Shown here: piece by piece, positions 1-64,000 of the stretch | Numbering within the stretch: position 1 is the first letter of the stretch | Layout of the letters: the number at the start of each line of letters is the position of its first letter | NCBI GenBank assembly: GCA_030692765.1 | Contig: JAUYUB010000024.1 | Span: 124,001 to 188,000, forward strand | Reading direction: 5' to 3' | From: Sulfuricurvum sp. | GTDB taxonomy: Bacteria > Campylobacterota > Campylobacteria > Campylobacterales > Sulfurimonadaceae | DNA length: 64,000 nucleotides | Translations under genes and position numbers: made by a program | The notes under the pieces: model-generated | The model's database searches: none | The model's input: only the letters and a program-made list of their open reading frames with translations | Told to the model about the DNA's origin: nothing

Positions 1-66
1 GTCTTAATCAATAATTTATGGTAGCTATTATACCATCCCTATTGAAAACATGGCATAGGGAAAAAG

Positions 67-195
67 ATGACTAAACTATGGTTAATTACGCTGACAGGTG
101 TCCTATTGATGCTAAGTGTAAGCGGATGCGGGTATAAAGCGCCACCATTTTATGAGAAACCAACTCCAGAAAAAGGGTCAACCGTTGCGCTATGA
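67..195 (+). CDS. Small lipoprotein, LptM/YifL-like (42 aa)
   Basis: A short reading frame that starts ATG and ends TGA inside the nadB frame. Residues 1-20 form a lipoprotein signal ending in a lipobox with SVSGC (lipid-accepting Cys near residue 21). The mature part begins CGYKAPPFY, recalling the CG-LKGPLYFP start of LptM (YifL), a small outer-membrane lipoprotein that helps LptD mature in Enterobacteria. lptD lies 10 kb downstream in this window. The LptM link is inferred from a very short motif; the lipoprotein call itself is firm. It overlaps the start of nadB and is probably translationally coupled to it. Confidence 0.7.
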   Translation: MTKLWLITLTGVLLMLSVSGCGYKAPPFYEKPTPEKGSTVAL

Positions 196-1624
196 TGTTG
201 TCATAATCGGTTCAGGAATAGCAGGCTTGTATGCCGCACTGAATCTTCCTAAAACGCTTAAAGTATTATTGATCAATAAATCCCATCCGTGGGAGTGCAA
301 TACTTATTATGCCCAAGGCGGCGTAACTACGGCGTACGATGATGCGGATATTGATTTGCATATCAAAGATACACTTGATGCAGGTTCCGGTATGTGTGAT
401 GCCAATGCCGTACGTTTGATGAGTGAAAGTTCGCAAGGGATTATTCAAGACCTTATCAAGCGAGGTTTTGGATTTGATACGGATGCCCAAGGCAATCTTT
501 TGTATACCAAAGAAGCGGCTCATTCACGCAACCGTATTTTACATGCAGGTGGAGATGCGACAGGGCGCCATTTACATTTCTTTTTACTGCAGCAAAACCC
601 TCATCCGATGTTATCAGATGCAACTGTGGTTGATCTTTTGATTCATAAGGGAGCTTGTTGCGGTGTTGAAGTGATCAGTGAGGGGAAGCGTCGTATTATT
701 GAAGCCAAGCACGTAATCATTGCCAGTGGCGGTGTCGGATCACTGTACGAGTATCATACAAATGCCCATACCATCAGCGCGGATATACATGGAATCTGTT
801 TGGAAAAAGGGATTGCTCTTGAAAACATGGAGATGATGCAGTTTCATCCTACGGTTTTTGTGAGCAACAGCGGGGCACGTAAACAGCTTCTCTCAGAAGC
901 ATTGAGAGGCGAGGGGGCATGGATTGTTGATGATAAGGGCTATCGCTTTTTGTTTGAGTACGACGAACGTGGAGAAATGGCTCCGCGCGATATTGTAAGT
1001 CGCGCGATTTTTGATTACAAACAGCGAACCTCTAGTCAAGTGTATCTTTCGTGTGAGCATTTTGATAAAGAGTATTTTAAAGAGCGTTTTCCTAATATCT
1101 ATAAAGCATTGCGGGATTTTGGTTATCATCTTCCCAAAGACAGGGTTCCTATCTCACCCGCATTTCACTATTCCGTCGGGGGTATCAAAAGCGATTTAGA
1201 GGGTAAGGTCCCGGGTATCAATAGACTGTATGTCATTGGAGAAGCAGCATGCACAGGAGTGCACGGGGCAAATCGTCTTGCAAGTAATTCACTGCTTGAA
1301 GGGCTTGTATTTGCCGTAAAAGTAGCTAACAATATCGTGCATACACCTACTCAAGGATGTTCTGAACCCTTCGTGATAGGTGATGATGTGTTAGAGTTGT
1401 CATCAGACAAAGAAAAAAAAGATCTGTTACGTAAAATAATGTGGCAAAAAGTATCCATTGTTCGTACTACGGCAGGTTTAAACAGTGCTTTGGATACGGT
1501 TAAGGCAATGCTGGATGAGCCTGTAGGGCGATTGCTTCTTTTACGTCTTTTGAGTGCGAAATGTATTATTGAGTCGGCGCTGAAACGGACTGAATCAATA
1601 GGGGTGCATTACATTACTGCTTGA
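185..1624 (+). CDS. nadB: L-aspartate oxidase NadB
   Basis: FAD enzyme that oxidises L-aspartate to iminoaspartate, the first step of de novo NAD synthesis, in the cytoplasm. The N-terminus has the dinucleotide-binding motif GSGIAGLYAA. The substrate region shows YYAQGGVTTA, HSRNRILHAGGDATG and HGANRLASNSLLEGLVF, all typical of NadB and its fumarate reductase relatives. The frame is open from ATG 152, but TTG 185 gives the usual MRYDVVIIGSG start and has an AAGGG about 7 bases upstream, whereas ATG 152 has no ribosome site. The product is about 479 aa. Its 3' end overlaps the convergent antiporter gene by 16 bases. Assignment is secure; only the start is uncertain. Confidence 0.93.
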   Translation: MRYDVVIIGSGIAGLYAALNLPKTLKVLLINKSHPWECNTYYAQGGVTTAYDDADIDLHIKDTLDAGSGMCDANAVRLMSESSQGIIQDLIKRGFGFDTDAQGNLLYTKEAAHSRNRILHAGGDATGRHLHFFLLQQNPHPMLSDATVVDLLIHKGACCGVEVISEGKRRIIEAKHVIIASGGVGSLYEYHTNAHTISADIHGICLEKGIALENMEMMQFHPTVFVSNSGARKQLLSEALRGEGAWIVDDKGYRFLFEYDERGEMAPRDIVSRAIFDYKQRTSSQVYLSCEHFDKEYFKERFPNIYKALRDFGYHLPKDRVPISPAFHYSVGGIKSDLEGKVPGINRLYVIGEAACTGVHGANRLASNSLLEGLVFAVKVANNIVHTPTQGCSEPFVIGDDVLELSSDKEKKDLLRKIMWQKVSIVRTTAGLNSALDTVKAMLDEPVGRLLLLRLLSAKCIIESALKRTESIGVHYITA

Positions 1625-2943
1625 TCTCGTTTTTCATGGGAGTTTGCCGCATATTTGAGTAAAAATGGGACACTTAGATTTAGGATAAATGCTGCTACCG
1701 AGATTAAAAGCAAATCTGAACCCGTGATGAGCTTCATGGAAAGTGCTGCAATCGCGACGAGAAAGGTGACCTCGGCACGTCCTTGCATCGCCACGCCGAT
1801 GAGTATCGAAGAGCGCCATGGAAGGCCGTTGATATAACGGGCTGTAAATGAAGCGGCAAACAATTGAATGACAAATAATACGCCAGCTAGCAAAAATGCA
1901 TGGCTAAGAATCCCCATAAAGAGTGAAAAACTTTTGATTTCCATGTGCAATCCGATACTGATAAAAAACATTGGGGCAAAGAAATAAAGGGTTAAAAAAC
2001 GAAGTTTTTCAATACTGCCATGGAAAAGCTTATCCCCTTCATCCGTGGTTGACAAATCAGCGTTAAAATGTTCTTTATTGATTATAAGTCCCATGAAATA
2101 AGCACCAAGGGCAATACTGGTTTCAAAAAATTGGGCGATAAACGATCCTATGAAAGCCAAAAAAATCATAATAATAATTGCCACATTTTCTTCTTGACGC
2201 CCTAAAAAATTGGCGGCGCCTGCATGGGTATAAATGGAAGTTTTGGTTTTTGTAAGAAGCTGAATGAGTACACTTTTGTGAGTGAGTGATGAAGTTGGAC
2301 GGAAATGAAAAAATAAATAAGCAATAAGACTCATAAGGGTCATAAAAAATAAAAAATTGGAAACGGGTTGTACTGCCAATGAGGTTATTGTTTCAAAAGA
2401 AATACCCAACGAAGCGGTTCCTTGAAGAGATACAAGAATTCCTCCCAGTACGCCCCATAAAATAAGAGAGATTACATCGTCAGTTAATGCTGCGGCCACA
2501 ATAACAGGTTGAAGTTTATGTTTGGCACTAAAAGAGAGTGTATTGAGTGTTAAAAAGGCGATACCGATAGAGGTTGGAGTAAAGGCCATTGCAAAGACGA
2601 TCGATTTTATCACATCGTGCGAGAGGGAATATTCAGTAAAGTAAATCGCAAGAAAGGGCAATATCACACCGGCTACGGCAATTTTCCATCCTGTTTTAAT
2701 CCCCGCAGTAAAGCTTTTTAGATTTTCTTCCAGACCAAGATAGAAAAATAAAAAGATGGTTCCGATAAATGCAAAGGTTTCAATGGTAGCAGATTCAGGG
2801 GAGAGAAGATGAAGATTAACGGCGGCGAGTCCACCGATTAGATAAAAAAGGACATCGGCAATTCCCGTTTTTTTCGATGCCCACAGAGAACCAATAATAA
2901 TGATAAGTAAATAAAGCAAGATAAGGGTAGTAATCATTTCCAC
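1609..2943 (-). CDS. Cation:proton antiporter, CPA2 (KefB/Na+-H+ exchanger) family
   Basis: Inner-membrane protein of 444 aa made almost entirely of hydrophobic helices. Family-typical segments are visible: LFFYLGLEENL near residue 65-75, the unwound-helix type AALTDDVISLILWG near 150 with the DD pair expected in proton-coupled antiporters, and AMQGRAEVTFLVA near 390. No C-terminal nucleotide-binding (RCK) domain is present, so this is the membrane unit only. It probably exchanges Na+ or K+ for H+; the ion cannot be read from sequence. The gene is convergent with nadB and divergent from the P-type ATPase, both membrane ion transporters. Confidence 0.85.
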   Translation of the reverse strand: MEMITTLILLYLLIIIIGSLWASKKTGIADVLFYLIGGLAAVNLHLLSPESATIETFAFIGTIFLFFYLGLEENLKSFTAGIKTGWKIAVAGVILPFLAIYFTEYSLSHDVIKSIVFAMAFTPTSIGIAFLTLNTLSFSAKHKLQPVIVAAALTDDVISLILWGVLGGILVSLQGTASLGISFETITSLAVQPVSNFLFFMTLMSLIAYLFFHFRPTSSLTHKSVLIQLLTKTKTSIYTHAGAANFLGRQEENVAIIIMIFLAFIGSFIAQFFETSIALGAYFMGLIINKEHFNADLSTTDEGDKLFHGSIEKLRFLTLYFFAPMFFISIGLHMEIKSFSLFMGILSHAFLLAGVLFVIQLFAASFTARYINGLPWRSSILIGVAMQGRAEVTFLVAIAALSMKLITGSDLLLISVAAFILNLSVPFLLKYAANSHEKRDQAVM

Positions 2944-3086
2944 AGGAGTTGAGCCTCTTTTTTTGGTTATTGTATCAAATCTTAAACAAGTTTAGAGCAT
3001 ATTTTATTGGTTTCTTGTTCCTTTTTTAGGCTGTTATTAAACTTTTTCCCAAAATAATCTTTTATTTTTGGATCATTAATCTTTGC

Positions 3087-3092
3087 TATAAT
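3087..3092 (+). promoter_or_regulatory. -10 box of the P-type ATPase gene
   Basis: TATAAT 29 bases before the ATG at 3121, in an AT-rich intergenic stretch. No convincing -35 is seen, which is usual for sigma-70 promoters of Campylobacterota. Confidence 0.55.
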
Positions 3093-3120
3093 CAAACAAT
3101 GCCAAGATAAAGAGATAAAA

Positions 3121-5664
3121 ATGGTACCTCCTCAATTTCCATGGTCCGTTAGCTCGGACGATATTCTAGAACATTTGCAGACAACGGCGCATGGGTTAGA
3201 GGTGAGCGAGGCCGACAGACGCTATCAAACCTTTGGCCCCAATACTCTCATGGCAGAGGAACGTTCGAAAACAAAGATGTTTTTTGCTCAATTTGCAAGC
3301 CCTATTGTCCTTATCTTGATTGCCGCGGCGCTTATGAGTTTTTTTATGGGGCATACGAAAGATGCGATAGCGATACTTGCGATTCTCATTATTAACGCGA
3401 TTTTGGGATTTTATCAAGAGCTCAAAGCAGAAACGTCTATCCGATCTCTTCAACGGCTTACTGAAAGCCATGTTTATGTTTTTCGTAACGGAATTGAGAC
3501 TCTTCTTCCTGCCCGTGAATTGGTGCCGGGCGACATTGTCAGTGTCAGTGAGGGCAATGTTGTTCCCGCTGATATACGCTTAGTGCAATCACATGGATTG
3601 CAGGTGGATGAGGCTGTATTGACCGGAGAGTCTCTTCCAAGAGATAAAATGAGCGATTCGATTCTTGAACAAACCGTTCCGATGTATGAGCAAATCAATT
3701 GCCTTTTTTCAGGAACGTCCGTCTTGCGAGGTAAAGCGATGGGAGTGGTTTACGCCACGGCGGATAAAACTGCTATTGCCCGTATTGCACAAGCGGCACA
3801 GAAAACTTCTCCACAATCCCCCTTAACACGATCGATGCGTAAGGTATCTCGTCAATGGCTTGGCGCCGTTATCGTCATTTTGATTGTGCTGGGAATTATT
3901 GCGCTGATACAGGGGCGCAGTGCCGATGAGATGGCGATGATTCTTCTCGCCCAGCTCGTTTCTGCGGTTCCTGAGGGACTTCCGATTGTTATTACGCTTA
4001 TTTTGGCAATCGGCGCTCATAGGTTGAGCCGCCATAAAATTTTAGTTCGCCATCTTCCTTCTGTGGAATCGCTGGGGAGTGCTACGATTATTGCGACCGA
4101 TAAAACCGGTACGATTACCGAGGGGATTTTGTCGGTGAAAGAATCGTTTTTTTTGAATGAAGCAGAACTGCGTCGCTGTGCCGCACTGTGTAATGATGCG
4201 CATAATTCACTGGGGGACAGTATTGATGTAGCCCTCTCGCGATGGCTCGGAAAAGATTTTGAAACGCTTAACAGTATGCATCAACGGGTTTTTTATCACC
4301 CTTTTGATCCAAAATCACGGATGATGGCCACGGTCAATAAAATCGGCGATCAGGAAAGACTCTATCTAAAAGGGGCCTATGAAGCGCTGATCGCATTGGC
4401 AACCAATTCCGCCGATAACCTCAAAAAGCTCAGTGATGCTCATGATAAAATGGCGTCGCTTGGATTGCGCATATTGGCGTTTGGGACCAGCGACAGCGGA
4501 TGGGAGGATCCTGAAAAGTGGGAGATTACCCTCACCGGATTGATCGCCTTTGCTGATAAGTCAAAAGAAGGGGTCAAAGAGGCGATCGCCCTGGCACAAA
4601 ATGCAGGCATTCGTTTGATTATGATTACGGGAGACAACCCCATAACGGCAGAAGTTATCGCCAGAGAAGTGGGTATAGTGCATGATCATGACCGTTTTTT
4701 GACCGGAAAAGAGATCGATGGGTTCACTAATAAGGAACTCTTGAAAGCTTTAAAAAATACCTCTGTGATTGCCCGCGCCATGCCCGAACATAAATATCGG
4801 ATTGTCCAAACGCTGCAAAAAAGCGGTGAGATCGTTGCCGTTACTGGGGATGGGGTTAACGATGTTCCTGCATTGAAAGCGGCTGATTTAGGAATTGCGA
4901 TGGGAAGCGGCAGTGAAGCGGCAAAATCTTCTGCCAAAATGGTTATTGTGGACAATAACCTGGGGGTGATTGTTAATGCCATACGTGAGGGGAGAGTAAT
5001 TGCCGACAACTTACGTAAAGTGCTTTTTTATCTTCTGGCTACGAGTTTGGATGAAATTATTATCATTACGACGGCGATATTGATGGCCCTTCCGCTCCCG
5101 CTGCATCCGACACAGATATTATGGGTTAATATCCTCACAGAAGGTGTTTGTGATAAAGCTTTTGCCGTATGTAAAGAAGAAGGAGAGGTCATGCGCCGTC
5201 CGGTTCGTCGCATGGCGAGCCAGTTTCTTGATCGCAGAACACTCCAGCGGATTGTTTGGGTTGCATTTGCAACGGCCATTGTTGTCCTGTCCCTTTATTT
5301 ATATCTGCTTTCGCATGATTATTCTTATCACATGGCACTCACGGCATCCTTTTCAACGCTGGTAGTCTCACAGTGGATCAATGCGGTTCTTGCCCAAAAA
5401 GAGTCGGAACCATTCTTGAAAAACATCCGAAATAGTGTGACGATTAATCCCTGGATATGGGCCGGCATCGCTTTTGGAATAGTGCTTCAAGCTCTGGCAC
5501 TGTATGTTCTGCCTGAATGGTTTCACAGTGTTCCTCCGACACCCGAAATATTAGGATACATTCTGATGGCAGCGTTGGGTAATTTTATGCTTGTAGAAGG
5601 GTACAAATGGTGGGAATATCGATTTTATAAAGATAAGAGAGCAAAAGGACATATCCAAAATTAA
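3121..5664 (+). CDS. P2-type cation-transporting ATPase
   Basis: Inner-membrane ion pump of 847 aa. Domains in order: cation ATPase N-terminal domain (1-70), actuator with LTGES near 180, helix M4 with PEGLP near 285, phosphorylation site DKTGT at Asp327, nucleotide domain with KGAYEAL, hinge TGDGVNDVPAL, and C-terminal helices. PEGLP places it among P2 (Ca2+-type) pumps. The M5/M6 ion-binding positions are altered relative to SERCA: the M5 Asn-x-x-Glu is read here as S-L-D-E, and M6 N-x-x-T-D is N-I-L-T-E, so the transported ion is uncertain. It stands alone after a strong -10 box. A second, differently related P2 pump lies at 28112. Confidence 0.9.
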   Translation: MVPPQFPWSVSSDDILEHLQTTAHGLEVSEADRRYQTFGPNTLMAEERSKTKMFFAQFASPIVLILIAAALMSFFMGHTKDAIAILAILIINAILGFYQELKAETSIRSLQRLTESHVYVFRNGIETLLPARELVPGDIVSVSEGNVVPADIRLVQSHGLQVDEAVLTGESLPRDKMSDSILEQTVPMYEQINCLFSGTSVLRGKAMGVVYATADKTAIARIAQAAQKTSPQSPLTRSMRKVSRQWLGAVIVILIVLGIIALIQGRSADEMAMILLAQLVSAVPEGLPIVITLILAIGAHRLSRHKILVRHLPSVESLGSATIIATDKTGTITEGILSVKESFFLNEAELRRCAALCNDAHNSLGDSIDVALSRWLGKDFETLNSMHQRVFYHPFDPKSRMMATVNKIGDQERLYLKGAYEALIALATNSADNLKKLSDAHDKMASLGLRILAFGTSDSGWEDPEKWEITLTGLIAFADKSKEGVKEAIALAQNAGIRLIMITGDNPITAEVIAREVGIVHDHDRFLTGKEIDGFTNKELLKALKNTSVIARAMPEHKYRIVQTLQKSGEIVAVTGDGVNDVPALKAADLGIAMGSGSEAAKSSAKMVIVDNNLGVIVNAIREGRVIADNLRKVLFYLLATSLDEIIIITTAILMALPLPLHPTQILWVNILTEGVCDKAFAVCKEEGEVMRRPVRRMASQFLDRRTLQRIVWVAFATAIVVLSLYLYLLSHDYSYHMALTASFSTLVVSQWINAVLAQKESEPFLKNIRNSVTINPWIWAGIAFGIVLQALALYVLPEWFHSVPPTPEILGYILMAALGNFMLVEGYKWWEYRFYKDKRAKGHIQN

Positions 5665-5740
5665 ACTACGATGAGGTATTATTTCATTAATACAAAGGGT
5701 TTTATCCCTCTTCAAAATATCTTCTTCCAAAGGCCTACCC

Positions 5741-7285
5741 GTGAAAGACGTTAGCATCATCATCCTCGATTTTGGTTCTCAGTATACCCAGCTCATTGCC
5801 AGACGTTTGCGTGAAGACAAAGTGTATTGTGAAGTTTTGCCGTATCGCACGACTTCGGATGCCATCAAAGCCAAAAATCCTAAGGGAATCATTTTGAGCG
5901 GCGGTCCCTCATCGGTTTATAACGAAGATGCGTATACGGTTGATCTTGGTGTCTATGCTCTTGGTATCCCTGTACTTGGGATTTGTTACGGTATGCAGCG
6001 TATCGCCGTTGATTTTGGCGGTTCGGTGATTCGCAGTGACCATCATGAGTATGGTCAAGCAGAACTCACAATCGATTTAACCCAAAATTCTCTCCTTTTC
6101 CAAGGGTGTGAAGATGAGCGTAATGTTTGGATGAGCCATTCAGACAAAGTAGACGTATTACCGGAAGGTTTCATCTCTATTGCTCACTCGACTAACTCCC
6201 CATATGCAGCGATCGCTCATGAAGAAAAAATGGTTTATGCAATGCAGTATCACCCAGAAGTTCACCACTCTGAAGAGGGATACTTGATGTTGCGCAATTT
6301 TGCACTGAACATTTGTGGTGTTACCGAAAAATGGGATATGGGGCATTTCCTCAAAGAGCAAATCGTCAAAATCCGTGCCCAAGTGGGTGATGGAAAAGTG
6401 CTATGTGCCCTTAGTGGTGGGGTAGATTCCAGCGTGGTTGCAGCATTGCTGTATGAAGCGATTGGTGACCAGCTGATTCCAGTATTTGTGGACAATGGTG
6501 TGCTACGTAAAGGGGAGCGTGAATCAGTCGAAAATATTTTCAAAGTTCATCTCAAAGTTCCTCTTGTCGTTGCGGATGCAGCAGATTTGTTTTTGGGCAA
6601 ACTTGCAGGTGTCACCGATCCTGAGACGAAGCGCAAAATCATCGGACACACATTTATCGAAGTGTTCGAGGCAGAGGCTAAAAAACATGAGGGGATTAAA
6701 TTCCTCGCCCAAGGTACATTGTATCCTGATGTTATCGAGTCCATCTCTCCCAATGGTGCATCGGTAACGATCAAATCGCACCATAATGTTGGTGGATTGC
6801 CTGATTGGATGGATTTTGAGCTTATTGAGCCATTACGCGACTTGTTCAAAGACGAGGTTAGACGTTTGGGTACTGAACTAGGGCTTCCTGATTATCTCAT
6901 CAATCGTCATCCGTTCCCAGGACCTGGATTGGCAATACGTATTATGGGAGAAGTTAACCGTCCTGATTTGACGATGCTACGTGATGCCGATGTGATTTTA
7001 CTTGATGAACTTAAAGCCAGTGGTTATTACACCAAAACATGGCAAGCATTTGTGGTACTTCTAAACGTTAAATCTGTAGGAGTTATGGGGGATAACCGTA
7101 CGTATGATAACACGGTGTGTGTGCGTGTTGTTGAGGCCGTAGATGGTATGACTGCAACGTTTGCCCATTTGCCTCATACGTTGCTAGAACGTATCAGCCG
7201 TCGTATTATTAACGAAGTGGACGGGATTAACCGCGTTGTCTACGATATCAGCTCCAAACCACCTGCAACGATCGAGTGGGAATAA
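5741..7285 (+). CDS. guaA: GMP synthase (glutamine-hydrolysing)
   Basis: Converts XMP to GMP using ATP and glutamine in purine synthesis. The 514-aa protein has an N-terminal class I glutamine amidotransferase with the nucleophile in GICYG and the His/Glu pair in [11 protein letters not shown]. It is followed by the ATP-pyrophosphatase P-loop SGGVDSS near residue 225 and the C-terminal dimerisation domain ending KPPATIEWE, the canonical GuaA end. The start is GTG at 5741. hemD follows with its effective start 11 bases after the stop. Full length and intact. Confidence 0.97.
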
Positions 7286-7296
7286 GGGGCACGCGT

Positions 7297-7941
7297 TTGC
7301 GCCCTATCTATCTAATCTCTAAAACTTCATCAGATGAACTGATGGATGACGTTACTCATATTCCTATTCTCTCCATACACTTTTTAACTCCTGTGATTGA
7401 TTTTAATCTTTATGATGGAATCATTGTGACTTCCAAACAAGCAGCTGTTGCATTAAAATTTTACATGCCCGATTGGAATAGACTGAAGGTGGTGTGTGTC
7501 GGTGAATCAACTGCTAAAGTAATGAAGGAATTGGGCGCTCGCCATATTGAGCTAGCCCATGGATATGGGATGAGTATTTTGGAAGTATTGTCTCCTCATG
7601 AGGGAAAATGGTTGTATCTGCGCCCCAAAATGATTGCTTCCTCGTGGCCTGTTCATGCGCGTGAATCGGGAATAGAGCTTGACGAAGTGATTATCTATGA
7701 AACAGCTTGTAATGACGACATTAAAGAAATACAAATAGCGCAAAACAGTGTGCTTATTTTTACATCGCCCTCAAGCGTAGAATGCTTTAGTAAGCAAGCG
7801 GATATTCTACCAACACATGGTGTTATTGTGATCGGAAAAACAACTCAAAATGCACTTCCAAAAGGGGTAAAATCGCTTTTAAGTGCCCAAACGAGTATTA
7901 TTTCTTGCGTAGAAATGGCACGTAAAATAGGGATTTCTTGA
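7297..7941 (+). CDS. hemD: Uroporphyrinogen-III synthase HemD
   Basis: Cyclises hydroxymethylbilane to uroporphyrinogen III in haem, sirohaem and cobalamin synthesis. Family features: RPIYLISKTSSD at the start, GIIVTSKQAAVAL, VCVGESTAKVM and FTSPSSVECF in the second half. The frame is open from GTG 7276 inside guaA, but TTG 7297 has an AAGGGG 7 bases upstream and gives the usual MRPIYLIS start, so I prefer it (214 aa). HemD proteins diverge fast, so the call rests on these short motifs and on length. It probably forms an operon with guaA. Confidence 0.85.
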   Translation: MRPIYLISKTSSDELMDDVTHIPILSIHFLTPVIDFNLYDGIIVTSKQAAVALKFYMPDWNRLKVVCVGESTAKVMKELGARHIELAHGYGMSILEVLSPHEGKWLYLRPKMIASSWPVHARESGIELDEVIIYETACNDDIKEIQIAQNSVLIFTSPSSVECFSKQADILPTHGVIVIGKTTQNALPKGVKSLLSAQTSIISCVEMARKIGIS

Positions 7942-7973
7942 AACTTTATTATCCATATTAAGCTTTTTGAGGT

Positions 7974-7979
7974 TATAAT
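7974..7979 (+). promoter_or_regulatory. -10 box of the 6S-like RNA
   Basis: TATAAT directly downstream of hemD and 7-12 bases before the predicted 5' end of the structured RNA. No -35 match at proper spacing. Confidence 0.55.
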
Positions 7980-7985
7980 TATCTT

Positions 7986-8175
7986 TACCTGGGCGCAGCG
8001 AGTAATCGCATTTGAGGGTTCTACATATACACTTAGTGGTATCGGTAGTCACCTTGGTGTGTCGGTGGTCTCGTTTGAGCGCGAAAGCGCGAGAGATTGC
8101 CGCCGGAGGGGTGCTCGATCTGCTTAATTACGCTTTGAGAACCAAAGCTACTGCGAAAACGCCCGCCTGGGCTTT
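7986..8175 (+). ncRNA. ssrS: 6S RNA (SsrS) candidate
   Basis: A GC-rich, non-coding stretch that folds as one long rod. The closing stem pairs GGGCG (7991) with CGCCC (8160) and CAG (7996) with CTG (8151). GGTTCT (8017) pairs with AGAACC (8138). Then comes a large unpaired bubble (8023-8040 opposite 8121-8137). Above it ATCG (8041)/CGAT (8116), CACC (8050)/GGTG (8110) and CGGTGG (8063)/CCGCCG (8100) pair, and the rod is capped by GCGC-GAAA-GCGC (8079-8090). Closing stem, central bubble and apical stem are the architecture of 6S RNA, which mimics an open promoter and binds sigma-70 RNA polymerase. I recall that in Campylobacterota this gene sits just before purD, as here. Pairings were worked out by eye; ends are approximate. 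Confidence 0.68.
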
Positions 8176-8176
8176 T

Positions 8177-8222
8177 ACCCTTTTAAAATGTCATTTTTGG
8201 TATTTTAAAAGGGTATTATTTT
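8177..8222 (+). terminator. Intrinsic terminator after the 6S-like RNA
   Basis: Perfect 13-bp inverted repeat (ACCCTTTTAAAAT at 8177-8189, its complement at 8202-8214) with a 12-base loop, followed by ATTATTTTTATT. It lies between the RNA and purD. Confidence 0.65.
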
Positions 8223-8240
8223 TATTCAAACGGGGTGTGT

Positions 8241-9509
8241 ATGCGTGTAATGATAATCGGCAGCGGTGGGCGTGAGTTTTCAATTGGAAGAGTATTGACG
8301 CAAGACAGTGCGGTTGAAAAGGTCTATTTTGCTCCCGGTAACGGTGCTACGCCGATGCTTGGTGAAAACGTTGCATTGAGCGATTTCAACGAGCTTGCAC
8401 AATTCGCTTTTGATAACGCGATTGATCTAACGATCGTCGGTCCTGAAGGCCCTTTAAGCGAGGGGATTGTTGATGTGTTCAAAGCGAAAGGGCTTGTTAT
8501 TTTTGGTCCTACCAAAGCCGCGGCACAGCTAGAGGGTTCAAAAGTCTACATGAAAAACTTTTTAGCCAAATATGGCATTCCTACGGCACGTTATATTGAA
8601 ACAGGTCACATTGAAGAGGCCTTTAAATTTATTGACAGCTTGCTGTTACCGATTGTTGTCAAAGCTGATGGCTTATGTGCGGGCAAAGGAGTTATTATCG
8701 CTCTTACATACGATGAAGCAAAAGTAGCGGTCTCTGAAATGCTTAGCGGAAAATCATTCGGTGATGCGGGCAAGCGTGTGGTTGTCGAAGAGTTTTTGGA
8801 CGGTTATGAGCTTTCGATGTTTGCATTGTGCGATGGAAAAGACTTTATTTTACTGCCTGCAGCACAAGACCACAAGCGTCTTTTAGATGGTGATGAGGGC
8901 CCAAATACAGGCGGTATGGGTGCGTATGCTCCAACTCCTCTTGTGGATGATTTGATTTATGAAAAAGTCAAAGAGCGTGTGGTTCGCCCAACCCTCAAAG
9001 GGATGCAAGAAGAAGGAGCACCATTCGAGGGTGTTCTCTTTATTGGAATTATGGTGGTAAACGGTGAGCCGATTACCCTGGAATTCAACGTCCGTTTTGG
9101 AGACCCTGAGTGTGAGATTTTGATGCCGTTGCTTAAAACACCGGCAAGCGAACTGTTTTACAAAGCCGCAACCAAACAACTCGACACCCTTAATATCGAA
9201 TTTCATGATAAATACGCTGTGGGCGTCGTCATGGCGAGTAAAAACTATCCGTATGACAACTCTGTGCCTGCTGAGATTGTGGTGGATACGATCCATCATG
9301 ATGAGATTTTGCAAAACACTCACATAGCTTATGCCGGCGTGAGTACAGAAGATGGTAAGCTTTATGCAAACGGAGGACGTGTTCTTGTATGTGTCGGAGT
9401 GGGTGACAGTATCAAGAGCGCACGTGATCGTGCCTATATGCTCTGCGGTCAAGTTCATTTTGCAGGTAAAAAACTGCGTACCGATATAGCCTATCAAGCG
9501 CTTCGCTAA
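8241..9509 (+). CDS. purD: Phosphoribosylamine-glycine ligase PurD
   Basis: ATP-grasp enzyme that makes glycinamide ribonucleotide, the second step of purine synthesis. The start ATG 8241 gives MRVMIIGSGGREFSIG, the canonical N-terminus, rather than the open frame from 8235. Other family motifs: NDLTIVGPEGPLSEGIVD-like segment near residue 65, VVKADGLCAGKGV in the ATP-grasp, GPNTGGMGAY, and EFNVRFGDPECE with metal-binding residues. 422 aa, full length. The stop codon overlaps the start of the RDD protein by one base (TAATG), so the two are translationally coupled. Confidence 0.96.
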   Translation: MRVMIIGSGGREFSIGRVLTQDSAVEKVYFAPGNGATPMLGENVALSDFNELAQFAFDNAIDLTIVGPEGPLSEGIVDVFKAKGLVIFGPTKAAAQLEGSKVYMKNFLAKYGIPTARYIETGHIEEAFKFIDSLLLPIVVKADGLCAGKGVIIALTYDEAKVAVSEMLSGKSFGDAGKRVVVEEFLDGYELSMFALCDGKDFILLPAAQDHKRLLDGDEGPNTGGMGAYAPTPLVDDLIYEKVKERVVRPTLKGMQEEGAPFEGVLFIGIMVVNGEPITLEFNVRFGDPECEILMPLLKTPASELFYKAATKQLDTLNIEFHDKYAVGVVMASKNYPYDNSVPAEIVVDTIHHDEILQNTHIAYAGVSTEDGKLYANGGRVLVCVGVGDSIKSARDRAYMLCGQVHFAGKKLRTDIAYQALR

Positions 9510-9958
9510 TGAATGAACAGCTCGATGACGTATTGGATCGTGAATATCTTCAAATTGCGTCACTAAAAGCGCGTTCGGCAGCTTTCGCAATAGATGAAAT
9601 ACTCATTTCGATACTCCTTTTTATTGTTCTGTGGGACAATATTTCAGCAGCAAAAACCGTAGAAGCCATTATCGAATTGACCAATCATTTTTTACTAGAA
9701 TTTATGGCAATTAAGATTGTGTATCAAACTTTTTTTACAATGCAGTACGGAGCAACTTTAGGAAAGATTGCGATGAAGATTCGTGTCATAGAAGTGAAAA
9801 CACTGTCGAATCCCAGCTTTTTTTCAGCCTTTAATCGAGCGGTTTTTCGTGTCGTGAGTGAAGCGCTTTTATATCTTGGGTTTATCTGGGCTTTTTTAGA
9901 TCCTTACCGACGAAGCTGGCATGATTTTACCGCTAAAACAGTGGTTGTGAATGCGTAA
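9509..9958 (+). CDS. RDD family membrane protein
   Basis: 149-aa inner-membrane protein with hydrophobic helices near 27-45, 65-85 and 125-140. The name-giving residues are visible: an Arg before helix 1 (LKARSAAFAIDEI), the GATLGKIAMKIRVIE motif between helices, and the terminal DPYRRSWHDFTAKTVVV. Family function is unknown; some members help Na+ tolerance or sit next to envelope genes. It overlaps purD by 1 base and lptD by 8 bases, suggesting co-expression with the LPS assembly gene. Confidence 0.85.
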   Translation: MNEQLDDVLDREYLQIASLKARSAAFAIDEILISILLFIVLWDNISAAKTVEAIIELTNHFLLEFMAIKIVYQTFFTMQYGATLGKIAMKIRVIEVKTLSNPSFFSAFNRAVFRVVSEALLYLGFIWAFLDPYRRSWHDFTAKTVVVNA

Positions 9959-12104
9959 ATCAATCTTTATCAGCATTGTTGCGTGCGGTGTTTTGTTAGC
10001 CGAGGAGCGTGTTGAGCTTTTTGGTCTTAATGCGGATATCAATGGGTCGGTAGTACATGCTTACGGAAATCCTGTCATTATCTATCAGGATAAAATCTTA
10101 ACTGCACAGCACCTCTCCTACGACCGAAATACGAGCATAATTGAAGCCGAGGGGAATGTAACGGTTTTTCAAGATGGAAAAACTCAGGCCATCAGTGAAT
10201 ACACGACAATAAATATGGACACGAATACACGGCAATCGCGTCCTTTGTATATGATTGATCATCAAAGCGGATTGTGGATGAATACACAACAATCTGATGC
10301 CTGCGAAAGTCAGATTGATTTGGCAAGTGGAATGGTGTCAGGATGTAATTCGACCGATCCTTTGTGGAAAATCCGCTTTAGCAGTGCCGATTACAATACC
10401 GATAAAATGTGGATGAATCTGTATAACGCCCGTTTGTACGTTGAAAATGTTCCCCTCTTTTATCTCCCTTATTTTGGGTACCCTACCGATAAAACGCGTC
10501 GAAGCGGGTTGCTTATTCCTGAGTTTGGACTCTCTAGCGATCAGGGGTTTTTCTATCAGCAGCCTATTTACATCGCTGTGCATAATTGGTGGGATGCAGA
10601 GCTTCGCCCTCAAATACGCACCGAACGCGGATCGGGTATTTACGGAGATTTTCGTTTTGTGGATACGCCATCGTCTCAAGGCTCCGTTCGATTCGGATAT
10701 TTTAAAGAACAAGCGGCTTATGCTCTTGAAAATGATCTAGCTCACATAAAGCATTATGGATACGATATTAAGTATCAGCACAGCGCATTTTTGAGGGAGT
10801 GGTTTGATTTAGAACTCGATGGGGAATCGGGACTGTATGTCAATGGCAGGTGGATGAATGATGTGGATTATCTCAATTTACAGCAAATTGATGAAACGCA
10901 AAATACGACCACTAATCAAATTCTTTCGCGTATCAACGCTTATTATAGCAATGAAGATGATTATTTGGGGATGTATCTCAAGCATTATCAATATCTTGAC
11001 GGCTCTATCGATAACGGCAAAACGATTCAGATATTGCCGACTTTACAATATCACCATTATTTGGAAAACTTTTTTGAAGATCATTTATTGATCAATGCGG
11101 ATACGGCCATTACTAATTACTATCGTCCTGATGGCATGCGCGCGGTTGAGGGAATGGTGAACGTACCGTTGATGCTTCAATCGGGATTGTTTGACAATAC
11201 AGTAGATACGAGTTATGTGGCAAATCTCAGCGGTCGTTTGATCGGTTTTTACGGAAATCCTCAGACAAACAACACCAATGACACCATTAATGCCTACGAA
11301 TCAGGGCAATACGGGCAAGTTGATCATACCTTCAAGCTTTCAAGTACTTTGGTAAAACCGTATGGCGAAACGATACACGTGATGGCCCCTGAAATCGCCT
11401 ATACGTTTGCAGGAAGCCGTTATTACAAAGGGTATTACGATCGTTACCATAACGAAGAATGTATACCTGGAACAAAAGATAAGCCATGGTGTGATTTCAA
11501 CACACTTCAATCACCAAGCGATACCCTTTCGCTGGGAATCAATAACTATCTTTTTGAAAATGGAAAGCAAACGCTGGTCGATCGTCTTTCCCAAAGTTTT
11601 CGTTACGATGATACAGGGAATTATTACGGTGAATTGACGAATGAACTGGAATGGCAGATTATTCAAGCTGTTTCGTATTACAATGTAACTTCTTTTAATC
11701 ATGACCGAAATCGAATTACCAAAGAGCGCAATACCGTACGGTATGATGATAAAATTGTGACGGCATCTCTTAATCATTATTATTCAGATGAATTGCGCAA
11801 CAGTGTAAATGTTTATTCCAGCTATTGGTCCGCCGATGCATCGTATCAATACAATCGTCATTATCGTTTTTTTGGTCTTGTCGCGTATGATTACCGAGAA
11901 GATCTTTTAAAACGAAGCGAGATAGGCTTTTTGTATTCACAAAGATGTATGGATATAGGAGTACGTTTTGTACAAAACAATCGACCGATATTAACCAATG
12001 TCAGCGGGAACGACTCTGTTAATGACTCTTATGTTTTTCTAACATTGATTCTAAAACCGATTGGCGGTTCAGAATTCAATTATAAAATCACCAATAATCA
12101 ATAG
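9951..12104 (+). CDS. lptD: LPS-assembly protein LptD
   Basis: Outer-membrane beta-barrel that places lipopolysaccharide into the outer leaflet, working with LptE. 717 aa: signal peptide 1-16, N-terminal OstA/LptA-like jellyroll (about 20-150, with ADGxxVHAYGNPVIIYQ-like and IEAEGNVTVFQDG segments), then the LptD barrel with the family motif YFGYPTDKTRRSGLLIPEFG near 175 and aromatic beta strands to the end. Few cysteines are available (C110, C122 region and C-terminal C659 region), so a disulphide pattern like that of E. coli is possible but not certain. Its promoter is probably that of the purD operon. The MCE protein follows after 9 bases. Confidence 0.92.
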   Translation: MRKSIFISIVACGVLLAEERVELFGLNADINGSVVHAYGNPVIIYQDKILTAQHLSYDRNTSIIEAEGNVTVFQDGKTQAISEYTTINMDTNTRQSRPLYMIDHQSGLWMNTQQSDACESQIDLASGMVSGCNSTDPLWKIRFSSADYNTDKMWMNLYNARLYVENVPLFYLPYFGYPTDKTRRSGLLIPEFGLSSDQGFFYQQPIYIAVHNWWDAELRPQIRTERGSGIYGDFRFVDTPSSQGSVRFGYFKEQAAYALENDLAHIKHYGYDIKYQHSAFLREWFDLELDGESGLYVNGRWMNDVDYLNLQQIDETQNTTTNQILSRINAYYSNEDDYLGMYLKHYQYLDGSIDNGKTIQILPTLQYHHYLENFFEDHLLINADTAITNYYRPDGMRAVEGMVNVPLMLQSGLFDNTVDTSYVANLSGRLIGFYGNPQTNNTNDTINAYESGQYGQVDHTFKLSSTLVKPYGETIHVMAPEIAYTFAGSRYYKGYYDRYHNEECIPGTKDKPWCDFNTLQSPSDTLSLGINNYLFENGKQTLVDRLSQSFRYDDTGNYYGELTNELEWQIIQAVSYYNVTSFNHDRNRITKERNTVRYDDKIVTASLNHYYSDELRNSVNVYSSYWSADASYQYNRHYRFFGLVAYDYREDLLKRSEIGFLYSQRCMDIGVRFVQNNRPILTNVSGNDSVNDSYVFLTLILKPIGGSEFNYKITNNQ

Positions 12105-12113
12105 GGGCGAAAG

Positions 12114-13511
12114 ATGAAATTGGAAGCGAAAATAGGTCTTTTTGTCATAATGGCACTGGTGGCTTTACTTGTATTGTCAACGCAAGTTACATCATTGGGT
12201 AAATGGGGACAAAGTGGCTACCCCATACAAGCGTATGTGGATGATGCTTCAGGACTTGAAAAGCACACGCATGTATTGATGAACGGTGTGACGATCGGTG
12301 AAGTTCAAGAGATCACGATTGAGGGCAAGCGTGTCCGTCTGAGCCTTTTGATCAATGACGATGTTAAGATTCCCGATGATTCAGGAGTTATTGTGGCGCA
12401 AGAGTCGCTTTTGGGATCAAAAGTTTTAAACATTCTCGTAGGTGATGCGAGCAGTATGCTGAAAAAAGGAGATGTTTTAGTCCAATCTAAACGGTACGCA
12501 TCTTTTGACCAAACGAGTGATTCGGTCAATGCTGCTGCCAAAGAGATGGAACTTTTATTGCATGATTTTAGAGAAACATTGGACGATGAACACCGTAAAG
12601 CGATACAAGAAGCTATAGTTGCCTTTCGTGATGTTGGAGTCAATCTAAACGGGGTAATTGGGGACAATCGTGATAATCTCCACGCCGCAATTGCCAATTT
12701 CAGAGATATGAGTGCTGGATTTACTCAGACAGCAGATACGGTCAATAAAGATCTTCCGGAGATCATGAACCGTGTCAATTCATTAACCACCCGTTTGGAT
12801 AATATCAGCGGTTCTTTGGAACATTCTCTTCCAGAAGCGGTTGCTAAGTTTGTAAATATTGAAGATAATGTAAGCACAATATTGGCTGAAAATCGTGCCG
12901 GACTCAAAGGGACAATTTCTTCAGCCGAATCCTTTTTCAAAAGCGGCGAAGAGGCATTTGGCAAAGTGGATACGATGCTTTCGAGTTTTACAACGAGCGA
13001 ACTGCAAGTGGCAATGCATGCAGATTATATGATGAGGGATCAATATGCAAAAGTTTATTTAGGAATCACTTATCTCCCGAATCCGACAACGTACTATATG
13101 CTTGATTTGATAAGCACAGATGATTATTCCCAACCAAATGTCGTTCCTGGGAAACATGTGAAAAGCGCTACACTCTTCTCTGCACAATATGGAAAACGCT
13201 TTGATGATTTCTTATTACGATTTGGGGCTATTGAATCAAGCGGAGGGGCTGGGATTGATTATTTTATGAAGCATGACCGTTTGAAAATTTCAGCAGAAGC
13301 GTTTGACTTTAATGCGATCAATGACCTTCGTAGCGACCGCGCACACCTCAAGGCACAGATTCGCTATCAAATGCTTAAGCATCTTGAACTGTATGGCGGC
13401 TGGGATAACTTCATGAATCCTGCTTCACAAAGTCTTTTCTTAGGTCTGGGCATGCGCTTTATCGACAATGACATAAAATATACTTTTGGCGCCGCATCGA
13501 TGGCACGATAA
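12114..13511 (+). CDS. MCE/MlaD-domain lipid transport protein with C-terminal barrel-like domain
   Basis: 465 aa: one N-terminal membrane anchor (7-25), a single MCE domain (about 35-115, with DASGLEKHTHVLMNGVTIGEV), a long helical middle section (about 140-300) rich in NLN-type heptads, then a beta-rich tail of ~150 residues starting HADYMMRDQYAKVYLGI. MCE proteins carry phospholipids between membranes; MlaD works with the ABC pair MlaE/MlaF, which are not in this window. At 465 aa it is about 2.5 times the length of E. coli MlaD. The tail, with alternating strands and a final GLGMRFIDNDIKYTFG, looks like outer-membrane beta structure (inference). Directly follows lptD. Confidence 0.85.
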   Translation: MKLEAKIGLFVIMALVALLVLSTQVTSLGKWGQSGYPIQAYVDDASGLEKHTHVLMNGVTIGEVQEITIEGKRVRLSLLINDDVKIPDDSGVIVAQESLLGSKVLNILVGDASSMLKKGDVLVQSKRYASFDQTSDSVNAAAKEMELLLHDFRETLDDEHRKAIQEAIVAFRDVGVNLNGVIGDNRDNLHAAIANFRDMSAGFTQTADTVNKDLPEIMNRVNSLTTRLDNISGSLEHSLPEAVAKFVNIEDNVSTILAENRAGLKGTISSAESFFKSGEEAFGKVDTMLSSFTTSELQVAMHADYMMRDQYAKVYLGITYLPNPTTYYMLDLISTDDYSQPNVVPGKHVKSATLFSAQYGKRFDDFLLRFGAIESSGGAGIDYFMKHDRLKISAEAFDFNAINDLRSDRAHLKAQIRYQMLKHLELYGGWDNFMNPASQSLFLGLGMRFIDNDIKYTFGAASMAR

Positions 13512-13529
13512 AATTTAACAGGGATTACA

Positions 13530-15707
13530 ATGAAATACACTATCGAGTTAGCTCTAAAAAATAAACAAGAGTCTTATGCGCTTAATCAAGTAGCGGCGCA
13601 AGCCAATGGTGCCGTATGGCTTAAATCGGGTAATACCGTTATTTTGGCAACCGTTGTCATCGATGAAACCCATTTTGTGGATGAAGACTTTTTACCTTTA
13701 ACGGTACAGTATCTTGAAAAAAGCTATGCAGCCGGAAAATTTCCAGGTGGCTTCATTAAACGTGAAACAAAGCCGAGTGATTTTGAAGCACTTACTTCCC
13801 GCATAATAGACCGCTCTTTGCGTCCTTTATTTCCTAAGGGATTTGCCAATCCGATACAAATTTCTGTATTGGTACTGAGTGCAGATAGCGATGCTGATTT
13901 ACAAGTCTTAGGCCTCAATGCGGCATCCGCAGCATTGTATCTTTCAGACGTTGATATCTTCAACTCAGTCACCGGGGTGCGTGTTGCGAAAATTGACGGA
14001 GAGATTGTTTTCAATCCAAAGCACAGTGATCTTGAGAACAGCACTTTTGACCTTTATTTGGCAGGAAGTAAAGAAGACATGCTGATGATCGAGATGCAGG
14101 CATTGGGCAGTGATGAAGCACAAATTATCGAAGTGGGTCTAGTCGATCCGTTCGTCGATCCGGTAATGGCATCTCAAACGATTGCGATGCGCCAATCCAA
14201 TGCCATGAGTGAAGACGAACTCATTGAGGTACTAGGCCAAGCGCAAGCGGTACTCAAAGAAGCAAATACGATGTATGAAAACGCTTTTAAACCCTACGCC
14301 AAGGCACCATTTGAACTGCAATGCGTCATCAAAGAGATTGATCCTGAAATGAGTGAGTACGTACGTAGCAATCACACCGATGATCTCAAGCGCGGAATCA
14401 GTCAAATGGCAAAAACAGAACGTTCTACGGCGCTTCGAACGATTCGTAAAGCAGTTATGGCAGAAAAGCCTGACTGGGATGAGCATGAACTGAAAAAAGC
14501 GATTGAACAGGTTAAGCGCTCTATGGTTCGTGCGCAGATTTTGGATGAAAAAGTACGTGCAGACGGCCGAGGTATGAGAGAAGTACGTCCGATTTCTATT
14601 CAGACCAATGTGTTGCCAAGCGCCCATGCATCAGCTCTGTTTACACGTGGCCAGACTCAGGCTCTTGTGGTATTAACACTTGGCGGTCCTAAAGATGCTC
14701 AGATGTATGAGGGGTTAACCGATCGTGGTACGCAAAATGAAGGCTTTATGGTTCATTATAATTTTCCCGGTTTCAGTGTAGGAGAAGCTTCTCCGATCGG
14801 TGCCCCAAGACGTCGTGAATTGGGACATGGGAATTTGGCAAAACGCGCATTGGAAGGTGCTACGGTTCGCAATGGACAGACAGTTCGTATCGTTTCTGAG
14901 ATTTTAGAGTCAAACGGTTCATCGTCCATGGCAACCGTATGTGGTGGCTATATGGCCTTACGTGCAGGTGATATCGAAGTATGTGATCCGATTGCGGGTG
15001 TTGCTATGGGGATGGTTCAAGAAGGAAACCGTCATGCTATTTTGACCGATATTATGGGTCTTGAAGATCATGACGGGGATCTGGATTTTAAAGTGGCAGG
15101 GTCAAAAGAGGGCATTACTGCGATGCAAATGGATATAAAGCTAGGAGGTATCCATTTGGATGTTCTCAAAGAAGCGCTTTATCAAGCCAAAGAAGCCCGC
15201 GCTCATATTATTGATATCATGATGGCATCCGAAGAAAATATTGAACTAAATGAAGGGACATTACCAAGCACGGATCTATTCCACGTTGATCCCAGTTTTA
15301 TAGGCGATATTATCGGTCAGGCGGGTAAAACGATTCGAGAGATTATTGAAAAATTTGACGTCGCGATTGATATTGATAAGAAAAAAGGTTCTGTAAAACT
15401 AACCGGTAAAAACAGAGAAGGTATCAAAGGGGCACGCGATCATATCGAAGGGATCACAAGCGGTTTGACGCCGATCGAAAAAGTAGAGTACAAAGTGGGC
15501 GATGTTGTACAGGGAAAAGTGAAAAAAATCGTTGATTTTGGAGCATTTATCGAACTTCCCGGTGGGATCGATGGGCTTATTCATATCTCAAAACTTTCCG
15601 ATGGACATGTGGGTCGCGTGAGCGATATGATCAAAGAAGGTGATGAACTGATGGTTGAGATCGTAGAGTTCAAAGGCAATAAGATCGGACTGGGTCGAGC
15701 TAAGTAA
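13530..15707 (+). CDS. pnp: Polyribonucleotide nucleotidyltransferase (PNPase)
   Basis: 3'-5' phosphorolytic exoribonuclease of mRNA decay. 725 aa with the expected order: two RNase PH domains (first with FPGGFIKRETKPSD, catalytic second with LRAGDIEVCDPIAGVAMG and DIMGLEDHDGDLDFKVAGS), a helical linker, KH domain (GDIIGQAGKTIREI near 590-605) and S1 domain (GDVVQGKVKKIVDFGAFIEL near 650). Full length. It follows the MCE gene by 18 bases. Confidence 0.97.
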   Translation: MKYTIELALKNKQESYALNQVAAQANGAVWLKSGNTVILATVVIDETHFVDEDFLPLTVQYLEKSYAAGKFPGGFIKRETKPSDFEALTSRIIDRSLRPLFPKGFANPIQISVLVLSADSDADLQVLGLNAASAALYLSDVDIFNSVTGVRVAKIDGEIVFNPKHSDLENSTFDLYLAGSKEDMLMIEMQALGSDEAQIIEVGLVDPFVDPVMASQTIAMRQSNAMSEDELIEVLGQAQAVLKEANTMYENAFKPYAKAPFELQCVIKEIDPEMSEYVRSNHTDDLKRGISQMAKTERSTALRTIRKAVMAEKPDWDEHELKKAIEQVKRSMVRAQILDEKVRADGRGMREVRPISIQTNVLPSAHASALFTRGQTQALVVLTLGGPKDAQMYEGLTDRGTQNEGFMVHYNFPGFSVGEASPIGAPRRRELGHGNLAKRALEGATVRNGQTVRIVSEILESNGSSSMATVCGGYMALRAGDIEVCDPIAGVAMGMVQEGNRHAILTDIMGLEDHDGDLDFKVAGSKEGITAMQMDIKLGGIHLDVLKEALYQAKEARAHIIDIMMASEENIELNEGTLPSTDLFHVDPSFIGDIIGQAGKTIREIIEKFDVAIDIDKKKGSVKLTGKNREGIKGARDHIEGITSGLTPIEKVEYKVGDVVQGKVKKIVDFGAFIELPGGIDGLIHISKLSDGHVGRVSDMIKEGDELMVEIVEFKGNKIGLGRAK

Positions 15708-15726
15708 TTTTTTAGCTCCTCCCTAC

Positions 15727-15732
15727 TATAAT
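15727..15732 (+). promoter_or_regulatory. -10 box before atpE
   Basis: TATAAT in the 92-base gap between pnp and atpE; an untranslated leader of about 60 bases would follow. Confidence 0.5.
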
Positions 15733-15799
15733 TTCGCCTACAAAGTGATAAGTAGGGAAACTATCCGAACAGACTTTGATTTAAATACGGAGATTACTC

Positions 15800-16177
15800 A
15801 TGAAAAAAGTTCTATTTCTTATGACTGCACTTGTTGCTGCAGCATTCGGTGCTGACGAAGCGGCAGCAGTTGTTGAAACTGCTGTTGAAGCTGCTCCTGC
15901 AGTAGCTGCTGCATCTGCAGACGTTGCTAACCAAACGCTTAAAGCGTATTCTATGATCGCTGCGGGTGTTGGTCTTGGTTTGGCTGCACTTGGTGGTGCT
16001 ATCGGTATGGGTAACACTGCTGCTGCAACTATCGCAGGTACTGCACGTAACCCAGGTCTTGGCGGAAAATTGATGACTACTATGTTCATCGCTCTTGCTA
16101 TGATCGAAGCACAGGTTATCTATACATTGGTAATCGCTCTTATCGCTCTTTACGCTAACCCATATTTGGTAGCGTAA
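15800..16177 (+). CDS. atpE: ATP synthase F0 subunit c
   Basis: Membrane rotor subunit of ATP synthase. 125 aa: an N-terminal signal-like helix (1-18, cleavage possible near AFGA-DEAA), an Ala/Val-rich linker, two transmembrane helices, the polar loop ARNPG (equivalent of the R-Q/N-P loop) and the proton-carrying Glu in MIEAQVIY. Subunit c of most bacteria is about 80 aa; the leader is usual in Campylobacterota. The other atp genes are not next to it, also usual for the lineage. It has its own promoter and a strong terminator. Confidence 0.96.
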   Translation: MKKVLFLMTALVAAAFGADEAAAVVETAVEAAPAVAAASADVANQTLKAYSMIAAGVGLGLAALGGAIGMGNTAAATIAGTARNPGLGGKLMTTMFIALAMIEAQVIYTLVIALIALYANPYLVA

Positions 16178-16194
16178 GTTTTATCAAACCTCAC

Positions 16195-16225
16195 GATCAG
16201 CTTCGGCTGATCAACTTCTTTTTTT
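16195..16225 (+). terminator. Terminator after atpE
   Basis: Perfect 7-bp stem GATCAGC-TTCG-GCTGATC (16195-16212) with a stable UUCG loop, then AACTTCTTTTTTTA. It precedes the tRNA-Leu gene by 15 bases. Confidence 0.9.
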
Positions 16226-16227
16226 AT

Positions 16228-16312
16228 GCGGTCGTGGTGGAACGGTAGACACGCTACCTTGAGGTGGTAGTGCCTTACGGGTGTGGGGGTTCAAATCCCC
16301 CCGACCGCACCA
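16228..16312 (+). tRNA. tRNA-Leu (anticodon GAG)
   Basis: 85 nt including an encoded CCA. Acceptor GCGGTCG pairs with CGACCGC, followed by discriminator A. The anticodon stem CTACC/GGTAG encloses TTGAGGT with GAG at 16261-16263. A long variable arm (class II tRNA) and T-arm GGGGGTTCAAATCCCCC are present. Confidence 0.96.
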
Positions 16313-16543
16313 TCTTTTTCTTTAATAAACAATCTTCTAACTTACTAATAAAACTTCCTGAACTTCTAAAAATAATGCTTATAACTTTATGTGTATCTTG
16401 GATTCTCCGATACTATAAGATATACTTATTCTTTATTTATATCAGTGTATATAAAATATAGATATTGACAAAGTATATTCAGGGAATATTTTATAGGCTG
16501 TATGTAGAATTGAAAATAGTAAAAATCCTCAAAGGAAAAGCAA
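16313..16543. other. Intergenic region after tRNA-Leu with a possible promoter
   Basis: AT-rich spacer with no credible gene. TTGACA at 16465 is followed 16 bases later by TATTTT (16487), a plausible sigma-70 promoter for the lipoprotein gene at 16544. I see no repeat of the tRNA-Leu 3' end that would mark an integrated element. Confidence 0.4.
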
Positions 16544-17131
16544 ATGAAAAAAACAATACTTTCAATACTGCTATCAGCATTAACGGTTATGCTGATGAGT
16601 GGATGTACCACAATGGGAAATATGATGTCTATGGCACCAGCATTTGCAAGTTTAGAATCAAATACGCAAGCATCATATGTGAAGATGTTAAAGGTGGTTG
16701 ATGAATCGGGTGATGCTGCAAAGGCGATGATGATTGAAACAAAAATCGCAGATGATGTTTCTAATGATCAGGCAGTAGATTCGATTAAAGCTATTACAGA
16801 AGAGCGTAACATGGTGGTAACGGGTGACGTTAAAATGTACACCAAAGCGGATGCAGGACCAACAGAAGTTAAACATGCACGTATTATTTCTGTATGTAAT
16901 TTGCAAACTGCAAAAGTATTTTTAAATCATTCTCGATATTACGGTGGCTTTATGCCATGTCGTATTATGTTGATTGAATATGGTAATGGTGAGCGCTTTT
17001 TGGTTACCATGGACTTGACATTAGCAATTTATGGCGGTAAACCACTTCCTCCAGAGATGTTAAAGCAAGCACTTGTTGTTAAAGAAACAATGGAAACGCT
17101 AATTGCAAGAGGAGCAAAAGGGGATTTTTAA
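16544..17131 (+). CDS. Hypothetical lipoprotein (195 aa)
   Basis: Lipoprotein signal with lipobox LMSGC (Cys21), so the product is lipid-anchored in the inner or outer membrane. The mature part has no motif I recognise. Its first half is predicted mainly helical and its second half has mixed strands, with YYGGFMPCRIMLIEYGNGERFLV as a distinctive core holding one of two further cysteines. The start has an AAAGGAAAAG ribosome site. It is transcribed alone, before a rhodanese gene. Function unknown. Confidence 0.75.
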   Translation: MKKTILSILLSALTVMLMSGCTTMGNMMSMAPAFASLESNTQASYVKMLKVVDESGDAAKAMMIETKIADDVSNDQAVDSIKAITEERNMVVTGDVKMYTKADAGPTEVKHARIISVCNLQTAKVFLNHSRYYGGFMPCRIMLIEYGNGERFLVTMDLTLAIYGGKPLPPEMLKQALVVKETMETLIARGAKGDF

Positions 17132-17247
17132 TCCTCTCTCTCTGGTATTTCACTATTTATATTTTCTCGTTACTTCCTTTCTCTAAAATATCCCTTTAAG
17201 TTCACTTCCGTTACTATCATTTTGATGTAGAAAAATGGAGAAATTTT

Positions 17248-18144
17248 ATGAAAAAATTGATAGTTATCTATGCGCTTGCATTATGCAATGTGTGGGGATG
17301 GGATGCCTTGCAAAGCACGGCGCAAGTTGCCAGTCAACTCAATGATCCGAAAGCAGTTATTCTGGATGTTTCAGAGGATGATATGTATGTTTTAGATGGA
17401 CATATCCATGGTGCTTATCATACGGAGTTAAAGGAATGGAGATTATCGTATGTACTCAAATCACCTGATAAACTGCAAACGCATATACGTTCTTTAGGGA
17501 TAAATACGGATTCTAATATAATTTTATATGGGCACTTGGGGGCTGAGAACAACTTATTAAGAATCAGCTATGTCTATTGGGCTTTAAAATACTGTGGTGT
17601 TAAGAATGTAGCTATCATGGATGGTGGCCTTGAACAATGGAGAGCAGAAAAACGTTTTGTAAGCACTGATGAGCTTACAGCGCCAGAAGGTAATTTTACG
17701 GTACAAATTGTTCCTGCAATCATGGCAGATATGGCGTATGTCAAACAAAATCTTGGGAAAATTGCGATGCTGGATGCACGTCCCAGTGAATATTATTTTG
17801 GGATGAAACCTTCCAACGGTGTTGAACGGCTGGGACATATTCCAGGAGCTGTTAGTTATGCATGGACGAACAGTATAACACCAGAATTGAAACTGAAATC
17901 ACCTGATGTATTAAAGAAAGTATTTAGTGACGGATTTGATTTTAAACAAAATCAGGAAATAGTTATTTACTGCACAATAGGGCTAGAGGCAACGTTTAAC
18001 TATTTTGTTCTCACTGGTCTTTTGGGTTATACCAATGTACGAGTTTATGATGCCTCTATGCGTGAATGGGGGAATTTGAAAGATATACCAATGGTACAAT
18101 ATAAATGGGAAGAGTTTCATCCTATGGTAGAAGTTATCAAGTAG
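17248..18144 (+). CDS. Periplasmic two-domain rhodanese (sulfurtransferase)
   Basis: 298 aa with a signal peptide (about 1-17) and two rhodanese-like domains (about 20-135 and 160-285), the layout of thiosulfate/mercaptopyruvate sulfurtransferases. The C-terminal domain has the active-site loop starting at Cys242 (YCTIGLEA), which would carry the persulfide. The N-terminal domain has no Cys in the equivalent loop (YGHLGAE), as in other tandem rhodaneses. RPSEYYFG and GHIPGAVSYAW are family motifs. A periplasmic sulfurtransferase fits a sulfur-oxidising bacterium. The c-di-GMP gene follows after 8 bases, so both may share a transcript. Confidence 0.87.
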   Translation: MKKLIVIYALALCNVWGWDALQSTAQVASQLNDPKAVILDVSEDDMYVLDGHIHGAYHTELKEWRLSYVLKSPDKLQTHIRSLGINTDSNIILYGHLGAENNLLRISYVYWALKYCGVKNVAIMDGGLEQWRAEKRFVSTDELTAPEGNFTVQIVPAIMADMAYVKQNLGKIAMLDARPSEYYFGMKPSNGVERLGHIPGAVSYAWTNSITPELKLKSPDVLKKVFSDGFDFKQNQEIVIYCTIGLEATFNYFVLTGLLGYTNVRVYDASMREWGNLKDIPMVQYKWEEFHPMVEVIK

Positions 18145-18152
18145 GGGATGAA

Positions 18153-20084
18153 ATGCTGCTAAGCGAGCTTATTTCTGAGACTAAGCATCTGGATTTAGAA
18201 ACTATTACACCTGATGCAATAACAATACATAATAACCGCCCGCTGGAGATGGCAGTAGAGATCATGAAGGATCATAAAGTTAATCAAATCATGTTGCTGG
18301 ATGAAAATGAGCAGTATGCAGGGACATTAACGAAAACAGATATTAATAGATACTGCAGCACACTTAGTGAAAAAGAACAACTTGAGATATCTTATGAAAA
18401 TCTGCCTTCATGCAGAGCAATAGAAGCTAAATTCAGGGATGCCAAAGCGACGTATAATATGCTTGGCATTGCTTTTTGTGAGATTATAACTCTCGGCAAT
18501 GAGCAGATTATACGTTGGTTAAATGCAGAAGCGATGTTCACGTTTGGCGTTAGTATAGATGATCCTATTAGCAAAATGCTTACCCAAGAGAGATGGGAGC
18601 ATCTTATGAATATTTTTGATATGCAAGGCGGGGTTGAGCACGAGCGTATTGAAGTACGTGGGCGTATCTATGAAGTAACATTAATGGAAGTAGAACTGTT
18701 AGGGCAGCGGATTTTGAAACTTTTTTTATATGATGTTAGCGAGTTGGTACGATTAGGTGATGAATTACGTTTATCGCTAGAGCGAACGATTGAGCACATT
18801 GCTCATTATGATGTTTTAACCGATTTGCCTAATCGTTTATTGTTGGTGGCAAATTTAGATCACGCGATTAGCCACCCAAAGCGGCAGAACGATAAAGTAG
18901 CTATTTTAAACCTAAATATTGATCATTTTAAAGATATTAATGAATCGTATGGTTATGCAGTTGGAGATAAGGTTGTGCTCCAAGTGGCAAAGAAGCTTGG
19001 CAAAACTTTAGGGCGAGAAGATACATTGGCAAGGGTTGGAGGGGATGAATTTATCATCCTTCTCGAAGGGTTGGAGGATGCACTGGACAGTGAAGAGGTA
19101 ATTAAAAAAATACAGACTCTTTTTTATGATGTTCTGATGGCTGAGGGGATAGAATTCAAGCTCTCTGCAAGCGTTGGAATTGCGTTGTATCCAGATGATG
19201 GTAAAAACAGTGAAGCGCTTTTAAAAAATGCAGATATTGCGTTACGTCGAGCCAAAGATGAGGGAGGAAATAACTATTGTTTCTTCTCTTCAGAGATGAG
19301 TGTTCAGTTGTTTGAACGGGTGTTATTAGAGCGTGAATTACGTCGTGCAGTTGATGAATCTGAATTCTTGGTCTATTATCAACCGCAAGTTGAGCTCATA
19401 TCCGGAAAGCTGATCGGTGCAGAAGCTCTGGTGCGATGGAAGCACCCTGTAATGGGGCTTGTTTCCCCTGATGTTTTCATACACATATGTGAAAGTAACA
19501 GTTTGATCATACCCATAGGTGAACGTGTTCTCATGGATGCATGTACTCAGGTAAAGTTGTGGAAAGAGCAAGGACTGTATAGGGGGCGTATTTCTGTAAA
19601 TGTTTCAGGAAAACAGTTTGAGCGTCCTGACGTTGTTCAAACGATTAAAGCTATTGTTGATGAAACAAAGTTAGATCCACGGTATTTAGAATTGGAAATT
19701 ACAGAGAGTGTTTTAATGGGAAATCCAACTGAATTTGGAGCTAAACTGATTGAATTAAAGGCAATGGGCATCGAAGTCGCCATTGATGATTTTGGGACGG
19801 GATACTCGAGTTTGAGTTATCTCAAGCAATTTCCGATTGATAAATTAAAAATTGATCAATCTTTTGTTATGGGGATTCCTAACAACGAACAGGACATGGC
19901 GATTGTTAAAGCGGTTATTGCGATGTCTAATGCACTTGGATTTAGAACGATTGCCGAGGGAATCGAAAAAGAAGAACAAGCGTTGTTTTTGAAAAATCTT
20001 GGCTGTGAACAGGGGCAGGGATATCTTTATTCACGTCCCTTAAGTGCTGAAAAGTTTGAGGAATTTTTGAAGGCTTTGGTATAA
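18153..20084 (+). CDS. CBS-PAS-GGDEF-EAL cyclic di-GMP signalling protein
   Basis: Cytoplasmic protein of about 643 aa. ATG 18153 is preferred over the open frame from 18105 because AGGGG lies 6 bases upstream and follows the rhodanese stop. Domains: a CBS-like segment (about 15-70, ending GTLTKTDINRYC), a PAS-like segment (about 85-190), GGDEF (about 215-375) with an intact GGDEF motif near residue 296, and EAL (about 395-640) with E-A-L near 424 and DDFGTGYSSLSYLKQFPID. Both catalytic motifs are intact, so it may make and degrade c-di-GMP. No membrane helix is visible. The CBS segment suggests control by an adenine nucleotide (inference). Confidence 0.9.
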   Translation: MLLSELISETKHLDLETITPDAITIHNNRPLEMAVEIMKDHKVNQIMLLDENEQYAGTLTKTDINRYCSTLSEKEQLEISYENLPSCRAIEAKFRDAKATYNMLGIAFCEIITLGNEQIIRWLNAEAMFTFGVSIDDPISKMLTQERWEHLMNIFDMQGGVEHERIEVRGRIYEVTLMEVELLGQRILKLFLYDVSELVRLGDELRLSLERTIEHIAHYDVLTDLPNRLLLVANLDHAISHPKRQNDKVAILNLNIDHFKDINESYGYAVGDKVVLQVAKKLGKTLGREDTLARVGGDEFIILLEGLEDALDSEEVIKKIQTLFYDVLMAEGIEFKLSASVGIALYPDDGKNSEALLKNADIALRRAKDEGGNNYCFFSSEMSVQLFERVLLERELRRAVDESEFLVYYQPQVELISGKLIGAEALVRWKHPVMGLVSPDVFIHICESNSLIIPIGERVLMDACTQVKLWKEQGLYRGRISVNVSGKQFERPDVVQTIKAIVDETKLDPRYLELEITESVLMGNPTEFGAKLIELKAMGIEVAIDDFGTGYSSLSYLKQFPIDKLKIDQSFVMGIPNNEQDMAIVKAVIAMSNALGFRTIAEGIEKEEQALFLKNLGCEQGQGYLYSRPLSAEKFEEFLKALV

Positions 20085-20085
20085 T
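20080..20085 (+). promoter_or_regulatory. -10 box overlapping the end of the GGDEF-EAL gene
   Basis: TATAAT covering the last codon of the GGDEF-EAL gene, 28 bases before the next ATG. It suggests that the 20113 and 20457 genes have their own promoter. Confidence 0.45.
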
Positions 20086-20112
20086 AGTGAATATAGAATA
20101 CAAGGAGCGATT

Positions 20113-20454
20113 ATGGCTTATATTGAACAACTAAAGCATTTGATAGAAAATGAGCTGATTCCAGATGTGGAAGATCATGTGGATGAACTTTTTGAGGGGA
20201 TCGCCTCTGCAAAGGATGCGACAGTTGATGAGCGAACTCAGCTTGAGGATATGCAAGCACTTCGTGACGAGTACAAAGAGCTACTCAAAGAGCTCAAAAG
20301 CGGTGACATTGATGAAGAAGAAGCGGAACAGCTGTATACGGAACTCACTGCAATGCGTACAGAGGGTGAAGATGACGATATATATGACGATGAGGAAGAT
20401 GAAGACGAAGATGATTACGACATCTTCGATCATGAAAACGACGATCAGTACTAA
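20113..20454 (+). CDS. Hypothetical acidic protein (113 aa)
   Basis: A helical first two thirds (IEQLKHLIENELIPDVEDHV, then charged heptads) and an extremely acidic tail of about 25 residues that is mostly Asp and Glu with a few Tyr. It has an AAGGAG site and its own -10 box. Such tails are seen in chaperone-like or DNA-mimic proteins and in poorly known Campylobacterota proteins; no function can be named. It ends two bases before the exonuclease gene, so the two are co-transcribed. Confidence 0.7.
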   Translation: MAYIEQLKHLIENELIPDVEDHVDELFEGIASAKDATVDERTQLEDMQALRDEYKELLKELKSGDIDEEEAEQLYTELTAMRTEGEDDDIYDDEEDEDEDDYDIFDHENDDQY

Positions 20455-20456
20455 GG

Positions 20457-21200
20457 ATGGCGCAATACATCATTCTTGATACCGAGACAACCGGTACGGG
20501 TGAGAGCGATCGTATTATTCAGCTAGGTTTCTTGGTTCTCAATGGTAAAGCGGTAGATGTCTATAATGACCTATGTTCTACAGACACTCCGATTGCTTAC
20601 CCTGCGATGGAAGTACATGGTATTACTCCTGAAATGATCATAGGGAAGCCTATGTGTATCGACACTAGTGCCTTTAAAACACTTCTTGAACTTAATACTA
20701 CCGACAATGTGCTCATTATCCATAATGCTCCGTTTGATCTGGGAATGCTTTCAAAAGAAAACTTTACGTCAAAAATGCGTCTGATTGATACACTCAGATG
20801 TGCCAAACATCTTTTTGAAGATGAAGATGCACATCGTCTTCAGTATTTTCGCTATCGCTTGGAGCTGTATAAACAAGAAGAGGCAGAGGCCAGTGCTTTG
20901 GGTATCGTGGTTAAAGCGCATGATGCGATTGGGGATGTATTGGTTCTAAAACTCTTTTTGACCGAATTGCGTAAAAAGCTTCAAGAACGTTTTGGCAGTG
21001 TCAATCCCATCGATAAGATGGTTGAACTGACCCAGACTCCTGTATTTTATATCAAGCCATTGAAGTTTGGGAAGCACAAAGGGAAAACGCTTCCCGAAAT
21101 CGTGGTTGCCGACAAAGGATACTTGACATGGATGTTGGGAAATATGGATGGCCTGGACGATGATATGCGCTACAGCATAGAAAAGGTTTTGGCTTCCTAG
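20457..21200 (+). CDS. DnaQ-like 3'-5' exonuclease with C-terminal DUF3820 domain
   Basis: 247 aa. The N-terminal DEDD exonuclease fold shows ILDTETTGTGESDRIIQLG (ExoI), NAPFDLGML (ExoII) and HDAIGDVLVL (ExoIII, HxxxxxD type, DEDDh). The C-terminal ~50 residues, LKFGKHKGKTLPEIV followed by a YLTWML core, match the DUF3820 type. This fusion is found in several exonucleases of unknown role; a DNA or RNA trimming role is likely. It is convergent with the tonB gene, overlapping by 4 bases. Confidence 0.82.
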   Translation: MAQYIILDTETTGTGESDRIIQLGFLVLNGKAVDVYNDLCSTDTPIAYPAMEVHGITPEMIIGKPMCIDTSAFKTLLELNTTDNVLIIHNAPFDLGMLSKENFTSKMRLIDTLRCAKHLFEDEDAHRLQYFRYRLELYKQEEAEASALGIVVKAHDAIGDVLVLKLFLTELRKKLQERFGSVNPIDKMVELTQTPVFYIKPLKFGKHKGKTLPEIVVADKGYLTWMLGNMDGLDDDMRYSIEKVLAS

Positions 21201-21883
21201 CGCAATAGATAGCTCATAGGGATGCTGAGACTGATACTTTTTGAGGGCTTCGGAAATTGAGGTGCTGTATTTTTGATCAGTGCTTTTGCATCCTCATCAA
21301 GTATCTCAAATCCCGAACTTTTAACGACCTCTATATTTTCGACACTTCCATCACTTTTGAGACGGAAACTGATACGAACTTCTCCCTGCATTTTTAGACG
21401 TTGCGCATTTCTGGGATATTTCAGATTTTGGATAAGCAAGGCACGTATCTCTCCCAAATGAGCATCCAAAAACTCTTTTTCGATATTAACACTTGGTGCG
21501 ATTGGCTGATGTACTGTCTTGGGTATTTCTGCAGGTGGTGACAGGGGTACAGCAGTCGGTACACTAATACTTGGTCGAGCAATAGGCTGTGGAGCCACTG
21601 TTGGAGTTGGCTGAACGGTTTGAAGATGTGTCGGTACTTTTTGGATAACCGGAGTCATAGGTGTTGATTTTTGCACCGGTATTGATTTTATTTCTTTGGT
21701 AGGTTGAGCTGGAGTTTGTTTTTTTGGTAATGTGGCAGGAGTGGAGCATGAGCATATCGTCTGCAGTTTTAGGGATGTTCTGGATTCTTTTTTTGGAGTA
21801 TAGGTAAAAGCAAAAATAAATAGAACAAGTAAAAAAATATGAATGAATAATGAAAAAAAGAGGGGACGTAATTGCGATATCAT
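21197..21883 (-). CDS. tonB: TonB-family energy transducer
   Basis: 228 aa: one N-terminal membrane anchor (about 8-28), a long Pro/Thr/Gln-rich periplasmic linker (about 40-135) and a C-terminal TonB domain with YPRNAQRLKMQGEVRISF and SDGSVENIEVVKSSG. It couples the proton motive force through ExbB/ExbD to outer-membrane receptors. ExbB/ExbD and receptors are not in this window. The anchor is atypical in that a Cys pair (ICSCS) follows it. Confidence 0.87.
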   Translation of the reverse strand: MISQLRPLFFSLFIHIFLLVLFIFAFTYTPKKESRTSLKLQTICSCSTPATLPKKQTPAQPTKEIKSIPVQKSTPMTPVIQKVPTHLQTVQPTPTVAPQPIARPSISVPTAVPLSPPAEIPKTVHQPIAPSVNIEKEFLDAHLGEIRALLIQNLKYPRNAQRLKMQGEVRISFRLKSDGSVENIEVVKSSGFEILDEDAKALIKNTAPQFPKPSKSISLSIPMSYLLR

Positions 21884-21908
21884 TTGGCGATTATACCGCT
21901 TACTTGAT

Positions 21909-22340
21909 TTAAATTACTTGAGAATGGTCCAGTAGAATATTGTTCATATTGTGTTTAATCGCATAGTCGAGTAAGTAAAAGAGTTCATGAAGCATTTTGG
22001 AATTAGTCTCATAATTGCTGGCAGTGACAACACTGAGATACAGCGGTATCGAAAAAAAGACACTTTGATAATGGGTTAAAAGGTTATTGGCTGCTTTTAT
22101 TCCGCGTATTTCATCTGAGCAATCAAGAATAACAGCACAGGTATTATGATTCAAAATAATAAACCGATCCGTTTCGCGTATGAAGCCTGCCATTTGAGTC
22201 AGATCAATATCCTCACTTGTATAACCGATAGTGATAGAATAGTTGATTTCATAGCGTTTAAAACGATAGCCGAAGTCTTTAACGGCTTGAGAGAGCTTCT
22301 CTTTCATTAAGGAATACTGCTCAGAGGTAATAGTCGACAT
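21909..22340 (-). CDS. Hypothetical protein, possible degenerate GGDEF-like fold (143 aa)
   Basis: No clear family. The run RFIILNHNTCAVILDCSDEI followed by IPLYLSVVTAS and LLDYAIKHNMNNILL follows the order of a GGDEF domain (the xGDEFxxxL strand, the iTlSiGva strand and the A-xxx-AK-xxGRN helix), but the active-site loop is absent, so catalysis is not expected. It is soluble with no signal peptide. Its promoter lies in the gap to the helicase gene, with which it is divergent. The fold assignment is a guess from pattern. Confidence 0.6.
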   Translation of the reverse strand: MSTITSEQYSLMKEKLSQAVKDFGYRFKRYEINYSITIGYTSEDIDLTQMAGFIRETDRFIILNHNTCAVILDCSDEIRGIKAANNLLTHYQSVFFSIPLYLSVVTASNYETNSKMLHELFYLLDYAIKHNMNNILLDHSQVI

Positions 22341-22498
22341 TCATTGAAACCTTGTTTAATATTTAGTTCTATTGATTATAGCATATAGGTATAAATAGAA
22401 AACTATTTATGTTAAGATCATGCCTAATATACATGGTAAAAAAGTTCATAGGTTTGTATGGTAATGGCTATTTCAGAGGTGAGGATTGAGAAAAGTAC

Positions 22499-23743
22499 AT
22501 GATTGAAAATGCATTAAAAATTTTAGAGAATTCGAACCTTTTTATTACAGGAGGGGCAGGATCCGGAAAAACGACCCTTACTCGGGCGCTAATCGAGCAT
22601 GCACAAACGCATGGACAAAAAGTGGCATCGTTGGCTTCGACAGGGATGGCTGCGACACTCATTGGAGGGCAGACCCTTCACAGTTTTTTTGATCTTGGGA
22701 TTGCGAATTCTCAAGAAGAATTGGAGCGTAACGGAAAACTGGAGTGCTCCAAAAAAATACATAAACTGATCCATTTAATAGATATTATTGTCATTGATGA
22801 GATCTCGATGGTGAGTGCACCGGTGCTGGACATGATACGTCTTCGGCTTTTGCAGGCTGAATTTAATGGAAAACTGGTGGTTATAGGTGATTTTTTACAG
22901 CTTCCTCCAGTGGCACGAGGTAACGAGCCAATCTATTTTGCATTTGAATCCCCCAGTTGGGAGCGTTTTCGTTTTGAGACGATTCACTTAATAGGGTCCT
23001 TTCGTACGCATGAGGAAGACTTTCTGAGTCTCTTGGAAAAAGTACGGCATGCGTCTATTGAAGAGCAAGAAGTAGTCGCTCTGGATGCACTGGTGCGTCC
23101 ATTGCCTGAGGATAAAAGTACGATCACACTGCTATACGGTAAAAACATCAGCGCTCAAAACCATAATCGGTCTCAGTTAGCACATCTACACGGAGATGAA
23201 ATTGAGATTTCGACCTATGTCACAGTTCATGATAAAAAAATGCAAGATCGGGATGTCGAGCGGTTTATGAGTGAGAGTCGTATGGAGAGTGTGATGGTAC
23301 TAAAAGTTGGAGCCCCAATCCTATTTACCCGTAATGCATGGAACTATTACAATGGTGAGCGTGGACGGATCACATCGATCGAAGACGATGCGGTATGGGT
23401 CAAAAAAGAGGATGGTAAAAGCGTCAAAGTAGAGCGAGTCGAGACGACAAAAACCAAGTGGGTCGAAAAGGGAAAAGTAATGAATGAGGAAAAGCTCATG
23501 ACATTGAGCCAATTCCCTATTACGCTGGCATTTGCAATTACCATACATAAATCGCAAGGGATGAGTTTGAGTGACTACATCATTGAGACCAATGAGATCT
23601 TTGCCCCATCGCAGTTTTACGTGGCACTTTCCCGCTCTATCTCTGCACATCGAGTGACACTGACAAAGCCAAACCGTTCATGGGAACGGCTTTGTTTTAT
23701 TCACCCCAAAGCATTGGGGTTTGTGGAGGGGATTGACGACTAG
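22499..23743 (+). CDS. Pif1/RecD-like AAA helicase
   Basis: 414 aa superfamily 1B helicase. Walker A GGAGSGKTTLTRAL (19-32), a strand ASTGMAATLIGGQTLHSFF typical of PIF1, Walker B IDEISMV near residue 100, GDFLQLPPV (motif III) near 132, and the C-terminal TIHKSQGMSLSDYIIE and FYVALSRS motifs. Bacterial Pif1-like helicases unwind DNA 5'-3' and act on forks and G-quadruplexes. It is shorter than yeast Pif1 but complete for the bacterial type. The 3' end overlaps the convergent porin gene by 4 bases. Confidence 0.88.
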   Translation: MIENALKILENSNLFITGGAGSGKTTLTRALIEHAQTHGQKVASLASTGMAATLIGGQTLHSFFDLGIANSQEELERNGKLECSKKIHKLIHLIDIIVIDEISMVSAPVLDMIRLRLLQAEFNGKLVVIGDFLQLPPVARGNEPIYFAFESPSWERFRFETIHLIGSFRTHEEDFLSLLEKVRHASIEEQEVVALDALVRPLPEDKSTITLLYGKNISAQNHNRSQLAHLHGDEIEISTYVTVHDKKMQDRDVERFMSESRMESVMVLKVGAPILFTRNAWNYYNGERGRITSIEDDAVWVKKEDGKSVKVERVETTKTKWVEKGKVMNEEKLMTLSQFPITLAFAITIHKSQGMSLSDYIIETNEIFAPSQFYVALSRSISAHRVTLTKPNRSWERLCFIHPKALGFVEGIDD

Positions 23744-24987
23744 AATTTATAGTCGAGTTCAATCCAGAGTACATCTTTATCTTTAGTAAAACCTGTTACG
23801 TCACCAGCATTATAGAAAGCGGCTTTGACTAAACCTTTGAGCCCTTTTACACCTGGAATGGCATTGGTGTACTGAAGGTCGAGCTCGTTTCCAAGATCAG
23901 TTTTACCGCTCATTACGACATCTGTTTCAAAGGAGTGATAGGTAGCCAGTGCACTGCCTAAGGTTCCACCATTGTATCCTAGTGTGTAATAGGTATCGAC
24001 TAAACCGCCAGTAGGGGTTATTAAAAATTTGTCTGCTGTACCGTTGAATTTATGCAATGTTGCTAACGGTGTTTGGAATTTGGTTTTACCGTCACTGCCG
24101 CTTGTACCGCTTAGGAGCTCTTGCCCTGCTCCCAGTGAAACTCCCATCATGCTTGCGGTTGCTTCGATATTGTAATACGAAGCATCGTTTTGGGTTTTTA
24201 TATTCGTCGTTGTTGTTGCAAAGGTTGCATCTGTTTGTTTGGCATACTCACCGTGATAGGAAACTTTAACTGGTCCTGCAGGAACATCACCTGTTAGAGA
24301 GAGACCACAAGTATCTGCCGCAAATGCACCTCTTTCCAATGAGAGCATATACTCATACGCGGTGACTTTTAGCATGTCATTAACCTTGTAGCTTCCGTTT
24401 AAGATCACCGATTTGCTGTCATAGGTTCGCTCATCAAAGATAGTTTCATAGCCGTACATATAGGCACCAAAGAGATTTAATCCTGAGATAGAGGTATTCG
24501 TGATCGAAACAGCATCCAAACTTTGCGGCATTTGTCTCCAGTCAACTGAACCGATAAAGCGCTGATTATCAAGATTGACGAGTTGTCGTCCTGCTTTGGC
24601 CGTTGTTGCACCGTATTTGTATTGGAGGTATGCTTGTGTAAAACGAGTCTGTTCTGGATCCGCAACTACCTCATAACGAGTATCTTTTGTAGGAGACAAA
24701 TCATTGTATCTGGTTCCTCCAAGCGTTTGAACGGTTGTACCGTCTACTTTCATGGTTAATCCATCAATTCCAAAGAGCTTTGTTTCAAGTCCAAGCGTTG
24801 CACGTACCGTCATTGCATTAGCATCTTTTTTGGTTGAATCTTGAATATCAACACTTTCGTAACGCGCTTTTACCTCACCATTAAACTTCGCGTTGCTAAA
24901 GAGTGTAAAGTCATCTGCACTAAGTGTGCTTGAGAAACCGCTGGCTAAAGAGAGAACAGCAACTGCTGATAACGTAATTTTTTTCAT
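23740..24987 (-). CDS. Outer-membrane porin (OprD/Campylobacterota porin type)
   Basis: 415 aa: signal peptide (about 1-24, ending TLSA-DDF), then alternating beta strands throughout and a final aromatic residue (DVLWIELDYKF), the mark of barrels inserted by BamA. Segments such as TQAYLQYKYGATTAKAGRQLV and GSVDWRQMPQSLDAVSI resemble the OprD-like porins of Sulfurimonas and Sulfurospirillum. Substrate unknown. It lies downstream of the nitrate-type ABC importer on the same strand, and a CRP/FNR-type box lies before it, so it may admit the same anion (inference). Confidence 0.82.
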   Translation of the reverse strand: MKKITLSAVAVLSLASGFSSTLSADDFTLFSNAKFNGEVKARYESVDIQDSTKKDANAMTVRATLGLETKLFGIDGLTMKVDGTTVQTLGGTRYNDLSPTKDTRYEVVADPEQTRFTQAYLQYKYGATTAKAGRQLVNLDNQRFIGSVDWRQMPQSLDAVSITNTSISGLNLFGAYMYGYETIFDERTYDSKSVILNGSYKVNDMLKVTAYEYMLSLERGAFAADTCGLSLTGDVPAGPVKVSYHGEYAKQTDATFATTTTNIKTQNDASYYNIEATASMMGVSLGAGQELLSGTSGSDGKTKFQTPLATLHKFNGTADKFLITPTGGLVDTYYTLGYNGGTLGSALATYHSFETDVVMSGKTDLGNELDLQYTNAIPGVKGLKGLVKAAFYNAGDVTGFTKDKDVLWIELDYKF

Positions 24988-25041
24988 TCTTTTTTCCTTT
25001 TGTTAGTGTTATATTGTAGTCTTACTGTGATTAGTATGTCG

Positions 25042-25055
25042 TTGACATAGATCAA
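25042..25055. promoter_or_regulatory. CRP/FNR-type operator before the porin gene
   Basis: TTGAC-ATAG-ATCAA matches the FNR-family consensus TTGAT-N4-ATCAA at nine of ten positions. It is 55 bases before the porin start, in the short gap after the transporter ATPase gene. CRP/FNR proteins of Campylobacterota respond to nitrosative or anaerobic signals; the bound regulator is not in this window. Confidence 0.45.
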
Positions 25056-25065
25056 GTAAGACGGA

Positions 25066-25863
25066 CTAATCGTCGTGTTTGGCAAATTTCGAGTATAAAA
25101 ACTCCACGATCGCTCCACGACATCTTAGATATTCTTCATTGTGTTGTAACGTCAGACGCTCTCGTGGACGAGGAAGATTGACTTCCAATATCTCTCCGAT
25201 AGTAGCCTCTGGCCCATTAGTCATCATGATGACGCGGTCACTTAATAAAACCGCTTCATCGACATCATGGGTAATAATAATGACGGTGTTTCCTGTCTGC
25301 ATCTGTATACGCATCAAATGATCCTGTAAATTAGCACGGGTCAGTGAGTCGAGTGCCCCGAACGGCTCATCCATCAAAAGCACTTTTGGCTCGATGGAGA
25401 GTGCCCGTGCGATTCCGACACGCTGCTTCATCCCTCCGCTGATTTCACCAGGATATTTGTCTTTGGCGTGATCAAGATTGACGAGTTCGATGTATTTCAT
25501 AACGTGTTCTTTGACCTCTTTTGGGTTGAGATCATCACGTACTTTTTTAACCGCCATCTCGATGTTTTGATAGACAGTTAACCATGGCAGCAGTGAATGG
25601 TTTTGAAACACCACTGCACGTTCAGGACCTGGAGCATTAATCTCACGGTCTTCGAGCAAGATCACACCATTACTAATCGTGTCCAATCCTGCGATGAGGT
25701 TGAGTATCGTTGATTTCCCGCAGCCAGAATGCCCGATGATCGAAACGATCTCATTTTCACGTATTTCGAGTTTCACATCGCGCAGTGCTACGTATTCTTT
25801 CCCTTTACCCAGGGGGAAAACTTTATCCACATGGTCGATCTTTAAAAAAGGTTTTGCACTCAT
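25066..25863 (-). CDS. nrtD: Nitrate-type ABC transporter ATP-binding protein
   Basis: 265 aa ATPase with Walker A GHSGCGKST near 44-52, the Q-loop VVFQNHSLLPW near 85, signature SGGMKQRVGIARAL near 142, Walker B VLLMDEPFGALDSLT near 162 and H-loop ITHDVDEAVLLSD. The HSLLPWLT and DEAVLLSDR patterns are typical of the nitrate/sulfonate/taurine branch (NrtD, SsuB, TauB). It overlaps the permease gene by 4 bases. The gene name follows the operon's NrtA-like binding protein. Confidence 0.85.
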   Translation of the reverse strand: MSAKPFLKIDHVDKVFPLGKGKEYVALRDVKLEIRENEIVSIIGHSGCGKSTILNLIAGLDTISNGVILLEDREINAPGPERAVVFQNHSLLPWLTVYQNIEMAVKKVRDDLNPKEVKEHVMKYIELVNLDHAKDKYPGEISGGMKQRVGIARALSIEPKVLLMDEPFGALDSLTRANLQDHLMRIQMQTGNTVIIITHDVDEAVLLSDRVIMMTNGPEATIGEILEVNLPRPRERLTLQHNEEYLRCRGAIVEFLYSKFAKHDD

Positions 25864-26642
25864 ACTCGGCCTCGCTTGCGATAATCAAAATAATCGGCGA
25901 TCAATCCCATGATGGTGTCCAGGATGTACCCGACCACACCGATGAGGATGATTCCGATGATAATATGGGAATAGTTGAGGTTGTTGTATTCATCCCAAAT
26001 CCAGAACCCGATTCCTAAACCGCCTGTGAGCATCTCAGCTGCGACGATAACCAGCCATGCAATTCCCAATGATAAGCGCATACCCGTAAAGATAAACGGT
26101 ACGGCAACAGGGAGGATAATCTGAAACACTTTCTCAAATGCACTTAGCTGTAACACTTTTGCTACATTGAGATAATCCTCACTCACACTGCGCACCCCTA
26201 GTGCCGTATTGATGATGATCGGCCAGATTGAGGTGATGAAGATGACGAAAATAGCCGTCATATCGACATCTTTGAATACAAACAACGCCAATGGCAACCA
26301 CGCAAGCGGGGATACCGGTTTGAGGATTTGAATGTAGGGATTGATCGCGGTTTGTGCCATTTTAGACATACCGATCAAAAGCCCTACGGGAATACCCACG
26401 GCGATTGCCAATGCAAATCCACCAAAGACCCGTTTTAAAGAACTCATCAGTTGCAATGCAATCCCCTGATCTCCTGCTCCGTTGTCATAGAGTGGATCAG
26501 AGAGGACAACGAGCAATTCGTTCCATGTCTCCATCGGAGTTGGAAATCCTGGAATTTCAATCGAAACGGTTGACCATACAGCGATAAGGACACCAAAAAG
26601 CAGTGTCGGAAGCGCAACGGTATTGATGGTTTTTAAGAGCAT
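25860..26642 (-). CDS. nrtB: Nitrate-type ABC transporter permease
   Basis: 260 aa inner-membrane protein with about six helices and the EAA-type cytoplasmic loop (EDYLNVAKVLQLSAFEKVFQIILP) that contacts the ATPase. PVSPLAWLPLALFVFKD is typical of NrtB/SsuC/TauC. It is the middle gene of nrtA-nrtB-nrtD, overlapping nrtD by 4 bases. No second, fused ATPase (NrtC) is present. Confidence 0.87.
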   Translation of the reverse strand: MLLKTINTVALPTLLFGVLIAVWSTVSIEIPGFPTPMETWNELLVVLSDPLYDNGAGDQGIALQLMSSLKRVFGGFALAIAVGIPVGLLIGMSKMAQTAINPYIQILKPVSPLAWLPLALFVFKDVDMTAIFVIFITSIWPIIINTALGVRSVSEDYLNVAKVLQLSAFEKVFQIILPVAVPFIFTGMRLSLGIAWLVIVAAEMLTGGLGIGFWIWDEYNNLNYSHIIIGIILIGVVGYILDTIMGLIADYFDYRKRGRV

Positions 26643-26658
26643 AATTGCCTCCTTATAC

Positions 26659-27939
26659 TTATTTTACTGTCCATTTGTTCACCTTGGCCAATGCTTCTTT
26701 GGTGATTTTTGGCGATTTGATCGGTGCGTTAAAGATGTAATCCACTGATTTGTTTGGATCAAACGTCACACCGTCGATAAACTTGCTCTCTTTTTTCCAT
26801 GCTGATGCAGGAAGCGGATACTTAACCTCTTTTGCAGCTGCTGCAAACAAATCAGGACGATAGACACTCTCGACCGTCTTTTTCATGTCGATTGGTTTAT
26901 TAAGCTGTCCCCAGCGTATCATTTGAGTCACATTCCACAATCCGTGAGAATAATACGGATAAAGTGCTCCACCTTTTGCAAAGCGGTTAAAGTTTGGCAT
27001 TGGAGTGTTAACTCCATTGGTGAACATATAGGTTCCTGTCATGGAATTGTCAATAACGTCTTTTGGAGCATTGACGTACGATTTACTTGAGAGGATTGCA
27101 GATGCCTCTTTGCGATTTTCCCATGATGCATCGAGCCATACACCCGCTTCGATCACCGCTTCCATCATTTGTTTTGTGGTTTCTGGGTATTTTTCTTGAA
27201 ATGACTTTTGGACACCGAGTACTTTTTCAGGTCCGTCTTGCCACAGCTGATATCCTGTTGTAACTACTTTTCCTATATTACCCATAACAGCACGCTGTCC
27301 CCATGGTTCACCGACACAATAGCCATCGATATTTCCTGCTGTCATGTTAGCGACCATTTGTGGTGGTGGAACGACTTTAAGTGCTACATCGGTATCGGGA
27401 TTGACACCATATGCCCCCATCCAATAGCGGATATGGTAGTTGTGTGTTCCCGTAGGGTAGGTCATACCAAATTCAGGGACACCCATTGTTTTTGACGCGA
27501 TCACTTTTTTGAGAGCTAGTGCCGAACCTTTTTTGGTAGCTACTGGGTCTGCAGCCATCATCGCATCGTACATTTTGTTGGATACGGTAATCGCATCGCC
27601 GTTTTGGCCCAGTGCCATGAGCGCTAACATGTCTTTTTGAGTACTGCCTACACCCAATGTGATAGCAATTGGTAATGCAGCAAGCATATGTGAGGCATCG
27701 AGCTCACCAACCGTCATTTTGTCACGAACGTTTGCCCATGATGCTTCTTTGCTCAATTCAACATTGAGACCATGTTTTGCAAAAAAACCTTTCTCTTTTG
27801 CAATTACGAGTGCCGCACAATCCGTAAGCGGGATAAATCCGATTTTGAGATCTTTTTTCTCAACAACTGCTGACATAGCTACTGATGCTGCCAGTGAGAG
27901 CAGCAAAACACTTTTTCCGAGAACATTTAAACTTTTCAT
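26659..27939 (-). CDS. nrtA: NrtA/CmpA-type periplasmic binding protein
   Basis: 426 aa substrate-binding protein. I place the start at ATG 27939 (AGGAG upstream), not the longer frame from 28008, because it begins MKSLNVLGKSVLLLSL, a good signal peptide. The family core is clear: LKIGFIPLTDCAALVIAKEKGFF at the start of the mature part, then HMLAALPIAITLG, TYPTGTHNYHIRYWM and VGEPWGQRAVMGNIG. NrtA binds nitrate/nitrite and CmpA bicarbonate; the two cannot be told apart here, though nitrate is more likely by lineage. No nitrate reductase gene is in the window. Confidence 0.88.
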   Translation of the reverse strand: MKSLNVLGKSVLLLSLAASVAMSAVVEKKDLKIGFIPLTDCAALVIAKEKGFFAKHGLNVELSKEASWANVRDKMTVGELDASHMLAALPIAITLGVGSTQKDMLALMALGQNGDAITVSNKMYDAMMAADPVATKKGSALALKKVIASKTMGVPEFGMTYPTGTHNYHIRYWMGAYGVNPDTDVALKVVPPPQMVANMTAGNIDGYCVGEPWGQRAVMGNIGKVVTTGYQLWQDGPEKVLGVQKSFQEKYPETTKQMMEAVIEAGVWLDASWENRKEASAILSSKSYVNAPKDVIDNSMTGTYMFTNGVNTPMPNFNRFAKGGALYPYYSHGLWNVTQMIRWGQLNKPIDMKKTVESVYRPDLFAAAAKEVKYPLPASAWKKESKFIDGVTFDPNKSVDYIFNAPIKSPKITKEALAKVNKWTVK

Positions 27940-28013
27940 AATGAAACTCCTAATTAAGATTAAAAAATCTGAAATAATTGTAATGGAAATAATAAATAAA
28001 TAGTGCATCTAAT

Positions 28014-28030
28014 TGATTAAAATTTAATCA
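28014..28030. promoter_or_regulatory. Palindromic operator before nrtA
   Basis: TGATTAAAATTTAATCA: two 8-bp half sites, TGATTAAA and TTTAATCA, around one base. It lies 75 bases before nrtA and in the divergent gap with the ATPase gene at 28112. The exact reverse complement of this 17-mer recurs at 32065 before another operon, which argues for a true operator. Confidence 0.55.
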
Positions 28031-28111
28031 TCTAAATGCTTATTCATATAAAGAGTAAAAATATATTGGCATTGAAATATAATTTTTAGGGAATAGGTGT
28101 AAAATCACTCT

Positions 28112-30721
28112 ATGAATATCAATACACTTTCAGAATTATTTTTGGCACTTGGTTCTTCGGAAGAAGGTTTGAGTGATGATGAGGTAGGGCTAAGACGCCA
28201 ACGATATGGACTCAATACTCTCCCAAAAATTCCTACAAAACCTTGGTATCAAAAATTAATCGTACAATTTACCTATTTTTTCGCTCTATTGCTTTGGGTA
28301 GCGGCAGCGATTAGTTTTGCTACCGCTTGGTTTGATCCTGCATCTCAGATGCTTTCGATTGGATGGGCCATCGTAATTGTGATTGTTTTGAATGGATCGT
28401 TTGGTTTTTATCAGGAATTTCGTACTGAAAAGAGTTTGGAAGCGCTGCGTAATATCCTACCATTGAAGGTGAATGTATGGCGTAACACCATTGAACGGAT
28501 CATATTGGCTGAAGAGCTTGTTCCAGGAGATATTGTACTTTTAAAAGAAGGGGATAAAGTTCCTGCTGATGTGTATGTGATACAGGCTTTTGATCTTTGG
28601 CTCAATGAAAGTACATTGACTGGAGAGAGTGAACTTGTCTCTGCAGATATTATAGGAAGTGGTCATGAGAAGTGTATCCTTTATTCGGGAACGTATGTAG
28701 TTAAAGGAGAAGCACGGGGTTTAGTATTTGCAACGGGTAAAGAGAGTCGATACGGGACGATTGCCGCATTGACCCAAACTGTTGATTCTGGGGAGAGTCA
28801 TCTGCAAAAAGAGATTGCACATGTCTCTAAAGTTGTTGCTTTGAGCTCAGCAGTACTTGCTGGGAGTTTGATTGTCATCGCTATGGGGGTGGGAGGATTT
28901 GAATTATGGAAAACTTTTTTACTTGCTTTAGGTGTTTTGGTGGCTTTAATTCCAGAAGGACTTTTACCGACAGTTACTTTGGCTTTGGCATTTGGTGCCG
29001 GGCGTATGGCATCCAAAGGATTTCTAGTCAATGGTCTTTCGGTTATTGAAAATCTAGGCGCTGTAACGGTAATTGCAACAGATAAAACAGGGACGATTAC
29101 TCAAAACAAGATGGAGGTAGTCGCATGGGAGGAGAACGAACGACAGAACCCTTCAGAGGAACTTTTAAATGCTGCTTTGTTGTGTAACCGAGCGGAACTT
29201 TTAACAGGCGATCCGGTAGAACAGGCTCTTTTAAGATTTGCAAACGGATATACGGATATGGCACTTATACGCAGTACCTATACGCTTGTGAGTGATTATC
29301 CGTTTGATTATCATCTTAAGCGGATGAGTACAGTACACACGAGTAATGAGGGATTTAGTGTCTTTTGTAAAGGCGCTCCTGAAGTTATCCTTTCCCTGTG
29401 TCATGAAGTTATGACACCAGAAGGAAATAAAGAGATCACTACGAATGAGACTCAAAGGCTAATCGAAAAACATGACCATATGGCTTCTCAGGGGTACCGT
29501 GTCATTGCGTTTGCCAAACGTGATTGTTCAGTATTGCCCTCATCGCGCGTCGAAGCAGAAAGCAACTTGGTCTTTATCGGATTTATTGCCATGGCAGATC
29601 CATTGCGTGATGATATTATCGAAGCCATTGAGCTGTGCCATAAAGCAGGGATCCGGTTACTGATGATTACAGGGGATCATCCTCTAACTGCTGCAGCGAT
29701 TGGGATGAGAGCGGGAATCATCAGTTCAAGCACCGATGTAACGACGGGAAACTATCTGGATCGACTTCCTCCTTCGGCGATTAAACATTTATTACGAAAA
29801 AATCATGTATTTGCCCGTGTTTCTCCGGAGCAAAAACTCACACTCGTAACACTGCTTAAAGAGATGGGTGAAACAGTAGCCGTAACTGGTGATGGGGTGA
29901 ATGATGCCCCTGCACTAAAAAAGGCCGATGTTGGTATTGCAATGGGTTCAGGAACGGATGTCGCGAAACAATCCGCTGATGTCATTTTAATGGATGACCA
30001 TTTTGCAACAATCGTCAAAGGGATAGAAGAGGGAAGAGCTGTTTATGAAAACATACGACGTTTTATTACTTATATGTTAGCCAGTAATTTACCCGAAGCA
30101 GTTCCTTATATTCTCTTTTTTTGGTGGGGACTTCCTTTGGCTCTCCCGGTTCCACTCGTTTTAGCTATTGATTTGGGTACAGATATTATGCCTGGATTGG
30201 CTCTTGGAGTAGAACCTCCGCATCAAGGACTGATGCACAGAAGCCCTCGAAAACGCAGAGAACGTATTTTGACAATAGGTGTTTACTTTCGGGCATTTGG
30301 ATTCTTGGGACTTATTACGGCGCTATTGTCAATGGGACTTTTTTGGTTCTATCTCCAAGCACACGGCTGGCATGGAGAAGCTATGCATTGGTCTAATCCT
30401 ATTTATTTGCAGGCGACAACATTGACGTTTTCTGTAATTGTTTTTGCACAAATCGCCAATGGTCTTTCCTGTCGAAGTACCACCGAATCGTTGTTTACGA
30501 TTGGATGGAAAAAAAATCGTTATTATTGGGGGGGAGTAGGGGTGGAATTGGCTCTTTTAGGGTTAATGATATTTTTTGATCCATTTTCAAAACTCTTTGG
30601 AACGGCATCTTTTGATTCGATTTATTGGTTGGGAGTATTTGGCGCAATGGTTATTGTTTTGGCAGCGGAAGAGGCGAGAAAAGGATGGGTACGCCATTTT
30701 ATCAAAGGGCATCATTCTTAG
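28112..30721 (+). CDS. P2C-like (Na+/K+-ATPase-type) cation pump
   Basis: 869 aa pump with LTGES, phosphorylation site DKTGT at Asp324, TGDGVNDAPAL hinge and about ten helices. Unlike the 3121 pump, M4 reads PEGLLPTVTLALA, M5 SNLPEAVPY and M6 IDLGTDIMP. These match Na+/K+-ATPase (PEGLLATVT, SNIPEITPF, IDLGTDMVP), keeping the M4 Glu, M5 Asn and Glu, and both M6 Asp residues that bind Na+ or K+. Bacterial P2C pumps are little studied; no beta-subunit-like gene is nearby. It is divergent from nrtA and overlaps the Rrf2 gene by 4 bases at the 3' end. Confidence 0.9.
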   Translation: MNINTLSELFLALGSSEEGLSDDEVGLRRQRYGLNTLPKIPTKPWYQKLIVQFTYFFALLLWVAAAISFATAWFDPASQMLSIGWAIVIVIVLNGSFGFYQEFRTEKSLEALRNILPLKVNVWRNTIERIILAEELVPGDIVLLKEGDKVPADVYVIQAFDLWLNESTLTGESELVSADIIGSGHEKCILYSGTYVVKGEARGLVFATGKESRYGTIAALTQTVDSGESHLQKEIAHVSKVVALSSAVLAGSLIVIAMGVGGFELWKTFLLALGVLVALIPEGLLPTVTLALAFGAGRMASKGFLVNGLSVIENLGAVTVIATDKTGTITQNKMEVVAWEENERQNPSEELLNAALLCNRAELLTGDPVEQALLRFANGYTDMALIRSTYTLVSDYPFDYHLKRMSTVHTSNEGFSVFCKGAPEVILSLCHEVMTPEGNKEITTNETQRLIEKHDHMASQGYRVIAFAKRDCSVLPSSRVEAESNLVFIGFIAMADPLRDDIIEAIELCHKAGIRLLMITGDHPLTAAAIGMRAGIISSSTDVTTGNYLDRLPPSAIKHLLRKNHVFARVSPEQKLTLVTLLKEMGETVAVTGDGVNDAPALKKADVGIAMGSGTDVAKQSADVILMDDHFATIVKGIEEGRAVYENIRRFITYMLASNLPEAVPYILFFWWGLPLALPVPLVLAIDLGTDIMPGLALGVEPPHQGLMHRSPRKRRERILTIGVYFRAFGFLGLITALLSMGLFWFYLQAHGWHGEAMHWSNPIYLQATTLTFSVIVFAQIANGLSCRSTTESLFTIGWKKNRYYWGGVGVELALLGLMIFFDPFSKLFGTASFDSIYWLGVFGAMVIVLAAEEARKGWVRHFIKGHHS

Positions 30722-31143
30722 AGACGTTTGATTTTGCGTAAAAGGACGTCGTCGGTGATTTCTTCGAGACGCATTGCAGAATACATTTCGTGCATCTCGG
30801 TGCGCCATTTTTCCCATTGTGCATGAAGCGCACAAGGTTTTTCATCCTCACAGTCACCGATACCAAGAATACAGGCATCGAAAAATCGACTTCCATCGAT
30901 GGCTTCTATAAGTGAAATCAGGCTGATATCAGAGCTTGATTTTGCCAATTTAACTCCGCCGTTAGCACCTCTGCGAGAAACGAGAATGTTACAGCGCACG
31001 AGTGTCTGGAGTGACTTGGCCAAAAAATGGTAAGGCAGTTCGAGGGAATCACTGATTTTTTGTATATGGTAATACTCATCCTGAGGTTTTGTCGAGAGCC
31101 ATACGGCTGCTCGAATAGTATCTTGGCATGCGGAAGAGAGCAT
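30718..31143 (-). CDS. Rrf2-family transcription regulator with Fe-S ligand set
   Basis: 141 aa. An N-terminal winged helix with LPYHFLAKSLQTLVRCNIL and the wing RRGANGGVKLAK is diagnostic of Rrf2 (IscR, NsrR). Three Cys at 91, 98 and 104 and His107 sit where IscR has C92, C98, C104 and H107, so an iron-sulfur cluster is likely. IscR/NsrR-type proteins sense Fe-S status or nitric oxide. It is second in an operon with the sensor-like membrane protein, overlapping it by one base. The palindrome at 32065 is in that operon's promoter region, suggesting self-control (inference). Confidence 0.9.
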   Translation of the reverse strand: MLSSACQDTIRAAVWLSTKPQDEYYHIQKISDSLELPYHFLAKSLQTLVRCNILVSRRGANGGVKLAKSSSDISLISLIEAIDGSRFFDACILGIGDCEDEKPCALHAQWEKWRTEMHEMYSAMRLEEITDDVLLRKIKRL

Positions 31144-32000
31144 TATTCTTTTTCCGTTTTACGAATGATGTAGACCAAGATTGCAAACACAAGGAGTAAA
31201 AATGAGAGTGCCCCCACCAATGTTGCGGCATAAGGAAGATCTTTATAGTCATGCAGCGAAATCTTAAAGACGACCAAGAGCGCTTCAATGAGTAATGCAA
31301 TAATAATAGAAACTGAAAAATTGAGCAATGTCTTAGGGTTGAAAACGTCGCTGACATGTTGTGTTCTCGGCAGTACCTCTTGTTCTACAATGGTTTTTCC
31401 TAAATCATAAACCGCCAATCCCAATGTCAATGCAATAATAGGTTTGAAGACGGTATCAATGGAAAGCGGTTCGATGGCAAATAAATATCCAGCAAAGGTA
31501 TAGAAGCCGTAAAGAACAACAAAGACTCCGAAAAATAGCAATCCGCCTCCGATGAGCGCATAAGATGAACGATTTAGAAATTTAAAGACATCATTTTTTT
31601 CGATGAGATCGAACCGTTCCAGCAGTTTTCGAAGACGGAAGTCTAAAAAGAGATATCCATCCCCCACCGCATAAACCACGGTGATGCATAAAAAGCCTGT
31701 AGCTGTTGAAATGTAGGGGTCACTTATATAGTATCCCTTTTGAATTTGGACTTCATTAATAAGATAGGCACGATCTACCCCGATTTGATTATGTTCTTCA
31801 CGATTGATATAAATATTAGGAGAGTTTTGAACAAAGCCTTCATCGGTTTTATAGAGCAGTTCCAAGCTTGGAAATGTTTTGTAGAGTCGTTCGATTAATT
31901 GTACATTGAGAGTTTTAAGATTTACGTTTCCCAACGTGGAAAGGATAAAGTTTTGGATGAGCGGAGCATTCGCCGCATAACTTCGTACTAAATCTTGCAT
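31143..32000 (-). CDS. Membrane protein with PDC/Cache-like sensor segment
   Basis: 285 aa. The first ~130 residues look like a PDC/Cache-type ligand domain (ELLYKTDEGFVQNSPNIY, GYYISDPYIS, the second a common Cache motif), though no membrane helix precedes it. They are followed by a short link and four predicted helices (about 150-285). No kinase, methyl-accepting or cyclase output is present. It heads the operon with the Rrf2 regulator; a promoter palindrome lies 65 bases upstream. Exact function unknown. Confidence 0.65.
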   Translation of the reverse strand: MQDLVRSYAANAPLIQNFILSTLGNVNLKTLNVQLIERLYKTFPSLELLYKTDEGFVQNSPNIYINREEHNQIGVDRAYLINEVQIQKGYYISDPYISTATGFLCITVVYAVGDGYLFLDFRLRKLLERFDLIEKNDVFKFLNRSSYALIGGGLLFFGVFVVLYGFYTFAGYLFAIEPLSIDTVFKPIIALTLGLAVYDLGKTIVEQEVLPRTQHVSDVFNPKTLLNFSVSIIIALLIEALLVVFKISLHDYKDLPYAATLVGALSFLLLVFAILVYIIRKTEKE

Positions 32001-32064
32001 GGTTAAACTCCTTATTTAAAAGTAAATGAGATAAAGAATTATAGTTTATAAAATAGTCATAATG

Positions 32065-32081
32065 TGATTAAATTTTAATCA
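32065..32081. promoter_or_regulatory. Palindromic operator before the sensor-Rrf2 operon
   Basis: TGATTAAATTTTAATCA, the exact reverse complement of the nrtA site at 28014. It is in the 87-base gap between fetB and the membrane sensor gene, 65 bases before the latter's ATG. Confidence 0.55.
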
Positions 32082-32087
32082 TAAAGA

Positions 32088-32837
32088 TTAAGCCATTTCA
32101 CCTTTAAAATAAAGTGATGTGAAGATACTACGATAGGAAAACAATACACTAAATGCTGCTGCGAGCAAAGAAACGGCCACCATCATATACATAACTGCAA
32201 GCTGATAGGAGACAGCAGTTAGAGGATGGGCACCTGCGAGTAGCATTCCTGTTGTGATTCCTGGGATATGGATGATACCTACTGTCTGTAACATATTTAG
32301 AGTAGGAATCATGGCAGCTTTGACCGAAGCCTTGGCAGCAAACGAAAGTGCTTCTTTGAGAGGTGCTCCCAGTGCTATCATCCCCTCAATGGTTTCTACG
32401 GTATTTTTGACTTCCCCTTTGAACCGTTCGATGCTTTGGGTATAGACATTGAGAGCATTACCGATAATCATCCCACCAATAGGGATCATCTCATTGGGAA
32501 CCATGTGTATGACTCCAAATGCCATCATCGAAGCAAAGACGATTCCCGATGATGCCCCCAGCGTGTAAAAAGCGATTCGAAAACTCTCACTGCCCAGAGG
32601 CGAACGCTTTTTGGCCGTATAAGCACCAAAGAGCAGCATTCCAAGCAAGACAAAGAAGAGCAATGAGGGATGGGAAATTTTAAAGAGATAGACGAGAGCA
32701 TATCCCAAAAGTCCAAGCTGTACCATTGCCAAAATCGAGTTGGTAAGGATTTGTTTTTCAAGACCGAAATGTTCTTTACGTGAATACCATAGGGCAAATA
32801 GGATAAGAGCGTAGGAAGCTAGGAAGGAGTATTGCAT
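32088..32837 (-). CDS. fetB: FetB-like (UPF0014) iron-export ABC permease
   Basis: 249 aa with about seven helices. IPIGGMIIGNALNVYTQSIERFKGEV and GIIHIPGITTGMLLAGAHPLTAVSYQ are the signature stretches of the UPF0014/FetB family, which with the ATPase FetA exports iron and protects against oxidative stress in E. coli. No fetA is adjacent, so it is an orphan here. The gene lies between the peroxiredoxin and the Fe-S regulator operon, all on the minus strand, a stress-related context. Confidence 0.85.
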   Translation of the reverse strand: MQYSFLASYALILFALWYSRKEHFGLEKQILTNSILAMVQLGLLGYALVYLFKISHPSLLFFVLLGMLLFGAYTAKKRSPLGSESFRIAFYTLGASSGIVFASMMAFGVIHMVPNEMIPIGGMIIGNALNVYTQSIERFKGEVKNTVETIEGMIALGAPLKEALSFAAKASVKAAMIPTLNMLQTVGIIHIPGITTGMLLAGAHPLTAVSYQLAVMYMMVAVSLLAAAFSVLFSYRSIFTSLYFKGEMA

Positions 32838-32897
32838 AGAGAAAGGATAAACGATTTTTGATTAAGAAGAAGCTTCCCCAAGAAGGGGAAAGAGAAA

Positions 32898-33494
32898 TTA
32901 TAATTCTGCAGCGTGAGCAGAAAGATATTCAGCAACACCTTCGGTGCTTGCTTTCATACCAGCGTCGCCTTTTGCCCAACCAGCTGGACAAACTTCACCG
33001 TGCTCGTTCGTAAACAACATAGCATCGATCATACGAAGCATTTCATCAATATTACGACCCAATGGAAGATCATTAACCACTGCGTGACGAACTGTACCGT
33101 CTGCATCGATCAAGAATGAACCGCGAAGTGCAACTGCATCACCGAACAATACATCGTAATCACGTGAAATTTGCTTTGTAAGATCCGCTACAAGTGGGTA
33201 ACGAACTTGTCCAATACCACCTTTGTTGACTGGAGTTTCTTTCCATGCAAAGTGGCTGAACTGAGAGTCAACGGATACACCGATAACGTTAATTCCACGT
33301 TCAGTGAATGAATCAAGACGGTGATCAAATGCGATCAACTCAGATGGACAAACAAATGTAAAGTCCAATGGATAGAAAAACAATACGGCACCTTTTGGTC
33401 CAAGGTTTTTGTAAAGGTTAAAATCCTCAACGATTTGGTTGTTACCAAGAACGGTAGTAGCAGTGAAGTCAGGTGCTTTGTTAGTTACGAGCAT
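32898..33494 (-). CDS. 2-Cys peroxiredoxin (AhpC/TSA)
   Basis: Thiol peroxidase that reduces H2O2, organic peroxides and peroxynitrite. 198 aa with the peroxidatic Cys49 in DFTFVCPSE and the resolving Cys169 in GEVCPAGW, the typical 2-Cys arrangement; GIGQVRYPLVAD (GG-type loop) suggests a sensitive form. Start ATG with an AAAGGAAACC site. It is divergent from the ABC exporter gene. Confidence 0.93.
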   Translation of the reverse strand: MLVTNKAPDFTATTVLGNNQIVEDFNLYKNLGPKGAVLFFYPLDFTFVCPSELIAFDHRLDSFTERGINVIGVSVDSQFSHFAWKETPVNKGGIGQVRYPLVADLTKQISRDYDVLFGDAVALRGSFLIDADGTVRHAVVNDLPLGRNIDEMLRMIDAMLFTNEHGEVCPAGWAKGDAGMKASTEGVAEYLSAHAAEL

Positions 33495-33625
33495 GCGGTT
33501 TCCTTTTTGATTTTAATAAAGTGGGGTAATTGTAACACGTGAAGTTTAATCATAATTACACTTAACGAGTTAGTATCAGTATCTAAAGGAGTTTTTTTGA
33601 ATGATAAATGCATTATAATCGCATT

Positions 33626-35389
33626 ATGATTACTTTTAAGACACTTTTTATGATGATGCTGCGTTATAAGCGCTCCCTTTTGTGGGGAAATGTGATTGCG
33701 ATTTTTGCAACTATTATCTCCATTCCAATCCCTTTGCTTATTCCTCTGATGGTGGATGAGGTACTGTTGAAAAAAGGGGGAGGGATAACGAGTGTGATTG
33801 ATCAATTCACGCCGTTGCATGAACCGTTGCTGTATATCGGTATTGTGCTGGCGATGACGATAGCGCTGCGTTTTCTCTTTTTTCTACTGAGTGTGGCCTC
33901 ACAGCGATTTTTTATCACCCTTTCTCAGGAGCTGAGTTTCGTTATTAGGGTTCAAGCATTGGAGCATCTTAAACATGTTTCTATGAGCGCGTATGAGCGA
34001 TTGGGAAGCGGCAAGGTTATCACCCATCTTATCACAGATATTGATACCATCGAGCAGTTTTTGGGTGGGGCTCTGTCCAAACTGATTGTGTCCGTAGCGA
34101 CGCTCATCGGGGTAGCGGCAGTTTTGATCTGGATCAATCCTTTGTTTGGGATTCTTATTTTGATCTTTCAGCCCATGATTATGATCGTAACGCGAAAAAT
34201 ATCGGGACGGGTTGGGAAGCTTAAAAAAGAGCAAAACCACACCATCGGTCTCCTCTCCGATACCCTGACACAGATGTGTGATCTCTTTGGACAGATACGT
34301 GCGAGCAACAAAGAGGAGCGTTTTATCGGCGATGCGATACAGCAGTCCCAAACGCTCAAGCAAAGCGCACGCATATATGGGATAAAAGCGTTGCTTGGGG
34401 AGCGTTATTCCTATACTCTTTTTCTCAGTGGATTTGAGATTTTCCGCGCACTTGGATTGGTGATGGTGCTGTATTCAGATTTGAGCATCGGACTCATGTT
34501 CGGGATATTTGGCTATTTGTGGTTTATGATGACTCCGGTACAAGAACTTTTGTCCTTGCAATACAGCTTTGCCAATGCCAAAAATGCCCTCTCTAGGCTC
34601 AATGAGCTCCTATCTTTGCCTACGGAACCCTCACAGCCAGAGCATCCAATCGTATTGCCATCAAGCGGAGCACTTTCAATACAGACCAAAGATCTGGTAT
34701 TTGGATACGATCCAAACGAACCGATACTCAAGGGGCTGAACTTCAATATCGAAGCGGGGAGCAAGGTTGCGATTATCGGGGCCAGCGGAAGCGGAAAAAG
34801 TACCCTTTCTCAATTGTTAGTTGGATTTTACCCTCCGACATCGGGGGATATTCTCTACAATGAAATCAGTGTTTCGGAGATTGGGTTTTCCCATGTGCGT
34901 GATGAGGTTTTTGTGGTATTGCAACAGCCGTTACTATTTAATGATACGTTACGGTTTAACCTAACCATGGGTGAAGATGTACAAGAAGATACGATTTGGA
35001 ATGCATTGCGTATCGCCCAACTGGAATCTTTTGTACATGAACTACCTGAGGGATTACAAACCCAAGTTGGGAAATTTGGTATACGACTCTCCGGCGGTCA
35101 GCGTCAGCGTTTGAGTATCGCACGTATGGTATTGGCCAATCCAAAAGTCGTTGTTTTTGACGAATCGACCTCGGCATTGGATGTTCATACCGAAACAGCA
35201 CTGTTTGAAGCATTGGAAGCATTTTTAAGTGACAAAACGATTATCATCATCGCTCATCGTCTCAGTACCGTGACAAGAGCCCAGTATATTTATGTTTTGG
35301 AAAATGGGGTGATCCTCGAAGAGGGGACGCGTGAAGAACTGGAAAAACTTGATGGAAGCTTCCAGCACTTCGTCAATCATCAGCAGTAA
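33626..35389 (+). CDS. ABC exporter (fused permease-ATPase)
   Basis: 587 aa half-transporter: six helices (about 15-300) then an ATPase with Walker A GASGSGKST near 388, the signature LSGGQRQRLSIAR near 492, and Walker B VVVFDESTSALD. ATG 33626 is preferred over 33608 because TATAAT lies at 33612-33617, which would fall inside the longer gene; the mRNA would have almost no leader. Resembles MsbA/LmrA-type exporters; substrate unknown. Confidence 0.86.
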   Translation: MITFKTLFMMMLRYKRSLLWGNVIAIFATIISIPIPLLIPLMVDEVLLKKGGGITSVIDQFTPLHEPLLYIGIVLAMTIALRFLFFLLSVASQRFFITLSQELSFVIRVQALEHLKHVSMSAYERLGSGKVITHLITDIDTIEQFLGGALSKLIVSVATLIGVAAVLIWINPLFGILILIFQPMIMIVTRKISGRVGKLKKEQNHTIGLLSDTLTQMCDLFGQIRASNKEERFIGDAIQQSQTLKQSARIYGIKALLGERYSYTLFLSGFEIFRALGLVMVLYSDLSIGLMFGIFGYLWFMMTPVQELLSLQYSFANAKNALSRLNELLSLPTEPSQPEHPIVLPSSGALSIQTKDLVFGYDPNEPILKGLNFNIEAGSKVAIIGASGSGKSTLSQLLVGFYPPTSGDILYNEISVSEIGFSHVRDEVFVVLQQPLLFNDTLRFNLTMGEDVQEDTIWNALRIAQLESFVHELPEGLQTQVGKFGIRLSGGQRQRLSIARMVLANPKVVVFDESTSALDVHTETALFEALEAFLSDKTIIIIAHRLSTVTRAQYIYVLENGVILEEGTREELEKLDGSFQHFVNHQQ

Positions 35390-35424
35390 GACAGTACAAT
35401 AAAACACGAATTTAAAGGAAAAAG

Positions 35425-36495
35425 ATGCAACGAAACCTATTTGTAAAAGTGATGATCTTTATGGCATTTGCCCTCATGATTTGGCTTTTTTTTCCGTTTT
35501 TGAAAAGTTTTTTTGTCGCATTTTTATTGGTGACGGCGTTTACTCCTTTGCATGATGTTGTAGATAAACGATTGTTTCAGATCCGAAAATTTAGAGCCTA
35601 TCGAGAAGTGATCAGTGCATCAGTGATGACATTGGCACTGTTTATCGTCCTGTTTGTCCCTATTTTATTTTTTGTTTACTACATAGCAAGCCATCCTACG
35701 GAGATTATGAAAATAGGCTATACCTTTCAGACTCAAACCATGCGTTTACTGTCGCATTTGCCTCATTCTCTGGATTGGGTGGAAAAAATAATCGCGACAT
35801 TGATTCAAAAAGCAAATGAGAATCAAGCCCAGATTGTTTCTACATTGGCCGTGAGTTTTGGTAATGGTGTCTTGGGCTTTTTGGGAGCTTTGGGGGAGAT
35901 GGTTATGATCGTCATCTTCTTTTTCTTTCTTGCTTGGTACCGTCGACCGCTTACGCTTGCGATTGCTCCTGTCATTCCATTGACCAGGGCTGTTCGCCAT
36001 GAGTTTGTCAAAGACATGATTTCCACCACAGCGGCAGGATTTTATACCCTTATTGGAGTAGCGATTGCACAAGGGTTGGCGTTCGGGATATTTATTGCTT
36101 TTTTTGAGCGTTATGATCCATGGCTGTTTGGATTGATGATTGCGGTAACGTCGGTGATACCGATTGTCGGGACGGCGTTGGTATGGATTCCCATCGCCAT
36201 CAACGAATTTTTTAACGGTAACAGCGCCAATGCGATGATCATCATCATCTACTCATGGGCAATGCTCTCGTTTTTTATTGATAATGTTGTTCGGCTCATT
36301 ATCTTGCAGCAGGTCAATCACTTGCTGAGTCAGGGACGTCAATCAATTGATGATTTTCTCATCTTTTTTGCGATTATCGCAGGGTTGGCAACCTTTGGTT
36401 TTTGGGGATTTATATTGGGGCCTGCAATCGTTGCTTTTTTGGTTACGCTGTTGCGTATGTTGCGACGTAACCACGTTGCACGTTCACGACTTTAG
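35425..36495 (+). CDS. AI-2E family transporter
   Basis: 356 aa inner-membrane protein with about eight helices. The family-typical C-terminal half includes GVAIAQGLAFGIFIAFFER, SVIPIVGTALVWIPIA and FWGFILGPAIVAFLVTLL. Members move AI-2, Na+ (antiport) or other solutes; the role here is unknown. Begins 35 bases after the ABC exporter, with AAAGGAAAAAG before the ATG, so the two probably form an operon. Confidence 0.88.
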   Translation: MQRNLFVKVMIFMAFALMIWLFFPFLKSFFVAFLLVTAFTPLHDVVDKRLFQIRKFRAYREVISASVMTLALFIVLFVPILFFVYYIASHPTEIMKIGYTFQTQTMRLLSHLPHSLDWVEKIIATLIQKANENQAQIVSTLAVSFGNGVLGFLGALGEMVMIVIFFFFLAWYRRPLTLAIAPVIPLTRAVRHEFVKDMISTTAAGFYTLIGVAIAQGLAFGIFIAFFERYDPWLFGLMIAVTSVIPIVGTALVWIPIAINEFFNGNSANAMIIIIYSWAMLSFFIDNVVRLIILQQVNHLLSQGRQSIDDFLIFFAIIAGLATFGFWGFILGPAIVAFLVTLLRMLRRNHVARSRL

Positions 36496-36798
36496 AGTTT
36501 GTATCTCTGCGCGTAAGCGCTCCAGATCTTCCATCAATGCGCTGACTTCATCGTTTTTTTCAGGAGTTTGGCTGGACGTATCCGTGTAATGTCCAATGGC
36601 ACTTTGGACGTTTTGGCTCAGCTGTGCGAACTGTGCTTTGGTTTTTTCGATAAGTTCATTGTTATCGAGATTGAGACTTCCTTCTAGGTCTTTGATTCCT
36701 TCGAGTATTTCATCTTGATGCTTGTAGGCATAGTATGCCGCAGCTCCGCCCAAAACAGCTCCGATTAAAAAAGTGAGTGCGTTATTCTTTTCCATCAT
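36484..36798 (-). CDS. Small YtxH-like membrane protein
   Basis: 104 aa from ATG 36798 (AAAGGAATA before it); the open frame continues upstream but without a ribosome site. An N-terminal helix (LTFLIGAVLGGAAAYYAY) anchors it, followed by a coiled-coil-like charged part ending with DLERLRAEIQTL. Resembles YtxH/YtkA-type stress proteins. It overlaps the end of the AI-2E gene by 12 bases in antisense and is downstream of the 36806 gene. Confidence 0.7.
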   Translation of the reverse strand: MMEKNNALTFLIGAVLGGAAAYYAYKHQDEILEGIKDLEGSLNLDNNELIEKTKAQFAQLSQNVQSAIGHYTDTSSQTPEKNDEVSALMEDLERLRAEIQTLKS

Positions 36799-36805
36799 TA
36801 TTCCT

Positions 36806-37207
36806 TTAGTCTTTACTGTTTTTTTTGAAAATCTGCGCCAATGCACCGATGGCTAATGACCCAACTGTTACTTTGGCGATACCACCCGATGCTTTCATCG
36901 CCAAAGAACGGGTTTGCTCATGAATATAGGAAACAAGATCACGTATTTCGTGTAACGTTGAGAGCGATTTTTCGCCAATAGGGGTTGTGTGTTCTTTGAG
37001 ATGTTTGATGAAATCATTAACTTCATACAGGGTTGATGCTGCTTTAGTCGTCAGAAAACTCATTTCATTTTGTACCACGGCGATAAACTCTTGCGATTTT
37101 TGCATCATTTTAACGGCATGAAATCCGATTAAGGCAATCACTATGGTGATGATGACCATGCACAGCGCGATAATTCCAACAAACAGGGTTAAAAGTTCAG
37201 TATTCAT
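36806..37207 (-). CDS. Small membrane protein, DUF948-like
   Basis: 133 aa with an N-terminal helix (about 5-30), then an amphipathic segment (HAVKMMQKSQEFIAVVQNEM and EVNDFIKHLKEH) like the DUF948 family often paired with YtxH proteins, as seen here. The end has a second hydrophobic stretch (VGSLAIGALAQIF). Function unknown; the two genes are 7 bases apart. Confidence 0.68.
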   Translation of the reverse strand: MNTELLTLFVGIIALCMVIITIVIALIGFHAVKMMQKSQEFIAVVQNEMSFLTTKAASTLYEVNDFIKHLKEHTTPIGEKSLSTLHEIRDLVSYIHEQTRSLAMKASGGIAKVTVGSLAIGALAQIFKKNSKD

Positions 37208-37344
37208 AGGAGACTCTCTTGGGTTGTTTTGTAATTAGTGTAACCTAAGATTTCTTAAGAGTGCTATCGTGAGTAGTGTTTGTAAAAGAGAAATTTTAAA
37301 ATAATGATGTATCATTCTTGATAATAGTAAACAAAGGATATGGG

Positions 37345-38061
37345 ATGCAAAAAGTTACAAAAAGTTTTTTATGTGTTTGTTTTGCACTTATCAGTAGCGT
37401 TAGTGCTGATGAAGCGTTTATTGATAGTATCAAAAAAGGGGATACTGCCACCGTAAATCAAATGATTCAAAGCGGTGTGGATGTTGATAAAAAAGTCAAT
37501 GGCGCAACTCCTTTGATGTGGGCGTCCAAGGGAGGAAATGTCGATATCGTTAACGCTTTGATTGTAAAAGGAGCGGATGTGAATGCTCAAGACGGTGCGA
37601 AATACAGTGCTCTTATGTATGCCGTGACTCAAGGAAATCATGACGTTATTAAAGTCCTGCTAGATAAAGGGGCAAAGCCAAATGGAAAAACAAAAAATGG
37701 AATTTTTCCGCTAAAAACAGCTATTGAAAAAAATGATCGTAAAAGTGCAGAATTGTTGCTGTCTCACGGGGCAGATGTAAATATGATCACTCCCTGCGGC
37801 GCATCGGTAATGTTGAGCGCTGTGACTGGAAATCATCCTGAGATGGTGGCACTTTTACTCGATAACGGGATAAATGTGAACAAAGGCGATGATGAGGGCG
37901 AGACTCCTTTGATGCTTGCAGCAGAGGCTGGGCATAAAGAGCTTGTAATCTCTTTGTTGGCTAAAGGAGCCGATAAAAGCATCAAAGATGCAGAAGGAAG
38001 AACGGCTCAAAAACATGCTGAACATGGTGGACATACCGAGATCGTGAAGCTTTTAGAATAG
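37345..38061 (+). CDS. Secreted ankyrin-repeat protein
   Basis: 238 aa from ATG 37345 (AAAGGAT upstream), giving a signal peptide that ends at about VSA-DEA, so a periplasmic product. Six to seven 33-residue ankyrin repeats follow, with repeats of the form (G)ATPLMWASKGGNVDIVNALIVKGADVNAQ. Ankyrin repeats bind proteins; in Campylobacterota similar small proteins accompany catalase. No catalase is adjacent here, so the partner is unknown. Confidence 0.85.
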   Translation: MQKVTKSFLCVCFALISSVSADEAFIDSIKKGDTATVNQMIQSGVDVDKKVNGATPLMWASKGGNVDIVNALIVKGADVNAQDGAKYSALMYAVTQGNHDVIKVLLDKGAKPNGKTKNGIFPLKTAIEKNDRKSAELLLSHGADVNMITPCGASVMLSAVTGNHPEMVALLLDNGINVNKGDDEGETPLMLAAEAGHKELVISLLAKGADKSIKDAEGRTAQKHAEHGGHTEIVKLLE

Positions 38062-38165
38062 TAAAAGTGGAAAGATTTTTTCATAACAAATCACATTAAA
38101 ATGTTAATACTATCGTTAGTTTAAAAGTTATAGACTAACAAAGGAAGATAGTTTGGAGGTGTATC

Positions 38166-38465
38166 ATGCAAGTGAGTTCCTATCTGTTTCAAAGCCCGTA
38201 TTCTCAATCGGTTCAAGTAGGTCGTCCCGATCCGATGCAAGAACAAAAGCAAGCGGCTGAAGAGGCGTCAAAGTCTAAAGAAGCTGAGATAACAAAACAA
38301 AACATGCAGGAAAAGGGCGAGACAGCCGCAGTAGGGGTAAAATCATCTACTATGTACCAAAATGACACCAGCTCGCAAAATACGACGCAAGCGGTCAATG
38401 CATTTCTAGATGTTGCCAAAGATGTTCGTCGTTCTGGGTACATTAGTACATACAGCAATAATTGA
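38166..38465 (+). CDS. Hypothetical protein (99 aa)
   Basis: Polar, with low-complexity Gln/Lys/Glu and Ser/Thr/Asn parts and a terminal ATxxVNAFLDVAKDVRRSGYI-like end (NAFLDVAKDVRRSGYISTYS). Start ATG with GGAGGTG before it. No signal peptide. It lies between the ankyrin gene and the first attachment core, so it is the last ordinary gene before the island. Not recognised. Confidence 0.55.
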   Translation: MQVSSYLFQSPYSQSVQVGRPDPMQEQKQAAEEASKSKEAEITKQNMQEKGETAAVGVKSSTMYQNDTSSQNTTQAVNAFLDVAKDVRRSGYISTYSNN

Positions 38466-38516
38466 AAGAAGCTTTAGAATACGTGTATTGAAATTAAAGG
38501 GGATTGCTTTTAGTAG

Positions 38517-38540
38517 GTGGTGGCTAATCTCGGATTGGTT
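38517..38540. repeat. att core copy 1 (left end of E1)
   Basis: 24 bases identical to 39918-39941, including the 17-base core TGGTGGCTAATCTCGGA that equals the reverse complement of the tRNA-Phe 3' end (48163-48179). Confidence 0.85.
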
Positions 38541-38609
38541 AGATACCAGTCTCAGTCTATCAAAATAGTAATCTGCGAAAAAGCCTGTATTATAGGGCAT
38601 TGCTGACAT
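38518..38609 (-). pseudogene. Orphan integrase leader of E1
   Basis: From ATG 38609 (preceded by AGGAG) the frame reads MSAMPYNTGFFADYYF and then VSNQSEISHH, crossing the att core. It aligns with the E2 leader (M...GFF...SNQSEISHH). In a circular form it would run in frame into an integrase body; here it runs into unrelated sequence. Confidence 0.65.
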
Positions 38610-38648
38610 TTTTATTTCTCCTCTTGTCCTCATTTTTGTATTAAAATT

Positions 38649-38671
38649 TGTATGGAAAATGTATTGAACTT
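38649..38671. repeat. Candidate integrase arm sites, E1 left
   Basis: Two direct repeats with 11-bp spacing, TGTATGGAAAA and TGTATTGAACTT. The second is identical to copies at 40029 and 48091 near the other cores. Confidence 0.55.
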
Positions 38672-38775
38672 GGATGATATGATATTTCATCTGGATTAAT
38701 CTTTAACTAGCTTATTTTATGAGATTTTATAAATCATTTTTGGATGATTTCCCCGTGCCTCTAACACGTCTATGC

Positions 38776-38781
38776 TATAAT
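38776..38781 (+). promoter_or_regulatory. -10 box of the Zeta-like gene
   Basis: TATAAT 36 bases before the ATG; a strong AGGGGAGGGGG ribosome site follows at about 38801-38811. Confidence 0.5.
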
Positions 38782-38816
38782 GTAACTACGATATATAAAT
38801 AGGGGAGGGGGCATAA

Positions 38817-39377
38817 ATGCGATTAACTATCATTGCAGGTGCAAACGGCAGCGGTAAAACGACATTTGCCCTTTCTTATGCCCATTTTAGTGAGGTTGAA
38901 TTTATCAATGCGGATGAAATTGCCAAACAATTAAACCCCGATGATATGGACCATGAAAAGTTCAATGCTGGAAAAATATTTTTACGGCAGATTGAAGAGC
39001 TTTTAAATAAGCGTCAAGACCTTATTCTCGAAACGACGATGAGTGGGAAGTATTTAATCAAAATTATCCAAAAAGCCAAAGAATCGGGATATACGATTGA
39101 TATTTTTTACCTTTACCTTGAAGATGTGACGGATAATATTGCAAGGGTTCAAAACCGTGTTTTTAACGGCGGTCATAACATACCCAAAGAGGATATTATT
39201 CGACGATATTATCGAAGCCGTAACCTTTTCTTCAATCTCTACAAAGAGCTTGCAGATAGATGGTTTTTATTTTTTAATGCAGATGATGAGTTTGAAGAAG
39301 TTGCCAATTTTGCCGATGGTGAATTGACAGTATTGCACGAGCCATATTATGCTATTTTTACGGAGGGTGTTCAATGA
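38817..39377 (+). CDS. Zeta-toxin-like P-loop kinase
   Basis: 186 aa with Walker A GANGSGKTT at residues 8-16, EFINADEIAKQLNP (a Zeta-family Asp/Glu motif) and LILETTMSGK. Zeta toxins phosphorylate UDP-GlcNAc or similar; this compact form belongs to a family commonly annotated as Zeta toxin or 'ABC ATPase'. It overlaps the next gene by 4 bases (ATGA), as toxin-antitoxin pairs do. It is the only intact cargo of remnant E1. The substrate cannot be inferred. Confidence 0.75.
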   Translation: MRLTIIAGANGSGKTTFALSYAHFSEVEFINADEIAKQLNPDDMDHEKFNAGKIFLRQIEELLNKRQDLILETTMSGKYLIKIIQKAKESGYTIDIFYLYLEDVTDNIARVQNRVFNGGHNIPKEDIIRRYYRSRNLFFNLYKELADRWFLFFNADDEFEEVANFADGELTVLHEPYYAIFTEGVQ

Positions 39378-39571
39378 AAACTATTGAAAATTACAAATTC
39401 CGAGATATGATTCTCAAAATCGGAAAAAAAGCGATTAAAGAAGCTCAGGCACGGAGTCTGGCAAATGGCGTTCCAAATGTTTATCGCCGTGACGGAGTTC
39501 CTTATTTTCAGATGCCAGATGGTGAAATCACATCAAAAATACCGAAAGAATATGAAGGTATCTATAATTAA
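39374..39571 (+). CDS. Small partner of the Zeta-like protein (65 aa)
   Basis: Basic N-terminal helix (RDMILKIGKKAIKEAQAR) and a strand-rich end (GVPYFQMPDGEITSKIP). It overlaps the Zeta-like gene by 4 bases. Position and size fit an antitoxin or accessory protein, although classical Epsilon antitoxins precede the toxin and are helical. Role is inference from context. Confidence 0.65.
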   Translation: MKTIENYKFRDMILKIGKKAIKEAQARSLANGVPNVYRRDGVPYFQMPDGEITSKIPKEYEGIYN

Positions 39572-39833
39572 TCATTAATCAGATTTCTTTCAATCTGGAA
39601 ATCGCAAACAACTTGAAGAAGAAATACCCTCTTTAAATATTCGGTCTACGGGTTATTGATAAAGTAATTTTATCGTGTTTGACGAAGTTTTGAGAGTTCA
39701 AAGAAGTTAAAATTTTATTTCGTCTATCAATGGATAATTTTGAATCTTTTGTTTTTAGTGAGTGTTTATAAATTCTGTCATTTATCCGAATATTAAAATA
39801 ATAATAACCGTTTGGGTGATGAATTAAGTATTT

Positions 39834-39868
39834 TGTGTCTAAACTTGTGTCTGAAATGTGTGTAAATT
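39834..39868. repeat. Diverged candidate arm sites in the E1 integrase remnant
   Basis: Three direct repeats with 11-12-bp spacing, TGTGTCTAAACT, TGTGTCTGAAA and TGTGTGTAAATT, at the position equivalent to the TGTATTG repeats of E2 (48069). The spacing is kept although the sequence differs. Confidence 0.4.
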
Positions 39869-39917
39869 TGAAACTATTGGAAGGGATACTCTTCTGAAAG
39901 TCCGTAAAATAGGGGTT

Positions 39918-39941
39918 GTGGTGGCTAATCTCGGATTGGTT
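39918..39941. repeat. att core copy 2 (E1/E2 junction)
   Basis: Identical over 24 bases to 38517-38540 and over 17 bases to the tRNA-Phe end. It is both the right end of E1 and the left end of E2. Confidence 0.85.
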
Positions 39942-40017
39942 CGATTCCGTATTGATAGTAAAAAATCCCATAAAATGAGGATACGATGTCATTTTAGACC
40001 TCCACGATACTTTAAAA

Positions 40018-40040
40018 TGTATTGATATTGTATTGAACTT
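40018..40040. repeat. Candidate integrase arm sites, E2 left
   Basis: TGTATTGATAT then TGTATTGAACTT, 11-bp spacing, about 83 bases from the core and upstream of the integrase leader ATG. The second overlaps the stop codon of the FtsK-like gene. Confidence 0.6.
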
Positions 40041-41605
40041 TATTTGATTTCTTTCTTGATGATGTTCAATTGTTTATGAATTTCGTCTGTATTATAATTA
40101 TTTGTTTTTATAATAGAGTTGATTTTTGTTAATCGACTTCTTAATTCTCTCCGTTTTTCTTCATCCGTTATGGTCGATGTCCTTGAAAATAAATCTTTTC
40201 TCAATTTAACATTGTCAAAATTGGTTATTTTCTTTTCCGTGATTTTAAGAGTGGTAGAAGGGGTTTTATTTTCTGTTAATGGTTTGATAAGGGTTGAGTT
40301 CTTTTTATTCATTGTAGGTGGTGTATTTTCACTAATATGAATGCCTATTTTATCACAAGTGTTTATGTATTCATTGGGAGTAATAAAAGAACTTTGACCA
40401 TATTGAACCAATAAACCACTTGTTGAACTGTTGTCTAAAAATACAAATCGACCAGGACCGAAAGAAGTGGGACTCACATTCCCAATCTTTTCAAGATAAT
40501 CAAGAGAACCAAGACACATTTTAACTCCATCATTATTATCGACTCTTAACAAAATTCGACTTTGTAGGTTTCCACGAAGTTTAGATGAAATTATTTCTGT
40601 TCCACCTCGTTGAGTTTGAATCAACAGTCTGACACCTTGGGAGCGTCCCAATTGACCGATACTCTCAATTTTCAATAACATTTGTTTAAATTGTAAATAA
40701 CCGTCTTTATCAAGTTCTTTTAATGGACAACTTTCAACGACTTCACTCCACTCATCAAAAATCAAAAATATAGGGTCTTTTTCGTATTTTTCCAACCCTT
40801 TATTTTTTAAATATTCCATCCGTCTTTGATTTTCTTTATAAACATAATCGACTATTTTAATCAAATGTTCGACTTTATAACCGACTATAATTTTTTTATC
40901 TATTTTTCCATATTTTTCAAAAGTTAGACCCCCTTTAAAATCTACGAGGAATATATTTTTCACCAAATCAAGGTTGTAAATTAATCCATTTAAAATTTGG
41001 GTAATAAATAAACTTTTACCACTTCCACTTTGTCCATTGATAAAATAATGTGTCATTTTAAAAAGGTCAAGAAATATTTTTTCTCCTAGATGATTAAGAC
41101 CGAAAAAAATAAAACCTTTTTTTAAAAATTCTTCTCCATTCCAATTATATAAATCCAATCGGTCTTTGGTGTCAATAACAATTCCATTATCTTCACATTT
41201 TTCGATTTTAATATGGTCTGTATTTAAATAGTGTTTTATCTGTTCTTTGTTTTTCTCATATAGTTCTAAATCTATTAGCCCCGATTTGTTTTTAATAATA
41301 ATCCGTCCGTCTTTATAACTTTCAACATAGTCGTAATATGTAATTTTTTTTACTTCATACTTCAAATTATTAAAAGTGAAAATATTTTTCTCAACAGTAT
41401 TTTTATAATTGAATGTTCGAGGGAGTTTATAGACTTTATTTTTAAAGTAATCGAAGAAAATAAAATGATGAAGTATTATTCCTCCTACTGTCAGTTGAAA
41501 TATTGAATCTAAATAATGTATCAAAAATTCATTAGTATAGTTTATAGAAATGTATTTGAATAAGATGAATGTTATTAACAATTTTAAAACAATACCTATA
41601 ATCAT
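40040..41605 (-). CDS. FtsK/TcpA-like DNA translocase ATPase
   Basis: 521 aa: two N-terminal membrane helices (about 2-20 and 32-50), then an FtsK/SpoIIIE-type motor with Walker A GQSGSGKS (191-198), IFLVDFKGG (218-226), Walker B IFLIFDEWSE (279-288) and the FtsK signature TQRGGTEIISSKLRGNLQSR (331-350). FtsK-like proteins of this size with membrane anchors drive DNA through the envelope in small conjugative elements (TraB/TraSA of Streptomyces, TcpA of Clostridium). No winged gamma domain like that of chromosomal FtsK is visible. It follows the RHH gene by 9 bases. In the excised circle the integrase leader lies 47 bases downstream. Confidence 0.88.
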   Translation of the reverse strand: MIIGIVLKLLITFILFKYISINYTNEFLIHYLDSIFQLTVGGIILHHFIFFDYFKNKVYKLPRTFNYKNTVEKNIFTFNNLKYEVKKITYYDYVESYKDGRIIIKNKSGLIDLELYEKNKEQIKHYLNTDHIKIEKCEDNGIVIDTKDRLDLYNWNGEEFLKKGFIFFGLNHLGEKIFLDLFKMTHYFINGQSGSGKSLFITQILNGLIYNLDLVKNIFLVDFKGGLTFEKYGKIDKKIIVGYKVEHLIKIVDYVYKENQRRMEYLKNKGLEKYEKDPIFLIFDEWSEVVESCPLKELDKDGYLQFKQMLLKIESIGQLGRSQGVRLLIQTQRGGTEIISSKLRGNLQSRILLRVDNNDGVKMCLGSLDYLEKIGNVSPTSFGPGRFVFLDNSSTSGLLVQYGQSSFITPNEYINTCDKIGIHISENTPPTMNKKNSTLIKPLTENKTPSTTLKITEKKITNFDNVKLRKDLFSRTSTITDEEKRRELRSRLTKINSIIKTNNYNTDEIHKQLNIIKKEIK

Positions 41606-41614
41606 ATATATACC

Positions 41615-41770
41615 TTAAAAAGACAATGATAATTCATTTACTAAACCTTTGTTTTTTAAACCAATTTTTAGTAGTTCAATATAGAAATAAGTAATTTTCA
41701 TATTTTTTGGAGAAGTTTTCTTGATTTCATTATAAAATCTATCCTCAATTTTAATTGTCAATGTTTTCAT
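41615..41770 (-). CDS. Ribbon-helix-helix DNA-binding protein (51 aa)
   Basis: ATG 41770 to TAA 41615. KTLTIKIEDRFYNEIKK followed by ITYFYIELLKIGLKN has the strand-helix-helix order of CopG/Arc-type proteins: a short N-terminal strand for DNA contact, helix A and helix B. Such proteins act as repressors or relaxosome accessory factors. It lies between the OB-like and FtsK-like genes and is spaced for co-transcription. Specific role not determinable. Confidence 0.7.
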   Translation of the reverse strand: MKTLTIKIEDRFYNEIKKTSPKNMKITYFYIELLKIGLKNKGLVNELSLSF

Positions 41771-41803
41771 AGTTTAAACCTTTGTAATTTTTTTATTGTC
41801 ATA

Positions 41804-42061
41804 TCATTTTGATACGACAATTTTTCCACTTGTTTTATAATAAATCTTTCCATTCATTTGAGACATTGAAATTGGAACTGTTAATTTATCACCTTTCTTT
41901 ATTTCATTGTTAAAATATTCTAAATCTATTTTAACTTCCAATACTTCTAAACCACCATTGTCATTTTCATTAAGAAACTGTAATTTTGAAACTTTTTCAC
42001 CTTTGAATTCCGTTGTTTTAATAGAACTCAGTTCCCCTTGTATAAACAATTTACTGCTCAT
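41804..42061 (-). CDS. OB-like small protein, possible ssDNA-binding protein (85 aa)
   Basis: Beta-rich sequence with KLFIQGELSSIKTTEFKGEKVSKLQFLN at the start and KKGDKLTVPISMSQMNGKIYY at the end, resembling the small OB-fold DNA-binding proteins of rolling-circle elements (gene V type). A ssDNA-binding partner would fit the HUH Rep gene. AAGGGAAAG site before the ATG. The fold is inferred from strand pattern, not from a known motif. Confidence 0.6.
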   Translation of the reverse strand: MSSKLFIQGELSSIKTTEFKGEKVSKLQFLNENDNGGLEVLEVKIDLEYFNNEIKKGDKLTVPISMSQMNGKIYYKTSGKIVVSK

Positions 42062-42084
42062 TTTTCTTTCCCTTAATATTATAA

Positions 42085-42180
42085 TTTTCGTAAGAAATAA
42101 CTCTATATCTCTTACTTATTTAGAAGTATAAAAAAAATAATAATTTTTACAAGAAATAATCTTATTTTTATAAGAATTAA
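42085..42180. repeat. Iterated motif in the divergent control region
   Basis: Three direct copies of TTTT-(A/C)-(N)-AAGAA-(A/T)TAA: TTTTCGTAAGAAATAA (42085), TTTTACAAGAAATAA (42145) and TTTTATAAGAATTAA (42166). They lie between the OB-like gene (minus) and the coiled-coil gene (plus). Suited to be operators for the RHH protein or iterons. Confidence 0.45.
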
Positions 42181-42230
42181 TTAATAATATATTTGTTAAA
42201 GTATTGTAAATTAAAAAACAAAGGATTCTA

Positions 42231-42401
42231 ATGTTTGATTTAAAAAGTAAAGAAAGAGAACTTATTGGTCTTAAAAGTCAAATAAAAAAAGTTAAAGAAA
42301 GTATTGAGAACTTAAAAGTAAAAAAGTTAAAGGGTCTTTTGGATGATAAGGAAAGATTAGAGAAGGAAATTAGAGAAGTTAAAGTAAAAAATAAATCATA
42401 A
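42231..42401 (+). CDS. Small coiled-coil protein (56 aa)
   Basis: Only plus-strand gene of E2. ATG 42231 is preceded by AAAGGAT. Heptads of Leu/Ile/Val with many Lys and Glu (ELIGLKSQIKKVKESIENLK) predict one long coiled coil. It starts in the divergent control region with the repeats and ends 55 bases before the Rep gene's stop. No family recognised; a regulator or partner protein is possible. Confidence 0.5.
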   Translation: MFDLKSKERELIGLKSQIKKVKESIENLKVKKLKGLLDDKERLEKEIREVKVKNKS

Positions 42402-42455
42402 TATAAACGGGTTAATGGATTAATAATCCATTAATCATAAATATTCTTCATCCCT

Positions 42456-43985
42456 TTACGATTTTGAATTTTGAATTAAAATTTCTTTTATATGTTCGTC
42501 ATTATTCTGTATGAATTCAATTTTACTGTAATAGTTTAATGAATAATAGTATTTTATCAATTCACTATAATCATCATCAATGTCGTCAATTAATTCAGTT
42601 AATCGTCTATTCTGTTCTGTTCTTAGTTCCATCCGTTCTATTTCAATATCTTCTTTAACCTTTTCAATCGTTAGGGGTTCTGTATCTATTCCTAACAATT
42701 CTATGATGGTATTAATATAATCAATAGAAGTTTTTAATTCGTCTTGTCTATTATTAAATACCTTGTTCTTTAAAAGGTCTTCGTATAGTTCAAAATCATT
42801 ATGGAACTTTTCAAAGTGATAATTACTTTTGAAGTCATGAATTAGATATTTCTTGTTGTTCTCATTGTTAAAATAATAAATCTTATTTTCATCAATCAAC
42901 AGTTTGTTATCTTCAAACATTTTTGAAATTGTATAAAATAAATACTTCTTACCATTGTGTAATTCAGTCAAATCATTATCATTGAATTCATTAATGACAT
43001 TTTCTTTATTGTGTTCATTTTGTTTGAAAAGAGTATAGAATTTATTATTTATTTTTTCTAATTCGTCTTTTGATAATTTATCAGTAAAAAAGTTTGTTGA
43101 GTAAATTTTTTGTCTTATTTTAATTTTTGAGAAAATAAGAGTTTCTTTTGATACATTTTGACGAGGTTTTAATATTTCATTCGGTTTATTGTTGTCATAA
43201 CTTTTCAACATATATTTAAACATATAATCGGTTATGTGTTTTCCGTTTCCTTTGTTATCGTCAATTGTTCTAAAATAAATAAAATTACCTTTTCCTTTAA
43301 TACTTTCCTTGATTAAATAAATATTCTTTTTTTCTTTTTTAAAACTTATTGACCTTTTTAAAATCGTCAATATTTCATATTGATTATTAATTCGTATTTT
43401 AATTTTTTTATCTTTGAAATATTGTTCAATGACTTTAAAGAAATCAACAGTAATAACTAATTCTACTCTACCAATATTATTTTTATTTCTTCCCAATACT
43501 AGACTTTCTATATACTTTATAAAATCATTTTCTTTGTATAGAAAATCTGTTTTATGACAATGTAGATTAAATTTTTTTGTGAGTTCATAAACCCTTATAT
43601 TTTTATAAGATAGTTCTTTGTCATTATTCCGTTTCGTTATTGTCCTAAAATATTTACTGAATTCTTCATATTGTTTTTTAATTTTATCTTCCAATAGTTT
43701 AATGTTATTAATTTTTAGAGGAATATTTAGGATTGGGTCTATTGTTGAAGTATGAAAAATGACATATTTATCTTTTCCTATTTCATTAATTGAACTAATT
43801 TCATTCTGTATAATAGAATGTTTTATAATATGTTGTCTCTTTAATATGTCTTTTAGACTGATGAAAGTATTGTTGTCTTTATTGGTGAAAATATTTAGAT
43901 GTGAATTGTTGATTATTTCATATTCTTTTAAAAAATATTCTTCTCGTAAATTTTTCAAATATTTATTTAAAAATGATTCAGACAC
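42456..43985 (-). CDS. HUH-type rolling-circle replication initiator (Rep)
   Basis: 509 aa. The three motifs of HUH endonucleases are in order: motif 1 VIFHTST (75-81), motif 2 FNLHCHKTDFLY with H142 and H144 forming the metal-binding HUH pair, and motif 3 DYMFKYMLK (253-261), resembling the Y-x-x-K-Y catalytic motif with Tyr254/Tyr258 as candidates for nicking. The C-terminal half is helical and charged. Start GTG 43985 with GGAG upstream. It would nick one strand and start rolling-circle replication of the excised element, or act as a relaxase. The overall family is not one I can name. Confidence 0.75.
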   Translation of the reverse strand: MSESFLNKYLKNLREEYFLKEYEIINNSHLNIFTNKDNNTFISLKDILKRQHIIKHSIIQNEISSINEIGKDKYVIFHTSTIDPILNIPLKINNIKLLEDKIKKQYEEFSKYFRTITKRNNDKELSYKNIRVYELTKKFNLHCHKTDFLYKENDFIKYIESLVLGRNKNNIGRVELVITVDFFKVIEQYFKDKKIKIRINNQYEILTILKRSISFKKEKKNIYLIKESIKGKGNFIYFRTIDDNKGNGKHITDYMFKYMLKSYDNNKPNEILKPRQNVSKETLIFSKIKIRQKIYSTNFFTDKLSKDELEKINNKFYTLFKQNEHNKENVINEFNDNDLTELHNGKKYLFYTISKMFEDNKLLIDENKIYYFNNENNKKYLIHDFKSNYHFEKFHNDFELYEDLLKNKVFNNRQDELKTSIDYINTIIELLGIDTEPLTIEKVKEDIEIERMELRTEQNRRLTELIDDIDDDYSELIKYYYSLNYYSKIEFIQNNDEHIKEILIQNSKS

Positions 43986-44072
43986 ACTATCTCCTTAATT
44001 TACAATACTCTTTATTTCAACGGACAGAAAGAGTTATATATATTTATAAGAAAACAAGGGGATGAAGAACCA

Positions 44073-44137
44073 TTTAAAAATGATAAATCATTTTTAAAGA
44101 ACCATTCAATACTGAATATTATAAATTTATAATATTC
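44073..44137. other. Two perfect palindromes upstream of Rep (candidate origin or terminator)
   Basis: 12-bp inverted repeat with a 2-base centre (TTTAAAAATGAT/ATCATTTTTAAA, 44073-44098), then a 24-bp perfect palindrome at 44114-44137 (half site GAATATTATAAA). They lie in the 187-base gap between the nuclease and Rep genes. Cruciforms of this kind occur at HUH nick sites; a terminator for the nuclease gene is the alternative. Confidence 0.5.
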
Positions 44138-44172
44138 ATTTTAATAAAAACTAAAATATTTAAAAATTAATA

Positions 44173-45138
44173 TTATGAATGAAGAGATTTAATCCATTCC
44201 TTATAAGTGTCAATATTATTGTATGAAGATTTTTCTCTTCCTTCTATTTTTGCCATATCCTTTGTTTGATAGTTCATCCAATAACTATCAAATACTTCTT
44301 TTCCATTATTTCCAAATTCTTTAACGAACAAACCCTCACCTTTTTTTAATCTATTAATATCAGATTCTGAACCAATATTTTTTGTATTACCACTTCCAGG
44401 TCTATCTATTCCTATTTTCCATTTCTCTTGTATGAAAAAATCAAAATCTCTTACAACTGATTGTATATTAGTAAAATTATTCAAATTATATACATTGGTC
44501 TCATTAATAAGGTATGAATCTATAATTGATTTATCAGAAAGAGTTAATATGATAGTTTTATTACATAAACCTACAAAATCATTCCATTTCTCATCGGTGT
44601 CTTCGTTAATGTATGTAATTAAGTTTTTTCGTTGTGTATTGGTTAATTTAAGATTTTTTGTAAATAAGTATTCTTCAATTCTTGTTATATCGGTTCTGGA
44701 ATAAATAATTCCAAAGACATAATGTTTTTCATAGGAACCATAAGGAAATAGAACATTTTTAGTAGATGTTCTATTTCTAAAATACCCAGTAAATGCTCCT
44801 AGTGTCATTCCATTAACATTTGTAGGACTAACTCTATATGTACTTTTTAAATCAACAGCATATTTTTTTCCATCATTGTCAATAAAGGTAATGTCTGGAT
44901 AATAGTTTTGATGTGGTGATAGTTTTAAAGTAAGTCCATTTTTAGAAGCAAATTCTAAAAACTTTGGAAATATCATCAATTCAATAATTTTTGAAACTAC
45001 TTTTGTGTCAGTACTAATTGAGTAAATGTTTTTATAATAATCTATAAATCCTTTCACTGACCAATCTGGACTATCTGGAATACTTAATGTTTTAGTCAAT
45101 TCAGGAATGAATTGATTGAATTTTTCTTCAAAATTCAT
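44173..45138 (-). CDS. EcoRV-family type II restriction endonuclease
   Basis: 321 aa from ATG 45138 (GGAG 7 bases upstream; the frame also opens at TTG 45150). It aligns along its length with EcoRV: TDTKVVSKIIELM/SDTKVLSTIFELF, YYPDITF/HYPDFTL, AVDLKSTY/AIDIKTTY, MTLGAFTGYFRN/FTLGGYTSFIRN, GSGNTKNIGS/GSGNTTNIGS and YNNIDTYKEWI/YNNISEYRNWI. Catalytic Glu53, Asp82, Asp96 and Lys98 match EcoRV E45, D74, D90, K92. The recognition loop GSGNTKN (248-254) is nearly identical, predicting GATATC recognition. An insertion of about 70 residues (near 155-225) is absent from EcoRV (245 aa). The comparison is from memory of the EcoRV sequence. Confidence 0.9.
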   Translation of the reverse strand: MNFEEKFNQFIPELTKTLSIPDSPDWSVKGFIDYYKNIYSISTDTKVVSKIIELMIFPKFLEFASKNGLTLKLSPHQNYYPDITFIDNDGKKYAVDLKSTYRVSPTNVNGMTLGAFTGYFRNRTSTKNVLFPYGSYEKHYVFGIIYSRTDITRIEEYLFTKNLKLTNTQRKNLITYINEDTDEKWNDFVGLCNKTIILTLSDKSIIDSYLINETNVYNLNNFTNIQSVVRDFDFFIQEKWKIGIDRPGSGNTKNIGSESDINRLKKGEGLFVKEFGNNGKEVFDSYWMNYQTKDMAKIEGREKSSYNNIDTYKEWIKSLHS

Positions 45139-45180
45139 ATTTATCTCCAATTATTAATTTAATTTACTATGTTTATTGAT

Positions 45181-45411
45181 TCACCCAACTGAAACATAAT
45201 ATTTTTTTTTATCTTTTTGGTTGATTACACATTCTATTTTTTTCTCTTTTAATAGTTCATTTAATGAAAGTGATACCTGAGTTTTAGATAGTTTTGTTTT
45301 TCTTGTAATTTCTAACATACAATATTCTTGTTTATTTTTTTCAAAAAATATTCTTACTTTTTCGGTAAATTGTTCATCGGCATTTATGAATGTATTGTTG
45401 TAATGATTCAT
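45181..45411 (-). CDS. Winged-helix DNA-binding protein, possible R-M controller (76 aa)
   Basis: The run MLEITRKTKLSKTQVSLSLNELLKEKKIECV is a helix-turn-helix with a following wing, of the MarR/ArsR-like type rather than the HTH_3 type of usual C proteins. It lies between methylase and nuclease genes on the same strand (20 and 42 bases away), where a regulator delaying nuclease expression would be placed. Function inferred from position. Confidence 0.6.
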   Translation of the reverse strand: MNHYNNTFINADEQFTEKVRIFFEKNKQEYCMLEITRKTKLSKTQVSLSLNELLKEKKIECVINQKDKKKYYVSVG

Positions 45412-45431
45412 TTTAAAATCCTTTATTTAAA

Positions 45432-46496
45432 TTATTGGGCAATTATTAAAACTTCTTTTGAGTCCTGTTTTTTTGATAAAACATATTTGTAATCGACAGT
45501 TTCAATATGAACTTTTTTATTATATTTACGAAGTATTTCTGATATTTCTTCTATACTTGGAATCCCATCTTCTCTGTATGAAATAACGATAATGGAATTT
45601 TGAAATTTCTCGATTAATTGTTCAAAACCAGAGGATATATTTTTTTTATCTTCCCAAATAGAATAATTTGGGATTAATCTTTTGTGTTTAGAATTATAAT
45701 CTATTTCATTTTTCCAATTATAATAATTGGTTAAACCATCTAGAAAGTGATAAAATTCTCCATAAATAGTCAATGTCCCTGTTTTAGGTATATATGGAGT
45801 ATCAATATATACTAAATCTGCCTTTATTTCTAAATCAACAATATCACCACAAAAAGATTTATTATTTTTCCCATTGTCAAAAACGGAATTATTAATTTCT
45901 TTTACAAATTTATGAAAATGTTCAACAAATGGTTTGTCCCAAGTTGTCTTATTCCCAAAATTTCGTTTAACATCAGATGTTCTAACATACAAATTTTTTC
46001 TATGAAAAAGGTTATATGGTCTTTTTGAAATACACGACTGATATAAAGCCCAATATAACATTGCTTTTTTGTATTCATTTTTAACTTGATAAATGTTTTG
46101 TGAAACAATATCCAACCATACATTTTCTTCGTCTGTATAATATATATCATGAAATGTATCTTCTATAAAAGATAAATAATTATAGTCAGTGTGTTTTTGA
46201 ATTATATCGTTGAAATCTTCATCAGTTATTTTTTCAGAAGAGTTTTCAATTAGAGATTTCCCAACTTGAAAATTAAATGGTAATCTATCATTTGAATAAA
46301 CTTCCTTTCCCATTTCTTTAAGAGTATATCCGATAGAACTAGTTCCCGAAAAAGCATCAATAGCTGTTTCAAAGTTCAGTTTTTCTAAACTGTGTTTTAT
46401 CCATTCTCGAAGTTTGTATTTACTTCCTTGATACCGTGTTGTGGGTAATTTATGTTTATGAAAGAGTGTAGATTCTTGTTTTATTGATTTTGCCAT
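45432..46496 (-). CDS. N6-adenine DNA methyltransferase (D12/alpha class)
   Basis: 354 aa. Motif X RYQGSK (21-26), motif I AIDAFSGTSSIGY (45-57, SAM binding) and motif IV VYIDTPY (229-235, DTPY instead of the usual DPPY) are in the order X-I-IV of alpha-class (D12, Dam-like) enzymes. It is the partner of the EcoRV-like nuclease downstream and would protect GATATC sites. M.EcoRV is also of this class. Length is slightly above that of M.EcoRV (298 aa). Confidence 0.85.
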   Translation of the reverse strand: MAKSIKQESTLFHKHKLPTTRYQGSKYKLREWIKHSLEKLNFETAIDAFSGTSSIGYTLKEMGKEVYSNDRLPFNFQVGKSLIENSSEKITDEDFNDIIQKHTDYNYLSFIEDTFHDIYYTDEENVWLDIVSQNIYQVKNEYKKAMLYWALYQSCISKRPYNLFHRKNLYVRTSDVKRNFGNKTTWDKPFVEHFHKFVKEINNSVFDNGKNNKSFCGDIVDLEIKADLVYIDTPYIPKTGTLTIYGEFYHFLDGLTNYYNWKNEIDYNSKHKRLIPNYSIWEDKKNISSGFEQLIEKFQNSIIVISYREDGIPSIEEISEILRKYNKKVHIETVDYKYVLSKKQDSKEVLIIAQ

Positions 46497-46553
46497 TTTT
46501 CCAATATCGTTTTTTGTGATGTGGTATAGTATATAGGAATTTTACATAAATAT

Positions 46554-48149
46554 TTATAAATCATATTTAAGTAATTCTATAACTTCTTTTTTTAATTCTA
46601 TTGTTCCTATTTCTCCATTAGAGTATTGAATACTTTGGTCATATTTCAAATCACTATGTCCCATCAAGTATTTAATTGTTAAATGATGATTTGGGTATTT
46701 AAATAATTCATATGAGAAGTTTTTTCTTGTTGAGTGAAATACTTTATCTGTCTCTTTTATAAAGTGTCTTATGTATTCATTTATTCTATCTGAATTTCTA
46801 TCACTGGAACCACTCCAAACCATATAGTCATTTTTTGAATTATAAATATATTTTTCAACGATAGAAATTATTTCTGAATGAATTGGTATTATTCTTTTAG
46901 AAGATGTATTTTTTAAACTTTTACCATTTTCTAAATCTTCAACTAATTCAAAACACATAATTCCTTCAACATTAACTATATTTTCTTTTCTAATTTTACT
47001 TAATTCATTAATTCTCATACCACTATATAGTCCAATTTTTATAATATCAATAATAATTTGTTTATTACCTTTTTTGTAATCATTATTAAATAACAATTCT
47101 AAATCATTTTTCTCAAATCTTTTCCATTCTTTAAGTGGTTTTTGTTTTACAAGTGGTAAAAAATTATTAAAAATATCATTATTAAAAATTTGTTTATTTT
47201 TTAAATAGAAAAAAAACATTTGATAATTTTGAAATAAATTATTAATATAATTATTCATCAATCTAGGAAAGTCTTTTTCATTTAAATTTAAATCTATAAT
47301 TTCTTTAATATTTTTATTATCACATTCTCTAATTTTTATAAAGTTAGAAGGTATTTTTTTAAATTCATCTTGTAAATCAATAAAAAACTTACTTGTAAAA
47401 TTTGTTATATTATAGTCGTGATTATTTTCTAAATAACTTACCAAGTAGTTATATGAAGTTTTCAGATTTTTAATTGAATTATCAGAATACGGTTTTCCAG
47501 TTTTATCTTTGTGTCTTTCACTTTTCCATAATACATAATTTTCCCAGTATTCTTTTAAATTCAAATATTTATTCTTTCTATCATTTATTTCGACAATAAC
47601 TGGTTTATTAGTTTTTATTTCTCTTATTTGTTCATCTGACAAGTCTAATTCATTATTTTCATATTTTAATTTAATATCGTTTTGAATATCTGAAATATTT
47701 TCTATTTCTTGTATTTTTAATTTCTCAATTTTTTCTAATTCTTCTTCTTCAAGTTGTATCTTTTTGTAATGTTTTTCTTGAAGAATTTTAATTTTATTGT
47801 TTATTTCTTCTTCTGTGTGTTCTTTTGGTTTATTCTCTTCGTAGTCAATATATGAAAACATTTTTTTAACCCTTAGTATCTTTAATGTAATTGATAGAGT
47901 TATTTTATCGTGTTCGTGTATCTTTTCATAGTTTAGGGAATTCACTATTAAATCTTTTCGATATATACCAATAGTAATATCTTTCGTTCTGAGTGAATAT
48001 TGGAGTATTTTATTCTTGACACGAATTTGGAAGTAATAATAACCGTTCGAACGAGTTAATAAGTGTCTTGTATTGTAATTGTATTGAAGTTGTATTGAAC
48101 TTTTAATTTTAGGGGAAATTTTAAGGGGGATATATCTCTGAAAGTCCAA
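46554..48149 (-). CDS. Tyrosine recombinase (integrase) of E2, truncated at the 5' end by integration
   Basis: 531 codons from TTG 48149. Catalytic set: Arg379 (SGMRINELS), Lys418, His472 and Arg475 (HSTR), His498 (MGHSD) and Tyr509 (SIQYS). The N-terminal part (about 25-110) is the DNA-binding arm domain; a coiled coil follows (120-180). TTG 48149 has no ribosome site. The frame continues upstream as SEISHHNPYN through the att core and then into tRNA-Phe, where it stops at TGA in the anticodon arm. In the excised circle it joins ATG 39992 with its GGAGG site. In the integrated state transcription could come only from tRNA-Phe read-through. Confidence 0.9.
   Translation of the reverse strand: MDFQRYIPLKISPKIKSSIQLQYNYNTRHLLTRSNGYYYFQIRVKNKILQYSLRTKDITIGIYRKDLIVNSLNYEKIHEHDKITLSITLKILRVKKMFSYIDYEENKPKEHTEEEINNKIKILQEKHYKKIQLEEEELEKIEKLKIQEIENISDIQNDIKLKYENNELDLSDEQIREIKTNKPVIVEINDRKNKYLNLKEYWENYVLWKSERHKDKTGKPYSDNSIKNLKTSYNYLVSYLENNHDYNITNFTSKFFIDLQDEFKKIPSNFIKIRECDNKNIKEIIDLNLNEKDFPRLMNNYINNLFQNYQMFFFYLKNKQIFNNDIFNNFLPLVKQKPLKEWKRFEKNDLELLFNNDYKKGNKQIIIDIIKIGLYSGMRINELSKIRKENIVNVEGIMCFELVEDLENGKSLKNTSSKRIIPIHSEIISIVEKYIYNSKNDYMVWSGSSDRNSDRINEYIRHFIKETDKVFHSTRKNFSYELFKYPNHHLTIKYLMGHSDLKYDQSIQYSNGEIGTIELKKEVIELLKYDL
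48069..48102. repeat. Candidate integrase arm sites, E2 right
   Basis: Three direct repeats at 11-bp (one helical turn) spacing: TGTATTGTAAT, TGTATTGAAGT, TGTATTGAACTT. They lie inside the integrase reading frame, about 61 bases from the core. Confidence 0.65.
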
Positions 48150-48162
48150 ATTATAGGGGTTA

Positions 48163-48238
48163 TGGTGGCTAATCTCGGAATCGAACCAAGGACACGCAGA
48201 TTTTCAGTCTACTGCTCTACCGACTGAGCTAATTAGCC
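48163..48238 (-). tRNA. tRNA-Phe (anticodon GAA), attachment site of E2
   Basis: 76 nt including encoded CCA. Acceptor GGCTAAT pairs with ATTAGCC, then discriminator A and CCA; D-arm GCTC..GAGC, anticodon stem-loop with CTGAAAATC holding GAA, T-arm TTGGTTCGATTCCGAG. The last 17 bases (48163-48179) are the att core shared with 39919 and 38518. The tRNA was kept intact by the insertion. Confidence 0.96.
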
Positions 48239-48255
48239 ACATTTTGTGGACTGCA

Positions 48256-48261
48256 ATTATA
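48256..48261 (-). promoter_or_regulatory. -10 box of tRNA-Phe
   Basis: TATAAT on the minus strand, 18 bases upstream of the tRNA-Phe 5' end. The same transcript would run on into the E2 integrase. Confidence 0.65.
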
Positions 48262-48375
48262 GCCATGCAAGCTTAAAGATAAGCTTAAAAGCTATTTTTT
48301 TGATGAGACCTTAAACCATTTAGGGCGATCATCAAAAATATGCTTAACATTTGTAGCAGTAAAAAGGAAAATAGA

Positions 48376-49803
48376 ATGGATCATGAAGAGATGCTGAAAA
48401 AAATCCAAGAGCATCAAACTCTTTCACGCCGTGATGCCCTTAAAATGATGGCACTTTCTCCGATTACGGCTTCTGTATTGGCGGGAGGAACACCGATTTC
48501 TTTGGCAGCATCCGGTTCTGAGGCAACGGGGAAAATTGTGATTGTCGGAGGAGGTGCCGGTGCTTTGATGGTTCTTGCCCGTTTACGCCAAGCACTCTCT
48601 AAACCTGATATAACGATTATCGCTCCCAATGATAAACACGTCTATCAGCCGGGACAAGTTTTTGTTGCGGCAGGTGAGTATTCCCCTGAAGATATTATTT
48701 TTGACAATACGGGCTACATTGGTCAGGATGCTACATGGATCAAAGATGAAGCGACAGTGTTTGATCCGGATAATAACAAAATTATAACAAAGAGGGGCAC
48801 AGTTGTTGCGTACGATTACTTAATCGTCGCAACGGGAGTACAGTACCATTATGAGCAGATTGCAGGGCTCAGCGCCGATATGATAGGTAAGTATGGTATA
48901 TCAAGTGTTTATTTAAATGATCTAGCACGTGGAACAGCAGATGGGGCAGCGATTACCCATGAATGGTTTAAAGCCGTACATGAAGCGGCAAAAACATCCA
49001 AACCACGCGTCATTTGTACTCAGCCTTCCTCTCCAATTAAGTGTGGAGGAAGCCCGCAAAAAATTCTTTATTTGAGTGATGACTTCCTCAAACGCGACAA
49101 GCTGACGGCTGATTTTATCTTTGCAAGTGCAGGGGAAAAGCTGTTCGCTCTTCCGGAGATTGACGCAGCTCTAAATAAAGTTCAAGAGGGGTACGGCAAC
49201 ATAACGAACAAATTCGGTCATGAGCTCATTGCCATCGATGCTCAAAATAAAGTCGCTACTTTCTTGCATAAATACGAAGTACAAGGTGAATACGACGCAG
49301 AGTTTAAAGAATATGAGAGGGTTGAAAAAGAAGAAGAGGTAAGCCTTAAATACGATTTTATTCACATCACTCCTCCCATGCAAGCTGTGGATGCGATAGT
49401 CAATTCATCGCTTGCATGGCAAAAAGGGACAGCCAAAGGGTGGCTGGAAGTAGATCGCGAAACGCTTCAGCACAGACGTTATCCCAATGTGTTTGGAATC
49501 GGTGACGTTTGCGGTATCCCTATGGGAAAAACAGGAGGAAGCACGCGTCATCAAGGACCGATTGTCGTAGGAAATTTGGTTTCGATAATGAAGAAACAAG
49601 AGCCTATGCTGAAGTTTGATGGGTATACGGTCTGTCCTCTTAAAACGTCATACGGGAAAATCATTATGGCAGAGTTCAATTATGATGGATTGGCACCGTC
49701 ATTTCCACTTGACTGTACACAACCGCGCCGAATATGGTGGGCGTTTGATCTGTACATGCTTCAGCCGATGTACCGCTATTCGATGCTCAACGGACTGATG
49801 TAA
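48376..49803 (+). CDS. Sulfide:quinone oxidoreductase-like flavoprotein
   Basis: 475 aa from ATG 48376 (AAGGAAAAT upstream). A twin-arginine-like signal (LSRRDALKMM...SVLAGG, about 13-45) suggests export by Tat. FAD-binding IVIVGGGAGALMVLARL, YLIVATGVQYHY and FGIGDVCGIP follow. Cys residues in SPIKCGGSPQKI and YTVCPLKT match SQR positions; the terminal part ends with a hydrophobic quinone-site helix pair. It oxidises sulfide to polysulfide or sulfur with quinone as acceptor. The SQR class is not resolved. Stop is 2 bases from the convergent murD stop. Confidence 0.82.
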   Translation: MDHEEMLKKIQEHQTLSRRDALKMMALSPITASVLAGGTPISLAASGSEATGKIVIVGGGAGALMVLARLRQALSKPDITIIAPNDKHVYQPGQVFVAAGEYSPEDIIFDNTGYIGQDATWIKDEATVFDPDNNKIITKRGTVVAYDYLIVATGVQYHYEQIAGLSADMIGKYGISSVYLNDLARGTADGAAITHEWFKAVHEAAKTSKPRVICTQPSSPIKCGGSPQKILYLSDDFLKRDKLTADFIFASAGEKLFALPEIDAALNKVQEGYGNITNKFGHELIAIDAQNKVATFLHKYEVQGEYDAEFKEYERVEKEEEVSLKYDFIHITPPMQAVDAIVNSSLAWQKGTAKGWLEVDRETLQHRRYPNVFGIGDVCGIPMGKTGGSTRHQGPIVVGNLVSIMKKQEPMLKFDGYTVCPLKTSYGKIIMAEFNYDGLAPSFPLDCTQPRRIWWAFDLYMLQPMYRYSMLNGLM

Positions 49804-49805
49804 GT

Positions 49806-51011
49806 TTAAAGCTTAACGACGAGTTCTTTGAAGAGGTTTCCCCGTTGGGCATACGAGGTAAACTGGTCTAGACTTGCTGCGGCAGGAGAGAGCATTGCAA
49901 TGGTGTTGGGAGTATGAACTTTAGCAATTTGTTCAACAGCGATATCAAGCGTATAACATAAGGCATAAGGGATGTTATATTGCTGGCACAGGCTTTCTAA
50001 GCGCAGAGCGTTTGATCCGATAGCATAGACGCTGACATCATATTTTTGAAGAGGAGTGAAGAGCTCTTCGAGATCTACCCCTTTGTCGTCGCCACCGAGA
50101 ATTAAATGCATAGGGGAACTGCCGTATGTACGGCAAGCTGCAAGAGTGGCATCAATATTGGTGGCTTTAGAGTCGTTGATCCAAAGACGGTTACGCGAAT
50201 CACGGAACTCCTCCTGTCGGTGAGGATCGAGAATAAAGGCATTTATTTTGTCGTAATCACAGCGGTCATAGAGGATCTTATCCGTTCCCATAGCAATGAG
50301 GGCATCCATCAAAAATGCTCCTTTAAACTTGATCTTTGTCGCATCAAATCCAAAATAGCGGGCGAGATCTTTTTCATTTTCATAGATGATCTTAAACCCT
50401 TTTGTCGGGGCAGATTCAAACATCTTCGGCAGGATGACCGCTTCTCCCTCCTTCATCATGGAGAGAGGTTTGATTTTTGCATCAAAGTAGGCCTGCATCC
50501 CTCCATGCCAGTCTACGTGATCGGGAGTGACAGGCAAAAGTGCGTAGATGTCCGGTTTGGCAATATTGGTGTAGTGCATACTAAAAGAACTTGTTTCCAA
50601 AATCCAAATAGGAGCATCGGGGGACATTTGGGCCAAAGGAGTACCAATATTACCTCCGCTGATGGCTCCTTTGTCTTTTAGGAGGTGTTCCATCATCTGC
50701 GTTGTGGTTGTTTTTCCATTGGTTCCACTGATCCAGATAGAAAAGGGTATTTTTGGCGCAAAAAAGTCGTATTCGCTGATCAAATGAGTTGCTTTTTGAA
50801 TCAAAGGGTGTTGTGGCGGAAATCCTGGTGATGGGATTTCGTGCGTGTACAGACGTGAATCAAACTCACTGATTGGGTTTACTTTGTTTCCCTCTTCGTC
50901 GATAAACGGCTTAGTGACTTTATCGTCAAAAAAGGTACAGGGTCCATACGCTTTAGCAATGGCACGCGTTGTTTTTCCATACCCGAAACAGGCAATATTC
51001 ATGCGTTGCAT
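49806..51011 (-). CDS. murD: UDP-N-acetylmuramoylalanine-D-glutamate ligase MurD
   Basis: Adds D-Glu to UDP-MurNAc-L-Ala in the cytoplasmic part of peptidoglycan synthesis. 401 aa from ATG 51011. ATP P-loop SGTNGKTTT near residue 111, GGNIGTPLA, TPDHVDWHG and WINDSKATN are the MurD motifs. The frame extends further upstream inside mraY, but the start at 51011 overlaps the mraY stop as TAATG. Slightly shorter than E. coli MurD (438 aa), as usual in Campylobacterota. Confidence 0.94.
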   Translation of the reverse strand: MQRMNIACFGYGKTTRAIAKAYGPCTFFDDKVTKPFIDEEGNKVNPISEFDSRLYTHEIPSPGFPPQHPLIQKATHLISEYDFFAPKIPFSIWISGTNGKTTTTQMMEHLLKDKGAISGGNIGTPLAQMSPDAPIWILETSSFSMHYTNIAKPDIYALLPVTPDHVDWHGGMQAYFDAKIKPLSMMKEGEAVILPKMFESAPTKGFKIIYENEKDLARYFGFDATKIKFKGAFLMDALIAMGTDKILYDRCDYDKINAFILDPHRQEEFRDSRNRLWINDSKATNIDATLAACRTYGSSPMHLILGGDDKGVDLEELFTPLQKYDVSVYAIGSNALRLESLCQQYNIPYALCYTLDIAVEQIAKVHTPNTIAMLSPAAASLDQFTSYAQRGNLFKELVVKL

Positions 51012-52069
51012 TAACGGATCTTCAGGCTGATGATGGCAAGAATATTGGACAGCAGTGCAATGATCCAAAATCGGACGATGATTTTGTTCTCGGCCCATTT
51101 TTTGAGTTCAAAATGATGGTGAATCGGGGCCATTAAAAAGACCCGTTTTTGACGAAGTTTGAAACTTCCTACTTGGACGATGACGGAAATGGTTTCTATG
51201 ACAAATATCAGACCGATAAGAAGAAGCAGGATCTCACTTTTACTGATAATGGCCATATATGCGATAAATGCACCCAAAGTTAACGATCCGCTGTCGCCCA
51301 TGAACACTTGTGCAGGATGGCAGTTAAACCATAAAAAACCTAATAATGAACCAATGAGTGCCATAGCGATGATAACGACTTCTCCAGCAGGAATTTTTGG
51401 CAGTAGAAGGTAATGGGCAAGTGAGGCATTTCCGACGATGTACACAATAACGCTCAATGAAAGTAGGGCAAAAATGGAAGGGACGGTTGCTAGTCCGTCC
51501 AGTCCATCCGTTAAATTGACAGCGTTGGAAGTGGCAATAATGACCAATACCCAAAAGAGAATACTAAATTCACCCATCTCAAAAAGGCTTGTTTTGATAA
51601 AAGGGACGTAAAAACCGGTTTCAAGTTTTGCAACGGTGATTAAAAAAATACCGATTCCCAAACCAAAAAAGAGTTGTAACAGCATTTTAGAGCGGGCACT
51701 GAGACCTGCTAAATTGTTTGCTCCACGAATTTTCCCCCAATCATCTGTAAATCCGATATAGGCATAAAAAACAAGAGTTAAAAGGCCGCCGATGACATAG
51801 GGGTTGGCAATATTAACGGTTAGTAATGAAGCAAAAATTGTAGAGAAAACAAAGACGATACCTCCCATAGTAGGGGTTTTGGCTTTACCTTGGTGTGCAC
51901 TTACGTACTCGTTGATAGGTTGGACACGACTTGATTTTTGAGCCCATGCAATAAAGCGAGGCATAATAATCAGGGTCAGGATAAGACCAATAAAAAATGC
52001 TACCCCCGCACGCAAGGTAATGTATTGGAATAAGTTGATTCCAAACGTTGTGTATAACCAGTGTAACAT
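51011..52069 (-). CDS. mraY: Phospho-N-acetylmuramoyl-pentapeptide transferase MraY
   Basis: Membrane enzyme that makes lipid I from UDP-MurNAc-pentapeptide and undecaprenyl phosphate. 352 aa with about ten helices; TPTMGGIVF, NAVNLTDGLDGLA (catalytic Asp cluster) and APIHHHFELKKWAE are the hallmark motifs. Followed by murD with a one-base overlap. Confidence 0.97.
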   Translation of the reverse strand: MLHWLYTTFGINLFQYITLRAGVAFFIGLILTLIIMPRFIAWAQKSSRVQPINEYVSAHQGKAKTPTMGGIVFVFSTIFASLLTVNIANPYVIGGLLTLVFYAYIGFTDDWGKIRGANNLAGLSARSKMLLQLFFGLGIGIFLITVAKLETGFYVPFIKTSLFEMGEFSILFWVLVIIATSNAVNLTDGLDGLATVPSIFALLSLSVIVYIVGNASLAHYLLLPKIPAGEVVIIAMALIGSLLGFLWFNCHPAQVFMGDSGSLTLGAFIAYMAIISKSEILLLLIGLIFVIETISVIVQVGSFKLRQKRVFLMAPIHHHFELKKWAENKIIVRFWIIALLSNILAIISLKIR

Positions 52070-52160
52070 TTATGTAGACTCTTTGTGTTCAAGATGTAAA
52101 GCAATGCAAAGTGATATTCTAATATAATCGGCAAAAAGTTTGATTAATCAAGGAGAAGTT

Positions 52161-53636
52161 TTGAGAAAAAAAACGGTTTTAGTCATTACTGATGGGATCG
52201 GGTATTCTCCAAAACACGATTTCAATGCATTTCGTGCAGCCAATAAACCAACGTATGATCGGTTATTCCAAGAGGTACCACATGCGCTCATTGATACGTC
52301 AGGTCTTAGCGTAGGATTACCTGAGGGACAAATGGGCAACTCTGAAGTGGGACACATGAGTATCGGCAGCGGTCGTGTCTTGTATCAGGATCTCGTCAAG
52401 ATCTCTTTGGCATTGGAAGACGGCAGCTTTGCACATAATATTCCATTTGTTAATTTATTAAAAGCCTCCAATCGGCTTCATTTGATTGTACTCATGAGTG
52501 ATGGCGGAGTACATTCTCATATTGATCATCTGCTGGGTGTTGCTCAGCTTGCCGCTACCACAGGTCGCGAGGTATGGCTGCATTTGATTACGGATGGACG
52601 TGATGTAGGTCCTACATCTGCAATGTTCTATTTAGAAACTGTTCTTGCACATGAGGATAAAAACATTAAAATAGCCACTTTGGGCGGGCGTTTTTACGCG
52701 ATGGATCGTGATAACCGATGGGATCGTATTGAAAAAGGGTACGATGCCATCGTGTCGGCTCATCCAAAAAGTGAACAAAGTGTTGCCGATTATATAGAAA
52801 ATGCCTATGCAAAAGGGGAAACGGATGAATTTATCACCCCTGCGGCATTTGACGGATATGAAGGATTTAGTGAAGGGGATGCGGTCTTAACGCTTAACTT
52901 TCGCAGCGATCGCATGCGTCAACTTGCATCTGTAATGGGTGATCCTGAGTTTAAAGGGTTTGAACGCACGTATATTCCGGTCCATTTGGCCACGATGACA
53001 CAATATGATAAAAATCTTCCGCTTCCGGTACTGTTTCCAAAAGATGCACCGATAAATACCTTGGCAGAGGTGATCTCAAATGCGGGTTTACGTCAGCTTC
53101 ACACGGCAGAGACCGAAAAATATGCCCATGTTACGTTTTTCTTTAACGGCGGGATCGAAGAACCGTATGAAAATGAGACCCGTGTATTGATTCCAAGCCC
53201 GCAGGTTAAGACATACGATCTGCAACCGGCTATGAGCGCACCTAAAGTAGGGGATGCGGTTGTCAAAGCGATGGATGAAGGGTATGACTTTGTCGTCGTA
53301 AATTTCGCCAATGGCGATATGGTAGGACACACCGGAAACTATGAAGCAGCCATTAGTGGGGTTGAAGCGGTGGATACACAGCTTGGACGCATTCTTGAAG
53401 CGAGCAAGCGTAATGATTATGCGGTAGTGATTACCTCGGATCACGGCAATTGTGAGGAGATGCGTGATGATGCGGGTAATACACTTACCAATCACACGGT
53501 GGGCAAGGTATGGTGTTTTGTGCTGGATGATGAGGTTAAAGAGGTTCATCCGGGAGCGCTTAACAATGTTGCACCAACGGTTTTAAAACTCATGGGAATT
53601 GAAAAACCATTAGAGATGGATTTGCCATTGATATAA
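52161..53636 (+). CDS. gpmI: 2,3-bisphosphoglycerate-independent phosphoglycerate mutase
   Basis: Mn2+-dependent interconversion of 3- and 2-phosphoglycerate in glycolysis/gluconeogenesis. 491 aa from TTG 52161, chosen for its AAGGAG site; the frame opens at 52140 without one. Catalytic Ser in MGNSEVGHM, DGRDVGPTS, FRSDRMRQL and the metal ligands in NFANGDMVGHTG and ITSDHGNCEEM are present. Stands alone. Confidence 0.95.
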   Translation: MRKKTVLVITDGIGYSPKHDFNAFRAANKPTYDRLFQEVPHALIDTSGLSVGLPEGQMGNSEVGHMSIGSGRVLYQDLVKISLALEDGSFAHNIPFVNLLKASNRLHLIVLMSDGGVHSHIDHLLGVAQLAATTGREVWLHLITDGRDVGPTSAMFYLETVLAHEDKNIKIATLGGRFYAMDRDNRWDRIEKGYDAIVSAHPKSEQSVADYIENAYAKGETDEFITPAAFDGYEGFSEGDAVLTLNFRSDRMRQLASVMGDPEFKGFERTYIPVHLATMTQYDKNLPLPVLFPKDAPINTLAEVISNAGLRQLHTAETEKYAHVTFFFNGGIEEPYENETRVLIPSPQVKTYDLQPAMSAPKVGDAVVKAMDEGYDFVVVNFANGDMVGHTGNYEAAISGVEAVDTQLGRILEASKRNDYAVVITSDHGNCEEMRDDAGNTLTNHTVGKVWCFVLDDEVKEVHPGALNNVAPTVLKLMGIEKPLEMDLPLI

Positions 53637-53645
53637 ACATGAATA

Positions 53646-53671
53646 CCCTTCGACAAGCTCAGGGTGAACGG
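53646..53671. repeat. REP-like interspersed palindromic sequence
   Basis: Starts CCCTTCGACAAGCTCAGGG and continues TGAACGG, a sequence I recognise as a short palindromic repeat found between genes in many bacterial genomes. CCCT/AGGG pair as a small stem. Single copy in this window, between gpmI and fabG. Confidence 0.45.
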
Positions 53672-53696
53672 TAAAAAATATAAAAAAAGGAATGAG

Positions 53697-54440
53697 ATGA
53701 AGTTCACAGGTAAAAATGTATTAGTAACAGGTTCAAGTCGAGGAATCGGTGCGGAAGTAGCACGTGTATTGGCAGGTTATGGGTTAAAAGTCTGGATCAA
53801 CTATCGCAGCGGTGCAGATGCAGCGGATGCGGTTAAAGCGCAAATCGAAGCTGCCGGAGGAACCGCAGCAGTCATCGGATTTGATGTAGCAGATGAAGCG
53901 GCGTATGTAGATGCAATTAAAACGATTGTGGATGCAGATGGCGAACTCTCTTATCTGGTGAATAATGCAGGGATTACCAAAGACGGTCTGGCTCTTCGTA
54001 TGAAGAGTGACGATTTCATGGCCGTTATTAATGCTAACTTACTCTCCGCATTCGTAGGATGCCGTGAGTCATTTAAAGCAATGCGCAAACAAAAGTTTGG
54101 TGCAATTGTTAACATCGCCTCTATTGTAGGGGAAACAGGCAATGCAGGTCAAACAAACTATGCAGCTTCAAAAGGTGGCGTTATTGCGATGACAAAAAGC
54201 TTCGCACAAGAAGCCGCCAGCAGTGGTATTCGATATAACACCGTTACGCCTGGATTCATTGCAACTGATATGACGGATGTGCTTAGTGATGAGATCAAAG
54301 GATCCTTCACAGCTAAAATCCCGATGGGACGCTTTGGTGAACCAAAAGAAGTGGCGGAAGCGACGGCTTTTTTACTCAGTGATCACTCCAGTTACATTAC
54401 GGGCGAGACTCTAAAAGTTAACGGCGGAATGTTTATGTAA
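53697..54440 (+). CDS. fabG: 3-oxoacyl-[acyl-carrier-protein] reductase FabG
   Basis: NADPH-dependent reduction of beta-ketoacyl-ACP in fatty-acid elongation. 247 aa from ATG 53697 (AAAGGAATG before it). Short-chain dehydrogenase features: VTGSSRGIGAEVAR near residue 10 (cofactor), NNAGIT, the catalytic Ser in NIASIVGETGN, and YAASKGG (Tyr/Lys). First gene of fabG-acpP-fabF-accA. Confidence 0.95.
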   Translation: MKFTGKNVLVTGSSRGIGAEVARVLAGYGLKVWINYRSGADAADAVKAQIEAAGGTAAVIGFDVADEAAYVDAIKTIVDADGELSYLVNNAGITKDGLALRMKSDDFMAVINANLLSAFVGCRESFKAMRKQKFGAIVNIASIVGETGNAGQTNYAASKGGVIAMTKSFAQEAASSGIRYNTVTPGFIATDMTDVLSDEIKGSFTAKIPMGRFGEPKEVAEATAFLLSDHSSYITGETLKVNGGMFM

Positions 54441-54445
54441 AAAGT

Positions 54446-54472
54446 CTTAAGGGCAATATTTTGCCTCTTAAG
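54446..54472 (+). terminator. Hairpin after fabG
   Basis: CTTAAG-GGCAA-TATT-TTGCC-T-CTTAAG, an 11-bp stem with one bulge. No long T-run follows, so termination may be partial. Confidence 0.45.
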
Positions 54473-54482
54473 CTAAATATGT

Positions 54483-54488
54483 TATAAT
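54483..54488 (+). promoter_or_regulatory. -10 box before acpP
   Basis: TATAAT 34 bases before the acpP ATG, with an AGGAGC ribosome site after it. Confidence 0.5.
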
Positions 54489-54521
54489 TTCTACGATTTT
54501 ACTCATTAAACAGGAGCTATT

Positions 54522-54752
54522 ATGGCGCTATTGGAAGATATTAAAGAAGTAGTGGTTGAACAACTAAGTGTTAACCCAGACGAAGTTAAAGCGGATTCTA
54601 AATTCGTAGAAGATCTTGGTGCAGACAGCCTTGACGTTGTTGAGTTAGTAATGGCTCTTGAGGAGAAGTTCGATATCGAAATTCCTGACGATGAAGCAGA
54701 GAAGATCCAAACAGTTCAAGATGTAATCAATTACATCGAAGGTAAAAAGTAG
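54522..54752 (+). CDS. acpP: Acyl carrier protein
   Basis: 76-aa acidic protein that carries fatty-acyl chains on a phosphopantetheine. The arm attaches to Ser in [16 protein letters not shown], intact here. Preceded by an AGGAGC ribosome site and its own -10 box; it is among the most highly expressed genes of the cluster in most bacteria. fabF follows. Confidence 0.97.
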
Positions 54753-54758
54753 TCCTTT

Positions 54759-54782
54759 TATCAAGGCTAGCTTGCCTTGATA
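54759..54782 (+). terminator. Hairpin after acpP
   Basis: Perfect 9-bp stem TATCAAGGC/GCCTTGATA with a 6-base loop. No T-run follows; it could stabilise the acpP mRNA or attenuate fabF. Confidence 0.4.
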
Positions 54783-54870
54783 TTCAGTCATTTTACACTG
54801 GTCTTAGTTGTTTTTTCTCTCTAATAAAAGATGAGAAAATATCTAAGATTAGCGATGAGCAGGAGAAGAT

Positions 54871-56088
54871 GTGAAACGAATAGTAGTAACCGGTATGGGC
54901 ATGATCAATGCAGTAGGTCATGATAAAGAGAGCTCGTTTAAAGCCATTTGTGATGGTGAATGCGGTATTGATATGATCACTATTTTTGATCCTTCAACAC
55001 AGAGTGCTCAGATTGCTGGCGAAGTTAAAGATTTTAATCCTGAAACCGTTATGGACGCGAGAGAAGTTAAAAAAGCAGACCGCTTTATCCATTTGGGTAT
55101 TAAAGCGGCACAAGAAGCAATGGCAGATGCTAATTTCCCTGATGAGTTTGATAAAGAACGTTTTGGTATCAGTGCAGCGTCTGGAATCGGCGGACTTCCT
55201 TCTATTGAGAAAAATTCTATTATTTTAGAGACAAAAGGGGCTCGTCGTATCTCTCCTTTCTTTATTCCTGGAGCATTGGTCAACATGCTTGGCGGATTCG
55301 TAACGATTGACCATGGTTTGCTTGGACCAAATCTTTCATGCGTAACGGCATGTGCTGCAGGTACGCATGGTATCAGTGAAGCGGCCAAAACAATCATGAC
55401 AGGTGGAGCAGATCAAATGTTGGTAGTTGCTGCTGAATCAGCAATCACAGGTGTTGGTGTGGGTGGATTCGCATCGATGAAAGCTCTAAGTACTCGCAAC
55501 GATGATCCTAAACATGCATCACGTCCTTTTGATGCACAGCGTGACGGTTTCGTTATGGGTGAGGGCGCTGCAGCATTGGTTTTGGAAGAGTATGATTCTG
55601 CGGTTGCTCGCGGTGCACGTATTTATGCAGAATTAATTGGGTTTGGAGAAAGTGGTGATGCAAATCACATCACATCTCCAAGCCTTGAGGGACCTCTTCG
55701 TGCGATGAAAGCCGCGCTAAAAATGGCGGGAAATCCTAAGATTGATTATATCAACGCGCACGGTACTAGTACTCCAACGAATGATAAAAATGAAACTGCA
55801 GCGATCAAAGCAGCCTTTGGCGGAAAAGAAAACTGTCCTCCGATCAGTTCAACTAAAGGTCAAACAGGTCACTGTCTTGGTGCTGCTGGTGGTATTGAAG
55901 CGGTTGTCGGTATTATGGCAATGCGTGATGGTATCATCCCTCCAACAATCAACTACGAACACCCAGATGAGAATTGTGATTTGGACGTTGTCCCTAATGT
56001 CGCGCGCAAAGCAGAGCTAGACATCATAATGAGTAACTCATTTGGATTTGGCGGCACAAACGGTGTCGTTATTTTCAAAAAAATCTAA
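54871..56088 (+). CDS. fabF: 3-oxoacyl-[acyl-carrier-protein] synthase II FabF
   Basis: Condensing enzyme of fatty-acid elongation. 405 aa, start GTG 54871 with AGGAG. Catalytic Cys in SCVTACAAGTHGI, His in NAHGTSTPTNDK, and His in TGHCLGAAGG, plus the final FGFGGTNG, form the KAS II set. accA starts 9 bases after its stop. Confidence 0.97.
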   Translation: MKRIVVTGMGMINAVGHDKESSFKAICDGECGIDMITIFDPSTQSAQIAGEVKDFNPETVMDAREVKKADRFIHLGIKAAQEAMADANFPDEFDKERFGISAASGIGGLPSIEKNSIILETKGARRISPFFIPGALVNMLGGFVTIDHGLLGPNLSCVTACAAGTHGISEAAKTIMTGGADQMLVVAAESAITGVGVGGFASMKALSTRNDDPKHASRPFDAQRDGFVMGEGAAALVLEEYDSAVARGARIYAELIGFGESGDANHITSPSLEGPLRAMKAALKMAGNPKIDYINAHGTSTPTNDKNETAAIKAAFGGKENCPPISSTKGQTGHCLGAAGGIEAVVGIMAMRDGIIPPTINYEHPDENCDLDVVPNVARKAELDIIMSNSFGFGGTNGVVIFKKI

Positions 56089-56097
56089 AGGTTTTTC

Positions 56098-57033
56098 TTG
56101 GCTACGTATCTTGATTTCGAACAAAATATTTGTCAAATCCAAGAGGAAATCATCGCTGCAGAAATTCGTTATGACCATCATGCAGTCGAAATCCTAAAAG
56201 GTGATCTTGAAAAAGAGGTCACTAAAACCTACGCAAATCTTTCTCCTTATCAGGAATTACAACTAGCGCGTCATCAAGATCGTCCTTATGCGATTGATTA
56301 CATTAATTTGTTATTGGATAAAAAATACGAGCTTCATGGAGATCGCCACTTCCGTGATGATCTCGCAATCGTTTGCTATATCGGGTACATCGGCGAAGAA
56401 CGTGTGATGATTATTGGTGAGCAAAAAGGGCGCGGCACTAAAAATAAGCTCAAGCGAAATTTTGGAATGCCTAACCCTGAAGGGTATCGTAAAGCGCTTC
56501 GTGTTGCCAAGATGGCAGAGAAGTTTAAAATACCTCTGTTGATGCTCATAGATACTCCGGGCGCATATCCAGGCCTTGGGGCTGAAGAGCGTAACCAAAG
56601 TGAAGCAATTGCACGCAATCTTCTAGAGCTATCGAATCTTAATGCCATTACGGTATCCGTTGTCATTGGTGAGGGCGGAAGCGGTGGCGCCTTAGCTATC
56701 GGTGTTGCCGACAAACTTGCGATGATGCGTTATTCGGTATTCAGTGTTATTTCACCAGAAGGGTGTTCAGCCATTTTATGGAATGACCCTGCCAAGGTAG
56801 AAGCAGCAACAAAAGCACTTAAAATCACAAGTGCCGATTTGAAGTCATTGGATTTGATCGATGATGTCATTCCTGAGCCGCTTATCGGGGCCCACAGAGA
56901 TAAGGCAGGGGCGGCAGAAGCAATCAAAACTTATTTTATGGCACAAGTCGATGCTCTTAGAAAACTCAGTGATGAAGAGCGTCTTGAGCAGCGTTATAAT
57001 CGTCTTGTTAATGTTGGGCGCTACTCCGAGTAG
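56098..57033 (+). CDS. accA: Acetyl-CoA carboxylase carboxyltransferase subunit alpha
   Basis: Part of the AccAD carboxyltransferase that makes malonyl-CoA for fatty-acid synthesis. 311 aa, start TTG 56098. Motifs [53 protein letters not shown] and [10 protein letters not shown] are conserved. Partner accD is not in the window. The end overlaps the convergent exonuclease gene by 13 bases. Confidence 0.96.
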
Positions 57034-57818
57034 GAGGGCTCACTTTCTTCAATCTTCTTCGGGGCTGCTTTAAGCCGCTTCAATCGTTTTGCCTCTTTTG
57101 AAAAAGCAATCAATTCTTCGCACGTATGTATCGATTTTGGGATGAGCGGCAAGGTTCGCTTGAGCAGTTTGGTTGTCGTCATCGCATCTGAGAGTGCGCG
57201 ATGATGGGTTGCTTCTCGATAGAGTTCTAATTGCTCATTGAGATAGGCCAGTCCATACCGTTCACTCTCTATGGTACGTTCTGCAAGATCAATGGTGCAT
57301 AGGGATCGGTTTAGTAAAGCGTCTAAGCCCACGCGCTCCATCATCGCAGATACAAAATTATAATCAAACTTCGCATCATGACCGACAAAGACAGCATCCC
57401 CTAAAAAAAGCCGAAATTCATGCATGATTTTGGCTAATGCCGGCGCTTTAAGGGTTTGCTGGACACTAATCCCTGTTATCTCTTGTATTTGTTTTGAAAT
57501 ATCCGTTGCATACACTAAGCTGTCATAGGTATCTATGATGACACCGTTTTGCAGTTTTACAGCCCCTATTTCAATGATTTGATCACGGGAAGGTTTGGAA
57601 CCATTAGTCTCAACATCGACGATGCAAAAAAGAGTTTCACTCACGGGAGTATAGGTACTGCTTAAGCAATAAAGATTGTCTTTCAAAACCAGATTTAACC
57701 CTTGGGCTTGCAGTAATTCAAGCGATAAATCGCTGGGTTCTTGGAGCAGGGATTCAAACTCTTCTTTTAGAATTCCTTTTTTGGTCAAACGTGTAAACAG
57801 TTTTGGATCAAGTTTCAC
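57021..57818 (-). CDS. DnaQ-type 3'-5' exonuclease
   Basis: 265 aa. An N-terminal ~60-residue segment of unknown fold precedes a DEDDh exonuclease domain: [20 protein letters not shown] (ExoI), [11 protein letters not shown] (ExoII) and [10 protein letters not shown] (ExoIII). Resembles the epsilon-subunit-like exonucleases of Campylobacterota, perhaps proofreading for DNA polymerase III. It overlaps trpF by 4 bases. Confidence 0.85.
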
Positions 57819-58402
57819 GCTTTTGCCTTTTGTATAAAGGATTGTACTAACAGAGGGTCTTTTTTGCCTTTGGAAGCTTCAACACCGCTACTGACATCGA
57901 CACCGTAAAAACCATAAGATTTTAGGGAAGCAACATTGCTAGAATCCAATCCGCCCGCAAGAATGATTTTAGAGCAGTCAACATTTTTAAACCATTCAAT
58001 GTTCAGACGTTTACCGCTTCCGCCAAAGCTATCGCAATAAGCATCAACGAGACGGTAGTGATCCGAATATTTGAGTATGTCTTCTTTGCGTTGGGCACGG
58101 ATAACACGTAAAGAGGGGAAGCTAAGCGTTTGAAAAAATGGTTCAGATACATCAAAATGTATTTGTGCGAGTGTGCATCCCGTAGATAAGCAGACACTGC
58201 GGATATGTTCGGCTGTTTCATTGACAAAAAGAGCTACTTTTTCAATAAACGGTGGGAGGTTTATGATGATTTTAGCAGCATTATCAGGGGTAATATAGCG
58301 AGGAGATTGCGGGTAAAAAACAAATCCGAGAGCATCTGCACCAGACTCAATGGCGCAGAGTGCGTCTTCCAATGAGGTTATGCCGCAAATTTTAACTCTC
58401 AT
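57815..58402 (-). CDS. trpF: Phosphoribosylanthranilate isomerase TrpF
   Basis: Third step from chorismate in tryptophan synthesis, a (beta/alpha)8 barrel. 195 aa: VKICGITSLEDAL with the catalytic Cys, ALGFVFYPQSPRY, and GGLDSSNV and GVDVSSGVEASKGKKD near the phosphate site. It overlaps rpe by 4 bases and the exonuclease by 4, so the three genes are coupled. Other trp genes are elsewhere. Confidence 0.95.
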   Translation of the reverse strand: MRVKICGITSLEDALCAIESGADALGFVFYPQSPRYITPDNAAKIIINLPPFIEKVALFVNETAEHIRSVCLSTGCTLAQIHFDVSEPFFQTLSFPSLRVIRAQRKEDILKYSDHYRLVDAYCDSFGGSGKRLNIEWFKNVDCSKIILAGGLDSSNVASLKSYGFYGVDVSSGVEASKGKKDPLLVQSFIQKAKA

Positions 58403-59040
58403 ACGCGAAGGCTGTCAATGGCTGTTTTGTAGTCATCCGCACCAAAAACATAACTTCCGGCAACACAGATATCTACGCCCGCATCCTTTAGCAATTGTAT
58501 GTTGGAACTTCCGACACCTCCATCAATTTCTATCAAACACTCAGGATTAATACGATCACGAAGTACTTTTAAGCGTTTGATTTTTTCAACAACGGTCGGG
58601 ATGAATTTTTGACCGCCGAAGCCAGGATTGACGCTCATGACGAGGACCATATCTAAATCAGTTAATAAATATTCGATCGCTTCTGCAGGAGTATGCGGAT
58701 TGAGGACAACAGCAGGTTTTATTCCCAAAGAACGTATTTTTTGTACCAAGCGATGTGCGTTCTTTTCTTCTTCAATGTGAAAAGAGATGTACTTGGGCTT
58801 AAGAGGCGCAAAAAGATCCACGAAAAAAGAGTTGTTTTCTACCATAAGATGAATATCCAGAGGTTTGGTAGCGGCTTTTGCTATTGCATTTACGACAACA
58901 GGACCGATCGTCATATTAGGTACAAAGTGTCCATCCATAACATCGACATGAACAAGATCGCATCCGGCATCGCAAATAGCACGGACATCACGCGCTAAAT
59001 TTCCAAAATCAGCAGAAAGAATGCTTGGGGCAACGAGCAT
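58399..59040 (-). CDS. rpe: Ribulose-phosphate 3-epimerase
   Basis: Interconverts ribulose-5-P and xylulose-5-P in the pentose phosphate and Calvin-type routes. 213 aa barrel with APSILSADFGNLA, HVDVMDGHFVPNMTIG (metal ligands), VNPGFGGQKFIP and EIDGGVGSSN. First gene of rpe-trpF-exonuclease. Confidence 0.96.
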   Translation of the reverse strand: MLVAPSILSADFGNLARDVRAICDAGCDLVHVDVMDGHFVPNMTIGPVVVNAIAKAATKPLDIHLMVENNSFFVDLFAPLKPKYISFHIEEEKNAHRLVQKIRSLGIKPAVVLNPHTPAEAIEYLLTDLDMVLVMSVNPGFGGQKFIPTVVEKIKRLKVLRDRINPECLIEIDGGVGSSNIQLLKDAGVDICVAGSYVFGADDYKTAIDSLRV

Positions 59041-59092
59041 AATAGATCCCTTGAATATTTTTATGCTATTTTAGCGAAAAAGGGAACTTTAT

Positions 59093-60487
59093 TTACCGTG
59101 TCAAGAAAAAGATAAAGGGCTCACCTTCAAAAGTAAGATCGACTTGTACCCCTTTTTTATTTTGGGCAATCTCAAGAAGGGTATTGACATCAGTATAGGT
59201 ACGGGGAAGGGTGATATCCAAAAGATACTTCTTTGCCGTTAAGAGGACTTTTGCGCGTCCCGCAATAATATTAACAAATTCGGCTAAAGAGTCGAGTATC
59301 TCCTCTTCACTGGCATTTTCGCCACCGATCAGGAGTTCACAGGCTTTTTTAGCAATTTTTTTAGGAAAAATGAGAATGATGAGCCCATCAATGTCTCCGT
59401 AAAATCCGATCGAACTGGCGTATTGATCGTTAGTTATGGGTACGGTCAATGGTTGAACATTGACAGAGTTCTTAATAGCCGTTGCATTGGTCATCATGGC
59501 AATAGTTGATACGGTTGCCTCAATAAATTGAGGCAGTTCATTCACCAAGGACTTATTTAGGGATCGATTATGTTTGGCTGCCGTCCCGCCGCCGCTTCCA
59601 AGCTCTTGTAAGAGCTCTTTATTTTTGAGGATATCATCCATGTTATCAAAAAACATGAGTCCTGCATCTTCGAGATCATTTTTAAAGGCTTCGGGTGTTT
59701 TATCGAAGGAAAGTCCCACAAAACAAATAGAGGCATTGTATTCAGCAGCGGAAGAGGCAAGTTTAGTGAAAAAATTGAGTGCATGCACATTCATTGAAAT
59801 GACTTTGTAGGCATCAAAAATAAAGAGGCGAAATCCGACATTTAATGAGTTTTGATGATAGGAAAGATTAAAGGTATCGCTTATTTCGGCATCTAAAAAC
59901 TGAGAAATAGTGTAAATAATAGCATTTCCCGTCACCCGTGTTGCTACTTTTTGCCCGTAAACTCCAAGACTTGTATCTTCAATAATAGCATAATAAAGTT
60001 CTGGAGTTTTCTTTTTTTCCTCAAGCTCAAACTTACTTTGTGCCATAATCGGATTGTGGCCATAATCAAAGAGTTCGATGGCCATCGCGGAACGCTGTGA
60101 GGGGTCATCATTGTAAAGTAAAACGGTTCGGGACTCGCTTTTATTATTGGCGGCAAAAAGCTCGGCAATTTCTTGTGTTTTAAAGAGTGAAAAACCGGCT
60201 CCACCTTTGTAAAAAGTATTGATGATATTGAATTTTTGATGATTGTAATCGCAAAATCCGACAGTAATATGTTTATGATTGCGGATATTGATTAAAAGTT
60301 TTACAAAAACATCCAGTCCATTTTTATTGAAAAAAATAACTTTTTTCAAAGAGACAAGAAGCATATCAATATTGAGATCTTCGGTTGCTTTTATGTCTTC
60401 AATGGTTAAAAAACTGGGTGCGTTATTTCCATCCAAGAAGCCCTGTAGATAAAAAACCCCGACACGCCCTTTGACTATGGCTCGCAT
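59093..60487 (-). CDS. Multi-domain signalling protein with STAS-like and CheX-like parts
   Basis: 464 aa, soluble. Residues 1-100 look like a STAS domain (MRAIVKGRVGVFYLQGFLDG, then SLKKVIFFNKNGLDVFVKLL). 115-205 resembles a receiver fold (VLLYNDDPSQRSAMAIELFDYG) but lacks a proper phosphoryl Asp/Lys set. 210-300 may be a second STAS (NVHALNFFTKLASSAAEYNA). 335-464 resembles CheX/CheC phosphatases (GDIDGLIILIFPKKIAKKACELLIGG, LAEFVNIIAGRAKVLL with a conserved E-x-x-N). It could dephosphorylate CheY or bind a partner. Overlaps the HDOD gene by 13 bases. Confidence 0.65.
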   Translation of the reverse strand: MRAIVKGRVGVFYLQGFLDGNNAPSFLTIEDIKATEDLNIDMLLVSLKKVIFFNKNGLDVFVKLLINIRNHKHITVGFCDYNHQKFNIINTFYKGGAGFSLFKTQEIAELFAANNKSESRTVLLYNDDPSQRSAMAIELFDYGHNPIMAQSKFELEEKKKTPELYYAIIEDTSLGVYGQKVATRVTGNAIIYTISQFLDAEISDTFNLSYHQNSLNVGFRLFIFDAYKVISMNVHALNFFTKLASSAAEYNASICFVGLSFDKTPEAFKNDLEDAGLMFFDNMDDILKNKELLQELGSGGGTAAKHNRSLNKSLVNELPQFIEATVSTIAMMTNATAIKNSVNVQPLTVPITNDQYASSIGFYGDIDGLIILIFPKKIAKKACELLIGGENASEEEILDSLAEFVNIIAGRAKVLLTAKKYLLDITLPRTYTDVNTLLEIAQNKKGVQVDLTFEGEPFIFFLTR

Positions 60488-61299
60488 GTGTATTGAACCA
60501 CCTGTGCAAAAGATTCGTAAATGTCTTGGACAAATTCGATTTTAAAATCTATAAAGTCGTTCAGGCCTGCACTGACATAAGCGTTTTGGCTAAGCTCATA
60601 AAAGAGTAAAAGATGCATCCACTGTGCTAAGACACGCTCTTGACCCGTAAGGTTTTCTACTGTTCCCGAAGCCGATCGGATTAAATCTACGATGCGTGAG
60701 GGCATTTCCCATTTTCGTGCAATTTCTCCAGCCAGGTCAAAAAGGTCACTTCCGGCCATACGAAAAAGAATGGTATTAAAATCAAGTGCTTTGACGCAGC
60801 GCAGTTGTGCTACTTCTGTTTTTCGTTTTGCAAAAAGCGCCTCGCAAACAACGATACTCGCAGGAATCAATGAGATCGCACTTTGCACCTCTTTATCGTT
60901 TATCTTTAGATGAATCAAAATAGCTTCCCAATGCTTGCTGATAGAGGCTTGAAGATCATAAAACTGATGATTGGAAAGGGAAAAGAGTTCCCACTTTTTA
61001 GGGGTTAGCAAACTTAAAAGATAATTATATAGGGTTTGCTGTGTTGCGCTAAGTCCTAAAATCCCGAAAATTTGAGCTACATCAGAAACTTCATTTCGAA
61101 ATCCATATATAGGACGGTTCATAAGCGTTTTAAGATAAAGTTTCAATGCAGGATCTTCTGAGGCGCATTTGGATGCTTTTGGCAAATCACCTGCCCGAGC
61201 ATATCTAAGCGCTTCTTGTACAACGGCTGGCGCAGCAGGAACATTTTGAATGTATGATGCTATTTCTTCTGAAGTTATCACGAGGTTATAGTTATCCAA
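60475..61299 (-). CDS. HDOD-domain protein
   Basis: 274 aa with a metal-free HD-related HDOD fold: VPAAPAVVQEALRYARAGDLP in place of the usual LPxLPxVxxxl, then DPALKLYLKTLMN, IFGILGLSATQQTLYNYLL and a helical end. HDOD proteins are signalling scaffolds linked to chemotaxis and c-di-GMP. It is co-transcribed with, and upstream of, the STAS/CheX-like gene, suggesting a joint role. Confidence 0.75.
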   Translation of the reverse strand: MDNYNLVITSEEIASYIQNVPAAPAVVQEALRYARAGDLPKASKCASEDPALKLYLKTLMNRPIYGFRNEVSDVAQIFGILGLSATQQTLYNYLLSLLTPKKWELFSLSNHQFYDLQASISKHWEAILIHLKINDKEVQSAISLIPASIVVCEALFAKRKTEVAQLRCVKALDFNTILFRMAGSDLFDLAGEIARKWEMPSRIVDLIRSASGTVENLTGQERVLAQWMHLLLFYELSQNAYVSAGLNDFIDFKIEFVQDIYESFAQVVQYTCEP

Positions 61300-61448
61300 T
61301 ATTTTTGTTTATTGTAGTATGAGTAGATTAAAACAGACTTGAAATTATCATAAGTAGTGCAAAGAATTTGGTAGGAAGTGCTTTTAAGGTAACCTTTGGG
61401 TTTAATTAGGTAATATTCGCAACCTAAATTTTACGCAAGGAGCCTCAA

Positions 61449-61637
61449 ATGGCAAGAAGATGTGCTATTAGCGGTAAAGGCCCAATGAGCGGGAATAACG
61501 TTTCTCACGCTAAAAACAGAACTAAGCGTCGTTTTTTACCAAACCTTCGCACTGTTCGTATTACGCTTGAAGACGGAACCACGAAAAAAATCAGAATCGC
61601 TGCTTCCGAGCTTCGTACTCTTAAAAAAGATTCGTAA
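61449..61637 (+). CDS. rpmB: 50S ribosomal protein L28
   Basis: 62-aa ribosomal protein. [20 protein letters not shown] and [12 protein letters not shown] are the L28 signature. CxxC zinc-binding Cys pairs are absent except Cys5, so it is of the C-minus type. AAGGAG site before ATG 61449; two hairpins follow. Confidence 0.96.
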
Positions 61638-61643
61638 CTTCCC

Positions 61644-61690
61644 GCGTGGTGTCCCACGCATTTCGGGAGTCCTTCCCGATCTTTTCTCTT
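61644..61690 (+). terminator. Double-hairpin terminator after rpmB
   Basis: GCGTGG-TGTC-CCACGC (61644-61659) followed by TCGGGA-GTCCT-TCCCGA (61663-61679) and then TCTTTTCTCTT. Confidence 0.8.
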
Positions 61691-61721
61691 AACTTCCCTT
61701 TACTTTTAAACAACACCCATT

Positions 61722-61727
61722 TATAAT
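61722..61727 (+). promoter_or_regulatory. -10 box of argJ
   Basis: TATAAT 32 bases before the argJ ATG; TTGGAG ribosome site follows. Confidence 0.5.
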
Positions 61728-61758
61728 ACGATACTTAATCATTATTGGAGTTTTTCTC

Positions 61759-62946
61759 ATGTATACCATTGAAAATATTGACGGCGGTGTATGCGCAGCA
61801 TCTGGTTTTTATGCAGACGGCATTCATATTGGTCTGAAAAAAGAGGGCGCGAAGGATCTGGCATTTATTTATTCAGATACTCCCTGTACGATTGCTTCAG
61901 TTTTTACGACCAATAAAATGACCGCAGCACCGATACGCCACTTTCGTAAAAAGGGAACATTCGAGGGAAATTTCGTCCTTATCAATGCGAAAAATGCCAA
62001 TGCGATGACGGGACCTGCCGGTATAGCCGATATCGATGAAGTGCTAAATGCCCTTAGTCTCAAATTTCCTCAGATACAGCATCCGGTAATGAGCTCCACG
62101 GGTGTGATCGGTGTGCGTCTTCCAAAAGCCAAGATCATTGAGGGTGCGATGAATTTTGATCTTACCAAGCGTGAGGGAAAAAATGCGTCTGAAGCGATTA
62201 TGACCACCGATACGTTTGCAAAACGTATCGCGTTTGAAGTCAAACTTGAAGACGGAAAATCATTTCGTATCGGTGCGATGGCAAAGGGTGCAGGGATGAT
62301 TAATCCTGCAATGGCTACTATGTTGTGTTTTATCACTACCGATGCCAAGGTTGATGCAAGTACGATGCAAAAAATATTGGATGAATGTACCCACACTACG
62401 TTTAATGCGGCAAGCGTGGATGGAGATACCTCGACCAATGATACGGTTTTGGTGATGGCTAATGGTCAAAGCGGTAATTTCCATCCAGAGGCGTTCAAGG
62501 AAGCACTGGAGAAAATCATGCTCTTTTTGGCCAAGGAGATGGTGCGTGATGGCGAGGGTGCCACCAAGTTGGTGACCTATAAAGTCACAAGCGCTAAAAA
62601 TGACGTCCAGGCAGAGATTGCCGCGAAAGCATTGAGCAATTCATTGCTGGTTAAAACGGCACTTTTTGGGCAAGATCCCAACTGGGGACGGATCGCTTCT
62701 ACGATTGGTGCGAGTGGCATCGACTGTGATGAAAGTACGTTGAGTATTTGGTTTGATGATGTGTGTGTGTATAATAAAGGCGATCTTCTCTTTGATGAGA
62801 AACTCGAACCGTTTGCCGCTGCAGTGATGCAAAAAGGTGCATTTGTCATCCACTGTGATATAGGATTAAATACCGGTAGTTTTACAGCGTACGGATGCGA
62901 TTTGGGTCATGAATACGTCAAAATAAATGCGGATTATCGAACCTAA
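61759..62946 (+). CDS. argJ: Bifunctional ornithine acetyltransferase / N-acetylglutamate synthase
   Basis: Transfers acetyl from acetylornithine to glutamate in arginine synthesis. 395 aa. Self-cleaves at the Ala-Thr bond in AKGAGMINPAMATMLCF near residue 180-185, giving two chains with Thr as nucleophile; the motif is intact. GVIGVRLP, STNDTVLVMANGQ and DPNWGRIASTIGASG are typical. Single gene with its own promoter. Confidence 0.95.
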   Translation: MYTIENIDGGVCAASGFYADGIHIGLKKEGAKDLAFIYSDTPCTIASVFTTNKMTAAPIRHFRKKGTFEGNFVLINAKNANAMTGPAGIADIDEVLNALSLKFPQIQHPVMSSTGVIGVRLPKAKIIEGAMNFDLTKREGKNASEAIMTTDTFAKRIAFEVKLEDGKSFRIGAMAKGAGMINPAMATMLCFITTDAKVDASTMQKILDECTHTTFNAASVDGDTSTNDTVLVMANGQSGNFHPEAFKEALEKIMLFLAKEMVRDGEGATKLVTYKVTSAKNDVQAEIAAKALSNSLLVKTALFGQDPNWGRIASTIGASGIDCDESTLSIWFDDVCVYNKGDLLFDEKLEPFAAAVMQKGAFVIHCDIGLNTGSFTAYGCDLGHEYVKINADYRT

Positions 62947-63007
62947 TCCTAAGTGATATCAGGTTACAATTAGGTTACATTAAAATCTTGGTCTAGAGGA
63001 TGTGCGC

Positions 63008-63937
63008 ATGCGCGGATATAAAATTTTCAGCGGTTCATCATGTACCGAATTTTCAGTAGAAGTTTGTAAAACACTCGATGTTCCTCTTTCAAAGGCGGAA
63101 ATAAAACGTTTTAGTGACGGTGAGATAAACATTCAGATTGCTGAAAGTGTTCGCGGACGGGATGTCTTTATTATTCAAAGTACCGGTGCCCCTTCCAATG
63201 ACAACTTGATGGAATTGCTCATTATGACCGATGCGCTTCGACGTTCATCAGCCAACTCCATTACAGCAGTGGTTCCGTACTTTGGTTATGCACGTCAAGA
63301 TCGAAAAGCAGCACCTCGTGTTCCGATCACGGCACGTTTGGTTGCAGATATGTTTGAAAAAGCAGGGGTTGACCGTGTAGTCACGATTGACTTGCATGCA
63401 GGTCAAATCCAAGGGTTCTTTGACATTCCTGTTGACAATCTCTATGGCTCAATCATTTTTCAAGAATACATCAGTTCGAAAAACTTTGCCAACCCTGTTA
63501 TCGCTTCTCCGGATATCGGAGGGGTTTCACGAGCACGTCATTTTGCTGAAAAACTAGGGCTTGAGATGGTTATCGTCGATAAACGCCGTGAAAAAGCGAA
63601 TGAATCCGAAGTCATGAACATTATCGGTGACGTAGCGGGCAAAGACATTATTATGATCGACGATATGGTCGATACGGCCGGAACGATGGTAAAAGCTGCT
63701 GCTGCATTGAAAAAACGTGGGGCAACGTCGGTTATGGCATGTGCAACTCACGGTGTCCTCAGCGGTAACGCTTACGAAAATATCAACAACGGTGAGCTTG
63801 ATGAGCTCGTTATCTCCAACACCCTTGAGCCTCGAGGACACAGCGATAAGATTAAAGTTCTCAGCGTTGCTCCCCTCTTTGCCGAAGTGATCCGCCGTGT
63901 CTATCACAACGAGAGTGTAAACTCCCTATTTAGCTAA
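63008..63937 (+). CDS. prs: Ribose-phosphate pyrophosphokinase
   Basis: Makes PRPP from ribose-5-P and ATP for nucleotides, His and Trp. 309 aa from ATG 63008 (GAGGATG upstream), giving MRGYKIFSGSS; the GTG at 63002 is too near the ribosome site. DGEINIQIAESVRGRDVFI, YFGYARQDRK (ATP), DLHAGQIQGFF, and the PRPP loop IMIDDMVDTAGTM are conserved. Class I PRS. A terminator follows. Confidence 0.96.
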   Translation: MRGYKIFSGSSCTEFSVEVCKTLDVPLSKAEIKRFSDGEINIQIAESVRGRDVFIIQSTGAPSNDNLMELLIMTDALRRSSANSITAVVPYFGYARQDRKAAPRVPITARLVADMFEKAGVDRVVTIDLHAGQIQGFFDIPVDNLYGSIIFQEYISSKNFANPVIASPDIGGVSRARHFAEKLGLEMVIVDKRREKANESEVMNIIGDVAGKDIIMIDDMVDTAGTMVKAAAALKKRGATSVMACATHGVLSGNAYENINNGELDELVISNTLEPRGHSDKIKVLSVAPLFAEVIRRVYHNESVNSLFS

Positions 63938-63945
63938 TCTTTTTT

Positions 63946-63980
63946 CTCTAAAGATTCTCTTTAGAGATCCCCTCCTTTTT
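63946..63980 (+). terminator. Terminator after prs
   Basis: Perfect 9-bp stem CTCTAAAGA-TTC-TCTTTAGAG (63946-63966) followed by ATCCCCTCCTTTTTA. Confidence 0.65.
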
Positions 63981-64000
63981 ATTCTAAATATTTTTCACTT

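Follow-up and report, generated by a model that had tools for sequence, protein, structure and literature searches.

What is the element that lies in front of purD in this Sulfuricurvum genome? In the window (the whole stretch of 64,000 nucleotides which was analysed), the + strand carries in this order guaA (5741-7285, named from its sequence), hemD, a gap and purD. The upstream neighbour of the gap, hemD (7276..7941), encodes uroporphyrinogen-III synthase (Pfam HEM4), and purD (8241..9509, its start being taken as the ATG at 8241) encodes phosphoribosylamine-glycine ligase (Pfam GARS_A, GARS_N and GARS_C). The initial annotation had proposed that the gap holds a candidate 6S RNA, while the only RNA match above cut-off which Rfam gives in the region is to RF01069, the "purD RNA motif", over its gathering score. 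We put at roughly 95% the probability that the region 8045-8172, completed by a 5' part, is the 6S RNA gene of this Sulfuricurvum-like Campylobacterota bacterium, as judged from sequence comparisons.

The element in the window

All the coordinates given for the element are on the + strand. We place the putative 6S RNA at 7987..8172 (about 186 nt), both ends being deduced from the spacing of the -10 box and from the closing stem. It lies inside the interval 7974-8222 which had been marked for it and is narrower, the rest of the interval being made of the -10 box and of a terminator-like hairpin. The gap had also been called the only long gene-free one of the first 38 kb. This is nearly right: a crude ORF caller gives it 293 nt (7942-8234), and a longer one of 366 nt exists at 16178-16543, which contains a tRNA-Leu(gag) at 16228-16312. 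An 87-aa ORF at 8012-8275 was dismissed as a chance ORF running over a conserved structured RNA and over the start of purD. Searched against phages, 217 nt of the region gave no match.

The complementary blocks which the initial annotation had seen nested around a tip are present: we count 48 nested pairs over 7988-8171, grouped in 7 helices. The closing stem pairs 7988..8000 with 8160..8171, and is followed inwards, on the side of the bubble, by a helix between GGUUCU (8017..8022) and AGAACC (8138-8143). Then comes the expected two-sided bubble of 13 by 14 nt, whose strands 8023..8035 and 8124..8137 are unpaired in this rod, between both flanking helices. The GCGC-GAAA-GCGC tip was found at 8079..8090. 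Within the 3' strand of the bubble, an alternative local hairpin, GCUUU-GAGAACC-AAAGC, can be drawn at 8132..8148.

The energy of folding is of little help here. The z score is -3.8 for the 249-nt interval, terminator hairpin included (none of 200 shuffles was as stable), and only -1.6 for the 186-nt RNA. Because of this last value we consider that folding energy alone is weak evidence for the rod and we dropped it as proof. The best fold in which the rod is enforced has -68.4 kcal/mol, against -68.9 for the free minimum, which retains the closing stem and pairs the interior differently. From energies, one could maintain that the complementarity arose by chance in an intergenic region, as 32 of the 500 sequences obtained by dinucleotide shuffling of the 186-nt RNA are equally stable.

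Covariation of the rod

We scanned 60 genomes with RF01069, of which 56 match, that of the window included, and we aligned the 56 regions, each with the 66 nt upstream of its match. Thirty-six rows come from the genus of the window and 20 from 18 other families; 55 of the sequences are distinct. RNAalifold, which was not given the rod, recovers it from this alignment with 37 pairs, closing stem included, of which 27 have at least one double change (both partners replaced). When the 48-pair rod is imposed on the 56 loci, 91.1% of the cells are paired, against a mean of 78.0% in shuffled alignments and 35.5-46.3% in versions of the rod slid along the alignment; double changes are seen in 36 of the 48 pairs, the shuffled mean being 25.9. 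The closing stem is paired in 99.5% of the cells (double changes in 6 of 11 pairs), the helix next to the bubble in 93.0% (4 of 6 pairs) and the apical hairpin in 96.6% (all 4 pairs). The weakest part of the rod is the upper arm beside the bubble, with 79.6% of the cells paired in a place where the alignment is poor; the short helices between the closing stem and the bubble are weak too (85.5% and 82.0%).

It is thus covariation over the 56 loci, and not energy, which raises the rod above chance. Complementarity by chance is contradicted by the double changes in three quarters of the pairs (36/48) over 55 distinct sequences, and again by RF01069 or our own model finding a match in 248 of 249 genomes of the phylum (see below); the probability which we leave to it is practically negligible. 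What was found is a covarying rod in the range of about 180-200 nt with a closing stem, a central bubble and an apical arm, as in a 6S RNA.

We also compared strands without any alignment, taking one representative for each of 19 families, six blocks of the rod and 5000 permutations. In each of the six blocks, true partners show stronger binding than swapped ones, the observed mean being reached in 0, 1, 3, 0, 0 and 0 of the 5000 permutations. Family by family, though, two of the blocks have the cognate strand as the top partner in just 1 and 2 of the 19 cases. As for the controls, two of three unrelated blocks show nothing and the third reaches 23/5000.

In the same 19 representatives, a local hairpin at least as stable as -2 kcal/mol is predicted every time in the 3' strand of the bubble. 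It occupies 5 or 6 of the six nucleotides pairing at the base of the bubble in 13 of the 19, and fewer in the others; in the window, its GAGAACC loop is the very strand that pairs with GGUUCU. The local hairpin and the helix at the base of the bubble thus draw on shared nucleotides and probably compete. We note besides that the 6S RNA is shorter in two of the loci (L055 and L056, families f16 and f13), where the aligned rows have 176 nt and the apical arm is reduced.

A truncated model and an insensitive one

The match to RF01069 (8045..8172; 76.8 bits against a cut-off of 41; E 7.3e-13 in the window) is the only one in its own genome and covers the inner and 3' part of the putative 6S RNA. 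The Rfam model of 6S RNA, RF00013, has no match in the window or in the genome, even at E 10. This Infernal search was the check proposed beforehand for the 6S candidate, and on this point the candidate failed. A confident match to another RNA family, on the other hand, was to count against it, and RF01069 is formally such a match. The 6S reading is nevertheless supported, for RF01069 itself represents a part of the 6S RNA of Campylobacterota and its match therefore does not speak against one.

This can be seen by laying the model on the rod. RF01069 starts inside the rod, leaving the 5' strand of the closing stem outside the match, and its last 24 positions, unpaired in the drawing of the model (the 3' strand of the closing stem among them), pair in our rod with 7988-8010, upstream of the match. 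Judged from these sequences, RF01069 is a truncated Campylobacterota 6S RNA, deprived of its 5' strand and so of its closing stem and of its bubble. Unlike RF01069, which is typed as a cis-regulator, the full RNA would include the 5' strand of the rod, the closing stem and the bubble. In the literature searched, RF01069 is named by number in one paper, on a structure-probing method.

Could the silence of RF00013 be held against the 6S reading? We ran it on 249 genomes of the phylum, at least 95% complete and including that of the window, where it matched weakly in four and passed the cut-off in none. The four weak matches span model positions 1-187 and all fall on the site of RF01069 (two of them aligned). 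Among 14 control genomes, four pass the cut-off, those of E. coli and B. subtilis being among them. Given 0/249 in the phylum against 4/14 in the controls, RF00013 appears to be insensitive in Campylobacterota.

We built instead R1, a covariance model which covers the whole rod. It finds a single match in the genome of the window at E up to 10, with 194.8 bits, the sequence being one of the input rows of R1.

Is the element a purD leader?

The type which Rfam gives to RF01069 (Cis-reg, in the copy used) implies another reading, namely that the element is a purely cis-acting leader of purD, sensing purines. The neighbourhood seems at first to agree with this. As the initial annotation had remarked, purD follows the element in the window, and it does so directly and on the same strand in 50 of the 56 loci, with a median gap of 69 nt, and in 8 of the 12 loci found with R1 (see below). 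A leader should scan over the cut-off of RF01069, which is the case, but it should also stand directly upstream of purD wherever it is present, which is not the case. Four of the 56 loci have their purD in another place. In genome G051, the two are on a single contig, 194 kb apart; in G025 and G007, purD comes 2.7 kb and 1.2 kb further on; in G038 it is on another contig, and the RNA is followed by an FBPase gene. The two remaining unlinked loci are one cut by the end of its contig (G019) and one from a 57%-complete genome in which purD was not found (G032).

In family f16, we examined five of the seven genomes in the phylum sample (G051, G061, G080, G092 and G267, the other two being G091 and G135), and in all five there is no purD beside the RNA. 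Four of these (G061, G080, G092 and G267) are the four R1 loci, out of 12, which have no purD within 1.5 kb of the RNA, and in G061 the genes after the RNA are even convergent. Frames resembling guaA and hemD, recognized by eye, precede the RNA in G051, G061 and G080, the three for which frames were listed. As purD does not adjoin it in the five examined genomes of this family, we concluded that the element is not simply a purD leader. A purely cis-acting leader is also at odds with the structured unit seen here, with a promoter-like box ahead of it and a stem between its two ends which closes it, and with the discrete 185-nt RNA reported for C. jejuni (PMC3847290). We regard the leader reading as very unlikely.

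Two defence-like genes were met just after the 6S RNA. In G051 (locus L055), an AbiP2/DRT-type reverse transcriptase lies at 1419-2600 (PADLOC E 3.1e-167); in G032 (locus L027), a type IIG restriction-methylation gene lies at 1712-3130 (PADLOC E 1.5e-117). These two genes stand in the place otherwise taken by purD, and insertions may be tolerated at this spot behind the 6S RNA.

Promoter-like and terminator-like elements and possible read-through

A TATAAT had been noticed before the 5' end and a terminator after the 3' end; the TATAAT and a terminator-like hairpin are indeed there. The -10 box, at 7974..7979, stands 8 nt before the closing stem; an exact TATAAT is found within 20 nt before the stem in 49 of the 56 loci, against 1 of 56 in the stretch located 50 nt further upstream. 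Between the 6S RNA and purD, a terminator-like hairpin at 8176..8215 has 18 pairs and then TTATTTTTAT, a U-rich tail (shuffles give 0.6 matches on average in the hairpin scan). Among the 38 linked gaps of at least 45 nt between the RNA and purD, 29 have a folding z below -2 with respect to mononucleotide shuffles. Like the rod, its conservation and covariation and the match to RF01069, these promoter-like and terminator-like elements are results of computation.

Where does purD take its own promoter from? The gap between the RNA and purD is of 45 nt or less in 12 of the 50 linked loci, a distance with little space for a promoter of its own; in the window, the start of purD comes just 25 nt after the hairpin. 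Of the 38 longer gaps, no more than 5 contain an exact TATAAT. From this spacing, that is from the short gaps and from the scarcity of TATAAT between the RNA and purD, we tentatively suggest that the promoter of the 6S RNA might also supply purD by read-through, which would put purine synthesis and a brake on the polymerase on one transcript; we hold this for possible, and for rather doubtful than probable. Alternatively, purD may have a promoter within the 6S gene, or one unlike TATAAT.

Comparison with known 6S RNAs

In C. jejuni, the RNA upstream of purD is reported to be a 185-nt 6S RNA which starts upstream of the purD element described earlier (PMC3847290, 2013); in a shorter form, it had been suggested to be a purine riboswitch (Weinberg et al. 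2007, cited via PMC3847290). This RNA was seen on Northern blots, has a 13-nt antisense product RNA, and is the most highly transcribed non-coding RNA after rRNA and tRNA (PMC3847290). The 6S RNA of H. pylori also lies upstream of purD (PMC3847290, where the H. pylori transcriptome of Sharma et al. 2010 is cited). In C. jejuni the RNA is reported not to be significantly regulated by the growth phase, so that its role may differ from that in E. coli (PMC3847290); by BLAST, its sequence is described as not conserved outside Campylobacter (PMC3656092).

The RNA of the window resembles these by its place upstream of purD and, with about 186 nt against 185 nt in C. jejuni, by its length, its closing stem and its bubble. 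It differs from them by its genus, and its transcript and product RNA are predicted ones. Its homology to known 6S RNA goes through the RF01069 family and through the place in front of purD rather than through an alignment with the C. jejuni and H. pylori sequences themselves. The match to RF01069, the place upstream of purD, which is that of the 6S RNA in C. jejuni and H. pylori, and the covarying full rod make 6S RNA the best-supported identity for the element. The proposal of a 6S RNA is thus supported, being backed by the 56-locus comparison and by the recognition of RF01069 as a 6S fragment (PMC3847290, for C. jejuni). The gene as such would be an ordinary one; that the RNA in front of purD is 6S RNA had been published before for C. 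jejuni and H. pylori (PMC3847290).

The 6S RNA of E. coli (SsrS, RF00013) is likewise a rod of similar length with a central bubble and has, by eye, a self-complementary stretch in the 3' strand of the bubble. Its gene lies upstream of fau, a folate gene, much as the 6S gene of the window lies upstream of a purine gene. The sequences are too distant for RF00013 to match in the window. In the other direction, R1 run on the ssrS region of E. coli ranks the true place first with only 6.1 bits, against 6.0 for the next one, and is no useful bridge between the two models.

Proposed function

By homology, and from what 6S RNA does in general, we infer a transcript, its binding to polymerase, a product RNA and a physiological role as follows. 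A promoter of the sigma-70 type belonging to the element would give the 186-nt RNA, which would fold into a long rod whose central bubble resembles melted promoter DNA. The RNA would then occupy the RNA polymerase carrying the main sigma factor, and would be released once the enzyme has used the bubble as template for a short product RNA.

A predicted structure does not by itself reveal the binding partner of an RNA, and the element might accordingly be an RNA of the kind of Ms1, binding the core enzyme rather than the holoenzyme with the main sigma factor; Ms1, which likewise contains a central bubble, was initially a predicted 6S RNA candidate (PMC9130861). According to the same paper, though, Ms1 is an RNA of about 300 nt from Actinobacteria with extra hairpins at both ends, unlike the RNA of the window, which has about 186 nt and a rod reaching both ends. 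We hold an RNA of this kind to be extremely unlikely here, and the 6S reading is retained.

Distribution across the phylum

RF01069 was found in 236 of the 249 phylum genomes, over the cut-off in 228. We applied R1 to the 13 genomes which lack an RF01069 match and to three others; its E-values are rough, by the tool's own statement. In 12 of the 13 genomes missed by RF01069 it finds the RNA at E 1.4e-5 or better, while its second-best matches, four in number, have E 0.16 or worse. At laxer settings, RF01069 itself gives weak matches at six of these 12 places.

In the set of 60 genomes, four (G024, G037, G043 and G050) have no match to RF01069, and R1 recovers only G050. In G024, purD is matched from residue 18 onwards, and the match stops at base 11837 of its contig, which is also the length of the contig of locus L082; the RNA may therefore be cut off there. 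In the phylum sample, the sole genome with neither an RF01069 nor an R1 match is G220, which is rated 99% complete. The two models combined thus find the element in 248 of the 249 genomes.

With RF01069 over its cut-off in 228 of the 249 genomes and RF00013 in none, an annotation of Campylobacterota at the Rfam cut-offs will mostly report a "purD cis-regulatory motif" and miss the 6S RNA. If RF01069 were enlarged to cover the whole rod and its type changed, nearly all of the phylum would receive a 6S annotation.

Follow-up and report, generated by a model that had tools for sequence, protein, structure and literature searches.

We analysed a 64,000-nucleotide stretch of a Sulfuricurvum-like genome (hereafter, the window) and found an 8.26 kb element, at positions 39919-48178, inserted in a tRNA-Phe gene. 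GC content is 24% within the element versus 42% outside it. The gene set comprises a tyrosine integrase, an EcoRV-type restriction-modification (R-M) cargo, a candidate HUH-type Rep, an SSB-like OB protein, a short RHH-like protein, and a membrane FtsK/SpoIIIE ATPase. The genes named in an earlier sequence-only reading are all open and lie where that reading placed them, and, as it had noted, no mating-pair or capsid genes were recognised within the 8.26 kb. The locus is organised as follows.

38518-38534, plus strand: outer att copy, ancestral left half of the tRNA-Phe site, with a flank like same-genus empty sites
38535-39918, no strand: 1.4 kb remnant element with three ORFs, in tandem with the 8.26 kb element
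38817-39377: zeta/AAA kinase-like gene of the remnant (Pfam Zeta_toxin, 1.7e-9)
39374-39571: 65 aa ORF of the remnant
39633-39992: truncated integrase start of the remnant, spanning the inner att copy (119 aa piece against the integrase N-terminus, 7.5e-16)
39919-39935, plus strand: inner att copy at the opposite end of the 8.26 kb element, an exact 17 bp copy
40040-41605, minus strand: membrane FtsK/SpoIIIE-type DNA translocase and candidate coupling protein, 521 aa (Pfam FtsK_SpoIIIE, 7.3e-9)
41615-41770, minus strand: ribbon-helix-helix-like protein, 51 aa, with homologues in two same-genus elements
41804-42061, minus strand: OB-fold SSB-like protein, 85 aa (AlphaFold with Foldseek/VIA-align to SSB and PriB)
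42456-43985, minus strand: HUH-type replication initiator/relaxase candidate, 509 aa (conserved motifs, profile match, moderate fold support)
43990-44110, minus strand: candidate origin (dso/oriT) just upstream of rep, two hairpins plus motif TCTTTCTGTCCGTTG
44173-45150, minus strand: EcoRV-type restriction endonuclease, cargo (Pfam Endonuc-EcoRV, 2.6e-87)
45181-45411, minus strand: small winged-helix protein (weak matches to winged-helix regulators)
45432-46496, minus strand: D12-class adenine methyltransferase, cargo (Pfam MethyltransfD12, 3.5e-16; PADLOC MTase_II, 1.1e-60)
46554-48149, minus strand: tyrosine integrase, 531 aa (Pfam Phage_integrase, 2.9e-10)
48163-48179: att copy at the tRNA-Phe 3' end, 17 bp repeat TGGTGGCTAATCTCGGA
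48163-48238, minus strand: tRNA-Phe(gaa), integration target (ARAGORN and Rfam)

Consistent with the proposed integrase at a tRNA, the integrase gene adjoins tRNA-Phe, and 17 bp att copies start at 48163, 39919, and 38518. The inner copy is embedded in a 53 nt repeat of 83% identity. Since the sequence left of 38518 looks like the empty tRNA-Phe sites of congeners, we interpret 38518-39918 as the remnant of an earlier tandem insertion. The R-M genes would be cargo serving addiction or defence, with the winged-helix protein as a possible control protein.

The 40040-41605 product had been described as an FtsK-signature ATPase with two membrane helices. The Pfam match and the Walker A sequence GQSGSGKS uphold the ATPase assignment; close relatives clearly show both N-terminal hydrophobic helices, but in the window copy only the first passes a simple hydropathy scan. 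A 1733 aa chimera (L051) was left out of the FtsK family set, as were the FtsK-like genes L052 and L053, whose neighbours are PAPS-reductase- and SMC-like (by inspection, of DNA-modification or defence type). In the tree the element ATPases form one clade (support 99/98) with TraB outside it, and TcpA is not placed as its sister. On the family profile TraB rows score 34-47 bits and TcpA about 112, with chromosomal FtsK on a par with the latter (99-112 bits). The best PDB match of the profile is TcpA 6o1x, the pCW3 coupling protein (E 1.7e-31), and this match is collinear past the motor domain. Most family members stop at the motor domain, which forms their C-terminal end, and thus lack a TraB-like TRS-binding domain; the window copy has a C-terminal extension of about 110 aa with counterparts in L043 and L046 only. 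Searches of phages and plasmids returned distant FtsK-domain proteins only, many of them on Firmicute and actinobacterial replicons.

The small OB-like protein was confirmed by structure prediction. Its AlphaFold model (pLDDT 83) adopts the SSB/PriB OB fold (Foldseek E 6e-4, Z 9.9), whereas comparison of its sequence profile with solved structures gave no convincing match – the fold search alone succeeded. The 51 aa product of 41615-41770 has no family match and is RHH-like by sequence pattern and conservation.

Motif, profile, and model support the HUH type of the 42456-43985 Rep without proving it. H142-x-H144 and Y254-x-x-K-Y258 are fully conserved across six relatives, and the window-type Rep profile matches sister Reps, which pass Pfam Phage_GPA, in register across motif I and HxH (E 8e-5). 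This much of the earlier claim stands, but the fold comparison falls short: the best structural match of the model (2x3g, SIRV1 ORF119; Z 7.3 over 113/116 residues) and the AAV Rep domains (Z 5.4-5.7) all lie below the noise line of Z 8. The model is poor beyond roughly residues 60-260, and Foldseek with the whole model found no match below 1e-3. Searches of plasmids, phage records, and IMG/VR found no relative of the window Rep. Both FtsK and Rep are under strong purifying selection (dN/dS 0.08 between two relatives and 0.17, respectively). The Rep would be a relaxase of rolling-circle-initiator kin, from a subfamily not listed for known integrative-mobilisable elements (IMEs), and nicking is predicted. 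A two-hairpin layout upstream of rep is common to three elements (fold z -2.5, -4.5, and -3.5), whose candidate origins share the TCTTTCTGTCCGTTG motif, and 43990-44110 may function as a dso/oriT.

The sequence-only reading considered so minimal an element unexpected in a diderm, yet it recurs. Across four Campylobacterota families we identified nine bounded elements, between 6.0 and 11.5 kb long, all with a common core of Int, Rep, OB, and FtsK (OB, FtsK, and Rep each in 9/9, with two Rep types). This set is conserved, linked, bounded by att repeats, and sited at tRNA or tmRNA genes. The 6.0-6.4 kb members carry little besides Int, Rep, OB, a 43-69 aa protein, and FtsK, and none of the nine has mating-pore or capsid genes. 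The gene-set census that had been proposed places the OB gene in 10 of 397 sampled species, each strong match lying no more than about 1.5 kb from an element-clade FtsK; relatives were found in Sulfuricurvum, Sulfurospirillum, and Arcobacter, among them L097 in the cultured carrier Arcobacter caeni RW17-10. The FtsK tree is out of step with host families: it needs 7 label changes where 3 would be the minimum, a fit no better than after shuffling, which argues for transfer between families. Two same-genus cores, on the other hand, are as diverged as the host (86% versus 88% for one host region), which gives no support for recent within-genus transfer.

We next considered how such an element might move. 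Most carriers have no type IV secretion system. VirB4 (PF03135) is missing from 13/13, and a single carrier, G199, has VirB10 and a strong TraG-type P-loop gene; a resident helper is thus usually missing. The search located no OB gene next to the G199 FtsK, and one non-carrier congener (G009) likewise has a strong TraG-type P-loop gene. The element itself encodes no recognisable outer-envelope channel, so the route across the outer membrane must come from elsewhere. From sequence evidence, we read the element as a non-canonical integrative-mobilisable type, whose Rep/OB/FtsK module would make and pump DNA and whose outer-membrane route would be borrowed; we give this reading a probability of roughly 0.58. 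Int would excise a circular form, and Rep would nick the hairpin origin upstream of its gene, drive rolling-circle replication, and double as relaxase. The OB protein may coat the single strand or aid unwinding in a HelP-like role. A membrane FtsK hexamer would then take the element DNA and pump it through the inner membrane, and outer-membrane passage could use the secretion or pilus machinery of a transient helper, or release followed by competence uptake in the recipient.

A more radical possibility, which we consider unlikely, is that these are self-transmissible diderm elements that dispense with a type IV secretion system. DNA would be exported by an inner-membrane FtsK pump of a new clade with the element's own Rep and SSB-like protein, crossing the outer membrane via host or recipient systems, for example competence or type IV pili. 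In its 'transjugation' form, which we hold at the same low level, the FtsK pump alone would expel element DNA for uptake by recipient competence, like ICEth1 and its TdtA in Thermus. Although carriers lack VirB4, ComEC is encoded in 13/13, and FtsK is the sole transport-type protein of the cargo-poor members. ICEth1 of Thermus thermophilus is likewise small, low in GC, and tRNA-borne, with R-M genes, an FtsK-HerA pump, and a competent host, but it reportedly does not replicate after excision (PMC5365140). However, ComEC is widespread and unspecific, being matched also in 10 of 14 control genomes. TdtA, moreover, is HerA-like with a NurA-type neighbour, whereas the element protein has FtsK_SpoIIIE as its best Pfam match and two membrane helices, and no element gene matches NurA.

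Two further readings seem to us improbable, to a like degree. The first, a filamentous-phage satellite whose Rep and OB protein make single-stranded DNA for packaging by a helper inovirus, with the ATPase assisting, suits an SSB-like protein. The earlier suggestion of a filamentous-phage relative retains limited support: sister Reps match Phage_GPA and resemble the Phage_GPA-type Rep of an inovirus (L060, 30% identity), which sits with Zot- and secretin-like genes. However, no bounded element has recognisable coat, Zot, or secretin genes (coat judged from gene content), FtsK is not Zot-like, no element protein matches Zot, and no relative of the window-type Rep turned up in IMG/VR or the phage records. 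Zot-type genes at inovirus level (>44 bits) occur in 2/13 carriers and 4/28 non-carriers, and the window genome has none. The second reading is a chromosomal island that spreads mainly by natural transformation, with FtsK kept for intracellular maintenance such as segregation or circle dimer handling. FtsK proteins have segregation roles elsewhere, and ComEC is present in all carriers. Against this, a membrane pump is not known to be needed to segregate a 6-11 kb circle, and FtsK is kept in every bounded element, tightly linked to OB and Rep. Least probable of all is AICE-type conjugation, in which FtsK would move double-stranded DNA in the manner of Streptomyces TraB. The minimal logic of a tRNA integrase, a rolling-circle-type Rep, and one FtsK-like protein is shared with pSAM2-like AICEs and TraB plasmids, but the kinship first proposed is not supported, given the separate ATPase clade, the low TraB scores, and the missing TRS-binding domain. 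A scan of six elements for exact 8-mers showed no clt-like cluster of 8-bp repeats, Spd-like genes are not conserved among members, and the host is a non-actinomycete diderm with an outer membrane that Streptomyces lacks.

The family offers a very small system for studying element movement by a DNA pump together with a Rep, and would represent an unnamed vehicle of R-M genes in Campylobacterota. Our search, of open-access rather than subscription papers, found no description of the int-rep-OB-FtsK set in Epsilonproteobacteria or Campylobacter. In that literature, the combination of an integrase, a nicking enzyme, a single-stranded DNA-binding protein, and a membrane DNA pump has so far been described in Gram-positive bacteria. 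TcpA-type FtsK-related coupling proteins are described as occurring in only some Gram-positive systems (PMC12857230, PMC5357655), and transfer by TraB as a single protein as confined to multicellular actinomycetes (PMC5704250). Phylum-wide diderm elements of 6-11 kb whose core is Int, Rep, OB, and FtsK would extend the pump principle across an outer membrane.

Some small Staphylococcus and Streptococcus plasmids (p5GD01, SAP110B, and pSMQ173b) have rep next to ftsK, in some cases with an 80-90 aa gene separating the two, though their Rep families differ from those of the elements. The product of that intervening gene in the Staphylococcus plasmids looks, on sequence inspection, unlike the OB family. 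The DNA-processing module of ICEBs1/Tn916 is helP-conQ-nicK – a small helper, an FtsK-like coupling protein, and an HUH relaxase/Rep (PMC3542172) – and the OB-FtsK-Rep order of L043, L046, L095, and L097 matches it. We liken OB to HelP by gene order and proposed role, with no claim of homology; NicK is of Rep_trans/MobT type, whereas the element Reps are Phage_GPA-like or of a new type, and ICEBs1 has its own pore. Streptococcal TcpA-class IMEs resemble the family in combining a tyrosine integrase, a rolling-circle-initiator-type relaxase, and an FtsK-related coupling protein with no mating-pore genes, and in their tandem arrays and integrase swaps (Coluzzi et al. 2017, PMC5357655). They differ in their Gram-positive hosts and in relaxases from other families (MobT, PF01719, PHA00330, and PF02407); an OB gene is outside their described set (PMC5357655), and the element ATPase clade stands apart from the TcpA rows compared. 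Even so, the TcpA-class mobilisable elements of Firmicutes and the helP-conQ-nicK module are a closer functional parallel to the Campylobacterota family than AICEs (PMC5357655, PMC3542172).

The sequence-only reading had proposed an 8.26 kb element with its integrase at a tRNA gene, and the boundaries bear this out. The island at 39919-48178 is set apart by base composition (24% GC versus 42% outside), a 17 bp sequence from the 3' end of tRNA-Phe is present at both of its borders, and the integrase gene within it adjoins tRNA-Phe. Sequence to the left of position 38518 is similar to empty tRNA-Phe sites in same-genus genomes – implying two insertions in tandem. As judged from sequence, the tRNA-Phe site is occupied by the intact 8.26 kb element and a 1.4 kb remnant, in which a zeta-type kinase gene accompanies a truncated integrase. 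Within this remnant, a Zeta/AAA kinase-like gene is followed by a 65 aa ORF (38817-39571, with host-like GC), and the two may represent a toxin-antitoxin or addiction pair.

The gene content of the element is as follows:

39919-48178, all on the minus strand: tyrosine integrase (Int), methyltransferase, small winged-helix protein, EcoRV endonuclease, HUH-type candidate Rep, SSB-like 85 aa protein (OB), RHH-like protein, membrane FtsK/SpoIIIE-type ATPase (FtsK)

EcoRV-type restriction-modification cargo occupies 44173-46496. GATATC sites number zero in the element (where a rough estimate from base composition predicts ~2.5) versus 20 in the whole 64 kb window. That an element with EcoRV-type cargo aboard lacks this site could be meaningful, and we treat it as suggestive only. 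DNA methyltransferase or restriction-type cargo is also present at two related loci (L043:2479-4515 and L045:14728-15750), and the sequences suggest that restriction-modification is a frequent cargo of the element family.

A census across Campylobacterota genomes established that the gene set recurs. We identified nine bounded elements of 6.0-11.5 kb, inserted at tRNA-Phe, -Ser, -Leu, -Met or tmRNA and delimited by repeats of 12-22 bp (the weakest being those of L045, 12 bp, and L008, 14 bp). The nine elements share Int, Rep, OB, and FtsK and no other genes. Their Reps fall into two types: that of the 8.26 kb element (hereafter window type) and one of Phage_GPA type. Rep relatives are found in two other genomes of the genus, as well as in Sulfurospirillum, Campylobacteraceae, and Arcobacter, and relatives of FtsK and OB extend to at least four host families. 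A strong OB match was obtained for 10 species in a sample of 397 genomes, in each case no more than about 1.5 kb from an FtsK of the element clade. Three sister elements also have in common a small lipoprotein whose conserved sequence includes a hydrophobic stretch rich in glycine (L044:12698-13057, L045:12201-12434, L048:10380-10736), possibly an accessory envelope protein. In a tRNA-Leu island from another family (L009), a relaxase-like gene with an HYH motif lies next to a degraded relative of Rep (4337-6169, 7182-8231), and there is no FtsK of the element clade; the island is possibly a related element with a different mobilization module.

We asked how well the earlier protein assignments held. 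The small OB-like protein is predicted to fold as an SSB/PriB-type OB barrel on structural comparison, in agreement with its initial description. For the proposed HUH Rep, six aligned relatives show no change at the HxH and YxxKY residues, and the Rep profile is in register with the Phage_GPA-type Reps of sister elements (E 8e-5). The top structural match of the Rep model – 2x3g (SIRV1 ORF119), an HUH Rep – falls under the noise line at Z 7.3. Based on these three partial lines (residues, profile, and model), an HUH fold is probable. Three of the four sisters tested (L048, L045, L040) passed the Pfam Phage_GPA cut-off, and the window-type Rep of L046 had no Pfam Phage_GPA match. The nearest viral Rep to the sister-element Reps found here is the Phage_GPA-type Rep of L060, a 6.4 kb inovirus-like contig that also contains Zot-like and secretin-like genes.

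The assignment of the membrane ATPase to FtsK is firm, as first proposed. Kinship with the AICEs (pSAM2-like actinomycete integrative elements) was not supported. In the tree, element ATPases form one clade (99/98) that is separate from chromosomal FtsK, TcpA, EccC, phage FtsK, and the AICE translocase TraB, with no one sister group favored by the tree. The best solved-structure match of the family FtsK profile is TcpA, with an alignment running past the motor domain; TcpA and chromosomal FtsK have overlapping scores against this profile, and TraB scores are clearly lower. Whereas TraB recognizes clt repeats (an 8-bp repeat locus), most element ATPases have no domain C-terminal to the motor, which makes TraB-style recognition of such repeats unlikely, and no clt-like repeat cluster was seen in the six elements scanned for exact 8-mers.

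Disagreement between the FtsK tree and host families equals that of randomly labelled tips, indicating that the module is crossing between host families. Purifying selection on FtsK is strong. OB genes from two species (L007:8000-8260 and L008:7821-8081) are 99% identical in DNA (dS 0.04), but the FtsK genes beside them differ at dS 0.51 – a contrast that suggests patchwise recombination.

We looked for transfer machinery in the 13 carrier genomes. VirB4 (PF03135) was found in none of the 13, and a single carrier, G199, has both VirB10 and a strong TraG-type P-loop gene. A strong TraG-type gene is also present in one same-genus non-carrier, so helpers may circulate. Inovirus-level Zot genes are not commoner in carriers (2/13 versus 4/28 others), and ComEC is present in all 13. 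The leading options for an outer-membrane route are transient helpers or recipient competence, the latter modeled on ICEth1 (PMC5365140). We assign a small chance to the family being a T4SS-free transfer system.

We found no description of the Int, Rep, OB, and FtsK set in Campylobacterota in accessible literature, where reports of TcpA-type coupling proteins are confined to Gram-positive systems (PMC12857230, PMC5357655) and those of TraB transfer to multicellular actinomycetes (PMC5704250). Analogues from which a mechanism can be drawn are ICEBs1, in which the HelP, ConQ, and NicK genes lie side by side (PMC3542172), and streptococcal mobilizable elements (PMC5357655). By analogy with these systems, the element would be excised from its tRNA site and nicked at a candidate two-hairpin site upstream of rep, the OB protein would aid strand displacement, and FtsK would pump the DNA.
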